Part shown: positions 1 to 57,407 of the stretch, in pieces
Layout: the number at the start of each line of letters is the position of its first letter
Position numbering within the stretch: position 1 is the first letter of the stretch
DNA from: Chthonomonadaceae bacterium
GTDB taxonomy: Bacteria; Armatimonadota; Chthonomonadetes; Chthonomonadales; Chthonomonadaceae
Direction of reading: 5' to 3'
Assembly (NCBI GenBank): GCA_027459665.1
Contig: DAIDHN010000025.1
Coordinates: forward strand, 1-57,407
DNA length: 57,407 nucleotides
Notes under the pieces: model-generated
Database searches by the model: none
What the model saw: only the letters and a program-made list of their open reading frames with translations
What the model was told of the DNA's origin: nothing
Translations under genes and position numbers: made by a program

Positions 1-85
1 CAAGACTTTTTTTTCAGCGGCTGTGCAGCAGGGAGGAAGAAGGGTGGGCACCCCTTTGGGCAGCATACTTCACCCGGCCCTTTGC

Positions 86-393
86 CACGGGGTTGAAACC
101 CCGTGCTGACAGGCAAAAGTCCACTGTCATGGACTAAATGCACGATGCACCACGTTGCTCAGCAAGCCCACAGCCGCCAGCGCGTGATGCCACCTCACCC
201 CGGCCTTACGGCGCTGAAAGAGGGGCGCGGAGGGCTGGTGCAGCCTGGCAGCATAACTCTGCAGCCCTCGCAGAGGGCTTGGCGTGTTCAGAACGGGGTT
301 TCAACCCCGTGCAACAGTAGGTCAAGGAGGTGAGGTTGAACAGTGAGCAGCAGGGCATGGCGTGTTAGAACGCGGGTCTCCAACCTGCAGTAG
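86..393. repeat. Palindromic REP-like repeats
   Basis: Two near-identical palindromes are visible: positions 86-105 (CACGGGGTT, GA, AACCCCGTG) and 293-310 (ACGGGGTT, TC, AACCCCGT). A third, degraded copy lies at about 359-393. It shares the lead-in GGCGTGTT and the AGAAC...CAGTAG frame with the copy at 281-319. The whole 1-423 stretch has no credible gene. These are dispersed extragenic palindromes. Their wider distribution in the genome cannot be judged from this window. Confidence 0.6.
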
Positions 394-429
394 AGCTGCT
401 GCGGGAACCCCGCGGGGGCATTTGTGGGG

Positions 430-435
430 TATGAT
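430..435 (+). promoter_or_regulatory. -10 box (TATGAT), probably leaderless mRNA
   Basis: TATGAT at 430-435 is followed by exactly six bases and then ATG at 442. The expected transcription start therefore falls on the start codon. There is no good Shine-Dalgarno sequence. The same geometry is seen at 18185-18197. Confidence 0.45.
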
Positions 436-441
436 ATAGTT

Positions 442-1152
442 ATGAGCAATCTGGAAACACCGCAGCCGCCGGGAAAAACCTCTGCAGTCGCCTCTGCACC
501 CCGCCGCAAATGGCCCCGCCGTCTTGCCTGGTCTGGCGGCATATTCGCCGCATTGGTGTTTTTGCTCTGGTACATCGGCGTGCTGGGCGGCAATGTGCGG
601 TGCGTTGCACCCGGTTTGATGTACAGAAGCGCGCAGCTTACGGGCAACAACTATACCGCAGATACTGCGCGATGGCTGGGGCATGGCTTTCGGCAAACGC
701 TGCGCAAGTACCATATACGTACAGTCATCAACCTGCGCGGCGGCAATATGAGCAACGATTACTACCGTGATGAGGTAGATGAAACCCGTGCAATGGGTGA
801 TGTGCATGTAGACATCCCCATGAGTGCGCGCCACCTGCCTCCGCCCGATGAACTGAAAAAGCTCATTCATACCTTCGACCGTGACCCATACCCCATGATT
901 TTTCACTGTCAGGGTGGGTCAGACCGCTCCGGACTGGTAGGCGCCCTCTATCTGGCGATCTGCCGAAACGTTCCGCTGGAACAGGCGGAAGAGAGTCAGC
1001 TCACCATGCGCTACGGACATTTTGGGTTTACCTCAACCGGAGCCATGAATCAATTCTTCGATTTGTACCGCAAAAACTCGCAGGGGCTGGGTTTGCGCCA
1101 GTGGATACTGCTGCGCTATCCCGCCCTGTATGCGAAGATAAAGAATCCGTAA
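442..1152 (+). CDS. Membrane-anchored dual-specificity/tyrosine phosphatase-like protein
   Basis: A 236-residue protein. A basic N-terminus is followed by one hydrophobic segment at roughly residues 28-50, giving a single membrane anchor. The rest resembles cysteine-dependent protein phosphatases of the DSP/PTP superfamily. The P-loop HCQGGSDRSG is present, with the catalytic Cys near residue 156 and the Arg near 162 (C-x5-R). An upstream segment reads TVINLRGG, typical of the family's strand before the loop, and a candidate general acid lies in the DIPMSAR region. Substrates may be phosphotyrosine/serine or phosphoinositides; the sequence does not decide. An in-frame GTG at 424 is an alternative start, but 442 is preferred because of the -10 box directly upstream. 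The propeller/phosphoesterase gene follows 57 bp downstream in the same direction and may be co-transcribed. Confidence 0.8.
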   Translation: MSNLETPQPPGKTSAVASAPRRKWPRRLAWSGGIFAALVFLLWYIGVLGGNVRCVAPGLMYRSAQLTGNNYTADTARWLGHGFRQTLRKYHIRTVINLRGGNMSNDYYRDEVDETRAMGDVHVDIPMSARHLPPPDELKKLIHTFDRDPYPMIFHCQGGSDRSGLVGALYLAICRNVPLEQAEESQLTMRYGHFGFTSTGAMNQFFDLYRKNSQGLGLRQWILLRYPALYAKIKNP

Positions 1153-1209
1153 CTAATCGTCGCCCGGCAATGCGAATCTGTGGCCTTGCGCCACCAGCGG
1201 AGTATCGCA

Positions 1210-3789
1210 ATGAAAACTCTACGACACAGAGCCTCCCTGTTTCTGCTGCTTGCATCGTGCAGCATGCCTGCAGCAGCGCAAAACACCCGTCCCTCCCTGC
1301 TGCCCACCGGAGAGCGCATCTCTCCGCATGGCGCAGAACTGCCTGCAGGCAGCTTTCCGGTAAACATTGCGCTTAGCCCTGGCGGGAAATGGGCGGTAGT
1401 GACAGACACAGGCTTCAGGCAGATTCTTACCGTCATCAGTACCCGAACCGGCAGAACCGTCAGCCGGGTGGGGGCGAATGCCGACAAAACAAACCGGCTC
1501 AACCTCTACTACGGGCTGGCTTTCGCTCCCTACACAAACCCGCTCACCAATGCCCGCACACTCTATGTATCCTGCGGTTCGCTCGACAAAATAGAGCTGT
1601 ACACCCTCAGCAGCATGGGAAGACTGACCGATACAGGCAAATTTCTGGCCGATCCATCGGCAAATCCTGAAGCGGCGCGCTCTGCGCAGCCCAACTTTGT
1701 GGCTGGTATTGCGCTGAGTCGCAACGGGCGCTACCTGTATGCCGCCAACAATGAAAGCAGTGTATACACCCATTTCAAGGGATCGGTTTCTGTTCTCAGT
1801 GTGCGCAGCCGCAAGGTGGTGGCGAAAGTAATTACCCCAGGGTTTCCCTATGCTGTAACGGCTGTGACCGCCGGGCCGGAATCGAATCGAAAAGTATACG
1901 TAGCTAGCGAACAGTACGGGGTTGTTTCAGACATCAGCGTGGCCAGCCCCGCACGGGCGCATCTGGTGCGAAACATCCATACGGGCGACCACCCTGCAGC
2001 GCTGTTGCTCAACCGCAGGCAAACCCTGCTCTATGTGGCAAACGCCTCGTCCGACAGCATCAGCGTAATCAGCGTGCGCACCGACAGGGTACTGCACACC
2101 TATTCTCTGCGAGGTAAAAGCGGTTTGCCGGGAGTAACGCCCCTTGGTCTTGCGCTGAACCCTGCCGGCACGCGTCTCTATGCAGCCCTCGCCGATAAAA
2201 ATGCCGTGGCAGTGATGAAAACCGCAGGAGACAGGCTGATACTGCAGGGGTATGTGCCCGCCGGCTGGTATCCCGATGCGGTTGCTGCGCCTGCGGGCAG
2301 GCTGATGGTGGCCAACGCAAAAGGCGCTGCAGCACACAACCCCAATGGCAAAAAAGTCGGTCCCGATGGAAGATGGGGCCAGTATATTCTCAACATTTTG
2401 CAGGGCGCAGTACAGGTAATGCCCGTACCGAAAAACCGCCAGCTTGCCCGGCTTACCGCACAGGTAAACCGCAACAACCGCAGCATGGCCATGCGTGCGC
2501 TTCCGGCAGCCGGAATCAAGCATGTAATCTACATTATCAAGGAAAACCGTACCTACGATCAGGTGCTGGGAGACATGCCGGAAGGAAACGGAGACCCGGC
2601 GCTCTGTCTGTTTGGCCGCAAGGTAACGCCGAATCTGCACGCCCTGGCAAAACGCTTTGTATTGCTGGACAACTTTTACTGCAGTGGCGAGGTATCGCCG
2701 GATGGCTGGAACTGGTCTACTGCCGGCATGGCCAACGAGTACACCGAGCGCAATGTTCCATACAATTACAGTGGAAGAGGTCGATCTTACGATTTTGAGG
2801 GGGAGACTAACGGCGCGCCCGATCGTCGCATGGGCATGCCTGATGTAGCCATGCCTCCCGGCTCCTATTTGTGGGATGATGCTGCCCGCAGCGGTATCAG
2901 CTATCGCAATTACGGCTTTTTTGTGAGCTTTGGCAATGCAGTCAATCCGCTCACCGGTAAAACCGTGCTGGCGGGCAATCAGCCTGTAGAACCTGCGCTG
3001 GCGGGGCACACCGATGTAAACTTCCGCCGCTTCGCCCTGAACTATGCCGACAGCAGCGCATATCAGATTTACCACTGCGCTTCGCCCAAGCAGGTACTCA
3101 GTTTCGGTGCAGACAATGCCGGCTGCCGCATGCAGGAATGGCTGCGCGAGTTTCACAATTATGTGAAGCATCACGACCTGCCTGCACTCGAAATGGTGCG
3201 CCTCATGCGCGACCATACATCGGGCACAGAGCCAGGGCTTTCCACGCCTGTAGCTATGGTGGCCGACAACGATTATGCGGTAGGCACGCTGGTACAGGCA
3301 GTGAGCAGAAGCCCCTACTGGAAATCGACCCTTATTTGCGTGCTGGAAGATGATGCCCAGGATGGGTACGACCATGTAGACTGCCATCGCTCTACGGCGT
3401 ACCTGATCAGCCCCTGGATTCGTAAGAACAGCGTAGACCACCACTTCTACAACACAGACAGCATGCTGCATACCATTGAGGCAGTGCTGCATCTGCGCCC
3501 CATGTGCCGCTACGATGCCCACGCCCCCCTGATACAAGATTTCAGCAGAACGCCTGCCAACAGTGCCCCCTACAGGGCAGTGCCGGCATCGCGCAGCATT
3601 ATTGCCCAGGTGAATACGCCTGCCTCGTATGGTGCGAAAGTGAGCAGTACGCTCAACTTCAGCCATGCCGATATGGCGCCGCCGCAGGTGCTGAATGCTA
3701 TTATCTGGCATTCGGTGAAAGGGGCAAATGTACCGGTTCCTCAGGTAATGCATACACTCTCTCTGGCGAAACGAACCGGAGACCGCTGA
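1210..3789 (+). CDS. Secreted YVTN beta-propeller / phosphoesterase fusion
   Basis: An 859-residue exported protein. The start at 1210 gives a clear signal peptide (basic MKTLRHR, hydrophobic core, SMPAAAQ cleavage area) with a GCGGAG ribosome site; the upstream in-frame start at 1180 would spoil the signal. Residues about 40-400 hold repeated beta-propeller blades of the YVTN/lactonase type (for example LYVANASSDSISVISV and RLYAALADKNAVAVM). From about residue 437 a phosphoesterase (PF04185-like, alkaline phosphatase superfamily) domain begins with HVIYIIKENRTYDQVLGD and continues through YCSGEVSPDGWNWSTAGM and VLEDDAQDGYDHVDCHRS. Such fusions are known in Acidobacteria, Planctomycetes and relatives, but the substrate is unknown. 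The long open frame on the opposite strand here is a codon-phase shadow. Confidence 0.88.
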   Translation: MKTLRHRASLFLLLASCSMPAAAQNTRPSLLPTGERISPHGAELPAGSFPVNIALSPGGKWAVVTDTGFRQILTVISTRTGRTVSRVGANADKTNRLNLYYGLAFAPYTNPLTNARTLYVSCGSLDKIELYTLSSMGRLTDTGKFLADPSANPEAARSAQPNFVAGIALSRNGRYLYAANNESSVYTHFKGSVSVLSVRSRKVVAKVITPGFPYAVTAVTAGPESNRKVYVASEQYGVVSDISVASPARAHLVRNIHTGDHPAALLLNRRQTLLYVANASSDSISVISVRTDRVLHTYSLRGKSGLPGVTPLGLALNPAGTRLYAALADKNAVAVMKTAGDRLILQGYVPAGWYPDAVAAPAGRLMVANAKGAAAHNPNGKKVGPDGRWGQYILNILQGAVQVMPVPKNRQLARLTAQVNRNNRSMAMRALPAAGIKHVIYIIKENRTYDQVLGDMPEGNGDPALCLFGRKVTPNLHALAKRFVLLDNFYCSGEVSPDGWNWSTAGMANEYTERNVPYNYSGRGRSYDFEGETNGAPDRRMGMPDVAMPPGSYLWDDAARSGISYRNYGFFVSFGNAVNPLTGKTVLAGNQPVEPALAGHTDVNFRRFALNYADSSAYQIYHCASPKQVLSFGADNAGCRMQEWLREFHNYVKHHDLPALEMVRLMRDHTSGTEPGLSTPVAMVADNDYAVGTLVQAVSRSPYWKSTLICVLEDDAQDGYDHVDCHRSTAYLISPWIRKNSVDHHFYNTDSMLHTIEAVLHLRPMCRYDAHAPLIQDFSRTPANSAPYRAVPASRSIIAQVNTPASYGAKVSSTLNFSHADMAPPQVLNAIIWHSVKGANVPVPQVMHTLSLAKRTGDR

Positions 3790-3955
3790 GAAATGAACTA
3801 TTGCAGGAGTCAGTACCGTCGTGATAATCAATACACACAGTTTTGGCTCCTGCACTATGAACCTTTTTCCACTGGCAAACAACAAAAAATGTGCCGAAAT
3901 GTTCTTTGTGAAGAGCAGACGGACAACAATATTTTGCAGGAAAGTTCAGAAGGTG

Positions 3956-3984
3956 TTGACAGAAGAGAGCAAACCTGTTACAAT
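3956..3984 (+). promoter_or_regulatory. Sigma-70-type promoter of the pilus operon
   Basis: TTGACA at 3956-3961, a 17-base spacer and TACAAT at 3979-3984. This is one mismatch from full consensus. The predicted start is near 3991, giving a leader of about 150 nt before pilM at 4141. Elsewhere in 3790-4140 only short unconvincing open frames are seen. Confidence 0.75.
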
Positions 3985-3990
3985 GCACTG

Positions 3991-4140
3991 CGACGGGCGG
4001 GAAACCTTCGGTATGCCCGTTGAAGTCTCGGTTCCGTTGCGAAACGGTGTGCCTCTCTCCACATGCATCGGAAACAAATACACCAAATCTCCGGGATTCT
4101 TCTGTTATAAGTAACAGGTCCCGCCTCGAGGTCAAAAAGC
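3991..4140 (+). promoter_or_regulatory. Structured 5' leader of the pilus operon
   Basis: Two hairpins occur right after the predicted transcription start. The first has stem ACGGGC (3993-3998) with GCCCGT (4015-4020). The second has stem CCGTT (4034-4038), a GCGA tetraloop of the GNRA type, and AACGG (4043-4047). The leader was compared by eye with the cyclic-di-GMP-I consensus and does not match it. It could be a regulatory RNA or simply a stabilising leader. Confidence 0.4.
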
Positions 4141-5604
4141 ATGGCAGGTTCTTACGTTGGGCTGGATATTGGCTCCAACCTCATCAAAGTGCTGGAAGCG
4201 CGCGGCGGCAACGGCCGGTTGGAAGTCACCGCCCTGGGTGTGGAAAACACACCGCGGGAAGCCTTTGACAACGGAGTGATTCTGGATGCGAAACTGCTTG
4301 GCCAAACTGTGAAGCAGCTGATGAAAAAAGCAGGGATAAGCAGCAGCCAGACGGTGAGCGCTGCCGCCAGCACGGCCTCTGTGGTAGTGCGAGTGGTGGA
4401 TATGCCTCCCGTAAATGATAGTGAACTGGCAGAGCAGATTCGCTGGGAAACAGAACGACAAGTGCCATTTCCGATGTCGGACGTGGTGATGGACTATCAG
4501 AAAATTGAGCGCCCCGAAGGGGATGGAGGCGGACAAAATATCGAAGTGCTTCTGGCTGTAGCTCAGCAGGAGTTTATCGATCAGCATGTGGAAGTGTTGC
4601 AGGCCGCCGGACTCAAGCCCAAGTACATCGATGTAGTTCCGCTTGCTGCAGGGCGCGCCCTGCTGGATATTGGCCCTGAATCATCGCAGCCCGCTGGTCA
4701 TACCGTGGTGGTGGTGAATATCGGAGCCGCCAGCACAGAAATAGGAATTTTTAGAGACAAGCTGATTGCCTATCCGCGCAGCGTAGCGATGGGGGGCGAA
4801 AATATGACCCGCGCCATCGCAGATGCCATGCAGGTAGATATGGAAACCGCGGAAAAGTACAAGTGCGATCTGGGCGAAGTAATGTTTGACCAGGCCGCAA
4901 TGCACACCAGCGGCGATCAGGCTGGATTTGCCGATTTTAGCAGCGGCGGGTTCATGGATTTTGGCAGCTCGCCTTCCGGTCCGACATCACCTTCGGGATC
5001 AACCTCGCCCTCTGGCCCAATGTCTGGCCCAATGGGAACGCCCTCAGGCAGAATGCCATTCGATTTCTCCAACCCAACACCCCCAGGCTCCGCTGAAACG
5101 CCCGAAACGCCGCCTGCAACGCCTTTCGACTTTTCCGCAGGGGGCAGTCAGGAGACTCCACCGGCAGATACACAGGAGGCCGCTCTTCCTGCCCACTCTG
5201 AAGGCGCACAAAACCTGCCAGTGCATGTTCCCCAGCCTGCCGATGCCCAGAATGAACAGTTGCGAGTTCAGGTGTTCAATGCAATCGCACCCATGGTCTC
5301 TGAGCTGCTGCAGGAAATTCGCCGCTCTGTGGAATACTACCGATCTCGTATTGGAGATGCTCCTGTGCATGAGATGCTTCTGATAGGGGGCGGCTCAAAA
5401 TTGAAGCGCCTCGACGAATTCATACAGGCTGAAATGGGCATCCCCACCCGCATCGCCAACCCATTGCAGAATGTGCAGGTTAGCTCAAAAAACTATTCTC
5501 ACGATTACCTGATGGAAATTGCTCCCCTTTTTCCGGTGAGCCTGGGGCTGGCAGCCTACGACCTGATTGGCGCACCTGCCGCCGCACGCAAACGCAAAAA
5601 ATAG
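4141..5604 (+). CDS. pilM: Type IV pilus assembly protein PilM
   Basis: Actin-like cytoplasmic ATPase of the type IV pilus alignment complex, which binds the N-terminus of PilN. The N-terminal phosphate-1 motif is GLDIGSNLIKVLE. The second phosphate region is VVVVNIGAASTEIGIF, and the C-terminal adenosine region contains LLIGGGSKLKRL. Family members are about 350 residues; this one has 487. The excess is a Pro/Ser/Gly-rich insertion at roughly residues 260-370 (repeats such as SPSGPTSPSG). It lies in the second half of the ATPase fold, before the helix starting near VQVFNAIAPMVSELL. The start at 4141 is preceded by GAGGT. First gene of the operon behind the promoter at 3956; pilN follows 40 bp later. 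Confidence 0.93.
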   Translation: MAGSYVGLDIGSNLIKVLEARGGNGRLEVTALGVENTPREAFDNGVILDAKLLGQTVKQLMKKAGISSSQTVSAAASTASVVVRVVDMPPVNDSELAEQIRWETERQVPFPMSDVVMDYQKIERPEGDGGGQNIEVLLAVAQQEFIDQHVEVLQAAGLKPKYIDVVPLAAGRALLDIGPESSQPAGHTVVVVNIGAASTEIGIFRDKLIAYPRSVAMGGENMTRAIADAMQVDMETAEKYKCDLGEVMFDQAAMHTSGDQAGFADFSSGGFMDFGSSPSGPTSPSGSTSPSGPMSGPMGTPSGRMPFDFSNPTPPGSAETPETPPATPFDFSAGGSQETPPADTQEAALPAHSEGAQNLPVHVPQPADAQNEQLRVQVFNAIAPMVSELLQEIRRSVEYYRSRIGDAPVHEMLLIGGGSKLKRLDEFIQAEMGIPTRIANPLQNVQVSSKNYSHDYLMEIAPLFPVSLGLAAYDLIGAPAAARKRKK

Positions 5605-5644
5605 TTCACACCCAGAGCACCTTGCTCTGCAGGAGAGAAATCCG

Positions 5645-6598
5645 ATGCTTCGCATCAACCTGTTACCGCAACACATCAATGTTGGAAAAATAAAACTGAT
5701 GCACATGGCGCTCGCCGCTGTGCTTTTCTCAGTGCTGCTGATTGGGCTTCTGTTCTGGGGCTTCACGGCGCAGGGAATGCTGGCTGTCGCAAAACAGAGG
5801 CTGGACACCGCAAACCAGTACCAGCAGCAGTATACTGCCATAGACACGCAGATTGGCGACGTGAAGACAAAAGTTTCGAAGATCAAGGCAAGGCAGGATT
5901 TTGTTGCTTCAGCACAATCAAACAATACTGCCTGGCCGCAGGCTATTGCTGCAGTAGGCGCTTCTGTACCGCCCTTTATTCTTCTGAACAGCCTGCAGTT
6001 TGCCCAGGCCGATCCTCATGAAGTGAACCTGACAGGCTTTTCTCAGAGCGAAATGAACCTCGCCCGCTGGTGGCTGCAGCTGCGCAACGATACTTCCCGC
6101 TACACCAATGCTGTTATCAGCCTGCCTTCCCACCCATACTCGCCCGGAGGCGGTAATACTGCCGCTGCAGGCGGAGGGTTCGGAGGCATGATGGGCGGCT
6201 ACGGCAGGCCCGGTTTTGGCGGAGGGGGCAAAGGGCGCTTTGGTGCTATGGGGCCGCCTTCTATGGGAGGGCCGGGAGGCTATCCTGGCATGCCGGGTAT
6301 GGCCGGAGGATTTGGCGGAGGCGGGTTTGGGGCCAGAAACAGCAATACCGCTTCCGCTACACCCGACCAGGTAGCAGGTAAAACAGGCTTCGATTTTACA
6401 GCGACACTCATGCTGACAGACAAGCTTGCACCGCCAGCCGTGGCGCCAACCTGGCCGGCAGCATCTGCCTCCGGGGGAGCCGGGAGCGGATTTGCAGGCA
6501 TGGGCGGAATGGGGGGCGGTATGGGGGTGCCCCCCGGAATGCCGCCGGGAGCCATGGGCGGAATGCCCTCTACCATGGGTGCAAAGGGAGGAGACTAG
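5645..6598 (+). CDS. pilN: Type IV pilus assembly protein PilN
   Basis: A 317-residue inner-membrane protein. The start at 5645 is preceded by AGGAGAG. It begins MLRINLLPQ, the conserved PilN motif that docks into PilM. One transmembrane helix follows at about residues 20-45, then a coiled-coil-like stretch (QRLDTANQYQQQYTAIDTQI) and a small periplasmic ferredoxin-like region. The standard PilN is about 180-200 residues. Here the second half is expanded by Gly/Met/Pro-rich stretches (GGFGGMMGGYGRPGFGGGG and others) on both sides of a short conserved-looking strand, and ends in a GMGG-rich tail. Assigned from the N-terminal motif and operon position. Confidence 0.88.
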   Translation: MLRINLLPQHINVGKIKLMHMALAAVLFSVLLIGLLFWGFTAQGMLAVAKQRLDTANQYQQQYTAIDTQIGDVKTKVSKIKARQDFVASAQSNNTAWPQAIAAVGASVPPFILLNSLQFAQADPHEVNLTGFSQSEMNLARWWLQLRNDTSRYTNAVISLPSHPYSPGGGNTAAAGGGFGGMMGGYGRPGFGGGGKGRFGAMGPPSMGGPGGYPGMPGMAGGFGGGGFGARNSNTASATPDQVAGKTGFDFTATLMLTDKLAPPAVAPTWPAASASGGAGSGFAGMGGMGGGMGVPPGMPPGAMGGMPSTMGAKGGD

Positions 6599-6602
6599 CG
6601 TT

Positions 6603-7490
6603 ATGCTGAAAAAAATACCCTTGTGGGGAATCTGGGCTACCTTTGGCCTTGTATCGCTGATTGTTTCGCTTATCCTGATCTTTGCATGGGTAAAGCCAAC
6701 AATGGACAACGCAAGCGACACAAACAGCAGCGCTGCCGGCGTAGAACAGCAGGGAGGTACAGACACTGCAGTGATGCAGCATAAAACCGATCTGAAAAAC
6801 GCCGAGAAATCTGCAGAGGCAGCACGGCAAAACTGGGCAGTGAGTTCTGCAAGATACATGCCGCCGCTCCCCTTCAATTCGCACGATACCAACGCCGATC
6901 TGATCAATATCTACGAATTTCGCAATGTGTATGGCAAAGCGGGCTTTAAGGACATACCCACGGTGTGGGGCACCTGGATTACCAACTGGTACGATGCACA
7001 GCACAAAGAAGGCGTAGACCGTGCGGAAGGTACAGAGTTTCCTATCCCTGCCTTTCCTTCCGACCCCAACTATATCAGCACTGTGAAGTATCTGGCCTTC
7101 CCCAGCGATAATTCTCCCTGGACGGTTACAGTGAACTGTGCAAACTTTCGGGATGCAGTGGATCATCTGGAGCGATTCAATAAAATGACAGGACACGGTA
7201 TTCCTGTTATCAGCCATGTCTCTCTCAGCGGACACAGCCCGAACCTGCAGATGACCTATACCCTTCAGGTTTATGTGCTTCCTTCTCCTGGTCTCAAGCC
7301 GCCCCCGCCAGACAGCCGTCTGAGCGTAGGAACTGGCGGTGGAGGGGGTGCCATGGGTATGCCTGGCGGTATGGGTATGTACGGGGCGATGGGGCCGGGC
7401 GCTATGGGACCTCCAAGTATGATGGGTGGAGGCGGTCCGCGGGGGAAAGCTCCGCATGCCGGCGGCGGCGGAATGGGCGCTGCAAAATAA
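6603..7490 (+). CDS. pilO: PilO-like type IV pilus assembly protein
   Basis: A 295-residue protein with an N-terminal membrane helix (LWGIWATFGLVSLIVSLILI) and a periplasmic part. The predicted coiled-coil region (about residues 55-80) and the strand/helix pattern around NCANFRDAVDHLERFNKM fit PilO, the partner of PilN in the alignment complex. Sequence conservation is weak, so the name rests on position between pilN and a PilP-like lipoprotein and on topology. GGAGGAGA precedes the start at 6603, only 4 bp after the pilN stop. The C-terminal 50 residues or so are a Gly/Met/Pro-rich tail (for example GGAMGMPGGMGMYGAMG), foreign to typical PilO. Confidence 0.75.
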   Translation: MLKKIPLWGIWATFGLVSLIVSLILIFAWVKPTMDNASDTNSSAAGVEQQGGTDTAVMQHKTDLKNAEKSAEAARQNWAVSSARYMPPLPFNSHDTNADLINIYEFRNVYGKAGFKDIPTVWGTWITNWYDAQHKEGVDRAEGTEFPIPAFPSDPNYISTVKYLAFPSDNSPWTVTVNCANFRDAVDHLERFNKMTGHGIPVISHVSLSGHSPNLQMTYTLQVYVLPSPGLKPPPPDSRLSVGTGGGGGAMGMPGGMGMYGAMGPGAMGPPSMMGGGGPRGKAPHAGGGGMGAAK

Positions 7491-7512
7491 GAGCAGGGAG
7501 TTTTCTGAAACG

Positions 7513-8223
7513 ATGAAATACACAAACAGGGTGCGCATACAAAAAATATCGGCTCTTGCCTTGGCTTCCCTGGTGATTGCAGGGCTTGCAGGCTGCGGCG
7601 GAAACAGCGACAACAGCTCTTCCTCTTCCTCCAGCACCTCTTCCTCAAATGCCATGGGGCCAGGTTCCAGCATGGCTATGGGGCCGTCTATGGCAGGCTT
7701 TGGGGCCGGGGGCGGCACATCGGCCTCGGCAGGGGCTAGTGCTGGAACTCCTTCCAAGGTGACCCCCGAAAACCTTCATTACACCCAGGACCCATTTTAC
7801 GTAAGCTGGAAGCGAAAACCGCTGCCGCCTGACCCGTTTGAGGAAGTGCAGCCTCTGCAAGTAGCCAGCACCAATGCAGCAGCTCCACCTGCCAAGCCCA
7901 TCACAGTGAGACAAGTTCCCGATCGGCGCGTGGCAGGCATACTGAGCGGCCAGGGAGTATATGCTATTCTTGAACAAAATGGCACCAGTGAAATAGTAAA
8001 GCCCGGTGGCGTTACATCCGATGGCTATACAGTAGTGGATATTTCTCCTACTGGGGTGAAATTGCGAAAACGGGAAGGTAACATTATCCTTACCCAAAAC
8101 GTACCACTCACAGATCAGCAGACCTCCACCCAGGCAGCTGGTTTTGCACCCGGAGGTTTTGGCCCCGGTGCAGCAGCAGGGGGTGGAGTGACCGGTGGAA
8201 ACGGCGCCAACGGCGCACAGTAA
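7513..8223 (+). CDS. pilP: PilP-like pilus assembly lipoprotein
   Basis: A 236-residue lipoprotein. The lipobox LAGC is at about residues 25-28 after a hydrophobic signal, followed by a Ser-rich linker (DNSSSSSSSTSSS). The core includes KVTPENLHYTQDPFYVSW, VRQVPDRRVAGILSGQGVYA, then AILEQNGTSEIVKPG and YTVVDISPTGVKLRKREG. This is the small beta-barrel pattern of PilP, the lipoprotein that links PilN/PilO to the secretin PilQ. It is longer than usual and has Gly/Ala/Met-rich segments before and after the core. The start at 7513 follows a GAGCAGGGAG ribosome site. Confidence 0.75.
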   Translation: MKYTNRVRIQKISALALASLVIAGLAGCGGNSDNSSSSSSSTSSSNAMGPGSSMAMGPSMAGFGAGGGTSASAGASAGTPSKVTPENLHYTQDPFYVSWKRKPLPPDPFEEVQPLQVASTNAAAPPAKPITVRQVPDRRVAGILSGQGVYAILEQNGTSEIVKPGGVTSDGYTVVDISPTGVKLRKREGNIILTQNVPLTDQQTSTQAAGFAPGGFGPGAAAGGGVTGGNGANGAQ

Positions 8224-8276
8224 CAGACATCTACTGCAGCGCAAATCTGCAGACCTTGCTTTGAGAGGAGTTATAA

Positions 8277-9047
8277 ATGGCAGCCAAATTCAAAGCCCTC
8301 ACTGGGGCAGCCATAGGGCTTATAGCCCTGGGGATTGTCGCACTGCCCAGTTCGGCACGCGCACAGGATACCAGTTCCCAGGGGGGGAGCGGACTGACTG
8401 ACAATGGCAATGGCCCTACAATCAGTCACCTCGATCTGGAAAACGTAGACCTCTACACCGCTTTCACATTGCTGTTTACACAGGCAAAAGTGAACTATAC
8501 CCTCGATCCCAGTCTGCGTAATTACAGGGTATCTATACATCTGCGAAACGCAGAACCCTTCCGGCTTGTGCTAGAAGCTCTTCTGGCACGCGCCACAGCA
8601 GAAGGTTTGCCTCTCACCTATACAGTGCAGGATGGCTTCTACAGCATTGTGCCAAAGATTGAGACGACAGATACTTCTACTTCCACAACCAACAACAGTT
8701 CCGAACCTACCCCTCCTTCCTGGACGAAACCCTATCACTTCACAGTAGGTTCGTTCAACTTCAATGCTGAGGCGGTAACGCTTATGCTTGGCGGAAAACT
8801 GCTCAACCCCATACGTCTTCTTCAAAGCCAAAGCGGCACGAGTACCGGCGGCTTTGGCATGGGCGGTATGGGCGGCGGTATGGGTGGTATGATGGGCGGC
8901 GGCATGGGTGGCATGGGCGGCGGCATGGGTGGTATGATGGGCGGCGGCATGGGTGGCATGGGTGGCGGCATGATGGGCGGGGGTATGATGGGCGGCGGCA
9001 TGGGCGGCGGCATGGGCGGCGGCGGTGGTTTTGGCGGAATCGGTTAA
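8277..9047 (+). CDS. STN-domain protein with Met/Gly-rich tail
   Basis: A 256-residue exported protein (signal peptide through PSSARAQ). Residues about 45-120 are a secretin-and-TonB N-terminal (STN-like) domain: SHLDLENVDLYTAFTLLFT, then NYRVSIHLRNAEPFRLVLEA and TYTVQDGFYSIV. No secretin pore domain follows. Instead the last 60 residues or so consist almost only of Gly and Met in short GGM/GGGM units. A GAGGAG ribosome site precedes the start. It sits between pilP and pilQ and may be a periplasmic accessory of the secretin or an N-domain split from it. The function of the Met/Gly tail is unknown. Confidence 0.75.
   Translation: MAAKFKALTGAAIGLIALGIVALPSSARAQDTSSQGGSGLTDNGNGPTISHLDLENVDLYTAFTLLFTQAKVNYTLDPSLRNYRVSIHLRNAEPFRLVLEALLARATAEGLPLTYTVQDGFYSIVPKIETTDTSTSTTNNSSEPTPPSWTKPYHFTVGSFNFNAEAVTLMLGGKLLNPIRLLQSQSGTSTGGFGMGGMGGGMGGMMGGGMGGMGGGMGGMMGGGMGGMGGGMMGGGMMGGGMGGGMGGGGGFGGIG
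8855..9030 (+). repeat. 45-bp imperfect tandem repeat in the coding region (Gly/Met tract)
   Basis: The 3' end of the STN-domain gene is an in-frame tandem array. The unit beginning GGTATGATGGGCGGCGGCAT at 8886 recurs at 8931, a period of 45 bp (15 codons). Shorter GGCGGCATG units lie around it. Such arrays can change length by replication slippage. Confidence 0.75.
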
Positions 9048-9071
9048 GACTGACTGCATTTTCATCACCCT

Positions 9072-9101
9072 GTGCAGAGCCGGCAATGAGCGGCTCTGCA
9101 C
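9072..9101 (+). promoter_or_regulatory. Strong hairpin between the STN-domain gene and pilQ
   Basis: A perfect 11-bp inverted repeat, GTGCAGAGCCG (9072-9082) with CGGCTCTGCAC (9091-9101), has an 8-base loop and no T-run after it. It lies in the 181-bp gap before pilQ, the widest in this operon. It may stabilise or process the mRNA and so set the ratio of secretin to upstream proteins. Nothing else is seen in the gap. Confidence 0.5.
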
Positions 9102-9228
9102 CAGCCTCGGTAAAAAACCTGCATGATCCCGCTGGTATCTGAACTTCTGTTTTCTTTTATCGGAATTCTGCAAATACTTACTCAACCCGCGCAGCGATCC
9201 AGCTGACGCGTCAAGGGGGACAATTGGT

Positions 9229-11124
9229 ATGGGCTTGAAATGGCAAGGCGGTCGTGCCTCATACGCTCTTTCGGCAGTGGCGCTGAGCGCCGCGCTGCTT
9301 GCAGGAGGCAGTCATGCAGCACGCGCCGAAGGTGACTCACAAAATTCTGGCGCCGGTCAGCAAGGGCTGCCGGCAGGAAGCGCGGTTCAAACTCTCAATA
9401 GACTGACTCTGATGAATGCTGACCTCACCACAGCAGTGAATTTGATTGAGCAGAAAACAGGCATACAGGTTGTAATACTGCCGCCCGATGCAGATCAGCC
9501 TTATGGCAAGGTGAATGTTTCGCTGCGCAACAGAACCATCAGCCAGTCGCTTCGCGAAGTTGCTGCTTCGGCAGATGCTGAAATGTGGCAGCGCGACGGC
9601 GTGTACTACATTGGCCCCAAAGGGAGTGCACCCAGAAAACAGGAAGCGCCTCAGCCTTTGCTGCCGGTGAGCCTGCCTGTTCCACAAACTCCCAATTGGC
9701 ATGTGGCAAAAATTCGTATCAACTATATGCCTGCGCACCGCATGCTTACTCTCATGGGAATTACCAGACATCTTTCTATGGAAGACTGGATGAGGGAAGA
9801 TTCACTGAAGGCTGTGCAAGAGTCGATGACAGGCAGTATTGCACCGCAGATGAATCGCCCCCCGGTTTTTCTTACAGCAAACGGTGGGGCGCTTCAGTAT
9901 GCGCCTTCAGCACCTTCCGCAGGTTATGCAAACAATTCTCCTACGTTTCAGCAGGTAGCGCCGCAGTCGTCATCAGCCTCTACGGGCACCGCTGCTACTG
10001 CAAGTGATGCTGTACCGCTGCTGCAGGCCGCACACCGTGATGCTGCCGGCCTCGATTCTTTTGGCAGAGGCCAGGGCTTTGGCAGACCGGGCGGCGGCGG
10101 CGGTGGTTTCGGCGGCGGTGGTGGTTTTGGAGGCGGTGGTGGTTTTGGAGGCCAGGGTGCCGGCGGAGCCGGTGCGCCGGGTGCTGGAGGCGCAGGCGGG
10201 GTCGGCGGGGCACAAAATGCAACTGCGGCAGGTTTACTGCCGCCGGGCATCAACCCGGGCGATGTTTCTGCGCTCGATTCTGATGGCAGTCTGTTGCTGC
10301 GCTATACCACTCCGCAAGAGCTGGAGCAATTCAAGCAGCTTGTAAAACTGCTTGATGTGAAGCCGAAGCAGATAATGATCAAGGCTCAGTTTGTAACGGT
10401 TTCATCCAACAAGGTGAACTCGTTTGGTATTACCTGGAACTTCAGCAGAGTGAACCTGGTGGCAGCAGCCAATGCAGGGTTCAGCCCCACAAATACAGCG
10501 TTTATACAGTATGCCGCTGGGAACCTGCAAACACAGCTGAGCTGGATTCTCACTACAGGCAACGGCAAGCTGATTACCTCGCCTGAGGCTGTTACAACAA
10601 ACGGCGTGCCGGCAATCTTTGTAAACCAGACTCTTGAACCGGTGCTTATTCAGCAGCCTATTGTTGGTATCAATGGAAACGTGTTTGTTTCTACAACAAT
10701 CACACTCTTCCCTGTACTTACCAACCTGGCGATCACGCCCTACATCAACGGCGACGGCTCGCTCTATCTTACTGGGCAGCTTGTTACGCAGGCCATTGCA
10801 GGCAACGTAACTAACCCGGCTGGCGGCAGCATCCCGATTATATCCGGGCAGACTGCCTTTGTAAACCGAATTGTGAATGATGGGGATACGCTGGTGGTAA
10901 ACGGCCTTACCTCTACACAAGATTCGGTGTCTGAAAACAAGGTGCCCCTGCTGGGAGACCTGCCGCTGATCGGAACACTGTTCCGCTCTCGCAACGTCAC
11001 AACCGCCAGTTCCAACCTGCTGGTGTTTATCACTGCACAGGTACTGCCAGACAAGCCGGCGCTTGGCGAGGCCGGCGGCGGCACCCAGGCTGCAGGCAGT
11101 TCGTCGGGCGGCCTCCTTCCCTAA
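9229..11124 (+). CDS. pilQ: Type IV pilus secretin PilQ
   Basis: A 631-residue outer-membrane secretin. The signal peptide spans about residues 1-35 (ending SHAARAE). An STN domain follows (RLTLMNADLTTAVNLIEQKT), then an N-domain region and a long Gly-rich linker at about residues 283-327 (GGFGGGGGFGGGG type). From about residue 365 there is an N1/secretin module (LVKLLDVKPKQIMIKAQFVT). The pore domain ends with the secretin signature VPLLGDLPLIGTLFRSR and SNLLVFITAQVL. AAGGGGG precedes the ATG. Last gene of the pilus operon, followed by an intrinsic terminator. No pilB, pilC or pilT is in the window. Confidence 0.92.
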   Translation: MGLKWQGGRASYALSAVALSAALLAGGSHAARAEGDSQNSGAGQQGLPAGSAVQTLNRLTLMNADLTTAVNLIEQKTGIQVVILPPDADQPYGKVNVSLRNRTISQSLREVAASADAEMWQRDGVYYIGPKGSAPRKQEAPQPLLPVSLPVPQTPNWHVAKIRINYMPAHRMLTLMGITRHLSMEDWMREDSLKAVQESMTGSIAPQMNRPPVFLTANGGALQYAPSAPSAGYANNSPTFQQVAPQSSSASTGTAATASDAVPLLQAAHRDAAGLDSFGRGQGFGRPGGGGGGFGGGGGFGGGGGFGGQGAGGAGAPGAGGAGGVGGAQNATAAGLLPPGINPGDVSALDSDGSLLLRYTTPQELEQFKQLVKLLDVKPKQIMIKAQFVTVSSNKVNSFGITWNFSRVNLVAAANAGFSPTNTAFIQYAAGNLQTQLSWILTTGNGKLITSPEAVTTNGVPAIFVNQTLEPVLIQQPIVGINGNVFVSTTITLFPVLTNLAITPYINGDGSLYLTGQLVTQAIAGNVTNPAGGSIPIISGQTAFVNRIVNDGDTLVVNGLTSTQDSVSENKVPLLGDLPLIGTLFRSRNVTTASSNLLVFITAQVLPDKPALGEAGGGTQAAGSSSGGLLP

Positions 11125-11144
11125 CGGCATATAAGGTCAAACCA

Positions 11145-11186
11145 AGTGGAGGCGGGATCGTACGATCCTCCCTCCACTCTTTTTTT
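11145..11186 (+). terminator. Intrinsic terminator after pilQ
   Basis: Outer stem AGTGGAGG (11145-11152) with CCTCCACT (11171-11178) encloses the palindrome GGATCGTACGATCC. A T-rich run ends at 11186. A clear sense-strand terminator 20 bp after the pilQ stop. Confidence 0.85.
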
Positions 11187-11222
11187 GAATACATTGTAAT
11201 CGCACAATAACAAAGTTTATTG

Positions 11223-11228
11223 TATAAT
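11223..11228 (+). promoter_or_regulatory. Candidate -10 box
   Basis: TATAAT at 11223-11228 lies in an AT-rich stretch 78 bp before the start of the PAS/receiver gene. No convincing -35 is seen at the right distance, so the call rests on the -10 alone. Confidence 0.35.
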
Positions 11229-11305
11229 AATATACTGAAGAGTGTTTATATAGATTGCATAACAGAGAATGTTTACTATACACAGCAAGCAGGGATGCAG
11301 CCAGC

Positions 11306-12826
11306 ATGACTACGGGTGAACTGAGCAGCCAATTGAAGACAATATTGCAGCAGGTAGATCAGGGAGTGGTGATTCTGACATTGCAGGGTGATATTCTCCT
11401 CATGAATCTGGCTTATCAAAAAATGCTGGGGTTCGAGAACAATTCAGCAATATCGTCAGTTTCTGAACTGTTGAAGTGCCTTTCAGTAAATGATATGGAT
11501 GACGTGGCAATCAAGCAGGACCAATGGCCGGTTTGCAGACTGATGAGGGGGGAAACATTTGAAAATTATCTACTTAAAGTAACCAATGTACACAACAGCC
11601 GTTCTATAGTTGCCAGCTACAATGGCTCGCTTGTAAAAGATGAGGCAGGGAATGTAGAGTATCTTGTGTTTCTGGTACAAGACAGAACTAAAGAATACTA
11701 CATGCAGCTGCAGAAAATTAAAAACAGCCGTTTTGAAACAATTGTCAGGCTTTCTGGAAGAATTGCATACCAGTACAAAAATTTGCTCACCGTGCTGGAA
11801 GGAAACCTAGACATTATACTGCAGGAAGAGGACATTCCCTCCTCCATCTCCCCGGCTCTGAAACAGATAGAAACTGCCCTGGAGAGGGCAGCGCTGCTTA
11901 CAGAGAATTTGCATATACTGTCTGGGCAGAAAAATCTGGTTTATCAGCTGATTCAGTGGAATGTCTATCTGGAGCAGAAGCTGAATGAAATAATCGAGAT
12001 GCTGCCCGAAAATATTTCACTGGAGCTTGTATGGGATCAGGCGACCTGTCACCTGAATGCAGATGCAGAGTATATAAAACAGCTTCTTACCTCTCTGATT
12101 CAGTATACAGCCGCCGCTGTGCCAAAAGGGGGGAAACTAAGCCTCAATGCAGGATGTACAAAAGATGAAACCGGGGAATGGGCAGAGCTGCGTATAAAAG
12201 ACACCAGAACAACACAAAATATACGAGAGCAGCAGTTGCTGCAAGAGCCGTTTGGTTTTCGCAGCGAATCTGAAGCAGTGCATTTGGACCTGTTGCTTTG
12301 CTACTGTATTGCCAAGCAGCATGGGGGTTCTCTAGACTGGGTTACAGACCCGGAGGAGGGCGTTTGCATCAAGGTAAAACTGCCTTGTTTTCATAAACAT
12401 GAGCCAGCCCGCGATAGTGCGGCAGCAGTACATGAGATCGCTAAACCAGCGCTTAAAAATACAAGCATACTTTTGGTAGAAGACGAAGATACTGTGAGGA
12501 ACATGCTCTGCGAGATATTGCAAAACCAGGGCTATCAGGTGTATACGGCTGTATCGGGCAAGGATGCACTTACTCTGCTTGCCGATATGAATGCCACTCC
12601 TTCTTTGCTGGTAACCGATGTGATTATGCCAGGAATGAGCGGGGTAGAACTGGCCGAGAATGTGAAGAGAACCCTGCCAGACATAAAAGTGCTTTACATA
12701 ACAGGTTATACTTACCGCGCATTTGAAGAACAGAATGTAAAGATTGATGAAAGCAACATACTTTCAAAACCTTTCAAGATGACTACGTTTATTGAGCGGG
12801 TGCATGATGCACTGGGAAGCCCCTAG
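11306..12826 (+). CDS. PAS / pseudo-histidine kinase / receiver protein
   Basis: A 506-residue cytoplasmic protein. Residues about 8-125 resemble a PAS sensor (VDQGVVILTLQGDILLMNLA). The next part aligns by eye with HisKA and HATPase_c, but the key residues are replaced. The phosphoacceptor position of the usual GGIAHDFNNLL motif reads GRIAYQYKNLL, with Tyr near residue 155. The N-box asparagine is lost (SLIQYTAAAVPKGG), the DTG motif reads DTR, and the GTGLGL loop reads VHLDLLL. The C-terminal receiver looks intact: acidic pocket VEDED, phosphoacceptor Asp near 438 in VTDVIMPGMSG, and Lys in LSKPFK. It therefore probably cannot autophosphorylate and may act as a scaffold or a receiver fed by another kinase. 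An earlier start at 11255 is possible; 11306 has a CAGGGA site. Its stop shares the bases CTAG with the convergent polA stop. Confidence 0.8.
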   Translation: MTTGELSSQLKTILQQVDQGVVILTLQGDILLMNLAYQKMLGFENNSAISSVSELLKCLSVNDMDDVAIKQDQWPVCRLMRGETFENYLLKVTNVHNSRSIVASYNGSLVKDEAGNVEYLVFLVQDRTKEYYMQLQKIKNSRFETIVRLSGRIAYQYKNLLTVLEGNLDIILQEEDIPSSISPALKQIETALERAALLTENLHILSGQKNLVYQLIQWNVYLEQKLNEIIEMLPENISLELVWDQATCHLNADAEYIKQLLTSLIQYTAAAVPKGGKLSLNAGCTKDETGEWAELRIKDTRTTQNIREQQLLQEPFGFRSESEAVHLDLLLCYCIAKQHGGSLDWVTDPEEGVCIKVKLPCFHKHEPARDSAAAVHEIAKPALKNTSILLVEDEDTVRNMLCEILQNQGYQVYTAVSGKDALTLLADMNATPSLLVTDVIMPGMSGVELAENVKRTLPDIKVLYITGYTYRAFEEQNVKIDESNILSKPFKMTTFIERVHDALGSP

Positions 12827-15537
12827 GAATGCATAACCGCCCAGTTGGGACCAGATTTGGCATCTACACGCAGTGGCACATTCAGCTGAAACGCATTTTC
12901 CATTAGAGACTGCAGTGGTTTCGTGAATCGTGCAAGCTCTGACTCATCTACTTCAAAAAGCAATTCATCGTGCACTTGCAGCAGCAGCGTGCATTCGGGC
13001 TGGTCTTTTAGCCAGAGGTGTACATTTTTCATGGCCAGCTTCATAATATCTGCTGCAGTGCCCTGCACCGGCATGTTTACAGCTGCACGTTCTGCTGCCT
13101 GTCGCAGTGTGTGATTTGGGCTGGAAAGATCGGGAACGTAGCGCCTTCGCCCCAGCAGTGTCTCTACATAGCCGTGATTGCGCGCCATAGTTTTGGTTTC
13201 TTCTACAAACTGGCGTACGCCGGGCAGCCTGGAGAAGTATTCTTCAATCCATCCTGCAGCCACGCTGTTTTCCACTCCCAGGGTAGCCGCCAGCGAGAAG
13301 GCGCTCTGCCCGTAAATTACAGCAAAATTGATTGTTTTGGCCTGTCTTCGCTGATCTGAGGTAACTTCGCTCACGGGCACGCCAAAAACGGTGGAGGCGG
13401 TGGCTGCGTGAATGTCCTCGTCATGTCGAAACGCTTCACGCAATGTCTCATCTCCGCTCATGTGCGCAAGTACGCGCAGCTCAACCTGGCTGTAGTCGCA
13501 GGAGAGTAGCAGACGGCCGGGAGGAGCAATGAAAGCCCGTCTAATTTCGCGCCCGGCCTCGCTGCGCACAGGTATATTTTGCAGGTTTGGGTCTGAGGAA
13601 CTGAGGCGGCCGGTGCTGGCCACAGTTTGATGCAGCGTAGTGTGTACCCTGTGAGTAACAGGGTCTGCAAGGCGGGCAAGCGCATCGGTGTAGGTGGCCT
13701 TGAGTTTTGCCTGTTCCCTGTAATCCAGAATTTTGCGGCATATCTCGTGTTTTGCCGCAAGCTGTTCCAGCACATCGGCATCGGTAGAATAGCCCGTTTT
13801 GGTTTTTCTGCCGTGCGGAAGCTGCAGTTTCTCAAAAAGCACTTCCTGCAGTTGTTTTGGAGAGCCAATGTTGAACTCTGTTCCGGCTAGGCTGTAGATG
13901 TCTGCAGTAAGCTGCTCTATTAGGCTGCCCATTTTCTCCCCCAGGTTCTGCAGGTAAGGCAGGTCTACCAGCAGACCCTGGCGCTGAATTTCTGCCAGTA
14001 TGGGCGAGAGGGGCATTTCAATATCTTCCAGAAGCGGCATCATTCCCTGCTGCTGCAGCTGTGAGTGCAGCGGCTCATCCAGTGCGAGCAGACAGGCAGC
14101 TTCCGCCATGGCGGAAGCGCCCTCCAGGTTCGGGTCGGAAGGTATAAACATACCTCCAAGCTGTATCTCGGCCTGCCGTGCCACAGAATAGCCGCTCTTG
14201 CCGGCATCTAGCAGGTAGGCGGCAAGCAGGACATCAAACTGCACAGGCTGAAGGTGCAGGTTTGCATTCCAGAAAGCAGGGTAGAGCGCCGCGGCATTCC
14301 AGACAATGCGGCGTTTGCCGGGCGTTTGCAGCAGTGCGTGCAGAAGTGCGGCGGTTTCTGCCGATACGCTGTTTTCTTCGGCGAAAAGACTTTGCTGCGC
14401 AGTGGCCGCCAGGCTGTTTGCACAGGGCAGGTACCAGGCCCTGTCGGGATGAAAGGCAAAGGCAATGCCCTGCAGCAGAGAGGTGCGGCCGCTGGTTCCC
14501 TGCTGCAGATGGGCAACCAGTGCAATGCGTTTGGCCTGTTCGAGTGCATCGGCGGCCTGCTGCAATTCTGCGCTGCCCTGCACCGTGGTACATGCCACTA
14601 TATTCTGCTGGGGAGATGAGGCCGCATCTTGTATAACGCTTTCTCTCTCTTGCTGCAACAGTCGGATTTTGCCTTGCAGCGAGCGGAATTCCAGGTTCTC
14701 AAACAATTCCAGCAGGTTCTGCCTGTTTTCATCGGTGAACAGGTAGGGCTGAAGGGCAAGCGAGAAATCTGCATTGCAGACAATAGAGGTTAGGCTGCGA
14801 GAGGCGCGCGCCTGCTCGGAGTGCAGCAGCAGCAGCTCGCGAATGCGTGGAGGGGTGACCTCCTCCAGGCGGGTTAAAAGGTTTTCAAGGGTATCAAATT
14901 TCTGCAGCAAGGCCGCAGCAGTTTTTTCGCCAATGCCCGGCACACCCGGTATGTTGTCGCTTGTGTCTCCGGTGAGGGCTTTGAAGTCGGCTATCTGGTC
15001 GGGGCCGACGCCATATCGTGCCCGAACCGCTTCAGCATCGTAGTCGGTTACCTCGCTTACTCCCCGGCGGGTCATGCGAACGCGCACTGGCCCGCCCACC
15101 AGCTGTAGCTGATCTGAGTCGCCTGTGTAGATGGTTACCTCATAGCCCTGTTCTCTGCCGCGAAATGCCAGGGTGCCAATCAGGTCGTCTGCCTCATAGC
15201 CCGCTGCTTCTGCCGACTGTATGCCCATAGCGGTTACCAGCTCGCGTGCAGTGGGCATTTGCTCTACCAGACGCGGGTCTGCGTTGGGGCGGTGCGCCTT
15301 GTACGCCTCAAATTCCTGGTGCCGCAGGGTAGGGGCATGGGCATCCCAGCAAACTACCATGGCAAACGGCTTTTCAGATGAGACAATAGAGAAAAGCATA
15401 TTGGCAAACCCGTAGAGCGCGCCGGTAGAACGGCCGTCGCGGGTGCGCAAATCCTGCCCTGCAAAAAATGCGCGAAAAAGCAGACTGTAGGCGTCTACCA
15501 GTATGAGGGTAGGTGTGGTTTGGCTGGGTTTTAACAT
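12823..15537 (-). CDS. polA: DNA polymerase I
   Basis: A 904-residue repair and Okazaki-fragment polymerase. The N-terminal 5'-3' exonuclease/FEN domain starts LILVDAYSLLFRAFFAG and includes ADDLIGTLA and SDNIPGVPGIGEKTA. The middle domain takes the place of the 3'-5' proofreading exonuclease, but the DxE metal motif is not seen (IALVAHLQQG at the expected place), so proofreading is probably absent. Polymerase motif A (DYSQVELRVLAH, about residue 680), motif B (RRQAKTINFAVIYG, about 730) and motif C (LLLQVHDELLFEV, about 850) are all present. GGAGAAC precedes the ATG. Third gene of a minus-strand cluster after parB and yajQ. Confidence 0.95.
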   Translation of the reverse strand: MLKPSQTTPTLILVDAYSLLFRAFFAGQDLRTRDGRSTGALYGFANMLFSIVSSEKPFAMVVCWDAHAPTLRHQEFEAYKAHRPNADPRLVEQMPTARELVTAMGIQSAEAAGYEADDLIGTLAFRGREQGYEVTIYTGDSDQLQLVGGPVRVRMTRRGVSEVTDYDAEAVRARYGVGPDQIADFKALTGDTSDNIPGVPGIGEKTAAALLQKFDTLENLLTRLEEVTPPRIRELLLLHSEQARASRSLTSIVCNADFSLALQPYLFTDENRQNLLELFENLEFRSLQGKIRLLQQERESVIQDAASSPQQNIVACTTVQGSAELQQAADALEQAKRIALVAHLQQGTSGRTSLLQGIAFAFHPDRAWYLPCANSLAATAQQSLFAEENSVSAETAALLHALLQTPGKRRIVWNAAALYPAFWNANLHLQPVQFDVLLAAYLLDAGKSGYSVARQAEIQLGGMFIPSDPNLEGASAMAEAACLLALDEPLHSQLQQQGMMPLLEDIEMPLSPILAEIQRQGLLVDLPYLQNLGEKMGSLIEQLTADIYSLAGTEFNIGSPKQLQEVLFEKLQLPHGRKTKTGYSTDADVLEQLAAKHEICRKILDYREQAKLKATYTDALARLADPVTHRVHTTLHQTVASTGRLSSSDPNLQNIPVRSEAGREIRRAFIAPPGRLLLSCDYSQVELRVLAHMSGDETLREAFRHDEDIHAATASTVFGVPVSEVTSDQRRQAKTINFAVIYGQSAFSLAATLGVENSVAAGWIEEYFSRLPGVRQFVEETKTMARNHGYVETLLGRRRYVPDLSSPNHTLRQAAERAAVNMPVQGTAADIMKLAMKNVHLWLKDQPECTLLLQVHDELLFEVDESELARFTKPLQSLMENAFQLNVPLRVDAKSGPNWAVMHS

Positions 15538-15677
15538 AAAACAGTTCTCCGAATAGAGAATATTGGGCGGCTGGATGCAAATATCTGCAAAAAATCAGAA
15601 GGAAGCAGAAATACCCTGCAGAAATACGTATGAACTACCAACAATATAAGTGATTCGAGTTCACCTTCCTTCCTGGG

Positions 15678-15718
15678 GACGGTCGGGTTTCTCTCCTTTT
15701 CCCGACCGTCTCTTTTTT
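15678..15718 (+). terminator. Intrinsic terminator facing against the yajQ-polA direction
   Basis: Stem GACGGTCGGG (15678-15687) with CCCGACCGTC (15701-15710), then TCTTTTTT on the plus strand. Both flanking genes are on the minus strand, so the U-tract would only work on antisense RNA. In the sense direction the stem follows an A-tract after the yajQ stop and has no U-run. Either a plus-strand RNA ends here or this is a non-canonical 3' element. Confidence 0.6.
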
Positions 15719-15737
15719 ATCACAAATAGAGCAGTAA

Positions 15738-16232
15738 CTATCTATAATTGGTAAATTCTACATCATAAGGCAAATCCTGCAGCGATCGAATCAGTTTTTG
15801 CACCGCCTGCAGCGCATCCTTGTCCTTACTGGTTACGCGCACCTGGTCTCCCTGTATCTGTGCATTCACTTTCAGGCCGCTTGCCTTGATCTCTTTCACA
15901 AGTTTTTTCGCCTCGTCTGTAGGAATGCCCTGTCTGAGCGTAATGGTCTGGCGTACGGTGCCCTTCGTGGCCGATTCCAGTTTTCCATATTCGATTGACT
16001 TGAGCGAAACCCCCCGTTTTGCGAGGCGGGTGCGCAGTATTTCCAGCAGCTGCTCCAGTTTGTACTCATCATCGCTGTGTATTTTGATGCTGTTTTCTTC
16101 CAGCTGCAGTTCGCTTACCGAACCTCGAAAGTCGAAGCGCGTTACTATCTCTTTTTCAGTCTGGTCTATTGCGTTTTTCACCTCAGTGATGTCTACGGCA
16201 GAGACCACATCGAAGGAATATTCAGAGGCCAT
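15738..16232 (-). CDS. yajQ: YajQ-family nucleotide-binding protein
   Basis: A 164-residue protein of full family length, with the conserved start YSFDVVSAVDITEVKNAIDQ, the RFDFRGS motif, and the second ferredoxin-like half KKLVKEIKASGLKVNAQIQG ending DLPYDVEFTNYR. Members bind nucleotides or nucleic acid, and a Xanthomonas member binds cyclic-di-GMP. Whether this one does is not shown. The ATG overlaps the parB stop (TGATG on the minus strand), so translation is probably coupled. AAGGAAC lies upstream. The parB-yajQ link is unusual. Confidence 0.93.
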   Translation of the reverse strand: MASEYSFDVVSAVDITEVKNAIDQTEKEIVTRFDFRGSVSELQLEENSIKIHSDDEYKLEQLLEILRTRLAKRGVSLKSIEYGKLESATKGTVRQTITLRQGIPTDEAKKLVKEIKASGLKVNAQIQGDQVRVTSKDKDALQAVQKLIRSLQDLPYDVEFTNYR

Positions 16233-17125
16233 CAGTTTTGTTCCTTTCTATTTCTGCACTGCTGCAGCAGGCTTTCTACTGCGATGTGCACTGCCTGCAG
16301 CGCCTCTTCCAGTTCGCTGATTTCTGCGGCTGGCAGCTTATCGGGGTTCAACTCGGCAAAAACTGGCAGCAGGTCGAGCGCCCGTTTTGCCGGTGATACA
16401 GGCAGAGGACGTGCAGGAGCGGGGGGAGCTGCATGCGATTCGAAAAAGCGGTCGAGGTGATCGGCTGGCGCATGCAGAATTTCCTCTGTATCCTGCGGCT
16501 GTTTTTTTAGTGCACGCACTAGTTTGCCAGTGTTTTCGCTGGTAAGCCTCTCATTTTTCACGCGTTCTACCACTGCTGTCTGCAGCTCAGGCTCACTGTT
16601 GAGTTGTTTGAGGAAGCGCGCGTGTTTTTCGGTGATTTTGCCTTCTGATGGGCGGTTGGGGCTGGATACCACTGCCTCGCCGATTTCTTCGGGCAGGTCG
16701 AGCAGGTCGAGCAAATAGCCAACAGACCGCTCTGAAAGCCCCAGCCTGCGGGCTATTTCCCGGTTGGTGAGATGCAGGGCGGTGCGCACCTGCTGAATGG
16801 CCTGTGCCTTTTCCAGTGGCTGCAGGTCTTCGCGCTGCAGGTTTTCGATCAACTGAATGGTGAGGCGCTCATCTGCAGGCACTTCCTGCACCAGGGAGGG
16901 AATGGTTTCCAGGCGGGCCATGGCGGCTGCTCTCCAGCGCCGCTCACCGGTGAGTATGAGATAGCCGCCTTCGGGGGAGGGGCTAACCCGAATGGGATGC
17001 AGCAGGCCGTGCTGGCGGATGCTGTCTGCCAGCCCCTGCAGGCTTTCTTCGCTGTGCTGTCTGCGCGGCTGATGCGGGTCTGCCTGAATCTGATGCAGGG
17101 GAAGGTTCTGGATTTCCTGAGACAT
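16232..17125 (-). CDS. parB: ParB/Spo0J-type partition protein
   Basis: A 297-residue protein when started at the ATG at 17125, which has CAGGGAG upstream; an in-frame TTG at 17146 would add seven residues. The N-terminal ParB domain contains LPLHQIQADPHQPRR and the CTP-binding box LTGERRWRAA, plus IQLIENLQREDLQPLEKAQA. A helix-turn-helix follows (TNREIARRLGLSERSVGYLL) for parS recognition. The C-terminal dimerisation part is less clear. No parA, rsmG or mnmG lies beside it and no full parS palindrome was seen in the window, so it may be a chromosomal ParB separated from ParA or a Noc-like paralogue. Confidence 0.88.
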   Translation of the reverse strand: MSQEIQNLPLHQIQADPHQPRRQHSEESLQGLADSIRQHGLLHPIRVSPSPEGGYLILTGERRWRAAAMARLETIPSLVQEVPADERLTIQLIENLQREDLQPLEKAQAIQQVRTALHLTNREIARRLGLSERSVGYLLDLLDLPEEIGEAVVSSPNRPSEGKITEKHARFLKQLNSEPELQTAVVERVKNERLTSENTGKLVRALKKQPQDTEEILHAPADHLDRFFESHAAPPAPARPLPVSPAKRALDLLPVFAELNPDKLPAAEISELEEALQAVHIAVESLLQQCRNRKEQN

Positions 17126-17195
17126 AACGGCTCCCTGAGAGGACAAGAGTGAAGTATTCGCGTAGAAACGCTGTACAGGCGACTACTATTTTAGT

Positions 17196-17204
17196 ATTAT
17201 AGCA
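17196..17204 (-). promoter_or_regulatory. Extended -10 promoter of parB-yajQ-polA
   Basis: On the minus strand TGCTATAAT (TATAAT at 17201-17196 with the TG extension at 17204-17203) lies about 70 bp before the parB ATG. No strong -35 is seen, as expected for an extended -10 promoter. Confidence 0.6.
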
Positions 17205-17278
17205 TAAATATTCCCTGTATTGCCGGGGCAATGTTTTCAGGGAGTGGCGATAACATAGCTGGTATCATTATTTTCATA

Positions 17279-18040
17279 AAAACTCTCACACCTGCCTGTG
17301 CTTACTGCCAGTCAACACATCGTCGAACCAAGTCTGGCAAAACTGCTTTTGACAGCCAGCGTTACTATTGCCATTTCTGTCAACACTCCTACAGCCCTGT
17401 TCTCAGCATCATGGCTACGCACGAAATCCGCCATCTTGCGCTCAAGCAGTTCCTGGAAGGCAGCAGCCTGTGCAGTATCGCTCGCTAACGGGGCTGTCAT
17501 CACCAGACTGCTGCCAACAGGGTAGCAGCCTGCCAGAAGCAATTGCAGGAGAAAACCCCGCAGATGACTCGCCCTACACAGAACGAAACAGTAGAACTCA
17601 ATGAACTCTACACTTTTATCGGCTCGAAAAGCGGGTGTACATCATCACATCAGCAGATTGCGCCACTCGCCGCTTTCTTGGCTTTGGCGTAGTAGAGGAG
17701 AGTACCGAAGGTAAGCTGTAAGCAATACTCGATCAGGCAAAAGGAGCAAAGCGCTACTTCAGCGATGCTCTGCAGACGTATCAGATACTTGTGTATACCA
17801 CAGAAACACATAGAGTAGCCAAAGGCAAAAGTTAAATCTACTCGGTAGAAGGAAACAATGCATACCTGCGGCACTACCTGGCACGACTGCATCGCGGAAC
17901 CGATGCTTCAGCCAAAAATTTGAGGCGCTGTGTTAGTCTGTCTGGCTGTTTGCCTACGCATATAACACAGGGCAGCTTAAAAAAAGAACCATCTAGAGTA
18001 CCAATTCACATTCATCGATTGCCTGCCGGCAATTACTTAG
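17279..18040 (+). pseudogene. Decayed IS1-family transposase
   Basis: Pieces of both IS1 frames can be read. The InsA-like part has a zinc ribbon (CAYCQSTH...YYCHFCQHSYS) and the helix ALKQFLEGSSLCSIAR, which stops at 17486-17488 and continues in another frame (LTGLSSPD). The DDE part reads VELNELYTFIG, frameshifts near 17625 to VYIITSADCATRRFLGFGVV, has in-frame stops at 17719-17721 and 17833-17835, and includes AKRYFSDALQTYQ, YSVEGNNAYLRHYLARLHR and, after another shift, FAYAYNTGQLKK, ending near 18040. The element is dead. Terminal inverted repeats were not found. Confidence 0.8.
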
Positions 18041-18181
18041 CCACACCATAAAACAAAAATTTTGACCTAGACAAAAAAGCCCGATACATGGATGACGCCA
18101 TGCACAGCCTGCTAGCCATGTGCATGAGCTTTTTTCTATCCGCTGCATTCAGCCTTTGCTTCTGCACGAAGCAGCAGGCTA

Positions 18182-18190
18182 TGATATAAT
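18182..18190 (+). promoter_or_regulatory. Extended -10 promoter giving a leaderless mRNA
   Basis: TGATATAAT (TATAAT at 18185-18190) is followed by six bases and then ATG at 18197. Transcription should start on or next to the A of the start codon. No Shine-Dalgarno sequence is present. A clear leaderless arrangement. Confidence 0.65.
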
Positions 18191-18196
18191 GATGCC

Positions 18197-19858
18197 ATGA
18201 AAACTGCTTTTCTCTCTCGCAGAGAACTCTTTCTGGCGTCGCTAGGCGCTCTGGCAGGCTGTTCTGCACCGCAGCAGCACTCTAACAGGCATTCTGCTGA
18301 TCTTTCTCCTGTACAGGGAAGCATACGCCTGCGCGATGTGGCGCAGCAAGCCGGTCTGCACTACCTCTGGAAGGTGCAGGGAACCCGGCCTCTCAACATT
18401 TTGGGCACTATTGGCTGCGGGTGTGCCTTTCTTGATTTTACAGGAAACGGTTTTTTAGACATTTTGCTGATAGGGCCAAAGCCTGCATTGTTTGCAGGAG
18501 ATGGCACAGGAGCATTCACCGACATCACACGCGAAGTGGGCATGGATAAGCTGCATGGGTATTTTCTGGGGTGTGCCGTGGGCGATTTTGACAATGACGG
18601 CTACCCTGATATTTACCTGACAGCCTATGAGGGCGGAGTACTGCTGAAAAATGAGAAGGGGCGAATGGTGCACAATGTTACCCGTGATGCCGGTATACCT
18701 GCGCAGCCCTGGGGCACATCGGCTGCCTGGGTGCAGCTTGACCCGCACCGCCCTCTGCTTGATTTGCTGGTGTGCAATTATGTTTCTTTCAATGGGCACA
18801 CGCACCCGCAGCTCTGCCCCGTGTCGGGCAAAATGAGCGCCTGCGGCCCCCGCTTCTACACCCCGCACCATGCACGGCTTTATCGCAACAGCGGCTCTGG
18901 CAAGTTTACAGATGTTTCGAGGCAGTGGGGTATGCAGCATACGCACGGCAAGGCGCTTGGGGTGGCCTGTGCAGATTACAACCAGTCGGGCAGACAGTCG
19001 ATTGCACTGGCCAACGATGAGGTGGAGGGTGACCTGCTGCAAAACCTGGGCGGACATTTTAACAATGTGGCAGCGCTGGCGGGCACAGGCTTTGACCATG
19101 ATGGCAACCCGCATGGAGGCATGGGAACAGATTGGGGTGATTATGACAACGATGGCCTGCTCGACCTGCTGGTGGCCACTTTTCAGCATGAAAACAAGTG
19201 TGTATACCACAACGATGGAGGCGGAATTTTTTCGGAAGTTTCAGCCCAGCTCGGCCTTTCAAATGTTGCGCTGCCCTATGTTTCGTTTGGAGCAAAGTGG
19301 CTGGATATAGACAACGACGGCTGGCTCGATATTGTGCTGGCCAACGGGCACGTGCAAGACAACATTCATCAGATAGACCAGTCGTCTACCTATCGCGAAC
19401 CTTCTCTGCTTCTGCATAACCGGCAGGGAAAACAGTTTGTAGACATATCCGCCTCTTGCGGGCCTGCACTCTCGCAGCGCATTGTAGGGCGCGGTCTGGC
19501 CATTGGCGACTACGACAACGATGGAAAAATGGATATTCTGATTGTAAACAGCGAAGGTGCGCCGCTGCTGCTGCACAATGAAAGCGTTTCTGTCGGTCAC
19601 TGGCTGCAGCTGAAACTGCAGGGCAAACACTGCAACCGCGACGGACTGGGCGCTTCGGTGCTGTTTGAGGCGGAGGGCAGAAAAATGCTGCGCATGTGCC
19701 ATACCGACGGTTCGTATATGTCTGCCTCAGACCCCCGTGTACACTGCGGGCTGGGGAGTGCGGTTTCTGCGAAGGCAACAGTGACCTGGCCAGATGGCAG
19801 CGTGCAGGAACTGGGCGAGCTGCAGGCAGACCGTGTGGTGCAGGTGACGCAGGCATAA
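18197..19858 (+). CDS. FG-GAP/VCBS-repeat lipoprotein with ASPIC/UnbV domain
   Basis: A 553-residue exported lipoprotein. The signal SRRELFLASLGALAGC combines a twin-Arg-like motif with a lipobox, suggesting Tat export. The body is a beta-propeller of FG-GAP/VCBS blades with repeated calcium-binding loops (GDFDNDGYPDIY, GDYDNDGLLDLLVA, IDNDGWLDIVLA, GDYDNDGKMDILIV). The C-terminal ASPIC/UnbV domain reads NRDGLGASVLFEAEGRKM through VHCGLGSAVSAKATVTWPDG. These CRTAC1-like proteins are common in Planctomycetes, Acidobacteria and Bacteroidetes, and their ligands are mostly unknown. It follows directly after the IS1 remnant and converges with the gene at 19872. Confidence 0.85.
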   Translation: MKTAFLSRRELFLASLGALAGCSAPQQHSNRHSADLSPVQGSIRLRDVAQQAGLHYLWKVQGTRPLNILGTIGCGCAFLDFTGNGFLDILLIGPKPALFAGDGTGAFTDITREVGMDKLHGYFLGCAVGDFDNDGYPDIYLTAYEGGVLLKNEKGRMVHNVTRDAGIPAQPWGTSAAWVQLDPHRPLLDLLVCNYVSFNGHTHPQLCPVSGKMSACGPRFYTPHHARLYRNSGSGKFTDVSRQWGMQHTHGKALGVACADYNQSGRQSIALANDEVEGDLLQNLGGHFNNVAALAGTGFDHDGNPHGGMGTDWGDYDNDGLLDLLVATFQHENKCVYHNDGGGIFSEVSAQLGLSNVALPYVSFGAKWLDIDNDGWLDIVLANGHVQDNIHQIDQSSTYREPSLLLHNRQGKQFVDISASCGPALSQRIVGRGLAIGDYDNDGKMDILIVNSEGAPLLLHNESVSVGHWLQLKLQGKHCNRDGLGASVLFEAEGRKMLRMCHTDGSYMSASDPRVHCGLGSAVSAKATVTWPDGSVQELGELQADRVVQVTQA

Positions 19859-19871
19859 CCGGTTTCCGCGG

Positions 19872-20759
19872 TTATTCGTTCTCTTGCTCGCCGAGACTGG
19901 GGTGCAGCAGCAGGCTGTTTTCATTTACGTTTTGGGCAGGGTGCAGCAGCGTATTGGAGGGTTCTGCGTTGGCACGCAGCAGTGTGGTGCGCATTTCTTC
20001 CTGAGCGGCACGTTCGCGCAGGGCAGGCAGCAGACGCTCTGCGGCATCATGCACATCGCGAAACCTTCGCGAGCGGTTTTCCAGCAGCCGTTCTACCTGC
20101 CTCAGTGCGCTTGCATCTCCTATTTGCCCCAGCGCCTGCAAGGCAGCGAGCATGAGAGGAATGTCTGCCTTGCGGGTGCTGTTCAGAATGCTGCACAGGC
20201 CGTGTTTTTGCTCTGGTGTAAACAGGCCGGCATGGGCGGCAGTAATGCGGGGCAGCAGCGGCAGCAGCGCCTGTGCAGCAGTTGCGCGCAGCATATAGTC
20301 CTGGTGTTCCAGCATCTCTGCCAGCGGCCCTGCTACACGTATGTCTTCCATGCTGCACAGTGTGCTCTGCAGGCGTTTGCGGGCCTTGCTTGAAAGCAGC
20401 AGGCTGGCCAGGGCAAATGAGGTGGAGACCAGGTAGAGGGTCCAGGCATCCCACATAAGCAGAGCAGGCACAACGGGGTGGCCGGCAGAGGCTGCCAGAG
20501 CAAGTGCAATGATGTTGAAGCCTGTGAGCAGTATGCCGCCAACCCCTGTTGCCAAAAGCACACGCCGCAGCCGTGCGGCATAGCGCCGACTTTCTTTTTC
20601 GAGACAGGTAAGCAGAGGCTCTATGGCAGCCGCGCTGTTTTGCTGCAGGGCTTCTGCTGCCTGCTGCTGCTTTTCTTTTGAAAGGCTGAGCAGATTGCGA
20701 AGGCTTTTCTGCACCTGTTTCTGCTGTTGTTCTTGCGGGGTAAGCTGCCGCAGCATCAT
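19872..20759 (-). CDS. Membrane protein with HEAT-like helical repeats, function unknown
   Basis: A 295-residue protein with no recognised family name. The N-terminal third is a charged, Gln-rich coiled-coil-like helix (LTPQEQQQKQVQKSLRN). Two hydrophobic helices follow at roughly residues 68-90 (LLATGVGGILLTGFNIIAL) and 103-122. The C-terminal half looks like alpha-helical HEAT/armadillo repeats (GPLAEMLEHQDYMLRATAAQ and DIPLMLAALQALGQIGDASA). The ATG at 20759 overlaps the stop of the molybdoenzyme gene by ATGA, so the two are translationally coupled. A role with that oxidoreductase is inferred only from this coupling. Confidence 0.7.
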   Translation of the reverse strand: MMLRQLTPQEQQQKQVQKSLRNLLSLSKEKQQQAAEALQQNSAAAIEPLLTCLEKESRRYAARLRRVLLATGVGGILLTGFNIIALALAASAGHPVVPALLMWDAWTLYLVSTSFALASLLLSSKARKRLQSTLCSMEDIRVAGPLAEMLEHQDYMLRATAAQALLPLLPRITAAHAGLFTPEQKHGLCSILNSTRKADIPLMLAALQALGQIGDASALRQVERLLENRSRRFRDVHDAAERLLPALRERAAQEEMRTTLLRANAEPSNTLLHPAQNVNENSLLLHPSLGEQENE

Positions 20760-22882
20760 GAGGCATCCAGTCGTTCAAACTGCACCAGGTTGGTATGAAA
20801 GGTGGAACCGCCCCCCATGTCGGTAAGGCTGTCTGAGGTGAGTGCGTTTACATTGCTCCCCTGCGGGCTGTGTTTTTGCCACCAGAGGCTGGGCGACCAT
20901 GCTACGCCGGGCTGCACCTTGCGCGAGAGCACAGCCCGCAGCCTCACCTCCCCGCGCTGGTTCCATACGCGCAGCCAGTCGCCCTCTTCAATGCCCCGCT
21001 CTTCCGCATCCTGAGGGTGAATCCATATGCGCGGTTCTTTTTCCCCCTTTTGCAGCGAAGGGATGTTGGCAAAAGAAGAGTTGAGAAAGTGGTGCGCTGC
21101 CGGTGAGAGCAGGTTGACTGGATACTGCGCGGCCAGTGCAGGGTTTGCCGCGGCGCTTTCTTCGGGTGGTTCGTAGTTTGGCAGCGGGTCGTAGCCCTTG
21201 TGTGCTGCGCGTTCTGAGTAGAATTCCACCTTGCCTGAAGGGGTAGGAAAATGACCATCTGCACCGGGGCGGTAAGGGCTGGGCACATTGAGGCGCATAA
21301 AGCCATGCTGCTGCAGCGCCTCATAGGTAACCCCTTGCATAATCGGCGAACTGCTCTGCAGTGCAGCGCGTATAATGGCTTCGGCATCCTGCTGAAAAGC
21401 ATCTTCTGTGTAGCCCATGGCATGCGCCAGCTGATTCATTACATCGATATTGGCGCGCGCCTCTCCCAGTGGAGGGATGGCCGGTGTGCAGAGGTTGAGG
21501 TAGAGATGCCCATACGAGGTAAGCAGATCGAGGCATTCCATTTGCGTAGTGGCGGGCAGCACAATGTCGGCAAGCTGTGCGGTATCTGTCATCATTTGTT
21601 CATGCACTACTGTGAAGAGGTCTTCGCGCAGCAGGCCCTGCCGTACCTTGCCAGAATGGGGGGCTACGGCGGCTGGGTTGCAGTTGAACACGTAGAGGCT
21701 TTTGACGGGCGGGTTGTTTTCTTGCAGCAGGGCAGCGCCAATGCGGTTCATGTTGATGGCACGCGGTCTTTTGCGCCCCCAGTGTACGCTGCTTTGGCTG
21801 TCTGGTTCTACCTGCAGGTCGGGGCGGAGCAGTGCAGCGTAGCGCAGGGGGAAGTGCGAACTGGCAGAAAGCAGAATGCCGCTGCCGGGTTTGCCCCATG
21901 CGCCCAGCACAGCAGGCAGGCAGGCAATGGCACGCACCATGCCGCCCCCCTTGGCAGTGCGCGAAAGCCCGTAACCCAGGCGGATGGCAGTGGTGCGTTC
22001 GGCACAGGCACGCGCCAGCCACACAATGGTTTCGGCTTCTACGCCGGTAATCTCCTCTACTCTTTGAGGCGTATACTGCAGGCAGCGGTTGCGCAGCTCT
22101 TTCCAGCCCACGCTGTGCGCCTCTAAAAACGCTTCATCGTGCAGACCTTCTGCAAACAGTACGTGCATCAAACCCAGCGCCAGCGCTGCATCGGTACCCG
22201 GCTTTACTGCAATGTGCCTGTCGGCGGCGGAGGCTGTGCGGGTGCAAAAGGGGTCTATTACAACAAACAGGGCGCCTTTTGCCTGTGCCTCGCGTACAAA
22301 GGGCATGAGGTGCACATTGGTGCTGGAAAGGTTGATGCCCCAGGCAATGATGAGGCTGCTGTTTGCAAAATCTTCGGGGTCCATGCCTCCCATTGGCCCG
22401 TACACAAGGCGGTAGCCTTCTGTTGCGGCCGAAGAGCAGATAGTGCGCAGCAGGTGCGAGGCGCCCATGCGGTTCCATAACCGGCCTTCGCAGGCCAGCA
22501 TGTTGACCATGCCCATGGTGCCGGCATAGGAATAGGGTAGAACAGCCTCTGGGCCGTATTCTGCAATAATGCCTTTCCAGCGTGTGGTTATTTCCTGTAT
22601 GGCAGCGTCCCACGAAATGCGCTCCCATTTGCCCTCGCCTTTAGCGCCGATGCGCCGCAGGGGGTACAGCACGCGATCGGGAGAGTAGACGCGTTCTTCG
22701 TAGTGGGCTACCTTGCGGCAAAGGCTGCCCCGCGTGTATGGGTTGTGCGGGCTGCCCTCTACCCGCAGCAGGCGGTCACCCTGCACATGGGCCAAAATGG
22801 AACAGGCATCCGGGCAGTCGTGCGGGCAGGCGGTTTTTATAATACGCAGAGGCTCTGGCACGATTTTCTCCTGTGTACGCAT
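20756..22882 (-). CDS. Molybdopterin-dependent oxidoreductase
   Basis: A 708-residue enzyme of the DMSO reductase superfamily. The N-terminal [4Fe-4S] motif is TACPHDCPDACSILAHV with the fourth Cys in RGSLCRK. Molybdopterin-binding regions follow (PYSYAGTMGMVNML; the likely metal-ligand area TICSSAATEG, where Ser or Cys could bind; VVIDPFCTRTA). The C-terminal molydop-binding domain contains GDWLRVWNQRGEVRLRAVLS. It belongs to the soluble, single-gene group also found in Deinococcus and Bacillus (YoaE-like). No signal peptide or iron-sulfur/membrane partner is encoded nearby, and the substrate is unknown. Coupled by ATGA to the downstream membrane protein. Confidence 0.88.
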   Translation of the reverse strand: MRTQEKIVPEPLRIIKTACPHDCPDACSILAHVQGDRLLRVEGSPHNPYTRGSLCRKVAHYEERVYSPDRVLYPLRRIGAKGEGKWERISWDAAIQEITTRWKGIIAEYGPEAVLPYSYAGTMGMVNMLACEGRLWNRMGASHLLRTICSSAATEGYRLVYGPMGGMDPEDFANSSLIIAWGINLSSTNVHLMPFVREAQAKGALFVVIDPFCTRTASAADRHIAVKPGTDAALALGLMHVLFAEGLHDEAFLEAHSVGWKELRNRCLQYTPQRVEEITGVEAETIVWLARACAERTTAIRLGYGLSRTAKGGGMVRAIACLPAVLGAWGKPGSGILLSASSHFPLRYAALLRPDLQVEPDSQSSVHWGRKRPRAINMNRIGAALLQENNPPVKSLYVFNCNPAAVAPHSGKVRQGLLREDLFTVVHEQMMTDTAQLADIVLPATTQMECLDLLTSYGHLYLNLCTPAIPPLGEARANIDVMNQLAHAMGYTEDAFQQDAEAIIRAALQSSSPIMQGVTYEALQQHGFMRLNVPSPYRPGADGHFPTPSGKVEFYSERAAHKGYDPLPNYEPPEESAAANPALAAQYPVNLLSPAAHHFLNSSFANIPSLQKGEKEPRIWIHPQDAEERGIEEGDWLRVWNQRGEVRLRAVLSRKVQPGVAWSPSLWWQKHSPQGSNVNALTSDSLTDMGGGSTFHTNLVQFERLDAS

Positions 22883-22891
22883 GATGTGTGT

Positions 22892-22900
22892 ATTGTACCA
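22892..22900 (-). promoter_or_regulatory. Extended -10 of the molybdoenzyme gene
   Basis: On the minus strand TGGTACAAT (TACAAT at 22897-22892) ends nine bases before the ATG. The predicted start leaves only 2-3 leader bases. No Shine-Dalgarno sequence is seen, so this is near-leaderless. Confidence 0.5.
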
Positions 22901-23013
22901 GAAGGCGGCAAGTGCCGTTTATCTGCGATTGCTGCCGATAAACTGAACATGGTGCGTTGCTACAGGGCAGGAAGGGAGTGAATGGCTGAAATTGCTGATT
23001 ACCAAAACGCATG

Positions 23014-23496
23014 CTATCTGGAACAGAGTTGTTTTACTCGTACGCCATGGCGCAGCAATACCTGTCTTGCCAGTTCCCAATCAGAATCTACGGCGTATAC
23101 AATAAAAGGTTTGCTCTTTTCAGCCATGCACGCTGCCACAAATTTTCTTTCTGAGGGATCAAAACTGTTCAAATGCGGGTCTTCTGGAAACTCGGCATAA
23201 CTGTTTTCACCCGCCTGCGGGGTAATGTTTACCGTTTTACAGTACTTTGGATTACCCTGGTTGCTAAACAGCCATCTGAGAAAATAAGCTCCGGCATTTG
23301 GCTGTCTTTACCGGGAGAGTCTGGAACTGTATTCGTGCAGAATTTCCCCCTGCGCATCCAGCAGACAGATACCTTTAGACTGTATCTGCTTCAGTTCGTT
23401 CAAACAGTTTTCAACACAGGCATTAGAAGCCTGCTCTGCCATGCCCTCAGCAGCCATAAGCACGTTGGTATCTATAATTCTCATGTTACTGGTCAT
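23014..23496 (-). pseudogene. PIN-like domain protein, broken by one stop codon
   Basis: From the ATG at 23496 (or 23484) the frame reads MRIIDTNVLMAAEG, a PIN-type start with the first catalytic Asp, and continues to EYSSRLSR. There it meets TAA at 23310-23308, then goes on in the same frame (QPNAGAYFLRWLFSNQGNP, FDPSERKFVAACMAEKSK, VYAVDSDWELARQVLLR) to a TAG at 23016-23014. Only the single nonsense codon breaks an otherwise full gene of about 156 residues. The start overlaps the upstream ATPase remnant stop by ATGA. Intact homologues pair with AAA15/DUF3696-type ATPases. Confidence 0.72.
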
Positions 23497-23729
23497 GATG
23501 CATGTCGTTTCTGCTGGCTTAGCTGTGCCCTCTGCATTGCAATTTGCTCTTGTAAAGGTTCGCCAAAAAAATCTTCTGGCCAATTCTGTATGTTTCCAAG
23601 CAAATCCAGTTCCATGCGGGTGATATGTGATTGACTGCCGGTATTGTTGCAAAAGTAGAGTGCAGTGTCCTTTTGCATCTGCAGCTCGTACCATGACTTG
23701 AAATTGACAAGCCGCAGTTTTGTAAACAT
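23493..23729 (-). pseudogene. AAA15/DUF3696-type ATPase remnant with internal deletion
   Basis: A 78-residue frame. It opens with MFTKLRLVNFKSWYEL, the standard first strand and helix of an OLD/AAA15-like ATPase, and runs straight into what looks like the C-terminal end of the same family (DTALYFCNNTGS, ELDLLGNIQNWPEDFFGEP). The Walker A, Walker B and coiled-coil body are missing, so some hundreds of codons seem to have been lost in frame near 23680. AAAGGACACC precedes the start, so a short peptide might still be made. Family assignment is from memory of the terminal motifs. Confidence 0.6.
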
Positions 23730-23759
23730 CCCGGTGTCCTTTCATCAGTCTGCTTTTTG

Positions 23760-24605
23760 CTACTCTTTTCCGCCCGAAAAGGTAATGCCCTCTACAATAT
23801 ACTTTTGCATTACCAGAAATACTACTACCAGAGGCAGCACAGCTACCAGGGCTGCGGCGAAAAGCTCGTGCAGGTTCACTGTTTGAGCGGTGAGGAAGGT
23901 AGAGAGTACAATCTGAATTGTCCACGAAGAAGGGTTCTGGCCAACTACCAGCGGCCAGAGAAAGGTGTTCCAGGTACCCACAAAGGCAAGCACCCCCAGC
24001 GACATCATTACGCTGCGAGAATTGGGCAGCACCAGGCGCCAGTAAATGCCGCCATAGCCCAAACCGTCCAGCATGCCTGCTTCTTCTATTTCTGTGGGGA
24101 AGTTGAGATAGAACTGCCGGAAGAGAAAGATAGAGAACGCACTGAAAAGGCCGGGGGCCAGAATGCCCCAGAGCGTGTTTACGCCGCCTATGTACGCCAT
24201 AAGGGCAAAGGTAGGCACAAATGTAACTGCACCAGGAATCATGAGCGTGAGCAGAATGACCTGGAAGACGGTGCGGCTTCCGCGTGCCGGAATGCGCGCC
24301 AGTGCGTAGCCTGCCATAGAAGAAATGAGCATTTGCAATACCAGCGTTACTGCCGCAATAAGAGCCGAGTTGCGCAAACCTGTCCACACAAATGCGGTGT
24401 TGTCGGCAAACAGCTGCCGAAAGTTACTCCAGTGCGGATGCAGGGGAAACCACTGCCACTGTGCTGCATTGATCTGTGCGTCGGTCATGAGCGAGTTGCG
24501 CAGAATGAGATAGAACGGAATGAGAAAAATTACCGCCAGCACGCTCAGCGCGAGGTAGCGGAGCGCAAGCAGCGCTTTTTCTGCAGGGGAGTGTGCGCGC
24601 ATCAT
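23760..24605 (-). CDS. Carbohydrate ABC transporter permease (MalG type)
   Basis: A 281-residue inner-membrane permease with about six helices. The cytoplasmic EAA loop, which contacts the ATPase, reads EEAGMLDGLGYGGIYWRLVL and PNSR. The C-terminal segment QKYIVEGITFSGGKE is typical of MalG/AraQ-like members. The start is 2 bp from the stop of the partner permease gene upstream (24608), so they form one operon. Substrate unknown. Confidence 0.9.
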   Translation of the reverse strand: MMRAHSPAEKALLALRYLALSVLAVIFLIPFYLILRNSLMTDAQINAAQWQWFPLHPHWSNFRQLFADNTAFVWTGLRNSALIAAVTLVLQMLISSMAGYALARIPARGSRTVFQVILLTLMIPGAVTFVPTFALMAYIGGVNTLWGILAPGLFSAFSIFLFRQFYLNFPTEIEEAGMLDGLGYGGIYWRLVLPNSRSVMMSLGVLAFVGTWNTFLWPLVVGQNPSSWTIQIVLSTFLTAQTVNLHELFAAALVAVLPLVVVFLVMQKYIVEGITFSGGKE

Positions 24606-24607
24606 GT

Positions 24608-25564
24608 TTAGCGACCCTCCTTTGAGCCAAAACCGAGCAGTCTGCCCTGCACCAGGGTGAAGAGGACAATAAGAGCGGTGATAATGAAACCGCCTGCCGC
24701 GCCTCGCCCGAAATCCTGGCTGCTCAGCGCTACATTGTAGATGTATACCAGCGGGGGGCGGGCGAGGCCGATGTTGCCGCCGGATGAGCCGGAACCGCCC
24801 AGTATGTTGTAGAATTCATCAAATGCCTGAAACGCGGCAATCAGGTTGAGCAGCAGAATAGACACAGAGGCATTGCGCAGCTGGGGCAGGGTGATGAAAC
24901 GCAGCACTGTCCAGCCTCCGGTAGCGCCATCCAGTGCGGCTGCCTCGTAAAGCGACCGCGGTATTTCCTGCAGGGCTGCCAGAAAGATAATCATGTAAAA
25001 CCCTACCTGCAGCCAGAGCCGCACGCTTACCAGCACCAGCCAGTACCAGGGCGGCGAAGCCGTGCCTATCCACTGAACGGGCTGCATTCCGAACAGACCA
25101 ACCAGATGATTGGCAAACCCGGATGCCGTACCGCTGAAGAAGCTCATGCGGGCAATGAGCGAGGCGGCAGCATAGGAGACCGCTGTTGGAATGAAGAAGA
25201 CGGTGCGAAAAAATGCCTTGCCTTTTGGTATAGAGTGTACCGCCAGCGCCAGCCAGAGCGAGAAGGCGAATGTGGCAGGCACAATGAATAGGGTGAATAC
25301 CAGTATGGTCCAGAGCGAGTTGAGAAATTCAGGGTCGGTAAGCAGGTCGGTGTAGTTGCGTGCGCCAATAAAGTGGCCTGGGTGAATAGTATTCTGCGCG
25401 TGCGAGAGGCTAAGCAGAAACCCCCATACCATGGGGATGGCCATAAACAGCACCAGGCCGGCCAGAGCAGGCATCAAAAAGCTCCAGAAGCAGATGCCTG
25501 CCTGCAGGTTTTTGTGCATCGCCTGCGTTTTGCGCTGGGCTGTGGCAGTAGCGGGGGCATTCAT
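24608..25564 (-). CDS. Carbohydrate ABC transporter permease (MalF/UgpA type)
   Basis: A 318-residue permease. A basic N-terminus is followed by helix LMPALAGLVLFMAIPMVWGF and about five further helices. The EAA loop is IPRSLYEAAALDGATGGWTV, followed by FITLPQLR. It pairs with the MalG-type permease downstream to form the channel of an importer for a sugar or other polyol-like solute. 25 bp separate it from the upstream solute-binding-protein gene. No ATPase gene is present, so a shared MsmX-like ATPase encoded elsewhere is likely. Confidence 0.9.
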   Translation of the reverse strand: MNAPATATAQRKTQAMHKNLQAGICFWSFLMPALAGLVLFMAIPMVWGFLLSLSHAQNTIHPGHFIGARNYTDLLTDPEFLNSLWTILVFTLFIVPATFAFSLWLALAVHSIPKGKAFFRTVFFIPTAVSYAAASLIARMSFFSGTASGFANHLVGLFGMQPVQWIGTASPPWYWLVLVSVRLWLQVGFYMIIFLAALQEIPRSLYEAAALDGATGGWTVLRFITLPQLRNASVSILLLNLIAAFQAFDEFYNILGGSGSSGGNIGLARPPLVYIYNVALSSQDFGRGAAGGFIITALIVLFTLVQGRLLGFGSKEGR

Positions 25565-25589
25565 GCGCGTGTTTCCTTAGGCAAAAGCA

Positions 25590-26858
25590 TTATTCCAGCT
25601 CCCGCTGCAGCTCGCGGTTGCACATATCTGCAGCGGCTGCCACCTGCTGTGCGGCAGGCTGGCCCAGCTTTACAATATTGGTCACTGCATTGGTGAGGTC
25701 AGACCCCATGGCGGCATTCCAGAGCGGCGGCGTTGCCTTGCCGTATTTGCCCAGCATGTTCACTGCGTAGGCAGGCACAGGCTGCTGCAGTTTTGGGGTG
25801 GTGCGCGCCAGGCTGAGGCGCGGCGGCACATGAAAACCATAGCCCACGCACCAGTCAGTCTGAATGGCCCTGTTTTGTATCCACTGCCACTGCAGAAACT
25901 TTTTGGCTTCTTCTACGTGCGGCCGGTTTGCATTCACCATGGCAGTCCAGCCGCCCAGAAAGGTGACAGGCACGCCCTGCGCATCCAGCGGCGGCCAGAT
26001 CACTGCCCCCAGGTCGCTGCCAACTGCGCGGGCAATGGCCGGGTAGGCCCACATGCCGCACCACTGCATGGCCGCCTGGCCGCTGGTGAAGGCGGATGGG
26101 TCCCACCAGTCAGAGGCGGCGCCCATCAGCAGCGACCCGCCTTGGTTGAGCTGCTGCAGTTTCTGGTAGGCCAGCACTGTGCGCGGCGTGTTGAATACAA
26201 TCTGGCTGTTCACCAGAAAATCTGCTCCAGCCGACCAGGGCAGCACGTTGAGCATGGCGGTTATGCCGCCATCGTTGCCAAGAAACAGCCCTTTGCGCTG
26301 CGGGGTGGTAAGCTTTGCGGCAAGTGTCATCAGTTCATCCAGGGTGGCCGGGGGCTGCATCCCCGCAGACTGCAGCATGCTTTTTCGATAGTAGAGCAGG
26401 CCGAGGTCGTCAATCATTTTCACGCCGTAAATTTTGCCGTTCACCGAATTGAGGGCGATGTCCCGCGGGTTGAAGTCGGCCAGGTCCTGAGAGGTAAACA
26501 GGTCGTTGAGGGGCGCTGTCTGGCCTGCCTCTACCATTGCCTGCGTGAGTGTGCTTTCAAACACATCCGGGCCGTCAGGAGTGAGCAGTGCGGTAGCCAG
26601 CTTTGTGCCGTAATCGCCGGGTATCCACACCACCTTCACAATAATATGGGGGTTCACCCTGGTGTATTCGCGTGCATAGCGGTGAACGGCCTGAAAAGTG
26701 CCTTTTTCTCCGTACTGGTGATACCATTGTGTAAGCACCAGCTTGCCATCGATGTAATCGGAGCGGGCGCAGCCTGAAAGCAGCGCTCCGCCTGCGAATA
26801 CAAAGGTCTTCAGCATCTGTCGCCTGGTAACTGGTGTTGTGAGCATGGGGGTGGCCAT
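25590..26858 (-). CDS. Extracellular solute-binding lipoprotein (sugar type)
   Basis: A 422-residue substrate receptor of the family-1 (MalE/UgpB-like) class. The signal TRRQMLKTFVFAGGALLSGC has a Tat-like RR motif and a lipobox, so it may be a Tat-exported lipoprotein. The core shows LTQWYHQYGEKGTFQAVHRY, VNPHIIVKVVWIPGDYGTKL and PDVFESTLTQAMVEAG, then the C-terminal lobe with FLGGWTAMVNANRPHVEEAK. First gene of the importer operon. An alternative ATG at 26846 would shorten the signal by four residues. The sequence does not show which sugar is bound. Confidence 0.88.
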   Translation of the reverse strand: MATPMLTTPVTRRQMLKTFVFAGGALLSGCARSDYIDGKLVLTQWYHQYGEKGTFQAVHRYAREYTRVNPHIIVKVVWIPGDYGTKLATALLTPDGPDVFESTLTQAMVEAGQTAPLNDLFTSQDLADFNPRDIALNSVNGKIYGVKMIDDLGLLYYRKSMLQSAGMQPPATLDELMTLAAKLTTPQRKGLFLGNDGGITAMLNVLPWSAGADFLVNSQIVFNTPRTVLAYQKLQQLNQGGSLLMGAASDWWDPSAFTSGQAAMQWCGMWAYPAIARAVGSDLGAVIWPPLDAQGVPVTFLGGWTAMVNANRPHVEEAKKFLQWQWIQNRAIQTDWCVGYGFHVPPRLSLARTTPKLQQPVPAYAVNMLGKYGKATPPLWNAAMGSDLTNAVTNIVKLGQPAAQQVAAAADMCNRELQRELE

Positions 26859-27000
26859 ACATTGCCCCTGTGTTTCCGGGTAGTGTGCGCCTCAGCATAG
26901 CAGGCGCCTGCGTGCAGTTTGTTTCGGCGGCGAGTGGCCGGTTTCCTGCTGAAATTCGCTTTTTTGCGGTGCGCAGGGGCAAAAATAGCAGAAATTTTTT

Positions 27001-27015
27001 GCTCAAACTTTGAGC
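27001..27015. promoter_or_regulatory. Palindrome, possible operator
   Basis: GCTCAAACTTTGAGC is a perfect palindrome with one central base, preceded by TTTTTT. It lies in the 520-bp gap between the divergent ABC importer and thrS, about 140 bp upstream of the importer start. It could bind a regulator of the importer. The rest of 26859-27140 shows nothing else. Confidence 0.3.
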
Positions 27016-27144
27016 ATGTCTCATCTGCATGCCCGCGCACTTCAGGCCGTAAACGCGCATACCTGCCGGTGCAGGCGGCGCTGCATGGCGCAAACCGCCA
27101 AATGCTATGCTGAATAAACATTGTTTTGGTTTGTTTTTTCGCTC

Positions 27145-27173
27145 TTGACATTGGCCCGTCCGCCTGCCATAAT
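27145..27173 (+). promoter_or_regulatory. Promoter of thrS
   Basis: TTGACA at 27145-27150, a 17-base spacer and CATAAT at 27168-27173. The predicted start near 27180 gives a leader of about 200 nt that holds a short open frame and an attenuator. Confidence 0.7.
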
Positions 27174-27208
27174 AATTGCACACTACAAAAATTTTGCGAG
27201 AAGGTTTT

Positions 27209-27286
27209 ATGCAATTCAGGGCTTTTCAATGCTTCTGTAAAACAGGCACTAAGCAGGGCGGCGCTTGCGAGCGTCGCCCGGCATAG
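27209..27286 (+). CDS. Putative leader peptide of thrS
   Basis: A 25-codon frame with GAGAAGG upstream encodes MQFRAFQCFCKTGTKQGG and ends ACERRPA-stop. Thr codons occur at positions 12 and 14 (27242 and 27248), just before the first leader hairpin at 27256, and the stop lies after that hairpin. Ribosome position on this frame could therefore control which hairpin forms. Only two Thr codons are present, fewer than in classic leaders. Confidence 0.4.
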   Translation: MQFRAFQCFCKTGTKQGGACERRPA

Positions 27287-27356
27287 CGTTTTTCCTGCTT
27301 GCCTGGCAACCTCTTCGCTTTCGCGCCGCCTTCTATTGCTGGAAGGCGGCGTTTTT
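27256..27356 (+). terminator. Attenuator with mutually exclusive hairpins before thrS
   Basis: Hairpin 1 is 27256-27279 (GGGCGGCGCT with AGCGTCGCCC). The terminator is CGCCGCCTTC (27324-27333) with GAAGGCGGCG (27342-27351) followed by TTTTT, ending 22 bases before the thrS ATG. The 5' arm of hairpin 1 (GGCGGCGC, 27257-27264) is exactly complementary to the 5' arm of the terminator (GCGCCGCC, 27323-27330), so hairpin 1 or the alternative pairing decides whether the terminator forms. No T-box consensus is present. Confidence 0.65.
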
Positions 27357-27377
27357 ATTCAGGAGACAACTGTTATC

Positions 27378-29123
27378 ATGGATGTCAACGTAAAAGACCC
27401 GCTCTATACGCTTCGCCACAGCACAGCGCATCTGATGGCGCAGGCCATTGGGGAACTGTTTCCCGGCGTAAAATACGCCATTGGCCCGCCTATCGAAGAT
27501 GGCTTCTACTATGACTTTGAATTTGCCGCGCCGCTTCGCGAAGAAGACCTGCCGCGCATTGAAGAGAAGATGCATGAAATTGCCCTGCGCAATCTTCCCA
27601 TTCAGCGCGCAGTGCTGCCGCGTGAAGAGGCAAGAGCCAGAGAAGAAGCCCGAAACCAGCCCTACAAGGTTGCACTGATAGATGACTTGCCTGCAGGCGA
27701 GGAAATATCATTCTATCATCAGGGAGACTGGAGCGACCTTTGCCGCGGACCGCATGTGGCAGCTACCGGAGAGCTGAAGCATTTTCATTTGCTGCACATT
27801 GCCGGCGCGTACTGGCGCGGAAGCGAAAAAAACAAAATGCTCACCCGCGTGTATGGCACGGCATGGCCAACCAAAGAAGAACTGGATGACTATCTGTACC
27901 GCATGGAAGAGGCAAAAAAGCGCGACCACCGTGTACTGGGCAGAGAGCTGGGGCTGTTTATGTTTTCTCCTGAGGTCGGCCCCGGTCTGCCGCTCTGGCT
28001 GCCCAACGGCGCAACCCTGCGCGAAACGCTGATGGAGTTTATGAAGGCCGAACAGCTGCGCCGCGGCTATCAGGGCGTTGTGACCCCCAACATAGCCAAC
28101 GCAAAACTGTATGAAAAAAGCGGGCACCTGCGCAACTACAACTCTAAAATGTTCCCGCTGATGCACGATGCAGATGAGAACGAAACCTATGTGCTGAAAC
28201 CCATGAACTGCCCGCACCACATTATGATTTACGCCAGCGAACTTCGTTCATACCGCGAACTGCCCGTGCGCCTGGCGGAATTTGGAACCGTGTACCGCTA
28301 TGAACAGAGCGGCGAACTGACGGGCATGCTGCGCGTGCGCGGTTTTACACAAGACGACAGCCACCTTTTTGTTACCCCCGATCAGTTGAAAGCTGAGTTC
28401 AAGGGAGTGGTAGACCTGATGCTGTTTACCCTCAACCGCCTGGGCCTCACAGACTACAGGGTGAGAATAGGGGTGCGCGACCCTGCAGACGACAAGTACA
28501 TTGGCGCTGAAGAGAACTGGCAGGCGGCAGAAGAAGCCATTTTGGCGGCGGTGCAGGAAATGGGAATGGAATACGAGGTATCGCAGGGAGACGCCGCTTT
28601 CTATGGGCCAAAGCTCGACCTGATGGTGCGCGATGCACTGCGGCGCGAATGGCAGATGGGTACGGTGCAGGTAGACTACAATCTGCCCGAACGCTTTGAA
28701 CTGGAATATGTGGGCGAGGATGGGGCAAGACACCGGCCCATTATGATACACCGCGCTCCTTTTGGCTCGCTCGACCGCATGATAGGGCTGCTGGTAGAAC
28801 ACTATGCCGGCGCCTTCCCATTTTGGCTGGCGCCGCGCCAGATTGTGATAGTGCCCATTGCCGACCGGCATGCAGAGTACGCCGGCGTGCTGCGCGACCA
28901 CCTGCGAGAGAATGGTTTTCGGGCTGAAGTAGACGGCCGCAATGAAAAAATGGGCAGGCGCATACGTGAGGCCGAAGTGCAGAAGGTGCCCGTGATGCTC
29001 ATTTGCGGAGACAGGGACGTGGAGGCGCAAACTGTGAGCGTGCGCAGAAGAGGCGAAGGCGACCTGGGAGCAAAAACATGGGCAGAGGCCGTTCTGCTGC
29101 TGCAGGAAATGGCAAGAGCATAA
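27378..29123 (+). CDS. thrS: Threonine--tRNA ligase
   Basis: A 581-residue class II aminoacyl-tRNA synthetase that charges tRNA-Thr. The start at 27378 is preceded by AGGAG. Unlike the 640-residue E. coli enzyme it lacks the N-terminal TGS domain and begins almost at the editing domain ([10 protein letters not shown], with the HxxxH pair near residues 14 and 18). The catalytic core has the class II motifs and the zinc-ligand region [15 protein letters not shown], motif 2 [20 protein letters not shown] and motif 3 region [20 protein letters not shown]. The anticodon-binding domain occupies the last 100 residues. Expression is probably attenuated by the leader at 27209-27356. asnS follows 55 bp later. 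Confidence 0.95.
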
Positions 29124-29178
29124 CAACAACCAGCGGCGGGCGGCAGCCCGCCCTGAACAACGCCGGAGAAGAACCAGC

Positions 29179-30582
29179 ATGATAGAAAAAGGTGGATACA
29201 TTAGTGACATTCTGCAGCAGGAACCGGGCGGCAGGGCTGTTGCGCATGGCTGGGTGAAAACGCGCCGCGACAGCAAAGGCGTGCGGTTTGTGCAGATCAA
29301 CGACGGCTCGTGCTTCGCAGATTTGCAGGTAGTGCTCGATGCAGATGCCTTTTCAGAAGAGGCGCTGCACCATGTAACCACCGGAGCAAGCGTGCGTGTA
29401 GAAGGCAGCCTTGTAGAGTCGCCTGGCGGGGGGCAGCGTGTAGAACTGCATGCCAGCGACCTGCATGTATACGGCCCCTCTGACCCTGCCAGCTACCCCC
29501 TGCAAAAAAAGGGGCACACTATGGAATTTCTGCGCGAAATAGGCCATTTGCGCTCCCGCTCCAACACCTTTGGAGCCGTGTTTCGGGTGCGCAATGCCCT
29601 GGCGCGGGCCATACACAGCTTTTTTCAGCGGCAGGGCTTTCTCTATGTGCATACCCCCATACTTACTGCCTCAGACTGCGAGGGGGCCGGCGCAATGTTT
29701 GGGGTTACTACGCTCGACCTGCAAAACCTGCCCCGCAAGCCTGAGGGGCCAAAGGCAGGGAGCATAGATTATGGGCAGGATTTTTTTGGAAAACCAGCCT
29801 TTCTTACCGTAAGCGGGCAGCTGAACGCCGAAATATTCGCGCTTGCCTTCACCAATGTATACACATTTGGGCCAACCTTTCGCGCTGAAAACTCAAATAC
29901 CCCCAGGCATCTGGCCGAATTTTGGATGATTGAACCTGAAATGGCCTTCTGCGACTTGCAGGGCGATATGCAGCTGGCTGAAAAGTTTTTGAGAGAAGTA
30001 ATTGCTGAAGTAATGGAAACGTGCGCCGAAGACCTGGAGTTTTTTCAGAAGCGCATCGACAGCACTGTACTTGCTACGCTGGAAAACGTGGTGCAGTCAA
30101 GCTTTGAACACGTCACCTACACAGAGGCGGTAGCGCTGCTTGAGAAAAGCGGAAACAACTGGGAATTTCCTGTGCACTGGGGCAGCGATCTGCAAAGCGA
30201 GCATGAGCGGTATCTTACCGAGCAGGTGTTTAAAAAGCCTGTGATAGTTACAGACTACCCCAAAGAGATCAAGGCGTTTTATATGCGCGCCAACGATGAT
30301 GGGCGCACAGTGCGTGCAATGGACGTTCTGGCGCCTCGCATTGGCGAGATTATCGGCGGCAGCCAGCGCGAAGAGCGTTACGATGTGCTGTGCCAGCGCA
30401 TTGCCGAAAACCACCTTGAAGAGAGTGCATACTGGTGGTACCTCGACCTGCGGCGTTACGGCAGCGTGCCTCACGCAGGGTTTGGCCTGGGGTTTGAGCG
30501 GCTTATGCTATACCTCACCGGCATGAAAAACATTCGCGATGTCATTCCCTTTCCGCGCACCCCCGGCAGTGCAGACTTCTAG
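29179..30582 (+). CDS. asnS: Asparagine--tRNA ligase
   Basis: A 467-residue class IIb synthetase. The N-terminal OB-fold anticodon-binding domain reads [20 protein letters not shown] and NDGS. The catalytic core shows motif 1 at [20 protein letters not shown], motif 2 at [20 protein letters not shown] and motif 3 at [15 protein letters not shown]. The AEFWMIEPE and [10 protein letters not shown] segments point to AsnRS rather than AspRS. GGAGAAG precedes the ATG. It lies in a translation-gene cluster with thrS and probably shares its transcript. Confidence 0.95.
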
Positions 30583-30642
30583 GCAGGCATGTGCAGGGCA
30601 GGGAAGGGTATACTTTTTGCAGCGTAAAGGAGGGCTGGGCAG

Positions 30643-31311
30643 ATGCAGTGCCCTTTCTGCGGCAAATACAATCAACCAGGCGCTGCTGTTTGCCAGTACT
30701 GCGAGCATGCACTGCCTGCACCGGCTGCAGTTCTTTGCAGGGTATGCGGCGTTACCCTGTACAGCGCAGGCCGCTGCCCGCGCTGCGGGGTCCCTTCGGG
30801 GATGGTGGTGGATATGCGCGACAGCACGGCTGCTACGCTGATACCAGCCGACACAGCACAGGCGCAGGTGAGCAAAGACCTGAAAACAGAAGAGCGCACT
30901 ACCCCGCAGGCGCTGCGAAGCTGGAACCGGGGGGCGGCTTACAGTTCACTTTACTGGTGTGCGGCGCATGGCATATGGATTTATCCGCTGCTGACATGGG
31001 CGCTTGCGGCGGCAGATTTCCTGCTGGGGCTGTTGTGGCTCTCCAACCCAGGCTGGCTGCCCGGGCTGATCTGGTACGCGCTGGGGCTAGCAGGCACGCT
31101 GGCGTTTACAATAGCGCGCTGCATTTGGCTAGGCAAAAACGGCGGCAGGCTCGCCTGGATTTCGAGGCGCTACCGCAGCCTGGAGGAAGCCCTGGCTGCA
31201 CAGAAAATATGGTCTGATAAAGCCTGGGCCGGAGCGCTGCTCACCCTGCTGCAGTGTGCAGCATTGCTGGTAACATTGATTTGCGCGCTGACGCAGATGC
31301 CAGCCCATTAG
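30643..31311 (+). CDS. Double zinc-ribbon membrane protein
   Basis: A 222-residue protein with AGGAGG upstream. Two zinc ribbons sit at the N-terminus: CPFCGKYNQPGAAVCQYC and CRVCGVTLYSAGRCPRCG. A polar linker follows, then about three transmembrane helices (for example IYPLLTWALAAADFLLGLLW and LIWYALGLAGTLAFTIARC, with a last one at the C-terminus). The arrangement resembles DUF2628-type proteins, but no function can be given. 60 bp after asnS in the same direction. Confidence 0.75.
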   Translation: MQCPFCGKYNQPGAAVCQYCEHALPAPAAVLCRVCGVTLYSAGRCPRCGVPSGMVVDMRDSTAATLIPADTAQAQVSKDLKTEERTTPQALRSWNRGAAYSSLYWCAAHGIWIYPLLTWALAAADFLLGLLWLSNPGWLPGLIWYALGLAGTLAFTIARCIWLGKNGGRLAWISRRYRSLEEALAAQKIWSDKAWAGALLTLLQCAALLVTLICALTQMPAH

Positions 31312-31360
31312 AAGATACCTGCAACGGTACGCATTGAGAAGGAAAGGAATACCATTTTAC

Positions 31361-32557
31361 ATGAGCATATCCACGCGAGCCAGAAACGCGGCTCCCTCGC
31401 CCACTCTCGCTATAACAGCGCGCGTGCGCGCCCTCAAACTGCAGGGAGTGGACGTAATAGGGTTTGGTGCAGGGGAACCTGATTTTGACACCCCTGCTCA
31501 CATCAAGGCGGCAGCGGTAGCCGCGCTTGAACAGGGATATACCAAATATACCCCCAGCACAGGCGACGCCGACCTGAAGCAGGCGATAGTGGAAAAGCTT
31601 GCAAAAGACAACGGCCTGCACTACAAACCCTCGCAAACCATAGTTTCCTGCGGAGGCAAGCATTCGCTGTACAATCTGTTTCAGGCTCTGCTTAATACAG
31701 GCGATGAAGTGATTGTGCCTGCACCCTACTGGGTATCTTACCCAGAACAGGTGAAACTGGCAGACGGCACGCCGGTGGTGGTAGAGACAAAGCCAGAAGA
31801 TAACTTTATGCCCGCGCCTGCAGCGCTGAAAAACGCCTGCACCAGCCGCACCCGCGCACTCATTCTCAATTCCCCCTCCAATCCGACCGGCGGCATGGCC
31901 GACAGGAAGCAGATGGAGGAAATTGCAGCTTTTTGCGTGGAACATAACATTTTGCTGGTAAGCGATGAACTGTACGAGAAGCTGATTTATGACGGACGCG
32001 AGCATGTAAGCCCTGCCTCGCTGGGGCCGGAAATATTTCAGCGAACTGTTACTGTAAACGGCTGCTCAAAAGCCTATGCCATGACCGGCTGGCGCATTGG
32101 GTACGCCGCTGCCGCCGATGAAGAGCTGATAGCCGCCATGGGCCGCATTCAGGATCAGTCTACCTCAAACCCCACCTCTATTGCCCAGAAGGCTGCAGTT
32201 GCTGCGCTCACCGGCCCGCCCGAAGTGCTGGAACAGATGCGCACGGCTTTTGAGAAACGGCGCAACCTGATGGTAGCGGGGCTCAACAACATCCCCGGCC
32301 TGCAGTGCCTGCTGCCCGGAGGGGCGTTTTATGCCTTTCCGCGTATAGCAGACCTGCTGGGCAGGCGCATTGGCGAGCGCATAGTGCAAACCAGCGATCA
32401 GCTTGCCGATTACCTGCTGGAAGAAGCACGGGTGGCAGTGGTGCCTGGAAGCGGGTTTGGCGCCGATGAATACATGCGGCTTTCGTATGCTGCGTCTGAA
32501 AGCCAGATTGAAATGGGCCTGGAGCGCATGGCCGCTGCCCTGCGAAAACTGGAGTAG
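31361..32557 (+). CDS. Class I PLP-dependent aminotransferase (aspartate type)
   Basis: A 398-residue fold-type I enzyme. The ATG at 31361 is chosen over an upstream TTG at 31334 because it gives the usual start MSISTRARNAAPSPTLAITA. Key motifs are VIGFGAGEPDFDTPAHIKAA, the Asn of NSPSNPTGG, SDELYEKLIYDG, and the Schiff-base Lys in VNGCSKAYAMTGWRIGYA. The last Arg for the substrate carboxylate lies in YMRLSYAAS. Bacterial Ib enzymes of this kind use aspartate and sometimes prephenate, so broader specificity is possible. rnc starts 3 bp after its stop. Confidence 0.92.
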   Translation: MSISTRARNAAPSPTLAITARVRALKLQGVDVIGFGAGEPDFDTPAHIKAAAVAALEQGYTKYTPSTGDADLKQAIVEKLAKDNGLHYKPSQTIVSCGGKHSLYNLFQALLNTGDEVIVPAPYWVSYPEQVKLADGTPVVVETKPEDNFMPAPAALKNACTSRTRALILNSPSNPTGGMADRKQMEEIAAFCVEHNILLVSDELYEKLIYDGREHVSPASLGPEIFQRTVTVNGCSKAYAMTGWRIGYAAAADEELIAAMGRIQDQSTSNPTSIAQKAAVAALTGPPEVLEQMRTAFEKRRNLMVAGLNNIPGLQCLLPGGAFYAFPRIADLLGRRIGERIVQTSDQLADYLLEEARVAVVPGSGFGADEYMRLSYAASESQIEMGLERMAAALRKLE

Positions 32558-32560
32558 GGC

Positions 32561-33259
32561 ATGCCCGATTCGCTGGAAACCCTGCAAGAGAGAATGGGAG
32601 TGTTTTTTCAGAACCGCGCGCTTTTGGAACAGGCCCTTACGCACCGTTCTGCGGGAACCGAGCAGAGCCAGGGTTCCAACGAACGGCTGGAATTTCTGGG
32701 CGATGCCGTGGTGGGGCTGGTGGTAGGCGAGAAACTGTACCGCCAGCATCCGCATTACCATGAAGGCAGGCTGGCCCGCGCCCGCGCTTACGTGGTGAGT
32801 GAAAAACGGCTGGCACAGGCCGCGCTTGCCATGGGGCTGCCTGAATACCTTGAGATGAGCACGGGAGAAGATCGCGCCGGTGGCAGAACCCGCCCCTCTA
32901 TTCTTTCAGACGCACTGGAAGCGCTGGTGGCCGCGCTGTACCTAGACAGCGGGCTGGAAGCAGCACGCGGTTTAGTGCTGACTCTGCTGAGTAGTGCGAT
33001 GGAAGAGGCAGTGGCAGATACACGGCTGGAAGACTACAAAACGGCCCTGCAGGAAATGCTGCAGGCAGAGCGCAGACCGCTGCCGAGCTACCGCATTGTG
33101 CAGGAAACAGGGCAGGAACACAACAAAACCTTTGTAGTGGAAGTAGTACTGGAAGGCGAAAGCCTGGGCAGAGGCGAGGGCCGCAGCAAAAAAGAAGCGG
33201 AACAAAGCGCAGCCCGCTGCACGCTGGAACTGCTGGAAAATCAGGAGCCATCCATGTGA
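32561..33259 (+). CDS. rnc: Ribonuclease III
   Basis: A 232-residue double-stranded-RNA endonuclease for rRNA and mRNA processing. The family signature NERLEFLGDAVVGLVVGEKL is at about residue 40, and the second metal-site region SDALEALVAALYLDSGL follows. The C-terminal double-stranded-RNA-binding domain covers about residues 158-228 (DYKTALQEMLQAERRPLPSY and KTFVVEVVLEGESLGRGEGR). It starts 3 bp after the aminotransferase gene and its stop overlaps the next gene by GTGA, so the three are one translation-coupled operon. Confidence 0.95.
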   Translation: MPDSLETLQERMGVFFQNRALLEQALTHRSAGTEQSQGSNERLEFLGDAVVGLVVGEKLYRQHPHYHEGRLARARAYVVSEKRLAQAALAMGLPEYLEMSTGEDRAGGRTRPSILSDALEALVAALYLDSGLEAARGLVLTLLSSAMEEAVADTRLEDYKTALQEMLQAERRPLPSYRIVQETGQEHNKTFVVEVVLEGESLGRGEGRSKKEAEQSAARCTLELLENQEPSM

Positions 33260-34155
33260 GCGGCAGGCAGGCCCGCCGAAGCAATAGCGACTTGTGGGCA
33301 GTGTGGCAAATTCTGCCGCCTTCTGCTCTGCCGCTCTGGTTTTTGCAAGGGCTGACTGGCAGCATTGCACGCACGGTCAACTCTTCTCTCTGTTATTCAG
33401 ATGTTTGCAGCTGGTTTCTCCCCGGTTTGAAGTACCCCGGTTTTCATGCCGAACTGATTCCATTCACCCCCGGCCTGCTTCGGCAGCCCGGTTTTCGGCA
33501 GCGGCATTCTTTTGCCCTGCTCTGGTTTGAACCGCAAACCCTTGGGCATAATGAGGCGGAAGGCTTTGGCGCCTTGAGCAGGCAGGCAGTGCTGGCGCGC
33601 ACTAAAAGCGGCTGGCAGATGCATGGCGAGGGGGCTGAAACGCAGGCTGTGCAGCTGGAAGAAGTGCAGATGCTTTCCCCTTTTGTAGTGCAGGTTTCGC
33701 GTGCAGACCGCCGCGGTTTCAGGCGCGCCGCCGTATGGAGCGCGCTGCAGCGCTGGGCGGCCTTTTACGCAAACTTTCCGCAGTACCTGCCTACCCTGCA
33801 GCAGCAAGAAGATGTTTTTAATTTACAGAATGCAGCGCTTTTTCTAGGCGCTGCCGCAACGGGGCATACAAGAGAGAACAGGCTGCTGCGCAAGGCAGCA
33901 CAGAATATGGAGAAGCATCCCCTGCAGGCGCATTCTGCCTTGTATGAGGCGGTGGTTATTTTCTGGCAGCTGCCCTATGCTGCCGAAAAAGCGCTGCTTG
34001 AAACGGAAGCGCCTCTTTCTGCCGCCCAGGTGTGGGAGCTGGAGTATCTGACGCGTGCTGCAGTTCCCGAACTGCGCGCACTTGCGGCGGCTCGCTTGCA
34101 GCGTGCAGAGGGCGTGCAGCATGCAGAGAAGAGCGGTGAGGGCGGGCGTGCCTGA
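33256..34155 (+). CDS. Unknown protein translationally coupled to rnc
   Basis: A 299-residue frame that begins with GTG overlapping the rnc stop codon. No family is recognised. The N-terminal half is rich in aromatic and hydrophobic residues (LPLWFLQGLTGS, YPGFHAELIPFTPGLLRQPG), and the C-terminal half is helical and Ala/Gln-rich (TGHTRENRLLRKAAQNMEKH, WELEYLTRAAVPELRALAAA). No signal peptide or membrane segment is evident. Codon use matches its neighbours, so it is probably a real gene. A different start inside the frame cannot be excluded. Confidence 0.6.
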   Translation: MSGRQARRSNSDLWAVWQILPPSALPLWFLQGLTGSIARTVNSSLCYSDVCSWFLPGLKYPGFHAELIPFTPGLLRQPGFRQRHSFALLWFEPQTLGHNEAEGFGALSRQAVLARTKSGWQMHGEGAETQAVQLEEVQMLSPFVVQVSRADRRGFRRAAVWSALQRWAAFYANFPQYLPTLQQQEDVFNLQNAALFLGAAATGHTRENRLLRKAAQNMEKHPLQAHSALYEAVVIFWQLPYAAEKALLETEAPLSAAQVWELEYLTRAAVPELRALAAARLQRAEGVQHAEKSGEGGRA

Positions 34156-34189
34156 AAAAAAGAAACCCGGTCTCTCCATTGAGACCGGG
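34154..34189 (-). terminator. 3' hairpin with U-tract only on the antisense strand
   Basis: CCCGGTCTC (34166-34174) with GAGACCGGG (34181-34189) follows a run of seven A right after the stop codon at 34153-34155. On the minus strand this is a standard terminator (hairpin, then TTTCTTTTTTT). In the sense direction there is no T-run. Same design as at 15678, 37456 and 41341. Confidence 0.6.
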
Positions 34190-34353
34190 CTGTCCACGGT
34201 CGTTGTTATTACGTCCGGGCACATTGCAAATGAGGACGAGAAAGAAGGATACCTTCGACAATTATTGTATCATGCATTTAGCAGATAAGTCAATATTATT
34301 GTGCCAATTTTTTCTATTATTTCTGAAATTATTGTTTATTTTGTCGAATTGCA

Positions 34354-34382
34354 TTGATACTTGATGAGTATTGGGGTAGAAT
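34354..34382 (+). promoter_or_regulatory. Promoter upstream of the SorC-type regulator
   Basis: TTGATA at 34354-34359, a 17-base spacer and TAGAAT at 34377-34382, in an AT-rich 340-bp gap. The start would be near 34389, leaving about 140 nt of leader with the inverted repeat at 34454. Apart from these elements and the hairpin at 34166, nothing is seen in 34156-34528. Confidence 0.6.
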
Positions 34383-34453
34383 AGGGCGGTAGATATGCAA
34401 TTAGGTGCGTAATATGCAAAAAAATAACAAAAAGTGGTAGAATTTTCATCGTG

Positions 34454-34482
34454 TAACGAAGTAACTAACATTTGCTTCGTTA
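34454..34482. promoter_or_regulatory. Inverted repeat, candidate operator
   Basis: TAACGAAG (34454-34461), a 13-base spacer and CTTCGTTA (34475-34482) form a perfect 8-bp dyad 46 bp before the regulator start. A natural site for autoregulation by the SorC-type protein; it could also be a weak mRNA hairpin. Confidence 0.5.
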
Positions 34483-34528
34483 GGAAATGTGTGAATATTA
34501 CGCCACACGAAAGAGAAAATAAAGTCAT

Positions 34529-35845
34529 ATGAGACCAAGAGTGCCCACCGAAGCAAAACGGAGAGGCAGAAGACCGGCCCTTGAACCATCAGAACGCCGC
34601 CGCCTCGCTGCCCGCATCGCAAAAATGGTGCTGGTAGACCGACTGGAGCAGAAAGAAATTCTGCAAAAATTGCAAAGTTCCGAACCTAATCTGGTTCATA
34701 TAGATGCCAGCACTGTTTCACGGCTGTACCGATTCGCACTTGACAGCGGTATAGTGCGGGTACATATCGACGAAAATGCGCCTTACAAGCCCTCCCGTCT
34801 TGAGCATCTTGAACGGGAACTTATGGCGGCCTACGGGCTGCAGTCTGCTCTGGTTGCCGATACCACAGGCCATGAAGAAGCGCTTGAAAGCAGCTTGCTT
34901 GATGACCGTCTGCATCAGGCGCTGGGGGCGGTATGCGCCGATTACCTGGATACTATTGTAAGACAGAATGAAATTGTTGCTCTCTCTTCGGGGCGTGCTG
35001 TTTTCTATTCGTGTGAAAGCCTTTTCAATCGCCATATTTTTGACAAGCGCAATGTGCGAGGCGTAAAGGTGGTTTCACTCAACGGCAACATCGCCGCCGA
35101 GGTATGGTCGATGGAAAGCCCGGATGCACGAAGAGCCATGGACGCCGATGTAAGCGGTTCGTGGCTGGCACGCGCTTTCCCCGATGCGCAGCTTATTCGC
35201 CTCAGTCTGCCGGTTGCAGTAAAGTCGCCAGAGATGATTCATGACTGGCTTACCGAAGGGCCGGGACGCTGGATTTCACCAAAAATATGGGAAGAGCGTG
35301 CCAACCTGGGCATGGTAGCAGGCAATACCCCCACTGCAGAAGATGGAGAGGTGTACGTACCCACTCTGGCCCTGGTAGGCGTCGGAGGGGTGCGGCCCAA
35401 ATCGGGGCACCGTTTTATTGTGGGCGAGCAGGAACCCATGATGGGCAATTTGCAGCCTGAACTTGGAAAAATGATTGAACTGCTCGACAAGTACACCGGA
35501 AGCAAAGCGCCTTTCTCATGCGCTGTAGGAGACTTGTGCAACCGCCTGTTCATCACCCTTGCTGCCAGAAAGCATCTGCCGGCCTCTGCACTTGCAGAAC
35601 TGGAAGGCTATGTAGATTTCATCAATGAAAGGCTGCTTTCCATTCACTTTGAACAGCTCTACATGGTGCCCAAGGTGCTTATTGTAGCAGGCGGAGCCAC
35701 AAAAATAGACGCCATTCATTCTGTACTTGAATGGCAGGCAATGGGCTGGAAGCAGCCGGTAGTGCATGATCTGTGTACCGATCGCGAAACAGCCATTCGC
35801 CTGCTTGAACTGAGGCGTACCGGCACTGGCCGCAGGGCGCAGTAA
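34529..35845 (+). CDS. SorC-family transcriptional regulator
   Basis: A 438-residue DNA-binding sensor. A very basic N-terminal tail (KRRGRRP) precedes a helix-turn-helix (EQKEILQKLQ, then HIDASTVSRLYRFALDSGIV). The effector domain of the SorC/DeoR type follows: LERELMAAYGLQSALVAD, DYLDTIVRQNEIVALSSGRA and the C-terminal VPKVLIVAGGATKIDAIHSV. SorC proteins bind phosphorylated sugars. It is longer than usual (about 320), with an insertion near MESPDARRAMDADVSG. The DapA-family gene downstream is the likely target, though an intrinsic terminator separates the two. Confidence 0.82.
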   Translation: MRPRVPTEAKRRGRRPALEPSERRRLAARIAKMVLVDRLEQKEILQKLQSSEPNLVHIDASTVSRLYRFALDSGIVRVHIDENAPYKPSRLEHLERELMAAYGLQSALVADTTGHEEALESSLLDDRLHQALGAVCADYLDTIVRQNEIVALSSGRAVFYSCESLFNRHIFDKRNVRGVKVVSLNGNIAAEVWSMESPDARRAMDADVSGSWLARAFPDAQLIRLSLPVAVKSPEMIHDWLTEGPGRWISPKIWEERANLGMVAGNTPTAEDGEVYVPTLALVGVGGVRPKSGHRFIVGEQEPMMGNLQPELGKMIELLDKYTGSKAPFSCAVGDLCNRLFITLAARKHLPASALAELEGYVDFINERLLSIHFEQLYMVPKVLIVAGGATKIDAIHSVLEWQAMGWKQPVVHDLCTDRETAIRLLELRRTGTGRRAQ

Positions 35846-35850
35846 CTTAC

Positions 35851-35893
35851 CAAACGGTCGCTTTTCGGCAGAAAAGCGACCGTTTGTTTTTTT
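35851..35893 (+). terminator. Intrinsic terminator after the SorC-type gene
   Basis: A 15-bp perfect stem, CAAACGGTCGCTTTT (35851-35865) with AAAAGCGACCGTTTG (35872-35886), followed by TTTTTTT. It ends 15 bases before the next ATG, so it could also act as an attenuator of the aldolase gene. Confidence 0.88.
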
Positions 35894-35907
35894 AACAGGC
35901 GGCAGGC

Positions 35908-36750
35908 ATGAACAATCGCTTTCAGGGCTGCTACACAGCAACCCTTACCCCTTACAATGATGCGGGGCGCATTGATGTCGATACAGCAGGTGAGCATGTA
36001 CAGTGGCTGCTGGAGCATGGCGTGCAGGGTCTTTGTCCTGTCGGCACCACAGGCGAGTTTCTCTATCTGGAGCAGCGTGAAAAGCTGGAACTGATTCGCG
36101 CAGCCGCTGCGGCCGCACAGGGCAGGGCGCCTGTGATTGCAGGCGTGTGGGCGCTGCACCAACAGGAGCGCATTGAACTGGCCACTTTTGCGGCGGATGC
36201 GGGGGCCGATGCCCTGTTTCTTCCCACCCCAATCTACTATCCTGCTGACGACGAAACCATTTACCAGTGGTACCGCACAATTCATGCTGCGTCGCCCCTT
36301 CCCATTTTTGCCTACAACATTCCCCAGTATGCTGCCAACTCAATATCTTCTGCCTGCCTGCAGCGCCTTCTGAATGAGGGCATAGTAGCAGGCATTAAAG
36401 ACTCGAGCGCCAGCGCCGAAACCCTGCGCCAGAGACTGCAGGACTGCAGCGGTAAAGGCACGGTATTTGCTGCCTCAGACGGATTTGCAGCAGAGGGGCG
36501 TGCGCTGGGAGCCGACGGATTCATTTCTGCTCTGGCCAATGTGCTGCCCGATCTGTTTACCCGCCTGTGGCATGGCGAACTGGAACTGCAGCCCAAAGTA
36601 AGCCATGTGCGCACTGTACTCAAGCAGGTAGGTTCTATTGCTGCGTTGAAACATCTTGCACACAAGCAGGGATTCAACATGGGCACGACCAGGGTGCCGC
36701 ATACACCGCTCACCCAGCAGCAGAAAGCCCTGCTCGATTCTTTGCTGTAA
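35908..36750 (+). CDS. DapA/NanA-family aldolase
   Basis: A 280-residue TIM-barrel class I aldolase. The pyruvate carboxylate-binding loop is GTTGEFLYL, the catalytic Tyr lies in IFAYNIPQYAAN, and the Schiff-base Lys in VAGIKDSSASAETL. The family covers dihydrodipicolinate synthase, N-acetylneuraminate lyase and keto-deoxy sugar-acid aldolases. The YNIPQ form and the upstream SorC-type regulator favour a sugar-acid aldolase over lysine biosynthesis, but this is inference. The ATG follows AGGCGGCAGGC. Confidence 0.85.
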   Translation: MNNRFQGCYTATLTPYNDAGRIDVDTAGEHVQWLLEHGVQGLCPVGTTGEFLYLEQREKLELIRAAAAAAQGRAPVIAGVWALHQQERIELATFAADAGADALFLPTPIYYPADDETIYQWYRTIHAASPLPIFAYNIPQYAANSISSACLQRLLNEGIVAGIKDSSASAETLRQRLQDCSGKGTVFAASDGFAAEGRALGADGFISALANVLPDLFTRLWHGELELQPKVSHVRTVLKQVGSIAALKHLAHKQGFNMGTTRVPHTPLTQQQKALLDSLL

Positions 36751-36761
36751 AGGAGACTACC

Positions 36762-37457
36762 ATGCGCAGTCTGTTTTCTTTTGCAACCGCCGGTCTGATA
36801 CTGCCGGCCCTCGTTTCCATGCTGATCATGCAGCAGGATGGAATCAACATTCCAGTGCCTCATTATCCGGTGCCTCATGATGCAATGGCAAAAGCGGCCA
36901 TTGCCTGTGGAGAGCCTCCGCTGCAGATCATTCTGGCCAGACAGGGCTATACCATAGACGAACTGCATGGGGAAGTGAGCGCACAGAGGTTTGTAAAGGC
37001 TGGGCCTGGGCCGGTGATTACCAAGCCCATTGCTGCCTACGGACTGCCGGATATCTGCAGCGGGGGCTGGTACCCTGCTGCTCTGTCTGCCACCCTGCAG
37101 TCGAAGTACCCCCAAAAGCATATGCTCTGGCAGGTTGCACCATACAATAATAAACAGCCGTATCCGCCGCGCATGAAGGGCAGCCGCATAAGTTTTCAGC
37201 CGGGCAGCAGACCATTCGGTGTTTGGGTATCAAGCGAAGGCTTCAAAAATGAGACGGTGTTCAGCGAAAACGTGCTGCAGCATTTTGTGGCGCGCTTTGG
37301 TTCAGACAGGCACAAGGCGCATGTATACGTTGCTGTGAAAAACGGACGCGTTGTGCCCAACACCTACCTGATAGGGTGGGAATACTCTACCAATGACGAT
37401 AATCAGGATATGGTCACCATGATACAAAATGTGCGCCCTGTTGCAGAAAACCAGTAA
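36762..37457 (+). CDS. Exported protein of unknown function
   Basis: A 231-residue protein with a good AAGGAG site and an N-terminal signal or anchor (SFATAGLILPALVSMLIM). No family is recognised with confidence. The mature part has QRFVKAGPGPVITKPIAAYG, ISFQPGSRPFGVWVSSEGFK and the end LIGWEYSTNDDNQDMVTMIQ, which recalls acidic calcium-binding beta-sandwich ends of the DUF4114 type. 11 bp separate it from the aldolase gene, so it is probably in the same operon. Confidence 0.65.
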   Translation: MRSLFSFATAGLILPALVSMLIMQQDGINIPVPHYPVPHDAMAKAAIACGEPPLQIILARQGYTIDELHGEVSAQRFVKAGPGPVITKPIAAYGLPDICSGGWYPAALSATLQSKYPQKHMLWQVAPYNNKQPYPPRMKGSRISFQPGSRPFGVWVSSEGFKNETVFSENVLQHFVARFGSDRHKAHVYVAVKNGRVVPNTYLIGWEYSTNDDNQDMVTMIQNVRPVAENQ

Positions 37458-37486
37458 AAAATGGCCCTCCGTTCCGGCGGAGGGCC
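37456..37486 (-). terminator. 3' hairpin with U-tract only on the antisense strand
   Basis: GGCCCTCCG (37463-37471) with CGGAGGGCC (37478-37486), preceded by an A-run directly at the stop codon and not followed by a T-run in the sense direction. On the minus strand the stem runs into ATTTTTTA. No convergent gene is present. Confidence 0.6.
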
Positions 37487-37640
37487 AGTCCATTCCTCTC
37501 TCTATAATCTGAATACACTCAATGCAGTAATAAGATCGTGTATTGCAGACTACGCCTATAGTATAGGGCACAACCTTTGCCAGCGGCTGAGAGATTGACT
37601 GCTCTGATGGTGTGAAATAGATCATAACAGGATGTGTTGA

Positions 37641-38987
37641 ATGAATTTTGACGAGGCGTTGTCTTACATGAGCAGCCTTCTCCGTTTTGGCTGGAAGCCG
37701 GGCAACAGCCGCATTGCCGCCTTGTGTGAACGTTTGGGAAACCCTCAGTTGCAGTACAGGGTAGTGCACATTGCCGGCACCAAGGGAAAAGGTTCTACTA
37801 CTGCGCTAGCTGCGTCCCTGCTGCATGCGCATGGTTTACGTACAGGCGCCTACTTTTCGCCTTATGTTTACCATGTATGCGAACGGGTGCAGGTAAATGG
37901 AATACCCATGCCGCAGGAGGAGTTTGCGCGGCTGGTAACGTGCATTCGGCCTCACATAGAGGCGCTGGCCCAGACGGAACTGGGCCAGACTACCGAGTTT
38001 GAACTCAAAACCGCTTTAGGGTTTCTCTATTTTGCCGAGCAGAATGTAGATTGCGCCTGTATTGAGGTGGGCCTGGGCGGGCGGCTGGATGCTACCAATA
38101 TCGTAGCGCCTCAAGTTACGGTGATTACCAACATTGGCCTGGATCATACCGAGATACTGGGCGATACTCATGCCCTCATTGCAGCAGAAAAAGCGGGCAT
38201 TCTCAAGCAGGGCATTCCCTGTTTCACCGCGGCGCATCACCCCGATGCATGGCAGGTGATCAGCTTGATTGCTCAGCAGCGCAGCGTACCGCTGGCTCAT
38301 GTGCTGCCAGGCAGGGCGCAGGGGCCAACCCGCAATGCCCGGCAGGTTGAGTGGCGGGTGGATAACCAGGAGCATACCGGGCCGCTTACAGTGGCGACCG
38401 CAAACGGTTTTTACCCTGCCCTGCCTGTTTTGCTTACGGGCAGATACCAGCGGGAGAACGCTGCCTGCGCTCTGGCAGCAGCCGAGTGCCTGCTGGCAGA
38501 AGAGAGAAAGAACCTTCTGCTGGAAACCTGCCGCAGGGCATTGTCTGAAACCGCTCTGCCTGGCCGTATGGAATGCAGACTGATGCCCAGTGGAACTCTG
38601 CTGGTGCTGGACGGGGCGCACAACGAAATGGCTGCAGAAGCGCTGGGCGAGGCAGTGCAGGCAATGCGTATTCAGCAGCAAAGGCACCGCATATTCCTGG
38701 TGGCCGGCATGGTGGGCGGGCATGACCCGAATGGCGTTATGAAGCAGCTTGCACCGCTGGCCGAAGAAGTAATCTGCTGCCGCCCCGGGTGGAAGCGCGC
38801 TCAGGAAGCTGAGGCAGTTGCAGAGGCTGCCAGATGCTACTGTGCAAGGGTGAACGTGGTTTCTGATGTGCAGGAGGCTGTGCAGAAAGCGCTTGCTATG
38901 GCTGGCCCGCAGGATATGGTGCTGGTGAGCGGGTCATTTTATACGGTGGGCGAATGCGCGCCTCTGCGTCAGACTGGCGCGGCGTAA
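37641..38987 (+). CDS. folC: Bifunctional folylpolyglutamate/dihydrofolate synthase
   Basis: A 448-residue Mur-ligase-like enzyme that adds glutamate to folates and may make dihydrofolate from dihydropteroate. The ATP-binding P-loop is VVHIAGTKGKGSTTALAASL. Other family motifs are YFSPYVYHVCERVQVNG, EVGLGGRLDATNIV, NIGLDHTEILGDTHALIAAE and the C-terminal LVLDGAHNEMAAEALGEAV. AGGA lies eight bases before the ATG. Upstream at 37555-37567 there is a small palindrome (CCTATAGTATAGG) that could overlap a promoter. Confidence 0.93.
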   Translation: MNFDEALSYMSSLLRFGWKPGNSRIAALCERLGNPQLQYRVVHIAGTKGKGSTTALAASLLHAHGLRTGAYFSPYVYHVCERVQVNGIPMPQEEFARLVTCIRPHIEALAQTELGQTTEFELKTALGFLYFAEQNVDCACIEVGLGGRLDATNIVAPQVTVITNIGLDHTEILGDTHALIAAEKAGILKQGIPCFTAAHHPDAWQVISLIAQQRSVPLAHVLPGRAQGPTRNARQVEWRVDNQEHTGPLTVATANGFYPALPVLLTGRYQRENAACALAAAECLLAEERKNLLLETCRRALSETALPGRMECRLMPSGTLLVLDGAHNEMAAEALGEAVQAMRIQQQRHRIFLVAGMVGGHDPNGVMKQLAPLAEEVICCRPGWKRAQEAEAVAEAARCYCARVNVVSDVQEAVQKALAMAGPQDMVLVSGSFYTVGECAPLRQTGAA

Positions 38988-39003
38988 CTGCAGCCTATTG
39001 TGA

Positions 39004-39180
39004 TTAGGTAAGCTTGTCGCGGTTGAGGGCTGTGTAAATCCAGTGCACTATTCCAACAAACAACAGGGCCATGGCGATCAGCATGAGTATGTGAAAAAGC
39101 CCAAAGGCTATTCCCAGCACAAATTTAAACAGTATCCAGCCCAAAAAAAGAGCAAGTACAAAAGAAATAAAATGTCTCAT
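39004..39180 (-). CDS. Small membrane protein (58 residues)
   Basis: A short minus-strand gene with AAAGGAAG eight bases before the ATG at 39180, ending TAA at 39006-39004. It encodes MRHFISFVLALFLGWILF, then FVLGIAFGLFHILMLIAM and ALLFVGIVHWIYTALN and ends RDKLT. Two hydrophobic helices fill nearly the whole peptide. The pattern resembles very small YtxH/lmo0937-like membrane proteins, but no family is certain. Confidence 0.65.
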   Translation of the reverse strand: MRHFISFVLALFLGWILFKFVLGIAFGLFHILMLIAMALLFVGIVHWIYTALNRDKLT

Positions 39181-39243
39181 TGTATTCTTCCTTTCTCACT
39201 GCAGGCGGCTTTCTGCAAAAGCAGTTATCTCCCTGTACGTTGT

Positions 39244-39320
39244 CGGGCAGGGAGAGTTCCTTTGCTATGATGCAGCGCTGCCCGATAGCCAGGATGCCTG
39301 CTTTCGGCAGAACATCCTGG
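39244..39320. repeat. Two inverted repeats between the small membrane gene and the FKBP gene
   Basis: CGGGCAG (39244-39250) pairs with CTGCCCG (39278-39284). CCAGGATG (39289-39296) pairs with CATCCTGG (39313-39320), with an inner CTGC/GCAG pair. No T-run follows on either strand. They may be mRNA structures or protein sites. Confidence 0.4.
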
Positions 39321-39357
39321 GTCGTTAGGAAAACAGAATGGCTGCAGAGGCAGACTA

Positions 39358-39978
39358 CTACTGCACGCCTTTGAGCTGTACTGTAAAAATGAGTGTGGCA
39401 TTGGGGGGTATGGGAGCGCCCGGAGGCGGGTTGGGGCCATATGCCAGATCACCGGGAATAACCAGCTTTCTGGTGCCGCCCACTTTCATTCCGGCTACTC
39501 CTTCGTCCCATCCTTTTATTACCTGGCCTGCGCCAACAGTGAATTGAAAGGGCTGGGTGTGCCCGAATTTAGGGTCGATGTTGCTGTCAAATACCTTGCC
39601 GTTTTGCAGTGAGCCTGTGTAGTTTACCGTCACGGTATCACCAGTTTTCGCTTCTGTTCCGGTTCCCACAGTTTCATCGGTGTATTGCAGGCCGTCTGGT
39701 GTTGTTATTGTTTTGGAAGCAGCCTGTGCGGCTGCATGGTGTGCATTGTTGGTCATGGTTTTCTTTTTATTTGGGGGAGGCGCCGTCATTTTATTTGCAG
39801 GGGCGTTTCCCATGGTTGGTGCAGGAGATTGAGTTGCCGTAACGGGCGGCGAACTGGGCGGCGCCCCGGAAGCAGGCGGCGGAGTGGAGGTTGCGCTGTT
39901 CTGGCTGCCCTGGCCAGAGCAGCCTGCCAGCCCGCAAAATGCTGCCAGTATGGCCACAGAAATAAACTGACGTTTCAA
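39358..39978 (-). CDS. FKBP-type peptidyl-prolyl isomerase lipoprotein
   Basis: A 206-residue exported lipoprotein with lipobox LAGC after the signal ([12 protein letters not shown]). A Pro/Ser/Thr-rich linker of about 80 residues follows ([20 protein letters not shown]). The FKBP domain has the family markers [36 protein letters not shown] and [20 protein letters not shown], then [17 protein letters not shown]. It should speed proline isomerisation of exported proteins. Confidence 0.92.
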
Positions 39979-40373
39979 AGCTCTCTCCTTTGAAAGATTT
40001 TACAGTTATTCAGCATACCCCGTGTCGAAAGGAAACAGGGATTTATAGTATCAGCACAGTTTACCCTATTGAGCCGCCCGCTCTAGCAGCGCACCTGGTG
40101 AGCCATTACATCATTGTGCACGGTCTGTCTTAACGGCGCTGTGTGGAATGAAATAACGCATTCACACAAAGTTAATCAAACGTTAAAAGAAATATAACAT
40201 TGCTCAGTGGTTGGTGCTGTTGATAGCTGGAGCCGCTAAGGTAGACTTAAATATGCTGATCCAGGTGCTGCTGCACTAGCATGAGCATGGATGGTTTTTC
40301 ACTCATTCTGCATGGGGAGAGATGGGTTGGAATTTAGCGCAGCAGCTTCTAATTTGAAAGGAAAATACAGCAG
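39979..40373. other. Intergenic region between the FKBP gene and the pseudopilin
   Basis: About 395 bp with no credible gene. It holds divergent upstream regions: the FKBP ribosome site at the left end and the candidate pseudopilin promoter at 40220-40247. An AT-rich stretch around 40160-40200 (AACGTTAAAAGAAATATAAC) may be regulatory. Nothing else was seen. Confidence 0.5.
40220..40247 (+). promoter_or_regulatory. Candidate promoter of the pseudopilin gene
   Basis: TTGATA at 40220-40225, a 16-base spacer and TAGACT at 40242-40247. The leader would be about 120 nt, and AAAGGAAAA precedes the ATG at 40374. Confidence 0.45.
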
Positions 40374-41267
40374 ATGAAAACACATGGCAGGGCATTTACG
40401 CTCATTGAACTTCTGGTAGTTATTGCCATAATTGCTATTCTGGCAGCGATTCTCTTTCCTGTTTTCGCTCAGGCTAGGGAAAAAGCACGGCAAGCAACCT
40501 GTCTCTCTAACCTAGACCAGATCGGTCTTGCACAAATGATGTACGTTCAGGATTACGACGAACAGTTTCCGACTTCCTGGGCTAAGGGATTTCCCGGCGA
40601 CTTCAATTGGTACATTCAGCCATATCTTAAGAACTTTAATGTGCTGCTGTGCCCCAGCAAAACAGTGTCAACGGCTGCTGCGGCTGGGCCTTGCGGCAAC
40701 CCTAACGACTCGTATGGCACATGGTATCTTGCGCCGGGCGCCAGAGACAATCCTACCGGTGAAACTTACTTGTGGGGATACGGTTTTAACAATGGATACA
40801 ACTGGAATAATAACACGGGCCTTGTAAACTCCGAACCCAACAATATTAATCCGAATGCCATGGTGCCGATCTCGATTGGCGGCAAAACAGTGATGACGCA
40901 GGTACGGCCATCACTGCAGGTGGGAATATCTCAGGCAGCACTGGCAGCGCCTGCCATGATGTTTATGGAAGCCGATACGAATGAACCACCAACCAGCAGC
41001 ATTCAGTTAGATGCTCTTCGGCCACTCAACTTCCCTGGGTTTGTAGACTCGCCTTGTGAAATGGTTGTACGAGCAAATTCCCCGCGTCATCTGGGCGGAA
41101 ATACTTTCCTCTTTGCCGATGGTCACGTAAAATGGCTGCATTTCAACAGCACAGTAACGGGACCAGGGGCGGGAGGTGAGCCTGCGGTTGTGCCAGATCC
41201 GTGTGAGTACATACGAGACTACGATGGGTCCAACGATCCAGATAACTGCAAACAGCTGTTCAATTAA
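40374..41267 (+). CDS. DUF1559/H-X9-DG-type prepilin-like protein
   Basis: A 297-residue pseudopilin. The type III signal is [20 protein letters not shown], with Gly/Ala-Phe cleavage and the conserved Glu five residues after, which makes it a prepilin-peptidase substrate. [20 protein letters not shown] and [14 protein letters not shown] follow. The C-terminal H-x9-DG motif is [18 protein letters not shown]. Such proteins occur in large families in Armatimonadota and Planctomycetes, and their role in pili or secretion is largely unknown. It is about 29 kb from the pil operon, which may assemble it. Confidence 0.9.
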
Positions 41268-41340
41268 GGTGACTGGCGGGCTGTTTTATCGTTGGAACGA
41301 TGCTGCTTACACAGCCGCCGATTAGATCACACTACCAGGA

Positions 41341-41371
41341 AAAAAAGAGCCGGGAAATCAGTTCCCGGCTC
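41341..41371 (-). terminator. 3' hairpin with U-tract only on the antisense strand
   Basis: An A-run at 41340-41346, then GAGCCGGGAA (41347-41356) with TTCCCGGCTC (41362-41371). No T-run follows in the sense direction; on the minus strand the stem is followed by TTTTTTT. It lies 74 bp after the pseudopilin stop. Confidence 0.65.
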
Positions 41372-41605
41372 ACTGCACCTGAAACACAAGGCATTGGCGC
41401 TAACCCAGCGGCACGACGTGTCAGGTTGTTTACTATTCGCTTATCGACACACGGGTATTGTGCGCAATGGGATCACTGCATTCTTAACTCCAAGCATCTT
41501 CATTGCCATTTTTGCCTGTTTTCTGCTCCTTACCCACACCATTTTACTGCTGTAAGGCAGGCGTTGCTCTGCCCTTCACAGCCCAGCTCTGGCAGGCAGT
41601 TCAGG

Positions 41606-41815
41606 GGGCTGCAACAGAGGCACGGACAACCACCTGCTGCGCGTGCCCATCACCTCTTTCACCACCCCCGGCGGTCTCACGGCAGCCCGCACTCTCTACA
41701 ACAACAGCCAGTCTTCCTCCACCTCCGAAATCGGCCCTCACTGAGCCACTCCTGAGACATCGCTCTCTCGTCAGACAGCGCCGGCAGCCTGTCTAGACAA
41801 TGGGGGTGGTATAGC
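41606..41815 (+). pseudogene. RHS/YD-repeat gene fragment, frameshifted
   Basis: One frame reads LLRVPITSFTTPGGLTAART, then LYNNSQSSSTSEIGPH to a stop. The next frame continues DIALSSDSAGSLSRQWGWY. This matches the segment of RHS proteins that precedes the YD repeats (sheet with LYYNSQ, GPGW, DSAG...WGDG). It is a remnant with at least one frameshift. The 41372-41605 stretch before it shows nothing recognisable. Confidence 0.55.
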
Positions 41816-41951
41816 TTATATTTCTGAGAGGCAGGAGCCTGTCATTTCTTCGAGAGCGGGGCGCACCTCTTTCTGATTGGTTAGCTGCTGAAACTTCTTG
41901 TAGATATAGGGTAATCTTGTGCCCTGCTCCAAACTCCTGAAAGGTGATGGT

Positions 41952-42500
41952 ATGAATACAATATCCAAACATGCAGTACTGGTTGCAACAAGTGTCATCT
42001 TCCTATTCGCAGGCAGTTTTTTCAAGCCAATATGTGCACAAACAAAACCACCTGCAAAATATCAGAATATCAAAGCACATTTAGGCAACATTACATGCAC
42101 CTTTCGAATGAAGCTGGATAAACAGCGATACTCCACTGAGGAAAGTGACCTAAGCTGGGGGCTGGCGAACACAAAAGAATATTTTGATGCAGTAAATTAC
42201 CGTTGTGTTGCTTTGGATATCACAGTGGGAAAGCAAAAACTTGATGTGAATGATGATGTTTACATGCCTTTTTCCAATATTGATACCGTGAGCATCACAC
42301 GGTCACGCATGGTTAAACAGTTTGCAATTCACATTGCTGGCGGCGATGCTGCCAGTGGCTATTGGAGTACGATCAACTTTAAGTTGATTAAGAGCATACA
42401 TGACTATGAACCAGTTTCACGAGTTATAAGAAGTGGTGAGTTTCCTGACCAGTATTATGAAATATGCACCTATCATCTTTGGGTATCACACACCATGTGA
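41952..42500 (+). CDS. Small secreted protein of unknown function inside the RHS remnant locus
   Basis: A 182-residue protein. The ATG at 41952 is preceded by AAAGGTGATGG and opens a signal peptide (HAVLVATSVIFLFAGSFF through PICAQ). The mature part (ITCTFRMKLDKQRYSTEES, YRCVALDITVGKQKLDVNDD, VKQFAIHIAGGDAASGYWST) matches no family known to me. It looks like a beta-rich periplasmic protein. It lies between two RHS fragments, where immunity or cargo genes are common, but the signal peptide argues against a simple cytosolic immunity protein. Confidence 0.6.
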   Translation: MNTISKHAVLVATSVIFLFAGSFFKPICAQTKPPAKYQNIKAHLGNITCTFRMKLDKQRYSTEESDLSWGLANTKEYFDAVNYRCVALDITVGKQKLDVNDDVYMPFSNIDTVSITRSRMVKQFAIHIAGGDAASGYWSTINFKLIKSIHDYEPVSRVIRSGEFPDQYYEICTYHLWVSHTM

Positions 42501-42565
42501 AGATGCCTGGTTACGATAAAATGAACACAGAACTCCTTTGGATATAGAGGTGAGGCAAGTGTGCC

Positions 42566-42850
42566 AGTACCGTGACCACCCTTCGCTACGATGTTTTGAA
42601 CCGCGTCACCGGCATTACTCTTCCGAACGGCACCTTGAACAGTTACCAGTACAACGGGAACTGGCAGCGAGTAGAGGAGGACAATGGCGGCTCGCTGCAG
42701 AATGAGTTGTACGAGGGCATCAGCGCCGGCAGCCCCCTGCTGGAGGACGGGAGTGCGACATACACCCCCGGCTTGAGCGAGGAGCGGGGCGGGGTGAGCT
42801 ATGTGTACCACCCCGACGCCCTGGGCAGAAATGTCCGCACGTGCAGCCCA
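42566..42850 (+). pseudogene. RHS/YD-repeat gene fragment (C-terminal core)
   Basis: The frame reads TTLRYDVLNRVTGITLPNGT, a typical YD repeat, then LNSYQYNGNWQRVEEDNGGS, YEGISAGSPLLEDGSATYTP and GLSEERGGVSYVYHPDALGR. This is the RHS core just before the hypervariable C-terminal tip. It has no proper start, loses the RHS pattern after about 42840 and runs into the 3' end of fadA. A remnant. Confidence 0.65.
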
Positions 42851-42895
42851 GGAGTTTGTGCTGCACGAAGTCTCATTTTACAGAGGCAGTTGTTT

Positions 42896-44074
42896 TCAGG
42901 CAGGCAGTATTTCAAACAAACCGGCCGCCCCCATTCCAAGAGCGGCGCACATGGTGACTACGCCATACTTCGCCCCGCGGCGCTGCCCCTCGTAAAGCAG
43001 GGTAACTGTTTGCCGTGCGCCTGTGGCTCCCAGAGGGTGCCCCAGTGCAACCGCCCCTCCATTCACGTTCACCTTCTCCCAGTTGAGCGGGTAAATTTTT
43101 TGTACGGCAAGCGCCTGTGCGGCAAAAGCCTCATTGAACTCGATCAGGTCTATTTGTGAAAGCTGCATCCCGGTTTTGGTGAGCAGCTGAGGGATGGCAT
43201 AGGCCGGGGCAATGCCGAAGCGCTGCGGTGCAACTGCCGCAACCGTGTAGCCTGCAAACCTTGCCATTGGCCGAACACCCAGCTGTTCAGCCCGCTTCAG
43301 CGTAGTAAGCAGCACCGCTGCCGCCCCGTCGCTGCGCTGCGAGCTGTTGCCTGCAGTCAGTATGCCATCGGGAAGAAATGCCGGCTTCAGGGCAGCCAGC
43401 GCTTGAAGGGATGTTTCACGGCGCGGGCCTTCATCTTTGCGAAAGTCAATGGCAGAAACCTCAATTTTCCCTTCAATTTCTTGTTCAGCCACTGCGCACA
43501 CGGGGGTGATTTCGGCATCAAACCTGCCCGCATCCTGTGCCTGCAGGGCGCGTTGATGGCTTTGCAGCGAGAAGGCGTCTGCTTCTTCACGAGTAATGCC
43601 GAATTCTTTTGCCACCTCTTCCACCGACAGCCCCATAGAGAGATAGGTATCGGGGCGTGTTTTTACAAGAAAAGGGTTTGGGCGGAGCGACGGCCCCATA
43701 AAAGGGACCATTGACATGGATTCTGTGCCGCCGGCTACAATGATTTCCGCCTGGCCGGCAGCAATTTTTGCCGCCGCGGTGGCAATTGCCTCCAGCCCTG
43801 AGGCGCAGAACCGGTTGAGAGTAAGCCCCGGCACGCTTGCGGGCAGGCCGGCACGCAGCGCTGCCACCCGTGCAACATTCATCCCCTGCTCTGCTTCCGG
43901 GCTGGCGCAGCCCAGTATCACATCTTCCACCAGATCGGTCTCTATGTGAGCGCGCTGCATGAGAGACTCTATCACTGCTGCTGCCAGATCGTCTGGCCGG
44001 GTAAGGCGCAGCGTTCCTTTGGGCGCTCTGCCAATAGCGGTACGGGTCGCCGCTATAATGACCACCTCGTGCAT
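42896..44074 (-). CDS. fadA: Acetyl-CoA C-acyltransferase (thiolase)
   Basis: A 392-residue thiolase for the last step of beta-oxidation. The nucleophile Cys is in LTLNRFCASGLEAIA, the His lies in GGAVALGHPLGATGARQT and the second Cys in VVTMCAALGMGAAGLFE. The N-terminus EVVIIAATRTAIGRAPKG is typical. It ends the minus-strand operon citrate synthase-fadN-fadA, 39 bp after fadN, as in the Bacillus fadNAE order. Biosynthetic use cannot be ruled out, but the fadN neighbour favours degradation. Confidence 0.93.
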   Translation of the reverse strand: MHEVVIIAATRTAIGRAPKGTLRLTRPDDLAAAVIESLMQRAHIETDLVEDVILGCASPEAEQGMNVARVAALRAGLPASVPGLTLNRFCASGLEAIATAAAKIAAGQAEIIVAGGTESMSMVPFMGPSLRPNPFLVKTRPDTYLSMGLSVEEVAKEFGITREEADAFSLQSHQRALQAQDAGRFDAEITPVCAVAEQEIEGKIEVSAIDFRKDEGPRRETSLQALAALKPAFLPDGILTAGNSSQRSDGAAAVLLTTLKRAEQLGVRPMARFAGYTVAAVAPQRFGIAPAYAIPQLLTKTGMQLSQIDLIEFNEAFAAQALAVQKIYPLNWEKVNVNGGAVALGHPLGATGARQTVTLLYEGQRRGAKYGVVTMCAALGMGAAGLFEILPA

Positions 44075-44113
44075 GGTTGTATCCTTTCAGACAAGCGTAT
44101 ATTTTCTGTTGGT

Positions 44114-46393
44114 TCAGGGCTGCAAGGGTTTGCCTGTATTCAGAATATGCTCTACAGCCTGGCGCACCATGGGCTGGCGCAGTGCATCTGTGAGCAGCTC
44201 TCTCTCCAGCGCACTGAAATGAGTTTCCGGCACAAAGCGCGGCGCTGGCAGTTCGCCGCCGCATACCAGCAGCGCCAGCGCCTCGGCTCTCTGCTTTTGC
44301 CAGGCAGTAAGCCTGCCTGCCAGATACCATTCGTGAATGCTCAGGCGCAGCATGGCCAGGGCGCCGCTGCCGGCTGCCCATATTTGCTGAGGCACAGCCG
44401 GAGGCGTTTTATTGTCGGCCAGTTCCCTTGCCTTTCGCCGGGCGTCAAACAACAGCCTCTCCGGGTTTGGCGTAATGCAGTCATCCTGGCTCATCAGGCC
44501 CCATTCTCTCGCCTCTTCCGCCGAGGTAGATCGGCTGCCCTTAAGAAGCAGCCAGAGAAGGCGTTCTAGTACAGGCAGCGGGGCGGGCAGGGTATCTATG
44601 GCCAGGCGCTGCAGCAGTCTGGCCGTTGCTCCTCCGCACGGCACAAGCCCTGCCAGACTTTCAGGCAGGCCAAAAAAGCTTTCCTGCTGCGCCTGTACGT
44701 GCCGTGTATGAAGCGTGCATTCACATCCGCCGCCCAGTATGTAGCCGGCAGTGGCAGATACTATGGGAATGTCTGCCTGCATAAGCTGCAGAAAGGTGTT
44801 CTGAATCTGCTGCATCAAGCCATCTATTTCTCCGAAGCGGTCGGCCTGAGCGTATTCCAGCAAGAGTTTGAGGTTGTATCCCGCCGAGAAATGCGGTGAA
44901 CCGCCTGCGATTACCAGTGCGGCAAAGCTTTGTTCAGCACGTTCGCGCATGCTGTCTACCGCATCGCACAGTTCCGGGTTCCATGCGCCCATTCTGGTTT
45001 GAAAAACCAGGCAGGCAGTTTCCATGCCCATATCGTACAAAGCAGCGGCAGGGGTTTGCAGTACAATACGCCCACCGGTCCGCAGGCTTTGCAGGCTGAT
45101 GTGCTGCGGGTTTTCAGCCTCTTGTTCTAGCTGAACGCTTTTGAAGTGAATACTGAAGCATTTGCCGTTCTGCTCTGTTATGAGGGGGGGCAGATTTGCT
45201 GTGTGCGGAAGCAGCGTTGCAGCCTGGCACGGGCCAATTTCCCAGCCGAACGCTCGCTGCATTACATAATCGATCTGAGCGGCGCTTTCCGCCATTTGTG
45301 CGCCTGTGGTGCGGATGTAGCTGCCCAGTTCAAACAAAAGGCGGTGCAAAAAAGCCTGCCATCGCCCGGTATCGGGGGCAAGCATCTGCAGCCGTTTTGC
45401 AAGGGGCATCTCAAGCCATTCGCGGTATCCTTCCAGAGCAGGTTCGCTGTAGGGACGGTATGCACCTGTTTGCAGATCAAGGGTTTGCAGCTGTCCGTTT
45501 TCCCTGCGTGTGTAGCCTCCCCCGGTTTTGTCTCCCAAATGCCCTGCCTGCAGCAGTTTCTGCATGCCCTGCGGCAGAGCGAGGGCTGAGCCAAACGGTT
45601 CCGGCTCGTGCAGCGCGGCCTGCTGGCTGCGGGCTACTGCCGCCACAACATCCAGGCCCACCAGATCAGCCATGCGAAAGGTTGCACTGCGCGGCCTGCC
45701 CAGCGCCGGCCCGGTAAGCGCATCTACTTCCTCGACTGTAAAGCCCTGTTTTTCAGCCTCGTGCAGTGTGTGCATCAGGTGTGCAATCCATAAGCGCGTA
45801 GAGATAAAGCCGGGAGTATCGCGCACCAGAACCGTGGCAAGCCCCAAACGTTCTTCTGCAAAGCTTCGCAGCCCTGCCAGCAGTTCCATGGCGGTTTCGG
45901 CAACGGGGGCAATTTCCAGCAGGCGAAGGTAGCGGGGCGGGTTGAGAAAGTGGGCGCCAAAAAACCTGCGGCGAAAATGCTGCGGGCAGTTTTGGCACAT
46001 CTGCTGCAGGCTGAGGGCACTCGTGTTGCTGCTAACCAGCGTATGTGGCCCTGCGGCCTCTGCAATACGCTGCAGCACGCGCTGTTTCAGCTCGGCCTCT
46101 TCAGCAACAGCCTCAATCACCCAGTCGGCATCGGCAGCCCTCTCCAGGTGCTCATCCATGTTTCCGCAGTGAATGTTTGCTGCCAGTGACGGCAGGGTGA
46201 GCAGGGGCGGTCTGCGCTGCAGCATGCGCTGCAGCCCGGTTTCTGCAGGCAGGCTAGGGGCATGCGGCGGGCCGGGCATATCGAGCAGATGTACCTGCCA
46301 TCCGGCAGATGCAAGCAGAGCTGCTATTGCACTGCCCATTACTCCCGCCCCTGCAACAACCGCAGTGCCCTGTAAGCTCTGTTCATTCAGCAT
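44114..46393 (-). CDS. fadN: 3-Hydroxyacyl-CoA dehydrogenase / enoyl-CoA hydratase (FadN type)
   Basis: A 759-residue bifunctional enzyme. The order is dehydrogenase first, hydratase last, as in Bacillus FadN and opposite to E. coli FadB. The NAD-binding motif VVAGAGVMGSAIAALLASAG is near the N-terminus, with VSSNTSALSLQQM and FFGAHFLNPPRYLRLLEIAP after it. The hydratase part has the oxyanion loop GGSPHFSAGYNLKLLLEYA and the catalytic Glu pair in ILGGGCECTLH and GLPESLAGLVP. The start at 46393 (GAGAGGAAAG upstream) overlaps the end of the citrate synthase gene by 11 bp, so the two are coupled. Confidence 0.92.
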   Translation of the reverse strand: MLNEQSLQGTAVVAGAGVMGSAIAALLASAGWQVHLLDMPGPPHAPSLPAETGLQRMLQRRPPLLTLPSLAANIHCGNMDEHLERAADADWVIEAVAEEAELKQRVLQRIAEAAGPHTLVSSNTSALSLQQMCQNCPQHFRRRFFGAHFLNPPRYLRLLEIAPVAETAMELLAGLRSFAEERLGLATVLVRDTPGFISTRLWIAHLMHTLHEAEKQGFTVEEVDALTGPALGRPRSATFRMADLVGLDVVAAVARSQQAALHEPEPFGSALALPQGMQKLLQAGHLGDKTGGGYTRRENGQLQTLDLQTGAYRPYSEPALEGYREWLEMPLAKRLQMLAPDTGRWQAFLHRLLFELGSYIRTTGAQMAESAAQIDYVMQRAFGWEIGPCQAATLLPHTANLPPLITEQNGKCFSIHFKSVQLEQEAENPQHISLQSLRTGGRIVLQTPAAALYDMGMETACLVFQTRMGAWNPELCDAVDSMRERAEQSFAALVIAGGSPHFSAGYNLKLLLEYAQADRFGEIDGLMQQIQNTFLQLMQADIPIVSATAGYILGGGCECTLHTRHVQAQQESFFGLPESLAGLVPCGGATARLLQRLAIDTLPAPLPVLERLLWLLLKGSRSTSAEEAREWGLMSQDDCITPNPERLLFDARRKARELADNKTPPAVPQQIWAAGSGALAMLRLSIHEWYLAGRLTAWQKQRAEALALLVCGGELPAPRFVPETHFSALERELLTDALRQPMVRQAVEHILNTGKPLQP

Positions 46394-47519
46394 GGGGCGC
46401 TTTCCTCTCTTCCATTGGGACAAACGATACATTGCGCGGGCCATTGTACTGGCACTGCGGGCGAATGAGGCGGTTGCTGCCCAGCTGTTCTATAATGTGT
46501 GCGCACCAGCCTGTGATTCTGCTCATAACAAAAATAGGGGTATAAAGCGGGATGGGAATATCCAGTGCATAGTAGAGCAGCGCTACCGGAAAATCGAGGT
46601 TGGGATAGAGCCCCTTGCGCTTCCACATTTCTGTTTCAACTTTTTCTGCAATCTCGCTCCATTTTTCAAATCCGTTGCGCTGAGCTATCTCCAGCGCTGA
46701 CTTTTTGGCAATGCGCGCCCTCTCGTCTCCCTGCTTGTATTCACGGTGCCCAAACCCCATTATTTTGCGCTTTTCTGCCAGCGCTTTTTCCAGCCAGGGC
46801 ACTGCGTTGTCGGCAGAACCTATCTCCAGCAGCATGGCGATTGCTGCCTCATTCGCACCGCCGTGCAGCGGGCCTTTCAGCGTGCCCAGCGCTGAAACCA
46901 CCCCTGAATAGAGGTCAGATAAAGTGGAAACCGTTACCCTGGCCGCAAAAGTAGAGGCGTTGAAGCCATGTTCTGCATAGAGAATCTGGGTGGTGCGCAG
47001 TGCCTTCTCTTCATGCGGGGCAGGGCGGGCATTGCGTAAAAGCTGAAAAAAGAGGCTGGAATGAGTGAGCTGGGTATCCGGTTCCACAATGGGCTGCCCC
47101 TGCAGAATGCGGTAGCCGTTTACCACCAGCGAGGGAACCTGGGCATACAGACGCTCTGCCTGGGCCAGCAGCGCCTGGGGAGAGCTGCCGCTCTGGTCGA
47201 ATGTGCCGAGAAGAGAGACTGCCGTGCGCAGAGCGTCCATTGGATGTGTAGAAGCCGGCATGCGTGCAAAAACCTCCCATACTTCTGGGGGCGGATTGCG
47301 CTGCCCGGCAATGCGCTGCAAAAAGTCGCCATATTCCCCTGGTGAAGGCAGCCGGCCGTGCAAAAGCAGAAATGCTGTTTCATCAAAGGTGCAGTGCTCC
47401 ACCAGGTCATGAATATCCAGTCCGCGGTAGCAGAGAGCATTGCGCTCTGCATCTACCTCGGAAACTGCCGAAATACCTGCCGTTACCCCTTCGAGCCCGG
47501 GGCTGTAATTTTGGGACAT
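46383..47519 (-). CDS. Citrate synthase
   Basis: A 378-residue enzyme of the short, dimeric Gram-positive/archaeal type (CitZ- or methylcitrate-synthase-like). The conserved first part is YRGLDIHDLVEHCTFDETAF. The catalytic His regions are GPLHGGANEAAIAMLLEIG and IMGFGHREYKQGDER, and the Asp lies in PNLDFPVALLYYALDIP. The coupling to fadN suggests it takes up acetyl-CoA or propionyl-CoA from fatty acids, so 2-methylcitrate synthase activity is possible. AAAGGAGAAGG precedes the ATG. Confidence 0.92.
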   Translation of the reverse strand: MSQNYSPGLEGVTAGISAVSEVDAERNALCYRGLDIHDLVEHCTFDETAFLLLHGRLPSPGEYGDFLQRIAGQRNPPPEVWEVFARMPASTHPMDALRTAVSLLGTFDQSGSSPQALLAQAERLYAQVPSLVVNGYRILQGQPIVEPDTQLTHSSLFFQLLRNARPAPHEEKALRTTQILYAEHGFNASTFAARVTVSTLSDLYSGVVSALGTLKGPLHGGANEAAIAMLLEIGSADNAVPWLEKALAEKRKIMGFGHREYKQGDERARIAKKSALEIAQRNGFEKWSEIAEKVETEMWKRKGLYPNLDFPVALLYYALDIPIPLYTPIFVMSRITGWCAHIIEQLGSNRLIRPQCQYNGPRNVSFVPMEERKAPHAE

Positions 47520-47576
47520 CTTTGTCCTTCTCCTTTCAGTTTCAGGGCGCCTTTGCCCTTCGTCTGCCTCTGCTTT

Positions 47577-48170
47577 TTACTCTCTTTGCTGCAAGAGCCT
47601 TTCTACATATTTGCCCAGTACATCGCATTCCAGGTTCACCACATCGCCGGGCCTGCGTTGGCCAAAGGTGGTTGCCTCGGCAGTATGCGGAATAATCCAA
47701 ACTGCAAACCCGTTGGGCAGCAGGCGGGCTACAGTGAGGCTAACGCCGTCTACTGCTACCGAGCCTTTTGCAATGAGGTACCGCTGCAGTGCGGGCGGCG
47801 CCTCAATTTCAAACACCATTGCGTTTTCTTCGGCATATGTTTTTAGAATGGTTCCAACGCCATCTACATGGCCCTGTACAAAGTGGCCGCCCAGCCTGGC
47901 GCCTGCCTGCAGCGGCCGTTCCAGGTTCACCTGGCTTCCTGCCTGCAGCAGACCCAGATTGGTGCAGCGCATGGTTTCGGGCACCGCATCAAAGTAGAGC
48001 AGGTCTTTTTCGCATTTGACAACGGTGAGGCAGCAGCCATTGATGGCGATGCTGTCTCCAATTTCCGCCTGCTGGTGCACATGCGGGGCATGCACAGCAA
48101 GCAGCGCTGTGTTTTGTGTTATCTGCAGCGCTTCAATTTGTCCAACTTCTTCTACCAAACCTGTAAACAT
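47577..48170 (-). CDS. ribE: Riboflavin synthase alpha subunit
   Basis: A 197-residue enzyme made of two similar lumazine-binding barrels. The start at 48170 gives the classic MFTGLVEEVGQIEAL, so the longer frame upstream is not used. GDSIAINGCCLTVV and the second-repeat equivalent GSVAVDGVSLTVA show the duplication, and GGHFVQGHVDGVG is the inter-repeat signature. AGAGG lies upstream. No ribD, ribBA or ribH is nearby and no FMN riboswitch was recognised in 48171-48365. It may be read together with citrate synthase 57 bp downstream. Confidence 0.93.
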   Translation of the reverse strand: MFTGLVEEVGQIEALQITQNTALLAVHAPHVHQQAEIGDSIAINGCCLTVVKCEKDLLYFDAVPETMRCTNLGLLQAGSQVNLERPLQAGARLGGHFVQGHVDGVGTILKTYAEENAMVFEIEAPPALQRYLIAKGSVAVDGVSLTVARLLPNGFAVWIIPHTAEATTFGQRRPGDVVNLECDVLGKYVERLLQQRE

Positions 48171-48365
48171 GGGGGTCCTCTCTTTTTGCAGGCAGGTGAG
48201 CCTCACAGAGGCGGCACAAGCATTTGCAGGTACAAGGCAACACTGCATGCAATATACCGTATTGTAAAACAGTTTGCGTCAGATTTCAGAAGCTTTGAGT
48301 GTGGTGCCGCCTGCGGCCTGCTGTTTTGCTTTGCACACATTACTGAATACGAGGGAGAACTTTTT

Positions 48366-49286
48366 ATGAATACAATTTGCCGCCTGCATCCTCTGCTGGT
48401 AAGCGCTGCGATTGCTGCTTCCACTCTTTCAGTCCTGCCCGGTTCTGCTCTTGCGCACACCTCTGCCGTTCGTAAGGCAAGAATAGAACAGATTCAACTG
48501 CAGTCAGTGCATGCAATCAGCCGCCTGCCTGCCTATGCCGTGAACAGCACCATGAAAGTAAACGGCAGGCTGGTACTGCGCATACGTGTGTACAAGTATT
48601 ACAACAGCAGTTTGTTTGCCAAGCTGGATGCTGATGGAAAAGAGTTTTGCACAGCAGGATCGGACAGAAATCTGTATAGTTATTTTGCTTCAGACCCGCA
48701 GCGCTTTAATCTTACTGTGCTAAGACGCGGCGAAACTCTTACAGAAGCTGTATCCAGGTTACTCTCCGAGAGTAAAAACGACTACAGTCAGCTTCTTTCA
48801 CAGATATTTATGCCCAATTTCGGCCTCAATGCAATACACTCTCTAGCAAATGATCTGCATATTCGTTATTCGCTTCAAACTACCCCCGCGCACTACATTA
48901 TCTGTATGCATCCCGATTTCAAAAATATGCTGGCTTCTATAAAGAAAGGCGCGCAGAATCTGCATTCTGCACACGGCTTAACACAGGCATCGCAACAGGA
49001 GATGAAGAAAATAGTGCAGCAGATGGCTGTCATGTTTCAAAAAATGCAGATTGTGCAGATCATTAACCGGCGAACCGGGCTGAACGAAGAAATCAAGCTG
49101 ATACTGCCATCGGTTCCCGGTAGTGCCGGGCATTTCACCACACTCATTTTCAGAAGTCAGTTTGTCAGGCTGTCGGCAAAACCGAAGGCGTTTACTCCTC
49201 CCCCCGGAGCATGCAGCATAAGCGAAAAAAGCCTGCAAAAAAACCATTTCAAGCCCATGTTTCAGTCTATATTCAATTCAAGATAG
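48366..49286 (+). CDS. Exported protein of unknown function
   Basis: A 306-residue protein. The start at 48366 has GAGGGAGAA upstream and opens a good signal peptide ending SALA-HT; the frame extends much further upstream, but that part overlaps ribE and lacks a start site. The mature part (STMKVNGRLVLRIRVYKYYN, SLFAKLDADGKEFCTAGSDR, and a Gln/Met-rich helix QQEMKKIVQQMAVMFQKMQI) suggests a LolA/DUF2092-like periplasmic fold, but only loosely. Divergent from ribE. Confidence 0.6.
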   Translation: MNTICRLHPLLVSAAIAASTLSVLPGSALAHTSAVRKARIEQIQLQSVHAISRLPAYAVNSTMKVNGRLVLRIRVYKYYNSSLFAKLDADGKEFCTAGSDRNLYSYFASDPQRFNLTVLRRGETLTEAVSRLLSESKNDYSQLLSQIFMPNFGLNAIHSLANDLHIRYSLQTTPAHYIICMHPDFKNMLASIKKGAQNLHSAHGLTQASQQEMKKIVQQMAVMFQKMQIVQIINRRTGLNEEIKLILPSVPGSAGHFTTLIFRSQFVRLSAKPKAFTPPPGACSISEKSLQKNHFKPMFQSIFNSR

Positions 49287-49327
49287 GGCATAAATGCGAG
49301 CCTGCTGCAGTGCGGCGCGCAGAGTGG

Positions 49328-50347
49328 TTAGGTGCGATCGCTGTAATTATCGCGCATTCTGGTATCTTCTTCCTCTTTTTGCGGTGCGGGGGTCAGAACC
49401 GGGGGCGGCTGTACGCCGTGGGCAGAAGCTGCTTTGGGGGGCGCAGGAGATAGAAATGAACTGCCGGAGATAATGCCCTCCACTTTTCGTTTGGCTTTAT
49501 CAAGCAGGCCAGGCTCAGCCGGCTGCAGCAGGCGCTGCCAGGCTTTTTCAAGTTCTGTGCGCATCTCTACCGATGACCTGTACCGGTTTTCGGGTTTTTT
49601 CTGCAGCGCTTTTTCTATAATTCGGCGTATATCTGCCGGTATTTTTGCGGGTATGGGCGGCAGGGGTTTGTGCACCTGCTGATACAGAACCTGCATGGTG
49701 GTTTCACCTGTAAACGGCAGATGGCCGCATACCATTTGATATAGCACGATGCCCAGGCTGTACAGGTCAGAGCGAACGGCCAGAGGGTTGTCTGTACCAA
49801 GTGAAAACCCCTGTGCCTGTTCTGGACTCATGTATTCTGGTTTGCCCATAACGGCGCCCTGCTGAGTAAGGGTTTTTTCGTTGCTGCTGTTGCGGGCAAT
49901 GCCAAAATCCAGTATTTTTACCACCCCGGTAGTGCAGAGAAAAATGTTGCTGGGAGAAAGGTCTCGGTGAATAATCGGAATGCGGTGCACATGCCCCAGC
50001 GCTGCCAGCACCTCGCAGCCAATGCGGCATACATCGGGCAGGGGGGGGAAGGGGTCTGCCTCCAGGTTTGAACGAAGGGTTTCTCCGCGCAGCAGTTCCA
50101 TTGCCATAAAAGGAACTCCATTGCACTCGCCATATTCGTAAATGCGCACAATGTTTGCGTGGTTCATGCCAGCCAGCATGTCTGATTCCCGCCTGAAGCG
50201 TTCATTGAATTCCAGCTTCTCTGCTATCTCAGGCTTCATCACCTTCAAGGCTACCATCTGCCTGGTGGGCAGGTGCACTGCACTGTAAACCTCACCCATT
50301 CCGCCCCGGCTTAAAAGATGCTCTCTTTCGTAATTGCAAAAGTCCAT
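49328..50347 (-). CDS. Serine/threonine protein kinase
   Basis: A 339-residue Hanks-type kinase without a membrane segment. The glycine loop is LSRGGMGEVYSAVH and the ATP Lys lies in MVALKVMKPE. The catalytic loop is IIHRDLSPSNIFL, with Ser in the usual HRDLKP Lys position. The DFG motif is ILDFGIAR and the activation-segment end is GKPEYMSPEQAQG. The C-terminal tail (about residues 285-339) is Pro/Ser-rich and acidic. The start at 50347 is chosen because AAGGAGAAC sits between it and the upstream in-frame ATG at 50365. It follows the sigma-factor gene by 48 bp, which suggests a kinase-sigma pair. Confidence 0.9.
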   Translation of the reverse strand: MDFCNYEREHLLSRGGMGEVYSAVHLPTRQMVALKVMKPEIAEKLEFNERFRRESDMLAGMNHANIVRIYEYGECNGVPFMAMELLRGETLRSNLEADPFPPLPDVCRIGCEVLAALGHVHRIPIIHRDLSPSNIFLCTTGVVKILDFGIARNSSNEKTLTQQGAVMGKPEYMSPEQAQGFSLGTDNPLAVRSDLYSLGIVLYQMVCGHLPFTGETTMQVLYQQVHKPLPPIPAKIPADIRRIIEKALQKKPENRYRSSVEMRTELEKAWQRLLQPAEPGLLDKAKRKVEGIISGSSFLSPAPPKAASAHGVQPPPVLTPAPQKEEEDTRMRDNYSDRT

Positions 50348-50395
50348 CTGATGTTCTCCTTCCATTTTATTATGGACAGGTAATTTGCCTGGATA

Positions 50396-51457
50396 TTATT
50401 CTGCGAAACAAATTTTTCGCGCCAGTTTTCTGTGCGCTTCCTTGCGCCGGTTGATTACAAACTGCCGTGTTACCCCCTGCATCTGGGCAATGCTGTTATC
50501 ATCCAGCGGCAGCTTCTCCCAGAGTGCCGCCAGTTTTGCCGGCGGCATTTCCAGCAGCGCAGCAATGTCTGTCAGTGCAGCGATGCCTGTGATAGGAAAA
50601 AGCGCAATGATGCCTCTGCCCTCGGTGTCTCTTAAATTGAGCAGCAGAGCCATTCTTTCTGCCAGGCTCAGGCTGCCCATCTCGCGCCACACGCTTTGCA
50701 GAAAAAGCCGGCTTTCGGCTTCACGCTCGGTAGAAACAGAGTCTGCAGGCTGAAAAAGGCTTTGCTGCTCATCATCCAGCGAGGCGGCAGGGGCATCCTG
50801 CACATGCAGTATTACTGCCAGCGAGTTGATTAGCAAATCGATTTCTATAGGGTGCCCCAGCCAGTTGAACAGGGCAGCCATTATTTCAGGCAGCTGACGG
50901 GTATCTGAGCCATACATAGGTGCAGCGGCCTCCCATGCCTGCAGGGGAGACTGGGTGAGCAGCGAGAGAGGACGAGAGACCAGGGCATTTTTGCCTTCCC
51001 GCGCCCATGCTTCAAATCCGGCAAGGGTTTCTCCTTCGGCACCTTCCCAGCGTGCGAAGCCAATGCCCTTTCCTATCAGGTAGAGCACGCGGTCGCTGAG
51101 AGCAGCGCGGCGCGGATAGCGGTCTCGCAGAAGCCTGTGCCAGCTGTTTTGGGCCACCTGCCGCACATACCCGCGCAGGCTTCGTATGGGCAGGCATTCT
51201 CTTGCATGCAGTGCATACAATTTTTCAAGCACGGCAGCCTGTGCATCGCATACCAGGTCTTCTACATCGCGGTCTGTATCTCCTGTTCCACCTCGCATTC
51301 TCTTCCACAGCTGTGCGCGCAGCAGAGGCTGCACCTCTTTTTCAAGCAGATACTCCAATTCGCGTTTGATCTGTTGCGGCTGCGAGGCGTTGAGAAACCG
51401 CCACAAAAGCCTGTCTGATTCTGTGTGTGCCGGTTTTTCCAGAGATGAGACTGGCAT
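50396..51457 (-). CDS. Sigma-70-family (ECF-like) RNA polymerase sigma factor
   Basis: A 353-residue protein with GGAGGAAAAG before the ATG at 51457. A region 2-like part contains DVEDLVCDAQAAVLEKLYAL and IRSLRGYVRQVAQNSWHRLL with RDRYPRR. The middle is an acidic linker region without clear homology (about residues 130-240). The C-terminal part looks like a region 4 variant (SLSLAERMALLLNLRDTEGR, then TDIAALLEMPPAKLAALWEK and TRQFVINRRKEAHRKLARK). It is much longer than a plain ECF factor (about 190). No anti-sigma gene is present; the Ser/Thr kinase gene follows, as in known ECF-kinase pairs. Confidence 0.75.
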   Translation of the reverse strand: MPVSSLEKPAHTESDRLLWRFLNASQPQQIKRELEYLLEKEVQPLLRAQLWKRMRGGTGDTDRDVEDLVCDAQAAVLEKLYALHARECLPIRSLRGYVRQVAQNSWHRLLRDRYPRRAALSDRVLYLIGKGIGFARWEGAEGETLAGFEAWAREGKNALVSRPLSLLTQSPLQAWEAAAPMYGSDTRQLPEIMAALFNWLGHPIEIDLLINSLAVILHVQDAPAASLDDEQQSLFQPADSVSTEREAESRLFLQSVWREMGSLSLAERMALLLNLRDTEGRGIIALFPITGIAALTDIAALLEMPPAKLAALWEKLPLDDNSIAQMQGVTRQFVINRRKEAHRKLARKICFAE

Positions 51458-51550
51458 GCACTTTTCCTCCAGAGATCGAAAAACCAAACTGAAGGTATTG
51501 TAATAAACTAGCGTTAAAAAAACGTTAAATATTTTGAGCAGCATTAATTT

Positions 51551-51592
51551 TTTGTGCCTGATTTGTTTTTTTTGCACAAATCAGCGTACAGT
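51551..51592 (+). promoter_or_regulatory. Promoter and overlapping inverted repeats upstream of tyrS
   Basis: TTGTTT (51563-51568), an 18-base spacer and TACAGT (51587-51592) form a possible promoter. CTGATTTG (51558-51565) pairs with CAAATCAG (51577-51584), and TTTGTGC (51551-51557) pairs with GCACAAA (51574-51580); the two dyads are mutually exclusive as RNA. As DNA they form a nested palindrome over the -35 and spacer, a natural operator in the gap shared with the divergent sigma gene. Confidence 0.4.
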
Positions 51593-51743
51593 AAGCGCAA
51601 AACCGGTAAATTCACCTGCTCTGCGGTGGCGCTGCAACGCCGCCTGCAGGCAAATATTCGGCAAAAATTGGTCAGAGGGCAAAGATAGGGTAAAACGGAA
51701 GCAAGGTATCATCATTATCATTTTTTACAAGGAGAATAGTTTA

Positions 51744-52997
51744 ATGACATCTAGCCCGGCTGAACCCAGCGACGCCCACAAAGAGCTGGCCAAAGCCCTG
51801 GAGCGCGGAGCGCAGGCAGTTGTTCCCGAACATGGCATTGCAGCCAAGCTTGCCCTTGCAGAAAGCAGAAACCGCCCGCTGCGCATCAAACTCGGCCTCG
51901 ACCCCACTGCCCCCGACATTCATCTGGGGTTTGCAGTAGTGCTGCGCAAGCTGCGCCAGTTTCAAAACCTGGGGCACCAGGTAGTGATTATTATTGGAGA
52001 CTACACCGCGCTGATTGGCGACCCATCGGGGCGTTCAGCCACCCGGCCCATGCTTTCTGCGCAGGAGATACAGGCCAATGCTGCCACATACACCAGCCAG
52101 CTTTCGCAGATACTTGAGGCAAATCGCACAGAGGTGCGCTTCAACAGCGAGTGGCTGGGCAAACTCGATTTTGCCAGCGTGGTGCAGCTTGCTTCTCGCA
52201 TGACGGTGGCACAGGTGCTGCAGCGTGAAGATTTTGCAAACCGCATGGCAGCCCGCCAGCCGGTAAGTTTGCATGAACTGCTCTACCCGCTCGCCCAGGC
52301 ATACGACTCGGTAGCGATTGAAGCAGATATTGAGATGGGCGGCCTTGACCAGACCTTCAACATACTGGCGGGCAGAGATTTGCAGCGTGAAATGGGGCAG
52401 GAACCGCAAACCGCTTTGTTTATGCCTTTGCTGGTAGGGCTGGACGGCCAGAAAAAAATGAGCAAGTCGCTGGGCAATTACGTGGGCATTGCAGAAAAGC
52501 CGCTGGATATGTTTAGCAAGCTGATGTCGCTGGCAGATACGCAGATGCGCGAGTATTTTACGCTTTGCACCGATATTCCGCTGGAAGAGATGGAACAGCT
52601 TTTAGGCACGGTGGCGCAGGGAGCGAACCCGCGCGATGTAAAGCGCCGCCTGGCTCGCGAAATCGTGAAGATTTATCAGGGCGATGCCGCTGCAGCAGAA
52701 GCAGATGCAGAGTGGATGCGCATTCATTCTGCCGGCGAGCTGCCCTCAGAGATACCTGCAGCAGAGCTGCCCTCAGATGCAGTGCGCAGCGGCAGGGTGT
52801 GGGTATGCCGGCTGCTTACTGTAACAGGAATGGCCGGCGGCACAGGGGAAGCGCGCAGGCTGCTGGAGCAGGGAGGGGTTGAGCTGAATGGCAAGAAGCT
52901 GACCGATGCCAGCCTGGAACTGCCTGTAGAAGAAGTGCAGAATGCTGTGCTGCGCGTGGGCGCGCGCCGCTATGCACGCATAGAAGTGAAGCAGTGA
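51744..52997 (+). CDS. tyrS: Tyrosine--tRNA ligase
   Basis: A 417-residue class I synthetase with AAGGAG before the ATG. The HIGH-like motif is in LGLDPTAPDIHLGFAVVL. The tyrosine pocket region contains LYPLAQAYDSVAIEADIEMG and GGLDQTFNILAGRD, and the KMSKS loop reads QKKMSKSLGNYVG. The spacing and the alanine-rich form fit the TyrZ-like subgroup. The C-terminal S4-type RNA-binding domain includes EARRLLEQGGVELNGKKLTD. The start at 51744 fits the known N-terminus; the longer upstream frame has no ribosome site. No Tyr T-box was seen in the leader. Confidence 0.94.
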   Translation: MTSSPAEPSDAHKELAKALERGAQAVVPEHGIAAKLALAESRNRPLRIKLGLDPTAPDIHLGFAVVLRKLRQFQNLGHQVVIIIGDYTALIGDPSGRSATRPMLSAQEIQANAATYTSQLSQILEANRTEVRFNSEWLGKLDFASVVQLASRMTVAQVLQREDFANRMAARQPVSLHELLYPLAQAYDSVAIEADIEMGGLDQTFNILAGRDLQREMGQEPQTALFMPLLVGLDGQKKMSKSLGNYVGIAEKPLDMFSKLMSLADTQMREYFTLCTDIPLEEMEQLLGTVAQGANPRDVKRRLAREIVKIYQGDAAAAEADAEWMRIHSAGELPSEIPAAELPSDAVRSGRVWVCRLLTVTGMAGGTGEARRLLEQGGVELNGKKLTDASLELPVEEVQNAVLRVGARRYARIEVKQ

Positions 52998-53070
52998 GCA
53001 TGATGCAGAAGGTACATTGCAAATTCTGCTCTCATTTTTGCGTATACTATTTCCGATACTAATCACTTGT

Positions 53071-53100
53071 GGTATTTCATACCCGTTGGGTAAAAATACC
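53071..53100 (+). promoter_or_regulatory. Hairpin between tyrS and the PPIase gene
   Basis: GGTATTT (53071-53077) with AAATACC (53094-53100) encloses TACCC/GGGTA. It lies 43 bp before the PPIase ATG and has no T-run behind it. Either an mRNA structure or a weak terminator. Confidence 0.4.
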
Positions 53101-53142
53101 TTGAGATGTTGTGTGTTACTGCCAGCAAGGAGGGCGGAATAA

Positions 53143-54231
53143 ATGACTATGCAAGATAATGCAGGCGGCAGCGGGACGGCTGCAGCCTCTTCGCAAAAAA
53201 ACCTGCGCCGCGCTGCTCCGGGAGCGCCTTCTGCTTCTGGTAAAAAAGCCGGAAAAACAATGTCTTTGGGAAACAAGGGCAGTATCATACTTGTGGGCGC
53301 CCTGGGTCTGTTTTTGGGTGCGCTGATCATGCACGTGCGCGACAGGCGTCCGCTGCCAATGTTTTTTGTGAACGGGCATGTAATTACCCGCGACGAGTTT
53401 GACCACCAAATGGAAATAAGTGCAGGCAATCAGGTAGCCCAGATATTGATAGGCAATAAGCTGAAAGAGCAGTTTCTAAAGAAACAGGGGGTGTGGCCCA
53501 CCCAGGCTCAGATCGATCAGAAGCTGGCAAAACTGCGCAGCGTCAACCCGAATTTTGATACCATCGCCCGCAGCCTGCATGAAACTCCTGATGATGAAGA
53601 CATGGCAATTGCTCTCACAATGGCACAAAACAATCTGCTGTCAAAAGGGGTTACTGTTACGGATGCAGAGGTGCGTTCGTTTTACGCGCTAGAATCCAGC
53701 CCGGAAAATCCGAATGCAGCTTTTTATCAGCCAGAAGCCGTGCAGCTGGAGATCATCATCAATAAAGACAAAAACGCCATTACAGCCGCGCAGGCTGCCC
53801 TGGCAGGCGGTGCAAACTTTGCAGATGTAGCTCGCAAGTATAGTATGGATACCAGCAAGAACAATGGGGGTGTTGTGACTTTTGTGAAGGGGCGCACCAA
53901 TCTGAGCCAGTACCCTGGGCTGCAGCAAAAAGTATTTGCCATGGCCGTAGGGCAGCAGATCAACGGGTTCAAGTGTGCGGGCGGGTTCTGGATTATCCGT
54001 TGTGTGGCGCACTCTGCTGCAGTCATCAAACCGTTTGATCAGGTTGAGGAAGAGTGCAGAAAAGGGGCCTTGCTGCAGAAAGCCCAGAATCTGAATCAGG
54101 AGAAAATGAATCAGGAGTTTGCCCAGTTCCGCTCTACGGCCAACATTGTTTCGGTGAATCCGACTGAATTCAAAATCAACCTGGCGGCTCCGACTTCTGC
54201 TTCTGCAGCAGCTCCCCCTGCTGGGCATTAG
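53143..54231 (+). CDS. Parvulin-type peptidyl-prolyl isomerase, membrane-anchored
   Basis: A 362-residue protein of the PrsA/SurA group. A long, basic, low-complexity N-terminus (about residues 1-45) precedes one transmembrane segment (SIILVGALGLFLGALIMHV), so the rest faces the periplasm. A SurA-like helical part follows (NGHVITRDEFDHQMEISAGN), then the PPIC domain at about residues 190-300 (FADVARKYSMDTSKNNGGVV, VKGRTNLSQYPGLQQKVFAM). AAGGAGG precedes the ATG. Its 3' end overlaps the convergent acyltransferase gene by 56 bp. Confidence 0.86.
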   Translation: MTMQDNAGGSGTAAASSQKNLRRAAPGAPSASGKKAGKTMSLGNKGSIILVGALGLFLGALIMHVRDRRPLPMFFVNGHVITRDEFDHQMEISAGNQVAQILIGNKLKEQFLKKQGVWPTQAQIDQKLAKLRSVNPNFDTIARSLHETPDDEDMAIALTMAQNNLLSKGVTVTDAEVRSFYALESSPENPNAAFYQPEAVQLEIIINKDKNAITAAQAALAGGANFADVARKYSMDTSKNNGGVVTFVKGRTNLSQYPGLQQKVFAMAVGQQINGFKCAGGFWIIRCVAHSAAVIKPFDQVEEECRKGALLQKAQNLNQEKMNQEFAQFRSTANIVSVNPTEFKINLAAPTSASAAAPPAGH

Positions 54232-55069
54232 CCGCATCGGTTTTCTGTTCACGCCACGTGGGGGTATGCAGCGCGCCATGTTCGGGCAGCCAGGGCTGTC
54301 TGGACTGGCGCGCATTTAGTTTGCACCACAAATCGTACAGCGGGGCGACCCCTGCACCGCCTCGCAGAAGCGGTGTGAAAAGCGCTGCATCTCTTTGCGC
54401 GGCAGCCTGCTGCAGCTGGTTTAGCAGCGCTTCCAGCTTTTTTTCCGTATGCTCTGCAAACTGCTTTTCTTCTTTTGGCGCTGTTAGTACTGCCACCTCC
54501 GGCTCTCCAAACGCCAGAAAAGCCTCTGGCAGGCGCTCATTCCAGAATTCGTAGTGTATGGCCAGACAGAGCACACTGCACCGGTTCAGGTTGAAGGCCA
54601 GCCTTGCGGCTCCGGGCTGAAAACGGAGGGGGCGCTGGTAGAGGTTTTGCATGGTTCCCTGGGGGGTTATCCAGAGTGCGCGGGGCTGCCTGTGCAGCAG
54701 GCAGGTAGTCTGCTGCAGAAAAGCACGTGCGCCTGCCAGGCTGGTGCGATCTACTCCAATAACCCCCATGCGCCGAAACATGGGGTAGCGCTGCAGCTGT
54801 ATGGCATCCATTGCTGCATAGCTTTCAAAGCCTGTGATGAGTTGTTCCGCCCATGCACCCATCAGCAAGTCCCACCAGCTGCTGTGGTTGAGGCACACCA
54901 GCAGCGGTGTAACGCCATCCTGGTATACTTCAGGAACTTTGCCCTGCAGGTGGATGGCGTGAAAGTGCCTTTGCATATATCGGCGGATATAGAGCAGAAA
55001 CGCTTTTTTCAGCAGCGGCGAGGGAGGTGGAATAGATGCGCCTTCTGCTACACCTTTTGTGTTTTCCAT
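54176..55069 (-). CDS. PlsC-type lysophospholipid acyltransferase
   Basis: A 297-residue acyltransferase of the 1-acylglycerol-3-phosphate type. The catalytic HX4D box is LVCLNHSSWWDLLMG, the substrate-binding block VIGVDRTSLAGARAF follows, and a TPQGT segment replaces the usual FPEGT. No clear transmembrane helix is seen, so it may be peripheral. The start at 55069 overlaps the 3' end of the MATE gene by 22 bp, and its own 3' end overlaps the PPIase gene. Whether it makes phosphatidic acid or another lipid is open. Confidence 0.82.
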   Translation of the reverse strand: MENTKGVAEGASIPPPSPLLKKAFLLYIRRYMQRHFHAIHLQGKVPEVYQDGVTPLLVCLNHSSWWDLLMGAWAEQLITGFESYAAMDAIQLQRYPMFRRMGVIGVDRTSLAGARAFLQQTTCLLHRQPRALWITPQGTMQNLYQRPLRFQPGAARLAFNLNRCSVLCLAIHYEFWNERLPEAFLAFGEPEVAVLTAPKEEKQFAEHTEKKLEALLNQLQQAAAQRDAALFTPLLRGGAGVAPLYDLWCKLNARQSRQPWLPEHGALHTPTWREQKTDAANAQQGELLQKQKSEPPG

Positions 55070-56478
55070 TTTCCACTTCTGTACAGCGGCACCAGCAGAA
55101 AGTTGTTGACAATGCTCGATATGCACATGGCCAGCCAGGCGCCGATAGCCCCCATGCCTGCCGGAAACATGAGCAGCCAGCCCAGTGGTATGCGCAGGCA
55201 CCACATGCTGATCATGGTGATCCAGGTAGGGCGCATGGTATCTCCTGCACCCTGTAGCGCTCCCTGCAGTACAATGCCCATTCCAAAAATCGGTTCAGAT
55301 ATCGCGTTGATGCGCAAATAGGCAGCGCCCAGCACAAGCACCCGCTTGTCTGACGTGAAAATACGGCAAAGCTGTGGCGCGAAAAACAGAAATACAATGG
55401 CCACTATTCCCATTACCAGCATTGCCTGCAGCATTGCGGCGCGTGTTGCACGTTCAGCGCGAGTTGGGTTGAGCGCCCCCAGGCTCTGACCAACCAGAGT
55501 GGAGGTGGCAATACTGTACCCAATTCCGGGCATAAATGCAATTGCCTCTGCCCGAATGCCAATGGAGATTGCTGATACTGCTGCAGACCCATCTTGTGTG
55601 CGCGCAAGCATTGCAGTGTAGAGCAGCATGGCCAGTGTGCGCGCTACTCCGCGTATGGCGGCAGGGATGCTGATGCGCAGTATGCGCTGATACCAGCTCA
55701 GGCTGGGCCAGAGGTTGTGTGCTGTGAAAGAACTGCGGTACTCTTTGCGGCGAAACAGAATGAGCAGATACAGAATCATGCCCGTCATGGTAGCCAGCGC
55801 CAGAGCGGTGCCCGCTCCTGTAACGCCCATGCGCGGCAGACCAAAGCGCCCGTATATCAGCAGCCAGTCGCAGCTCATATGCACCACAATGGTGCAGCAC
55901 TGCACACGCAGCGGGGTGCGCATGTCTCCCATGCCGCGAAAAGCGCCCATAAGCGCTGTAGTGAGAAAGGTTGGGGCAGTGGCCAGAAGGGCAATTGCCA
56001 GAAATTGTGAACAGTAGATGCTGGAGAGTGAACTGCTGCGGCCAAGCACCAGCAGAATGAGCGGGCCTCTGAGCAGTATGCATGCCAGGCCAAGCAGTGC
56101 GCCAATGAGCGCGCTGAGTGAGATAGACTGCCCAACGGCTCTGCTTGCCTGCTGCTGGTCGTTTGCCCCTACAAACCGGCTTACCAGTGCGGAGGTGCCT
56201 ATAGAGAGGCCTATTGCGAATGAGATGAGCAGAAACATAATCTGCCCGCCGGTGCCTGTTGCGGCCAGCGCCTGCCGGCTGTGCGGAAGCCCGCCTACAA
56301 AAAATGCATCCAGTATGCCATTCAGCGTGTTGAGCAGATTGGCAGCCAGCGTTGGCCATGACATTTTCCAAACAGCACGGTGCATCTGGGCGTTTGTTTC
56401 CAAAGCAATGGCTGTGTCTGCTTCATGATGTACTGGCTCGACCAAAGCGCCATCGCTTTTTTTAATCAATTCGCCCAT
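55048..56478 (-). CDS. MATE-family multidrug/lipid-type exporter
   Basis: A 476-residue inner-membrane transporter with about 12 helices in two halves. Family-type segments include MSWPTLAANLLNTLNGILDA, PTFLTTALMGAFRGMGDMRT and the second-half equivalent GMGIVLQGALQGAGDTMRPT. Members exchange Na+ or H+ for cationic drugs; some flip lipids. The coupled PlsC-type gene makes a lipid link thinkable. The purine-rich ribosome site touches the ATG at 56478, so a later start (near MHRAVWKMS) is possible. Confidence 0.9.
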   Translation of the reverse strand: MGELIKKSDGALVEPVHHEADTAIALETNAQMHRAVWKMSWPTLAANLLNTLNGILDAFFVGGLPHSRQALAATGTGGQIMFLLISFAIGLSIGTSALVSRFVGANDQQQASRAVGQSISLSALIGALLGLACILLRGPLILLVLGRSSSLSSIYCSQFLAIALLATAPTFLTTALMGAFRGMGDMRTPLRVQCCTIVVHMSCDWLLIYGRFGLPRMGVTGAGTALALATMTGMILYLLILFRRKEYRSSFTAHNLWPSLSWYQRILRISIPAAIRGVARTLAMLLYTAMLARTQDGSAAVSAISIGIRAEAIAFMPGIGYSIATSTLVGQSLGALNPTRAERATRAAMLQAMLVMGIVAIVFLFFAPQLCRIFTSDKRVLVLGAAYLRINAISEPIFGMGIVLQGALQGAGDTMRPTWITMISMWCLRIPLGWLLMFPAGMGAIGAWLAMCISSIVNNFLLVPLYRSGKWKTQKV

Positions 56479-56799
56479 CCTTTTCGCCGCGGCGCTGTGG
56501 TGAAAACCGTATTGCTATAACGTATGAGAGAAGCGGGAAGTTTCGGGGGAGCCGGGGCAGCAGCATGAGCAAAAGCCGCTTTAAGAGGCCTCATTCTGGA
56601 CTGAACTCTGAACTGTGAGAGCAAAAAGATCAGCTATAAGTGTTTGCAAAATAAATGCCCGCGTAACAACTGGAGTACAAAGAGTGTGAATGCGGTTATT
56701 ATGATGATAAGTAGTGATGTTTTGCAGACCAGCAGGCATTCATCTGGTATAAACGGCATAGTGCAATACATGCTGTGAACAATGTGAGAAAATGCGTAC
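56479..56799. other. Intergenic, no gene recognised
   Basis: About 320 bp between the MATE start and an RHS remnant. Only short open frames are present, without ribosome sites or recognisable products. It holds the promoter region of the MATE gene, but no clear -35/-10 pair was identified. Confidence 0.4.
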
Positions 56800-57115
56800 T
56801 CAACATGAGCTGCGCTGGGTAGTGAAAGATGAAAGTCAGCGGTTCAGCCGCTTTCAGGCCGTGCCTGGCTGTCATCTGCGTGTCAGCCCCTCCCTGCACG
56901 TACTGCGGCGCTATGAACGCATCGTACACGCTGCTGCTCATCACCGCCCCGTTCGCACCGGTTATCACCCCGAATACCCCCACAGTGTCAGCGTGGTGGT
57001 ACTCGTCATCGGCTGTGCTCTTGCGGCGCAAAAGCATGCTGCTACACCCTCCGCCTGCCCGCAGGTACTGAGCGCCGCTGTAAGAGATGCTCGGCAGATG
57101 CGCCAGGCTCTATCT
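56800..57115 (-). pseudogene. RHS/YD-repeat gene fragment
   Basis: The minus-strand frame reads SLAHLPSISYSGAQYLRAGG, DDEYHHADTVGVFGVITGAN, GAVMSSSVYDAFIAPQYVQG and GADTQMTARHGLKAAE. This is the RHS stretch around the usual HADxLGSxR and YDAFG motifs, here degraded (VGVFG, DAFIA). A stop (TAG at 57112-57110) lies directly before it in frame. It corresponds to the segment that follows the one preserved at 42566-42850. Confidence 0.55.
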
Positions 57116-57407
57116 TCTAAAACAAATTTGCAAGAGTGGAGCAATAACAAGACCCTCCCAATAATACGCAACGCAATTCAACTGTGTCGCCCCCCATTTC
57201 CCGATTAGCTCTACTATCACAGAATAATCATTGGAGGTGCAGTTGTTACTGTGCAGGGATCCGGCAGGCACAAAGAGAATGACAATCAGGGAAGGCACGC
57301 TTGCCAGCACAAGAAATTTCAGTTCTCTTTGTAAGGCAAATGGTTGTTTTGTTTGATCATCCAGCCAAGTAAACAACAAGCCGGTACTGAAGTTCAAAAA
57401 GTAGATA
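57110..57407 (-). CDS. Partial frame open to the window edge, possible membrane protein
   Basis: The frame enters from the right edge and ends TAG at 57112-57110. The visible part includes YFLNFSTGLLFTWLDDQTK and a hydrophobic stretch ELKFLVLASVPSLIVILFV. No family is recognised. It may be the end of a real membrane protein or non-coding; the nearby RHS decay makes either possible. Confidence 0.25.
   Translation of the reverse strand, partial: IYFLNFSTGLLFTWLDDQTKQPFALQRELKFLVLASVPSLIVILFVPAGSLHSNNCTSNDYSVIVELIGKWGATQLNCVAYYWEGLVIAPLLQICFRR

Follow-up and report, generated by a model that had tools for sequence, protein, structure and literature searches.

Predicted disordered, glycine-rich tracts at conserved positions in the periplasmic proteins of the type IVa pilus alignment complex of Armatimonadota

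Introduction

Trans-envelope machines are usually explained through their folded parts. In the alignment complex of type IVa pili (T4aP), PilM is bound by the N-terminal NLLP peptide of PilN.

Thermus PilW has a Gly/Pro-rich, extended and flexible linker in a periplasm of ~70 nm, and its truncation by 54 aa shifts the platform by ~7 nm toward PilQ (PMC13039148). In the phage secretin pIV, a disordered loop of the N3 domain, which comprises 65 residues as a whole, is directed into the pore (PMC8563730). The Gly/Met tails of GroEL, an extension of 24 residues, populate the polyproline II helix (PMC12571646).

The locus described here comes from a Chthonomonadaceae bacterium (Armatimonadota; assembly GCA_027459665.1, contig DAIDHN010000025.1), of which a stretch of 57,407 nt, hereafter the window, was analysed. 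Positions 4141-11124 contain six ORFs encoding PilM, PilN, a PilO-like protein, a PilP-like protein, an STN-domain protein, and PilQ, and constitute the T4aP alignment-complex operon pilM-N-O-P-(STN)-Q. The ORFs and their tracts lie where an earlier, sequence-only reading had placed them. The gene order, the PilM fold, the NLLP motif of PilN, the N0/Secretin_N/secretin arrangement of PilQ, and, tentatively, the HR-type domain of PilP are shared with the PilMNOPQ systems of Pseudomonas, Myxococcus, and Thermus. In comparison with these, the Armatimonadota proteins PilN, PilO, and PilP have additional Gly-rich tails, PilQ a Gly-rich insert, and PilM an insert with motifs, and pilP is separated from pilQ by an extra gene for a stand-alone N0 (STN) protein.

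Like the proteins here, Thermus PilW brings a flexible, Gly/Pro-rich segment into the periplasmic part of a T4P machine. PilW, however, is a single protein described as a linker, and the segments here are distributed over five proteins, mostly as free tails. GroEL similarly has a Gly/Met tail on the subunit of a ring machine. However, it is a chaperonin without homology to the proteins described here, its tail is short compared to the 73 aa of the periplasmic STN tail, and Met is replaceable in the latter. The pIV loop resembles the PilQ insert in being disordered and in belonging to the N domain adjoining the secretin domain, the identity of the two loops being assumed, but it is far shorter than the ~160 residues in PilQ, which include a 60-aa Gly-rich core.

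The operon and its proteins

All operon features given below are on the + strand. PilM (4141..5604; 487 aa) is an actin-like cytoplasmic protein. It matches TIGR01175 (E=8e-66, 222 bits, cutoff 133) and T. thermophilus PilM (2ych, E=1.7e-46), from which its actin-like fold is recognized, and the AF2 model of its core has pLDDT values mostly >90. PilN (5645..6598) has the N-terminal NLLP motif of T4aP PilN proteins and is predicted to bind PilM. Its family profile matches M. xanthus PilN (3jc8) with E=2.9e-17, and [IV][DN]LLP is present in 57/73 PilN orthologs. PilQ (9229..11124) is a secretin by its matches to PF00263 (E=1e-26) and to the PilQ structure 6w6m (E=9e-59), and it matches TIGR02515 with E=8e-36 and 124 bits, under the strict cutoff of 284 bits.

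The PilO-like protein (6603..7490) was assigned from its family profile, which matches 3jc8 PilO with E=8e-4 as it also matches unrelated coiled coils, from PF04350 in 2/24 family members, and from gene position. The PilP-like lipoprotein (7513..8223) has the lipobox LAGC and a putative HR-type domain, and its family profile has only three PDB matches (GspC HR 3oss, E=0.004; PilP 4av2 and 2ivw, E ~0.04; range 0.004-0.044). The assignments of PilO and PilP, which are based on weak profile matches and gene order, are tentative, and for PilP the lipobox fits as well. The M-N-O-P-Q order of the T4aP alignment complex is present as a whole, and is kept within the family and the order and through much of the phylum. 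Elsewhere in the window, positions 40374-41267 encode a pilin-like protein whose N-terminus has a prokaryotic methylation motif. Similar pilin-like proteins are found next to the T4P motor genes (contig 19, L149) and at other sites.

Gly-rich tracts in the window

PilN has an inner Gly/Met/Pro tract of 63 aa (6146..6334) and a C-terminal Gly/Met/Pro tail (6458..6571), and PilO has a C-terminal tail of the same kind (7326..7484). In PilP, an N-terminal Gly/Ala/Ser tract preceded by a Ser-rich run (7687..7746) is placed between the lipobox and the putative HR domain and would thus be a true linker, and a Gly/Ala tail is present at the C-terminus (8128..8214). The C-terminal tail of the STN protein (8826..9044; 73 aa) contains 18 Met, and its best 30-aa stretch is 100% Gly and Met. 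It is encoded by 3.5 imperfect tandem copies of a 45-bp repeat, and its AF2 pLDDT is <50.

The PilQ tract (10054..10233) is located within the Secretin_N domain, adjoining the secretin domain. It splits the Secretin_N match, and ~150 profile positions stand there against 13 residues in 6w6m. Described before as a Gly-only linker, it consists for the most part of Gly, with Phe, Ala, and Gln and without Met, and is an insert inside one domain. The maximum number of Gly in 30 residues is 7 in PilM, 17 in PilN, 14 in PilO, 12 in PilP, 22 in STN, and 22 in PilQ. The proposal that every protein of the operon has such a tract therefore applies to PilN, PilO, PilP, STN, and PilQ (at least 12 Gly in 30), but not to PilM, whose segment is of another kind.

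The stand-alone N0 protein

The STN protein (8277..9047) consists of a signal peptide, a secretin N0 domain, the first strand-helix of the next N domain, and the Gly/Met tail, as delineated by AF2, Foldseek, and hhalign. Foldseek matches its AF2 model to LspD (7pmp, 1e-4), the N0 domain of GspD (4jtm, 4e-4), and the N0 domain of PilQ (4ar0, 7e-4), which identifies the N0 fold. PF07660 is found in 13/16 STN family members, and the window protein alone gives no match. The C-terminal secretin domain is absent, and the Gly tail is the end of the protein.

In hhalign, the STN profile aligns to the PilQ N-terminus with a probability of 99.1% and E=1e-18. The alignment covers N0 and the strand-helix with which the following N domain begins, and both proteins continue into a linker and a tract after the homologous part. 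By this sequence comparison, STN is a paralog of the N-terminal part of PilQ, encoded by a gene of its own and terminating in a tract. Partial duplication of the secretin gene would be the simplest history. Since STN stops where the PilQ tract starts, at homologous positions, the two tracts were probably not gained separately.

Conservation across Armatimonadota

PilM is present in 40/41 related genomes. The comparison was extended by 78 further loci, including records named Armatimonadota and one labelled Actinomycetota, several of them from the same genomes. Within the scope of Armatimonadota, and with a conserved tract defined as at least 25 residues, the STN tail is found in 49/49 (counted among proteins of at least 200 aa), and the tracts of PilN in 62/73, PilO in 51/65, PilP in 39/58, and PilQ in 33/43. 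The relatives that the sequence-only reading had named as the place to look thus have the tracts, and at the same positions. The loci L172, L173, L194, and L209 keep the STN tail and lack tracts of PilN, PilO, PilP, or PilQ, which shows that not all tracts are needed.

The composition of the tracts is ~40-60% Gly, with few charges (Asp+Glu 0.3-2%), Cys+His of ~0, and either Pro/Ala or hydrophobic residues that replace one another (Met or Phe/Tyr). The share of Met across relatives ranges from none to about one third of the tail. It is anticorrelated with Phe/Tyr/Trp in all five proteins (r -0.36 to -0.53), and Met-free tracts make up 17/49 in STN, 20/33 in PilQ, and 10/62 in PilN. Gly codons in the tracts are mixed (GGC 77, GGT 42, GGA 29, and GGG 22).

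In close pairs, pN is 0.105 and pS 0.529 in the tracts (pN/pS 0.20), compared to 0.057 and 0.520 in the folded parts (pN/pS 0.11), values that come from overlapping, non-independent pairs and alignable columns only, with gapped positions uncounted. The ratio, though indicative only, points to purifying selection on the tracts. The tracts of the periplasmic proteins, predicted to be disordered, are kept at fixed positions phylum-wide, and such conserved placement suggests that disorder serves the machine and is more than noise.

Specificity within the genome

The genome sample covers 1.48 Mb (72 pieces, ~40%) of 3.67 Mb, with 1,105 genes called by a simple codon model. It purposely took in loci matching a GGMGG pattern, a choice that biases it against a claim of tract specificity. 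At least 12 Gly in 30 residues occur in 5/6 operon genes vs. 6/1,100 other sampled genes (Fisher p=2e-10). A genome-wide Gly/Met bias, which the same tracts in many unrelated proteins would have indicated, is thus rejected on this sample. The six other Gly-rich genes include, as judged by sequence, Obg-like, RNA-binding-like, and PQQ-repeat-like proteins, GspK of the type II secretion system (T2SS), and a secreted Gly/Met protein.

PilB, PilT, PilC, and PilD, encoded by the motor operon on contig 19, lack tracts and have a maximum of 7 Gly in 30 residues. In the T2SS operon of this genome, the secretin and the inner-membrane genes lack them as well (maximum 8), and GspK alone has a Gly-rich tract. 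The tracts therefore belong to the alignment subcomplex, and the view that they are a general trait of trans-envelope machines is mostly rejected.

Three loci elsewhere in the genome can be described individually. Contig 26 carries a separate, T2SS-like operon (L085:2519-15817) that includes a PilM-like protein. In its GspK, 155 residues are of low complexity, with much Gly/Ala/Pro/Ser, and the rest of the operon has at most 8 Gly in 30 residues. On contig 4 (L086:11715-13238), a probable secreted protein has a Gly/Met/Pro tract, GMGGYPGMPGGMGRPGMGG, closely like the pilus tails. The PQQ-repeat-like protein on contig 1 (L096:12712-14466) ends in the Gly-rich tail GGMPGGGGFGRPGVGGRGKGGGGG.

Matched tails of PilN and PilO

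In 15/65 loci, the locus's own PilO tail is the closest to the PilN tail among all 65, where about one is expected. Composition-corrected z values >4 between PilN and PilO occur in 14/48 comparisons within a genome vs. 8/283 across genomes (p=5e-8). The own-genome likeness of PilN and PilP is weaker (p=6e-4), and the effect is absent between the STN and PilQ tracts. At the DNA level, the comparison of pilN and pilO being limited to the 3' ends of the genes, the two tails share 99/103 bases in L160 (G016) and 86/91 in L166 (G027), i.e., 94-96% identity. These near-identical sequences suggest recent copying or gene conversion in both genomes. A mobile tail module was considered as well and rejected, since the G016 tail probe has full-length matches only in pilN and pilO of that genome, plus one weak match. 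A literature search on low complexity in PilN and PilO found nothing.

The PilM insert

The Pro/Ser/Gly insertion of about 110 residues reported earlier for PilM is present and predicted to be disordered, but it bears motifs and is not of the same kind as the Gly tracts. As located by the AF2 model, the 2ych alignment, and relatives, it spans aa 254-365 (~112 aa; 4900..5235), between a helix ending near aa 244 and a long helix from aa 369. Residues 245-368 stand opposite 2ych chain residues 249-265, a stretch of ~16 residues in T. thermophilus PilM. The AF2 pLDDT of ~40 marks the insert as disordered. It is rich in Pro/Ser/Gly/Ala, and a low-complexity filter passes just 24 residues (4978-5049). 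Across relatives, the PilM inserts are acidic (Asp+Glu 18%), with almost no Lys, Trp, or Cys.

The insert carries the motif copies GFADF(S) (4924..4938), GFMDF(G) (4948..4962), MPFDF(S) (5053..5067), and TPFDF(S) (5119..5133). The third is the best conserved and appears as PSGRMPFDF in the family, and the elements PSGRMPFDFS and GF.DFS are common to the family's PilM inserts. These short linear FDF motifs (4924-5133) are conserved across the phylum. The motif F-D-[F/L]-[S/T/G], searched as [FMLIVW].?D[FL][STGN], gives 125 copies in 52/66 inserts, counts that include related sequences and thus overstate the number of independent cases, vs. a mean of 7 and a maximum of 15 in 200 within-insert shuffles. 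The AlphaFold model of PilM shows no docking of the motifs in cis. The insert looks like an array of predicted docking motifs, possibly for a cytoplasmic partner. A literature search on PilM with a short linear motif found nothing.

Discussion

The sequence-only reading proposed a parallel, independent gain of disordered segments in all six proteins. This part of it is not supported, because the STN and PilQ tracts are at paralogous positions, the PilN and PilO tails are concerted, and the PilM insert is different. The reading that we favour, tentatively and with slightly less than even confidence, is that tails with a weak affinity for one another hold the periplasmic complex together and PilM motifs dock a cytoplasmic partner. 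The periplasmic tails would be weak, multivalent, like-with-like tethers in which Gly forms the spacers and Met/Phe/Tyr the stickers. They would keep together the PilN/PilO/PilP cage, the extra N0 layer of STN, and the PilQ rings, and could act as an elastic sleeve around the pilus as the inter-membrane distance varies. The PilQ tract would probably project from the N ring beside the gate, and the partner of the PilM motifs may be the motor ATPase or a regulator. Weak multivalent association is favoured by the combination of Gly with replaceable hydrophobic residues, few charges, and matched PilN and PilO tails, even though gene conversion without function could also produce like-with-like tails. 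The condensate-like assembly suggested by the sequence-only reading stays a candidate, on grounds of composition.

Flexible spacers or length adapters for a wide or variable periplasm, without specific self-interaction, are rather unlikely as a full account. Thermus PilW is a precedent as a Gly/Pro-rich extended linker (PMC13039148), and the N-terminal tract of PilP, between lipobox and HR domain, may by analogy with PilW be a true spacer. However, a spacer role between domains is impossible for the tails of PilN, PilO, and STN, which are free C-termini, and the PilQ tract lies within a single domain, so that most tracts cannot bridge domains, and a pure spacer has no need for swapping of Met, Phe, and Tyr. 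For the width of the periplasm in the Armatimonadota group, no value was found. The same swapping bears on the suggestion that the Met-rich tails bind copper or another metal. The 18 Met in the window STN tail suit it, but ligands are not conserved, as seen from the Met-free tracts of STN, PilQ, and PilN, the replacement of Met by Phe/Tyr, and the near absence of Cys and His. Metal binding is therefore extremely unlikely.

An entropic plug or brush, in which PilQ loops and STN tails would fill the secretin vestibule and limit leakage in the manner of GroEL GGM tails and FG-type barriers, appears unlikely too. The disordered N3 loop directed into the pore of pIV (PMC8563730), the Gly/Met tails in the GroEL ring machine (PMC12571646), and the N0-type ring domain of STN are in line with it, but the tails of PilN, PilO, and PilP are left unexplained. 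Tolerated repeat expansion, in which GC-rich GGN repeats grow by slippage and gene conversion and are neutral in exposed loops and tails, would account for the tandem repeat in the STN tail and for the PilN and PilO tails copied between genes in some genomes. On the other hand, tract position and Gly content persist phylum-wide, the indicative pN/pS is 0.20 despite strongly diverged synonymous sites, Gly codons are mixed, and tracts are missing from almost all of the other genes sampled in the genome. Neutral slippage is disfavoured by this divergence, and the expansion account as a whole is very improbable.

The tether-and-docking reading can be extended to a bolder form, which we regard as doubtful: the PilN, PilO, and PilP tails, the STN ring, and the PilQ loop would make one elastic, self-associating, disordered periplasmic phase that encloses pilus assembly, with PilN and PilO matched via repeated copying and the PilM FDF array recruiting the motor.

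Across the whole phylum of Armatimonadota, a single machine has kept disorder at the same positions of five periplasmic proteins, and the stand-alone N0 protein and the separate PilM motif array add to this. It thus becomes a testable question whether the disordered tails hold, space, or gate the pilus machine.
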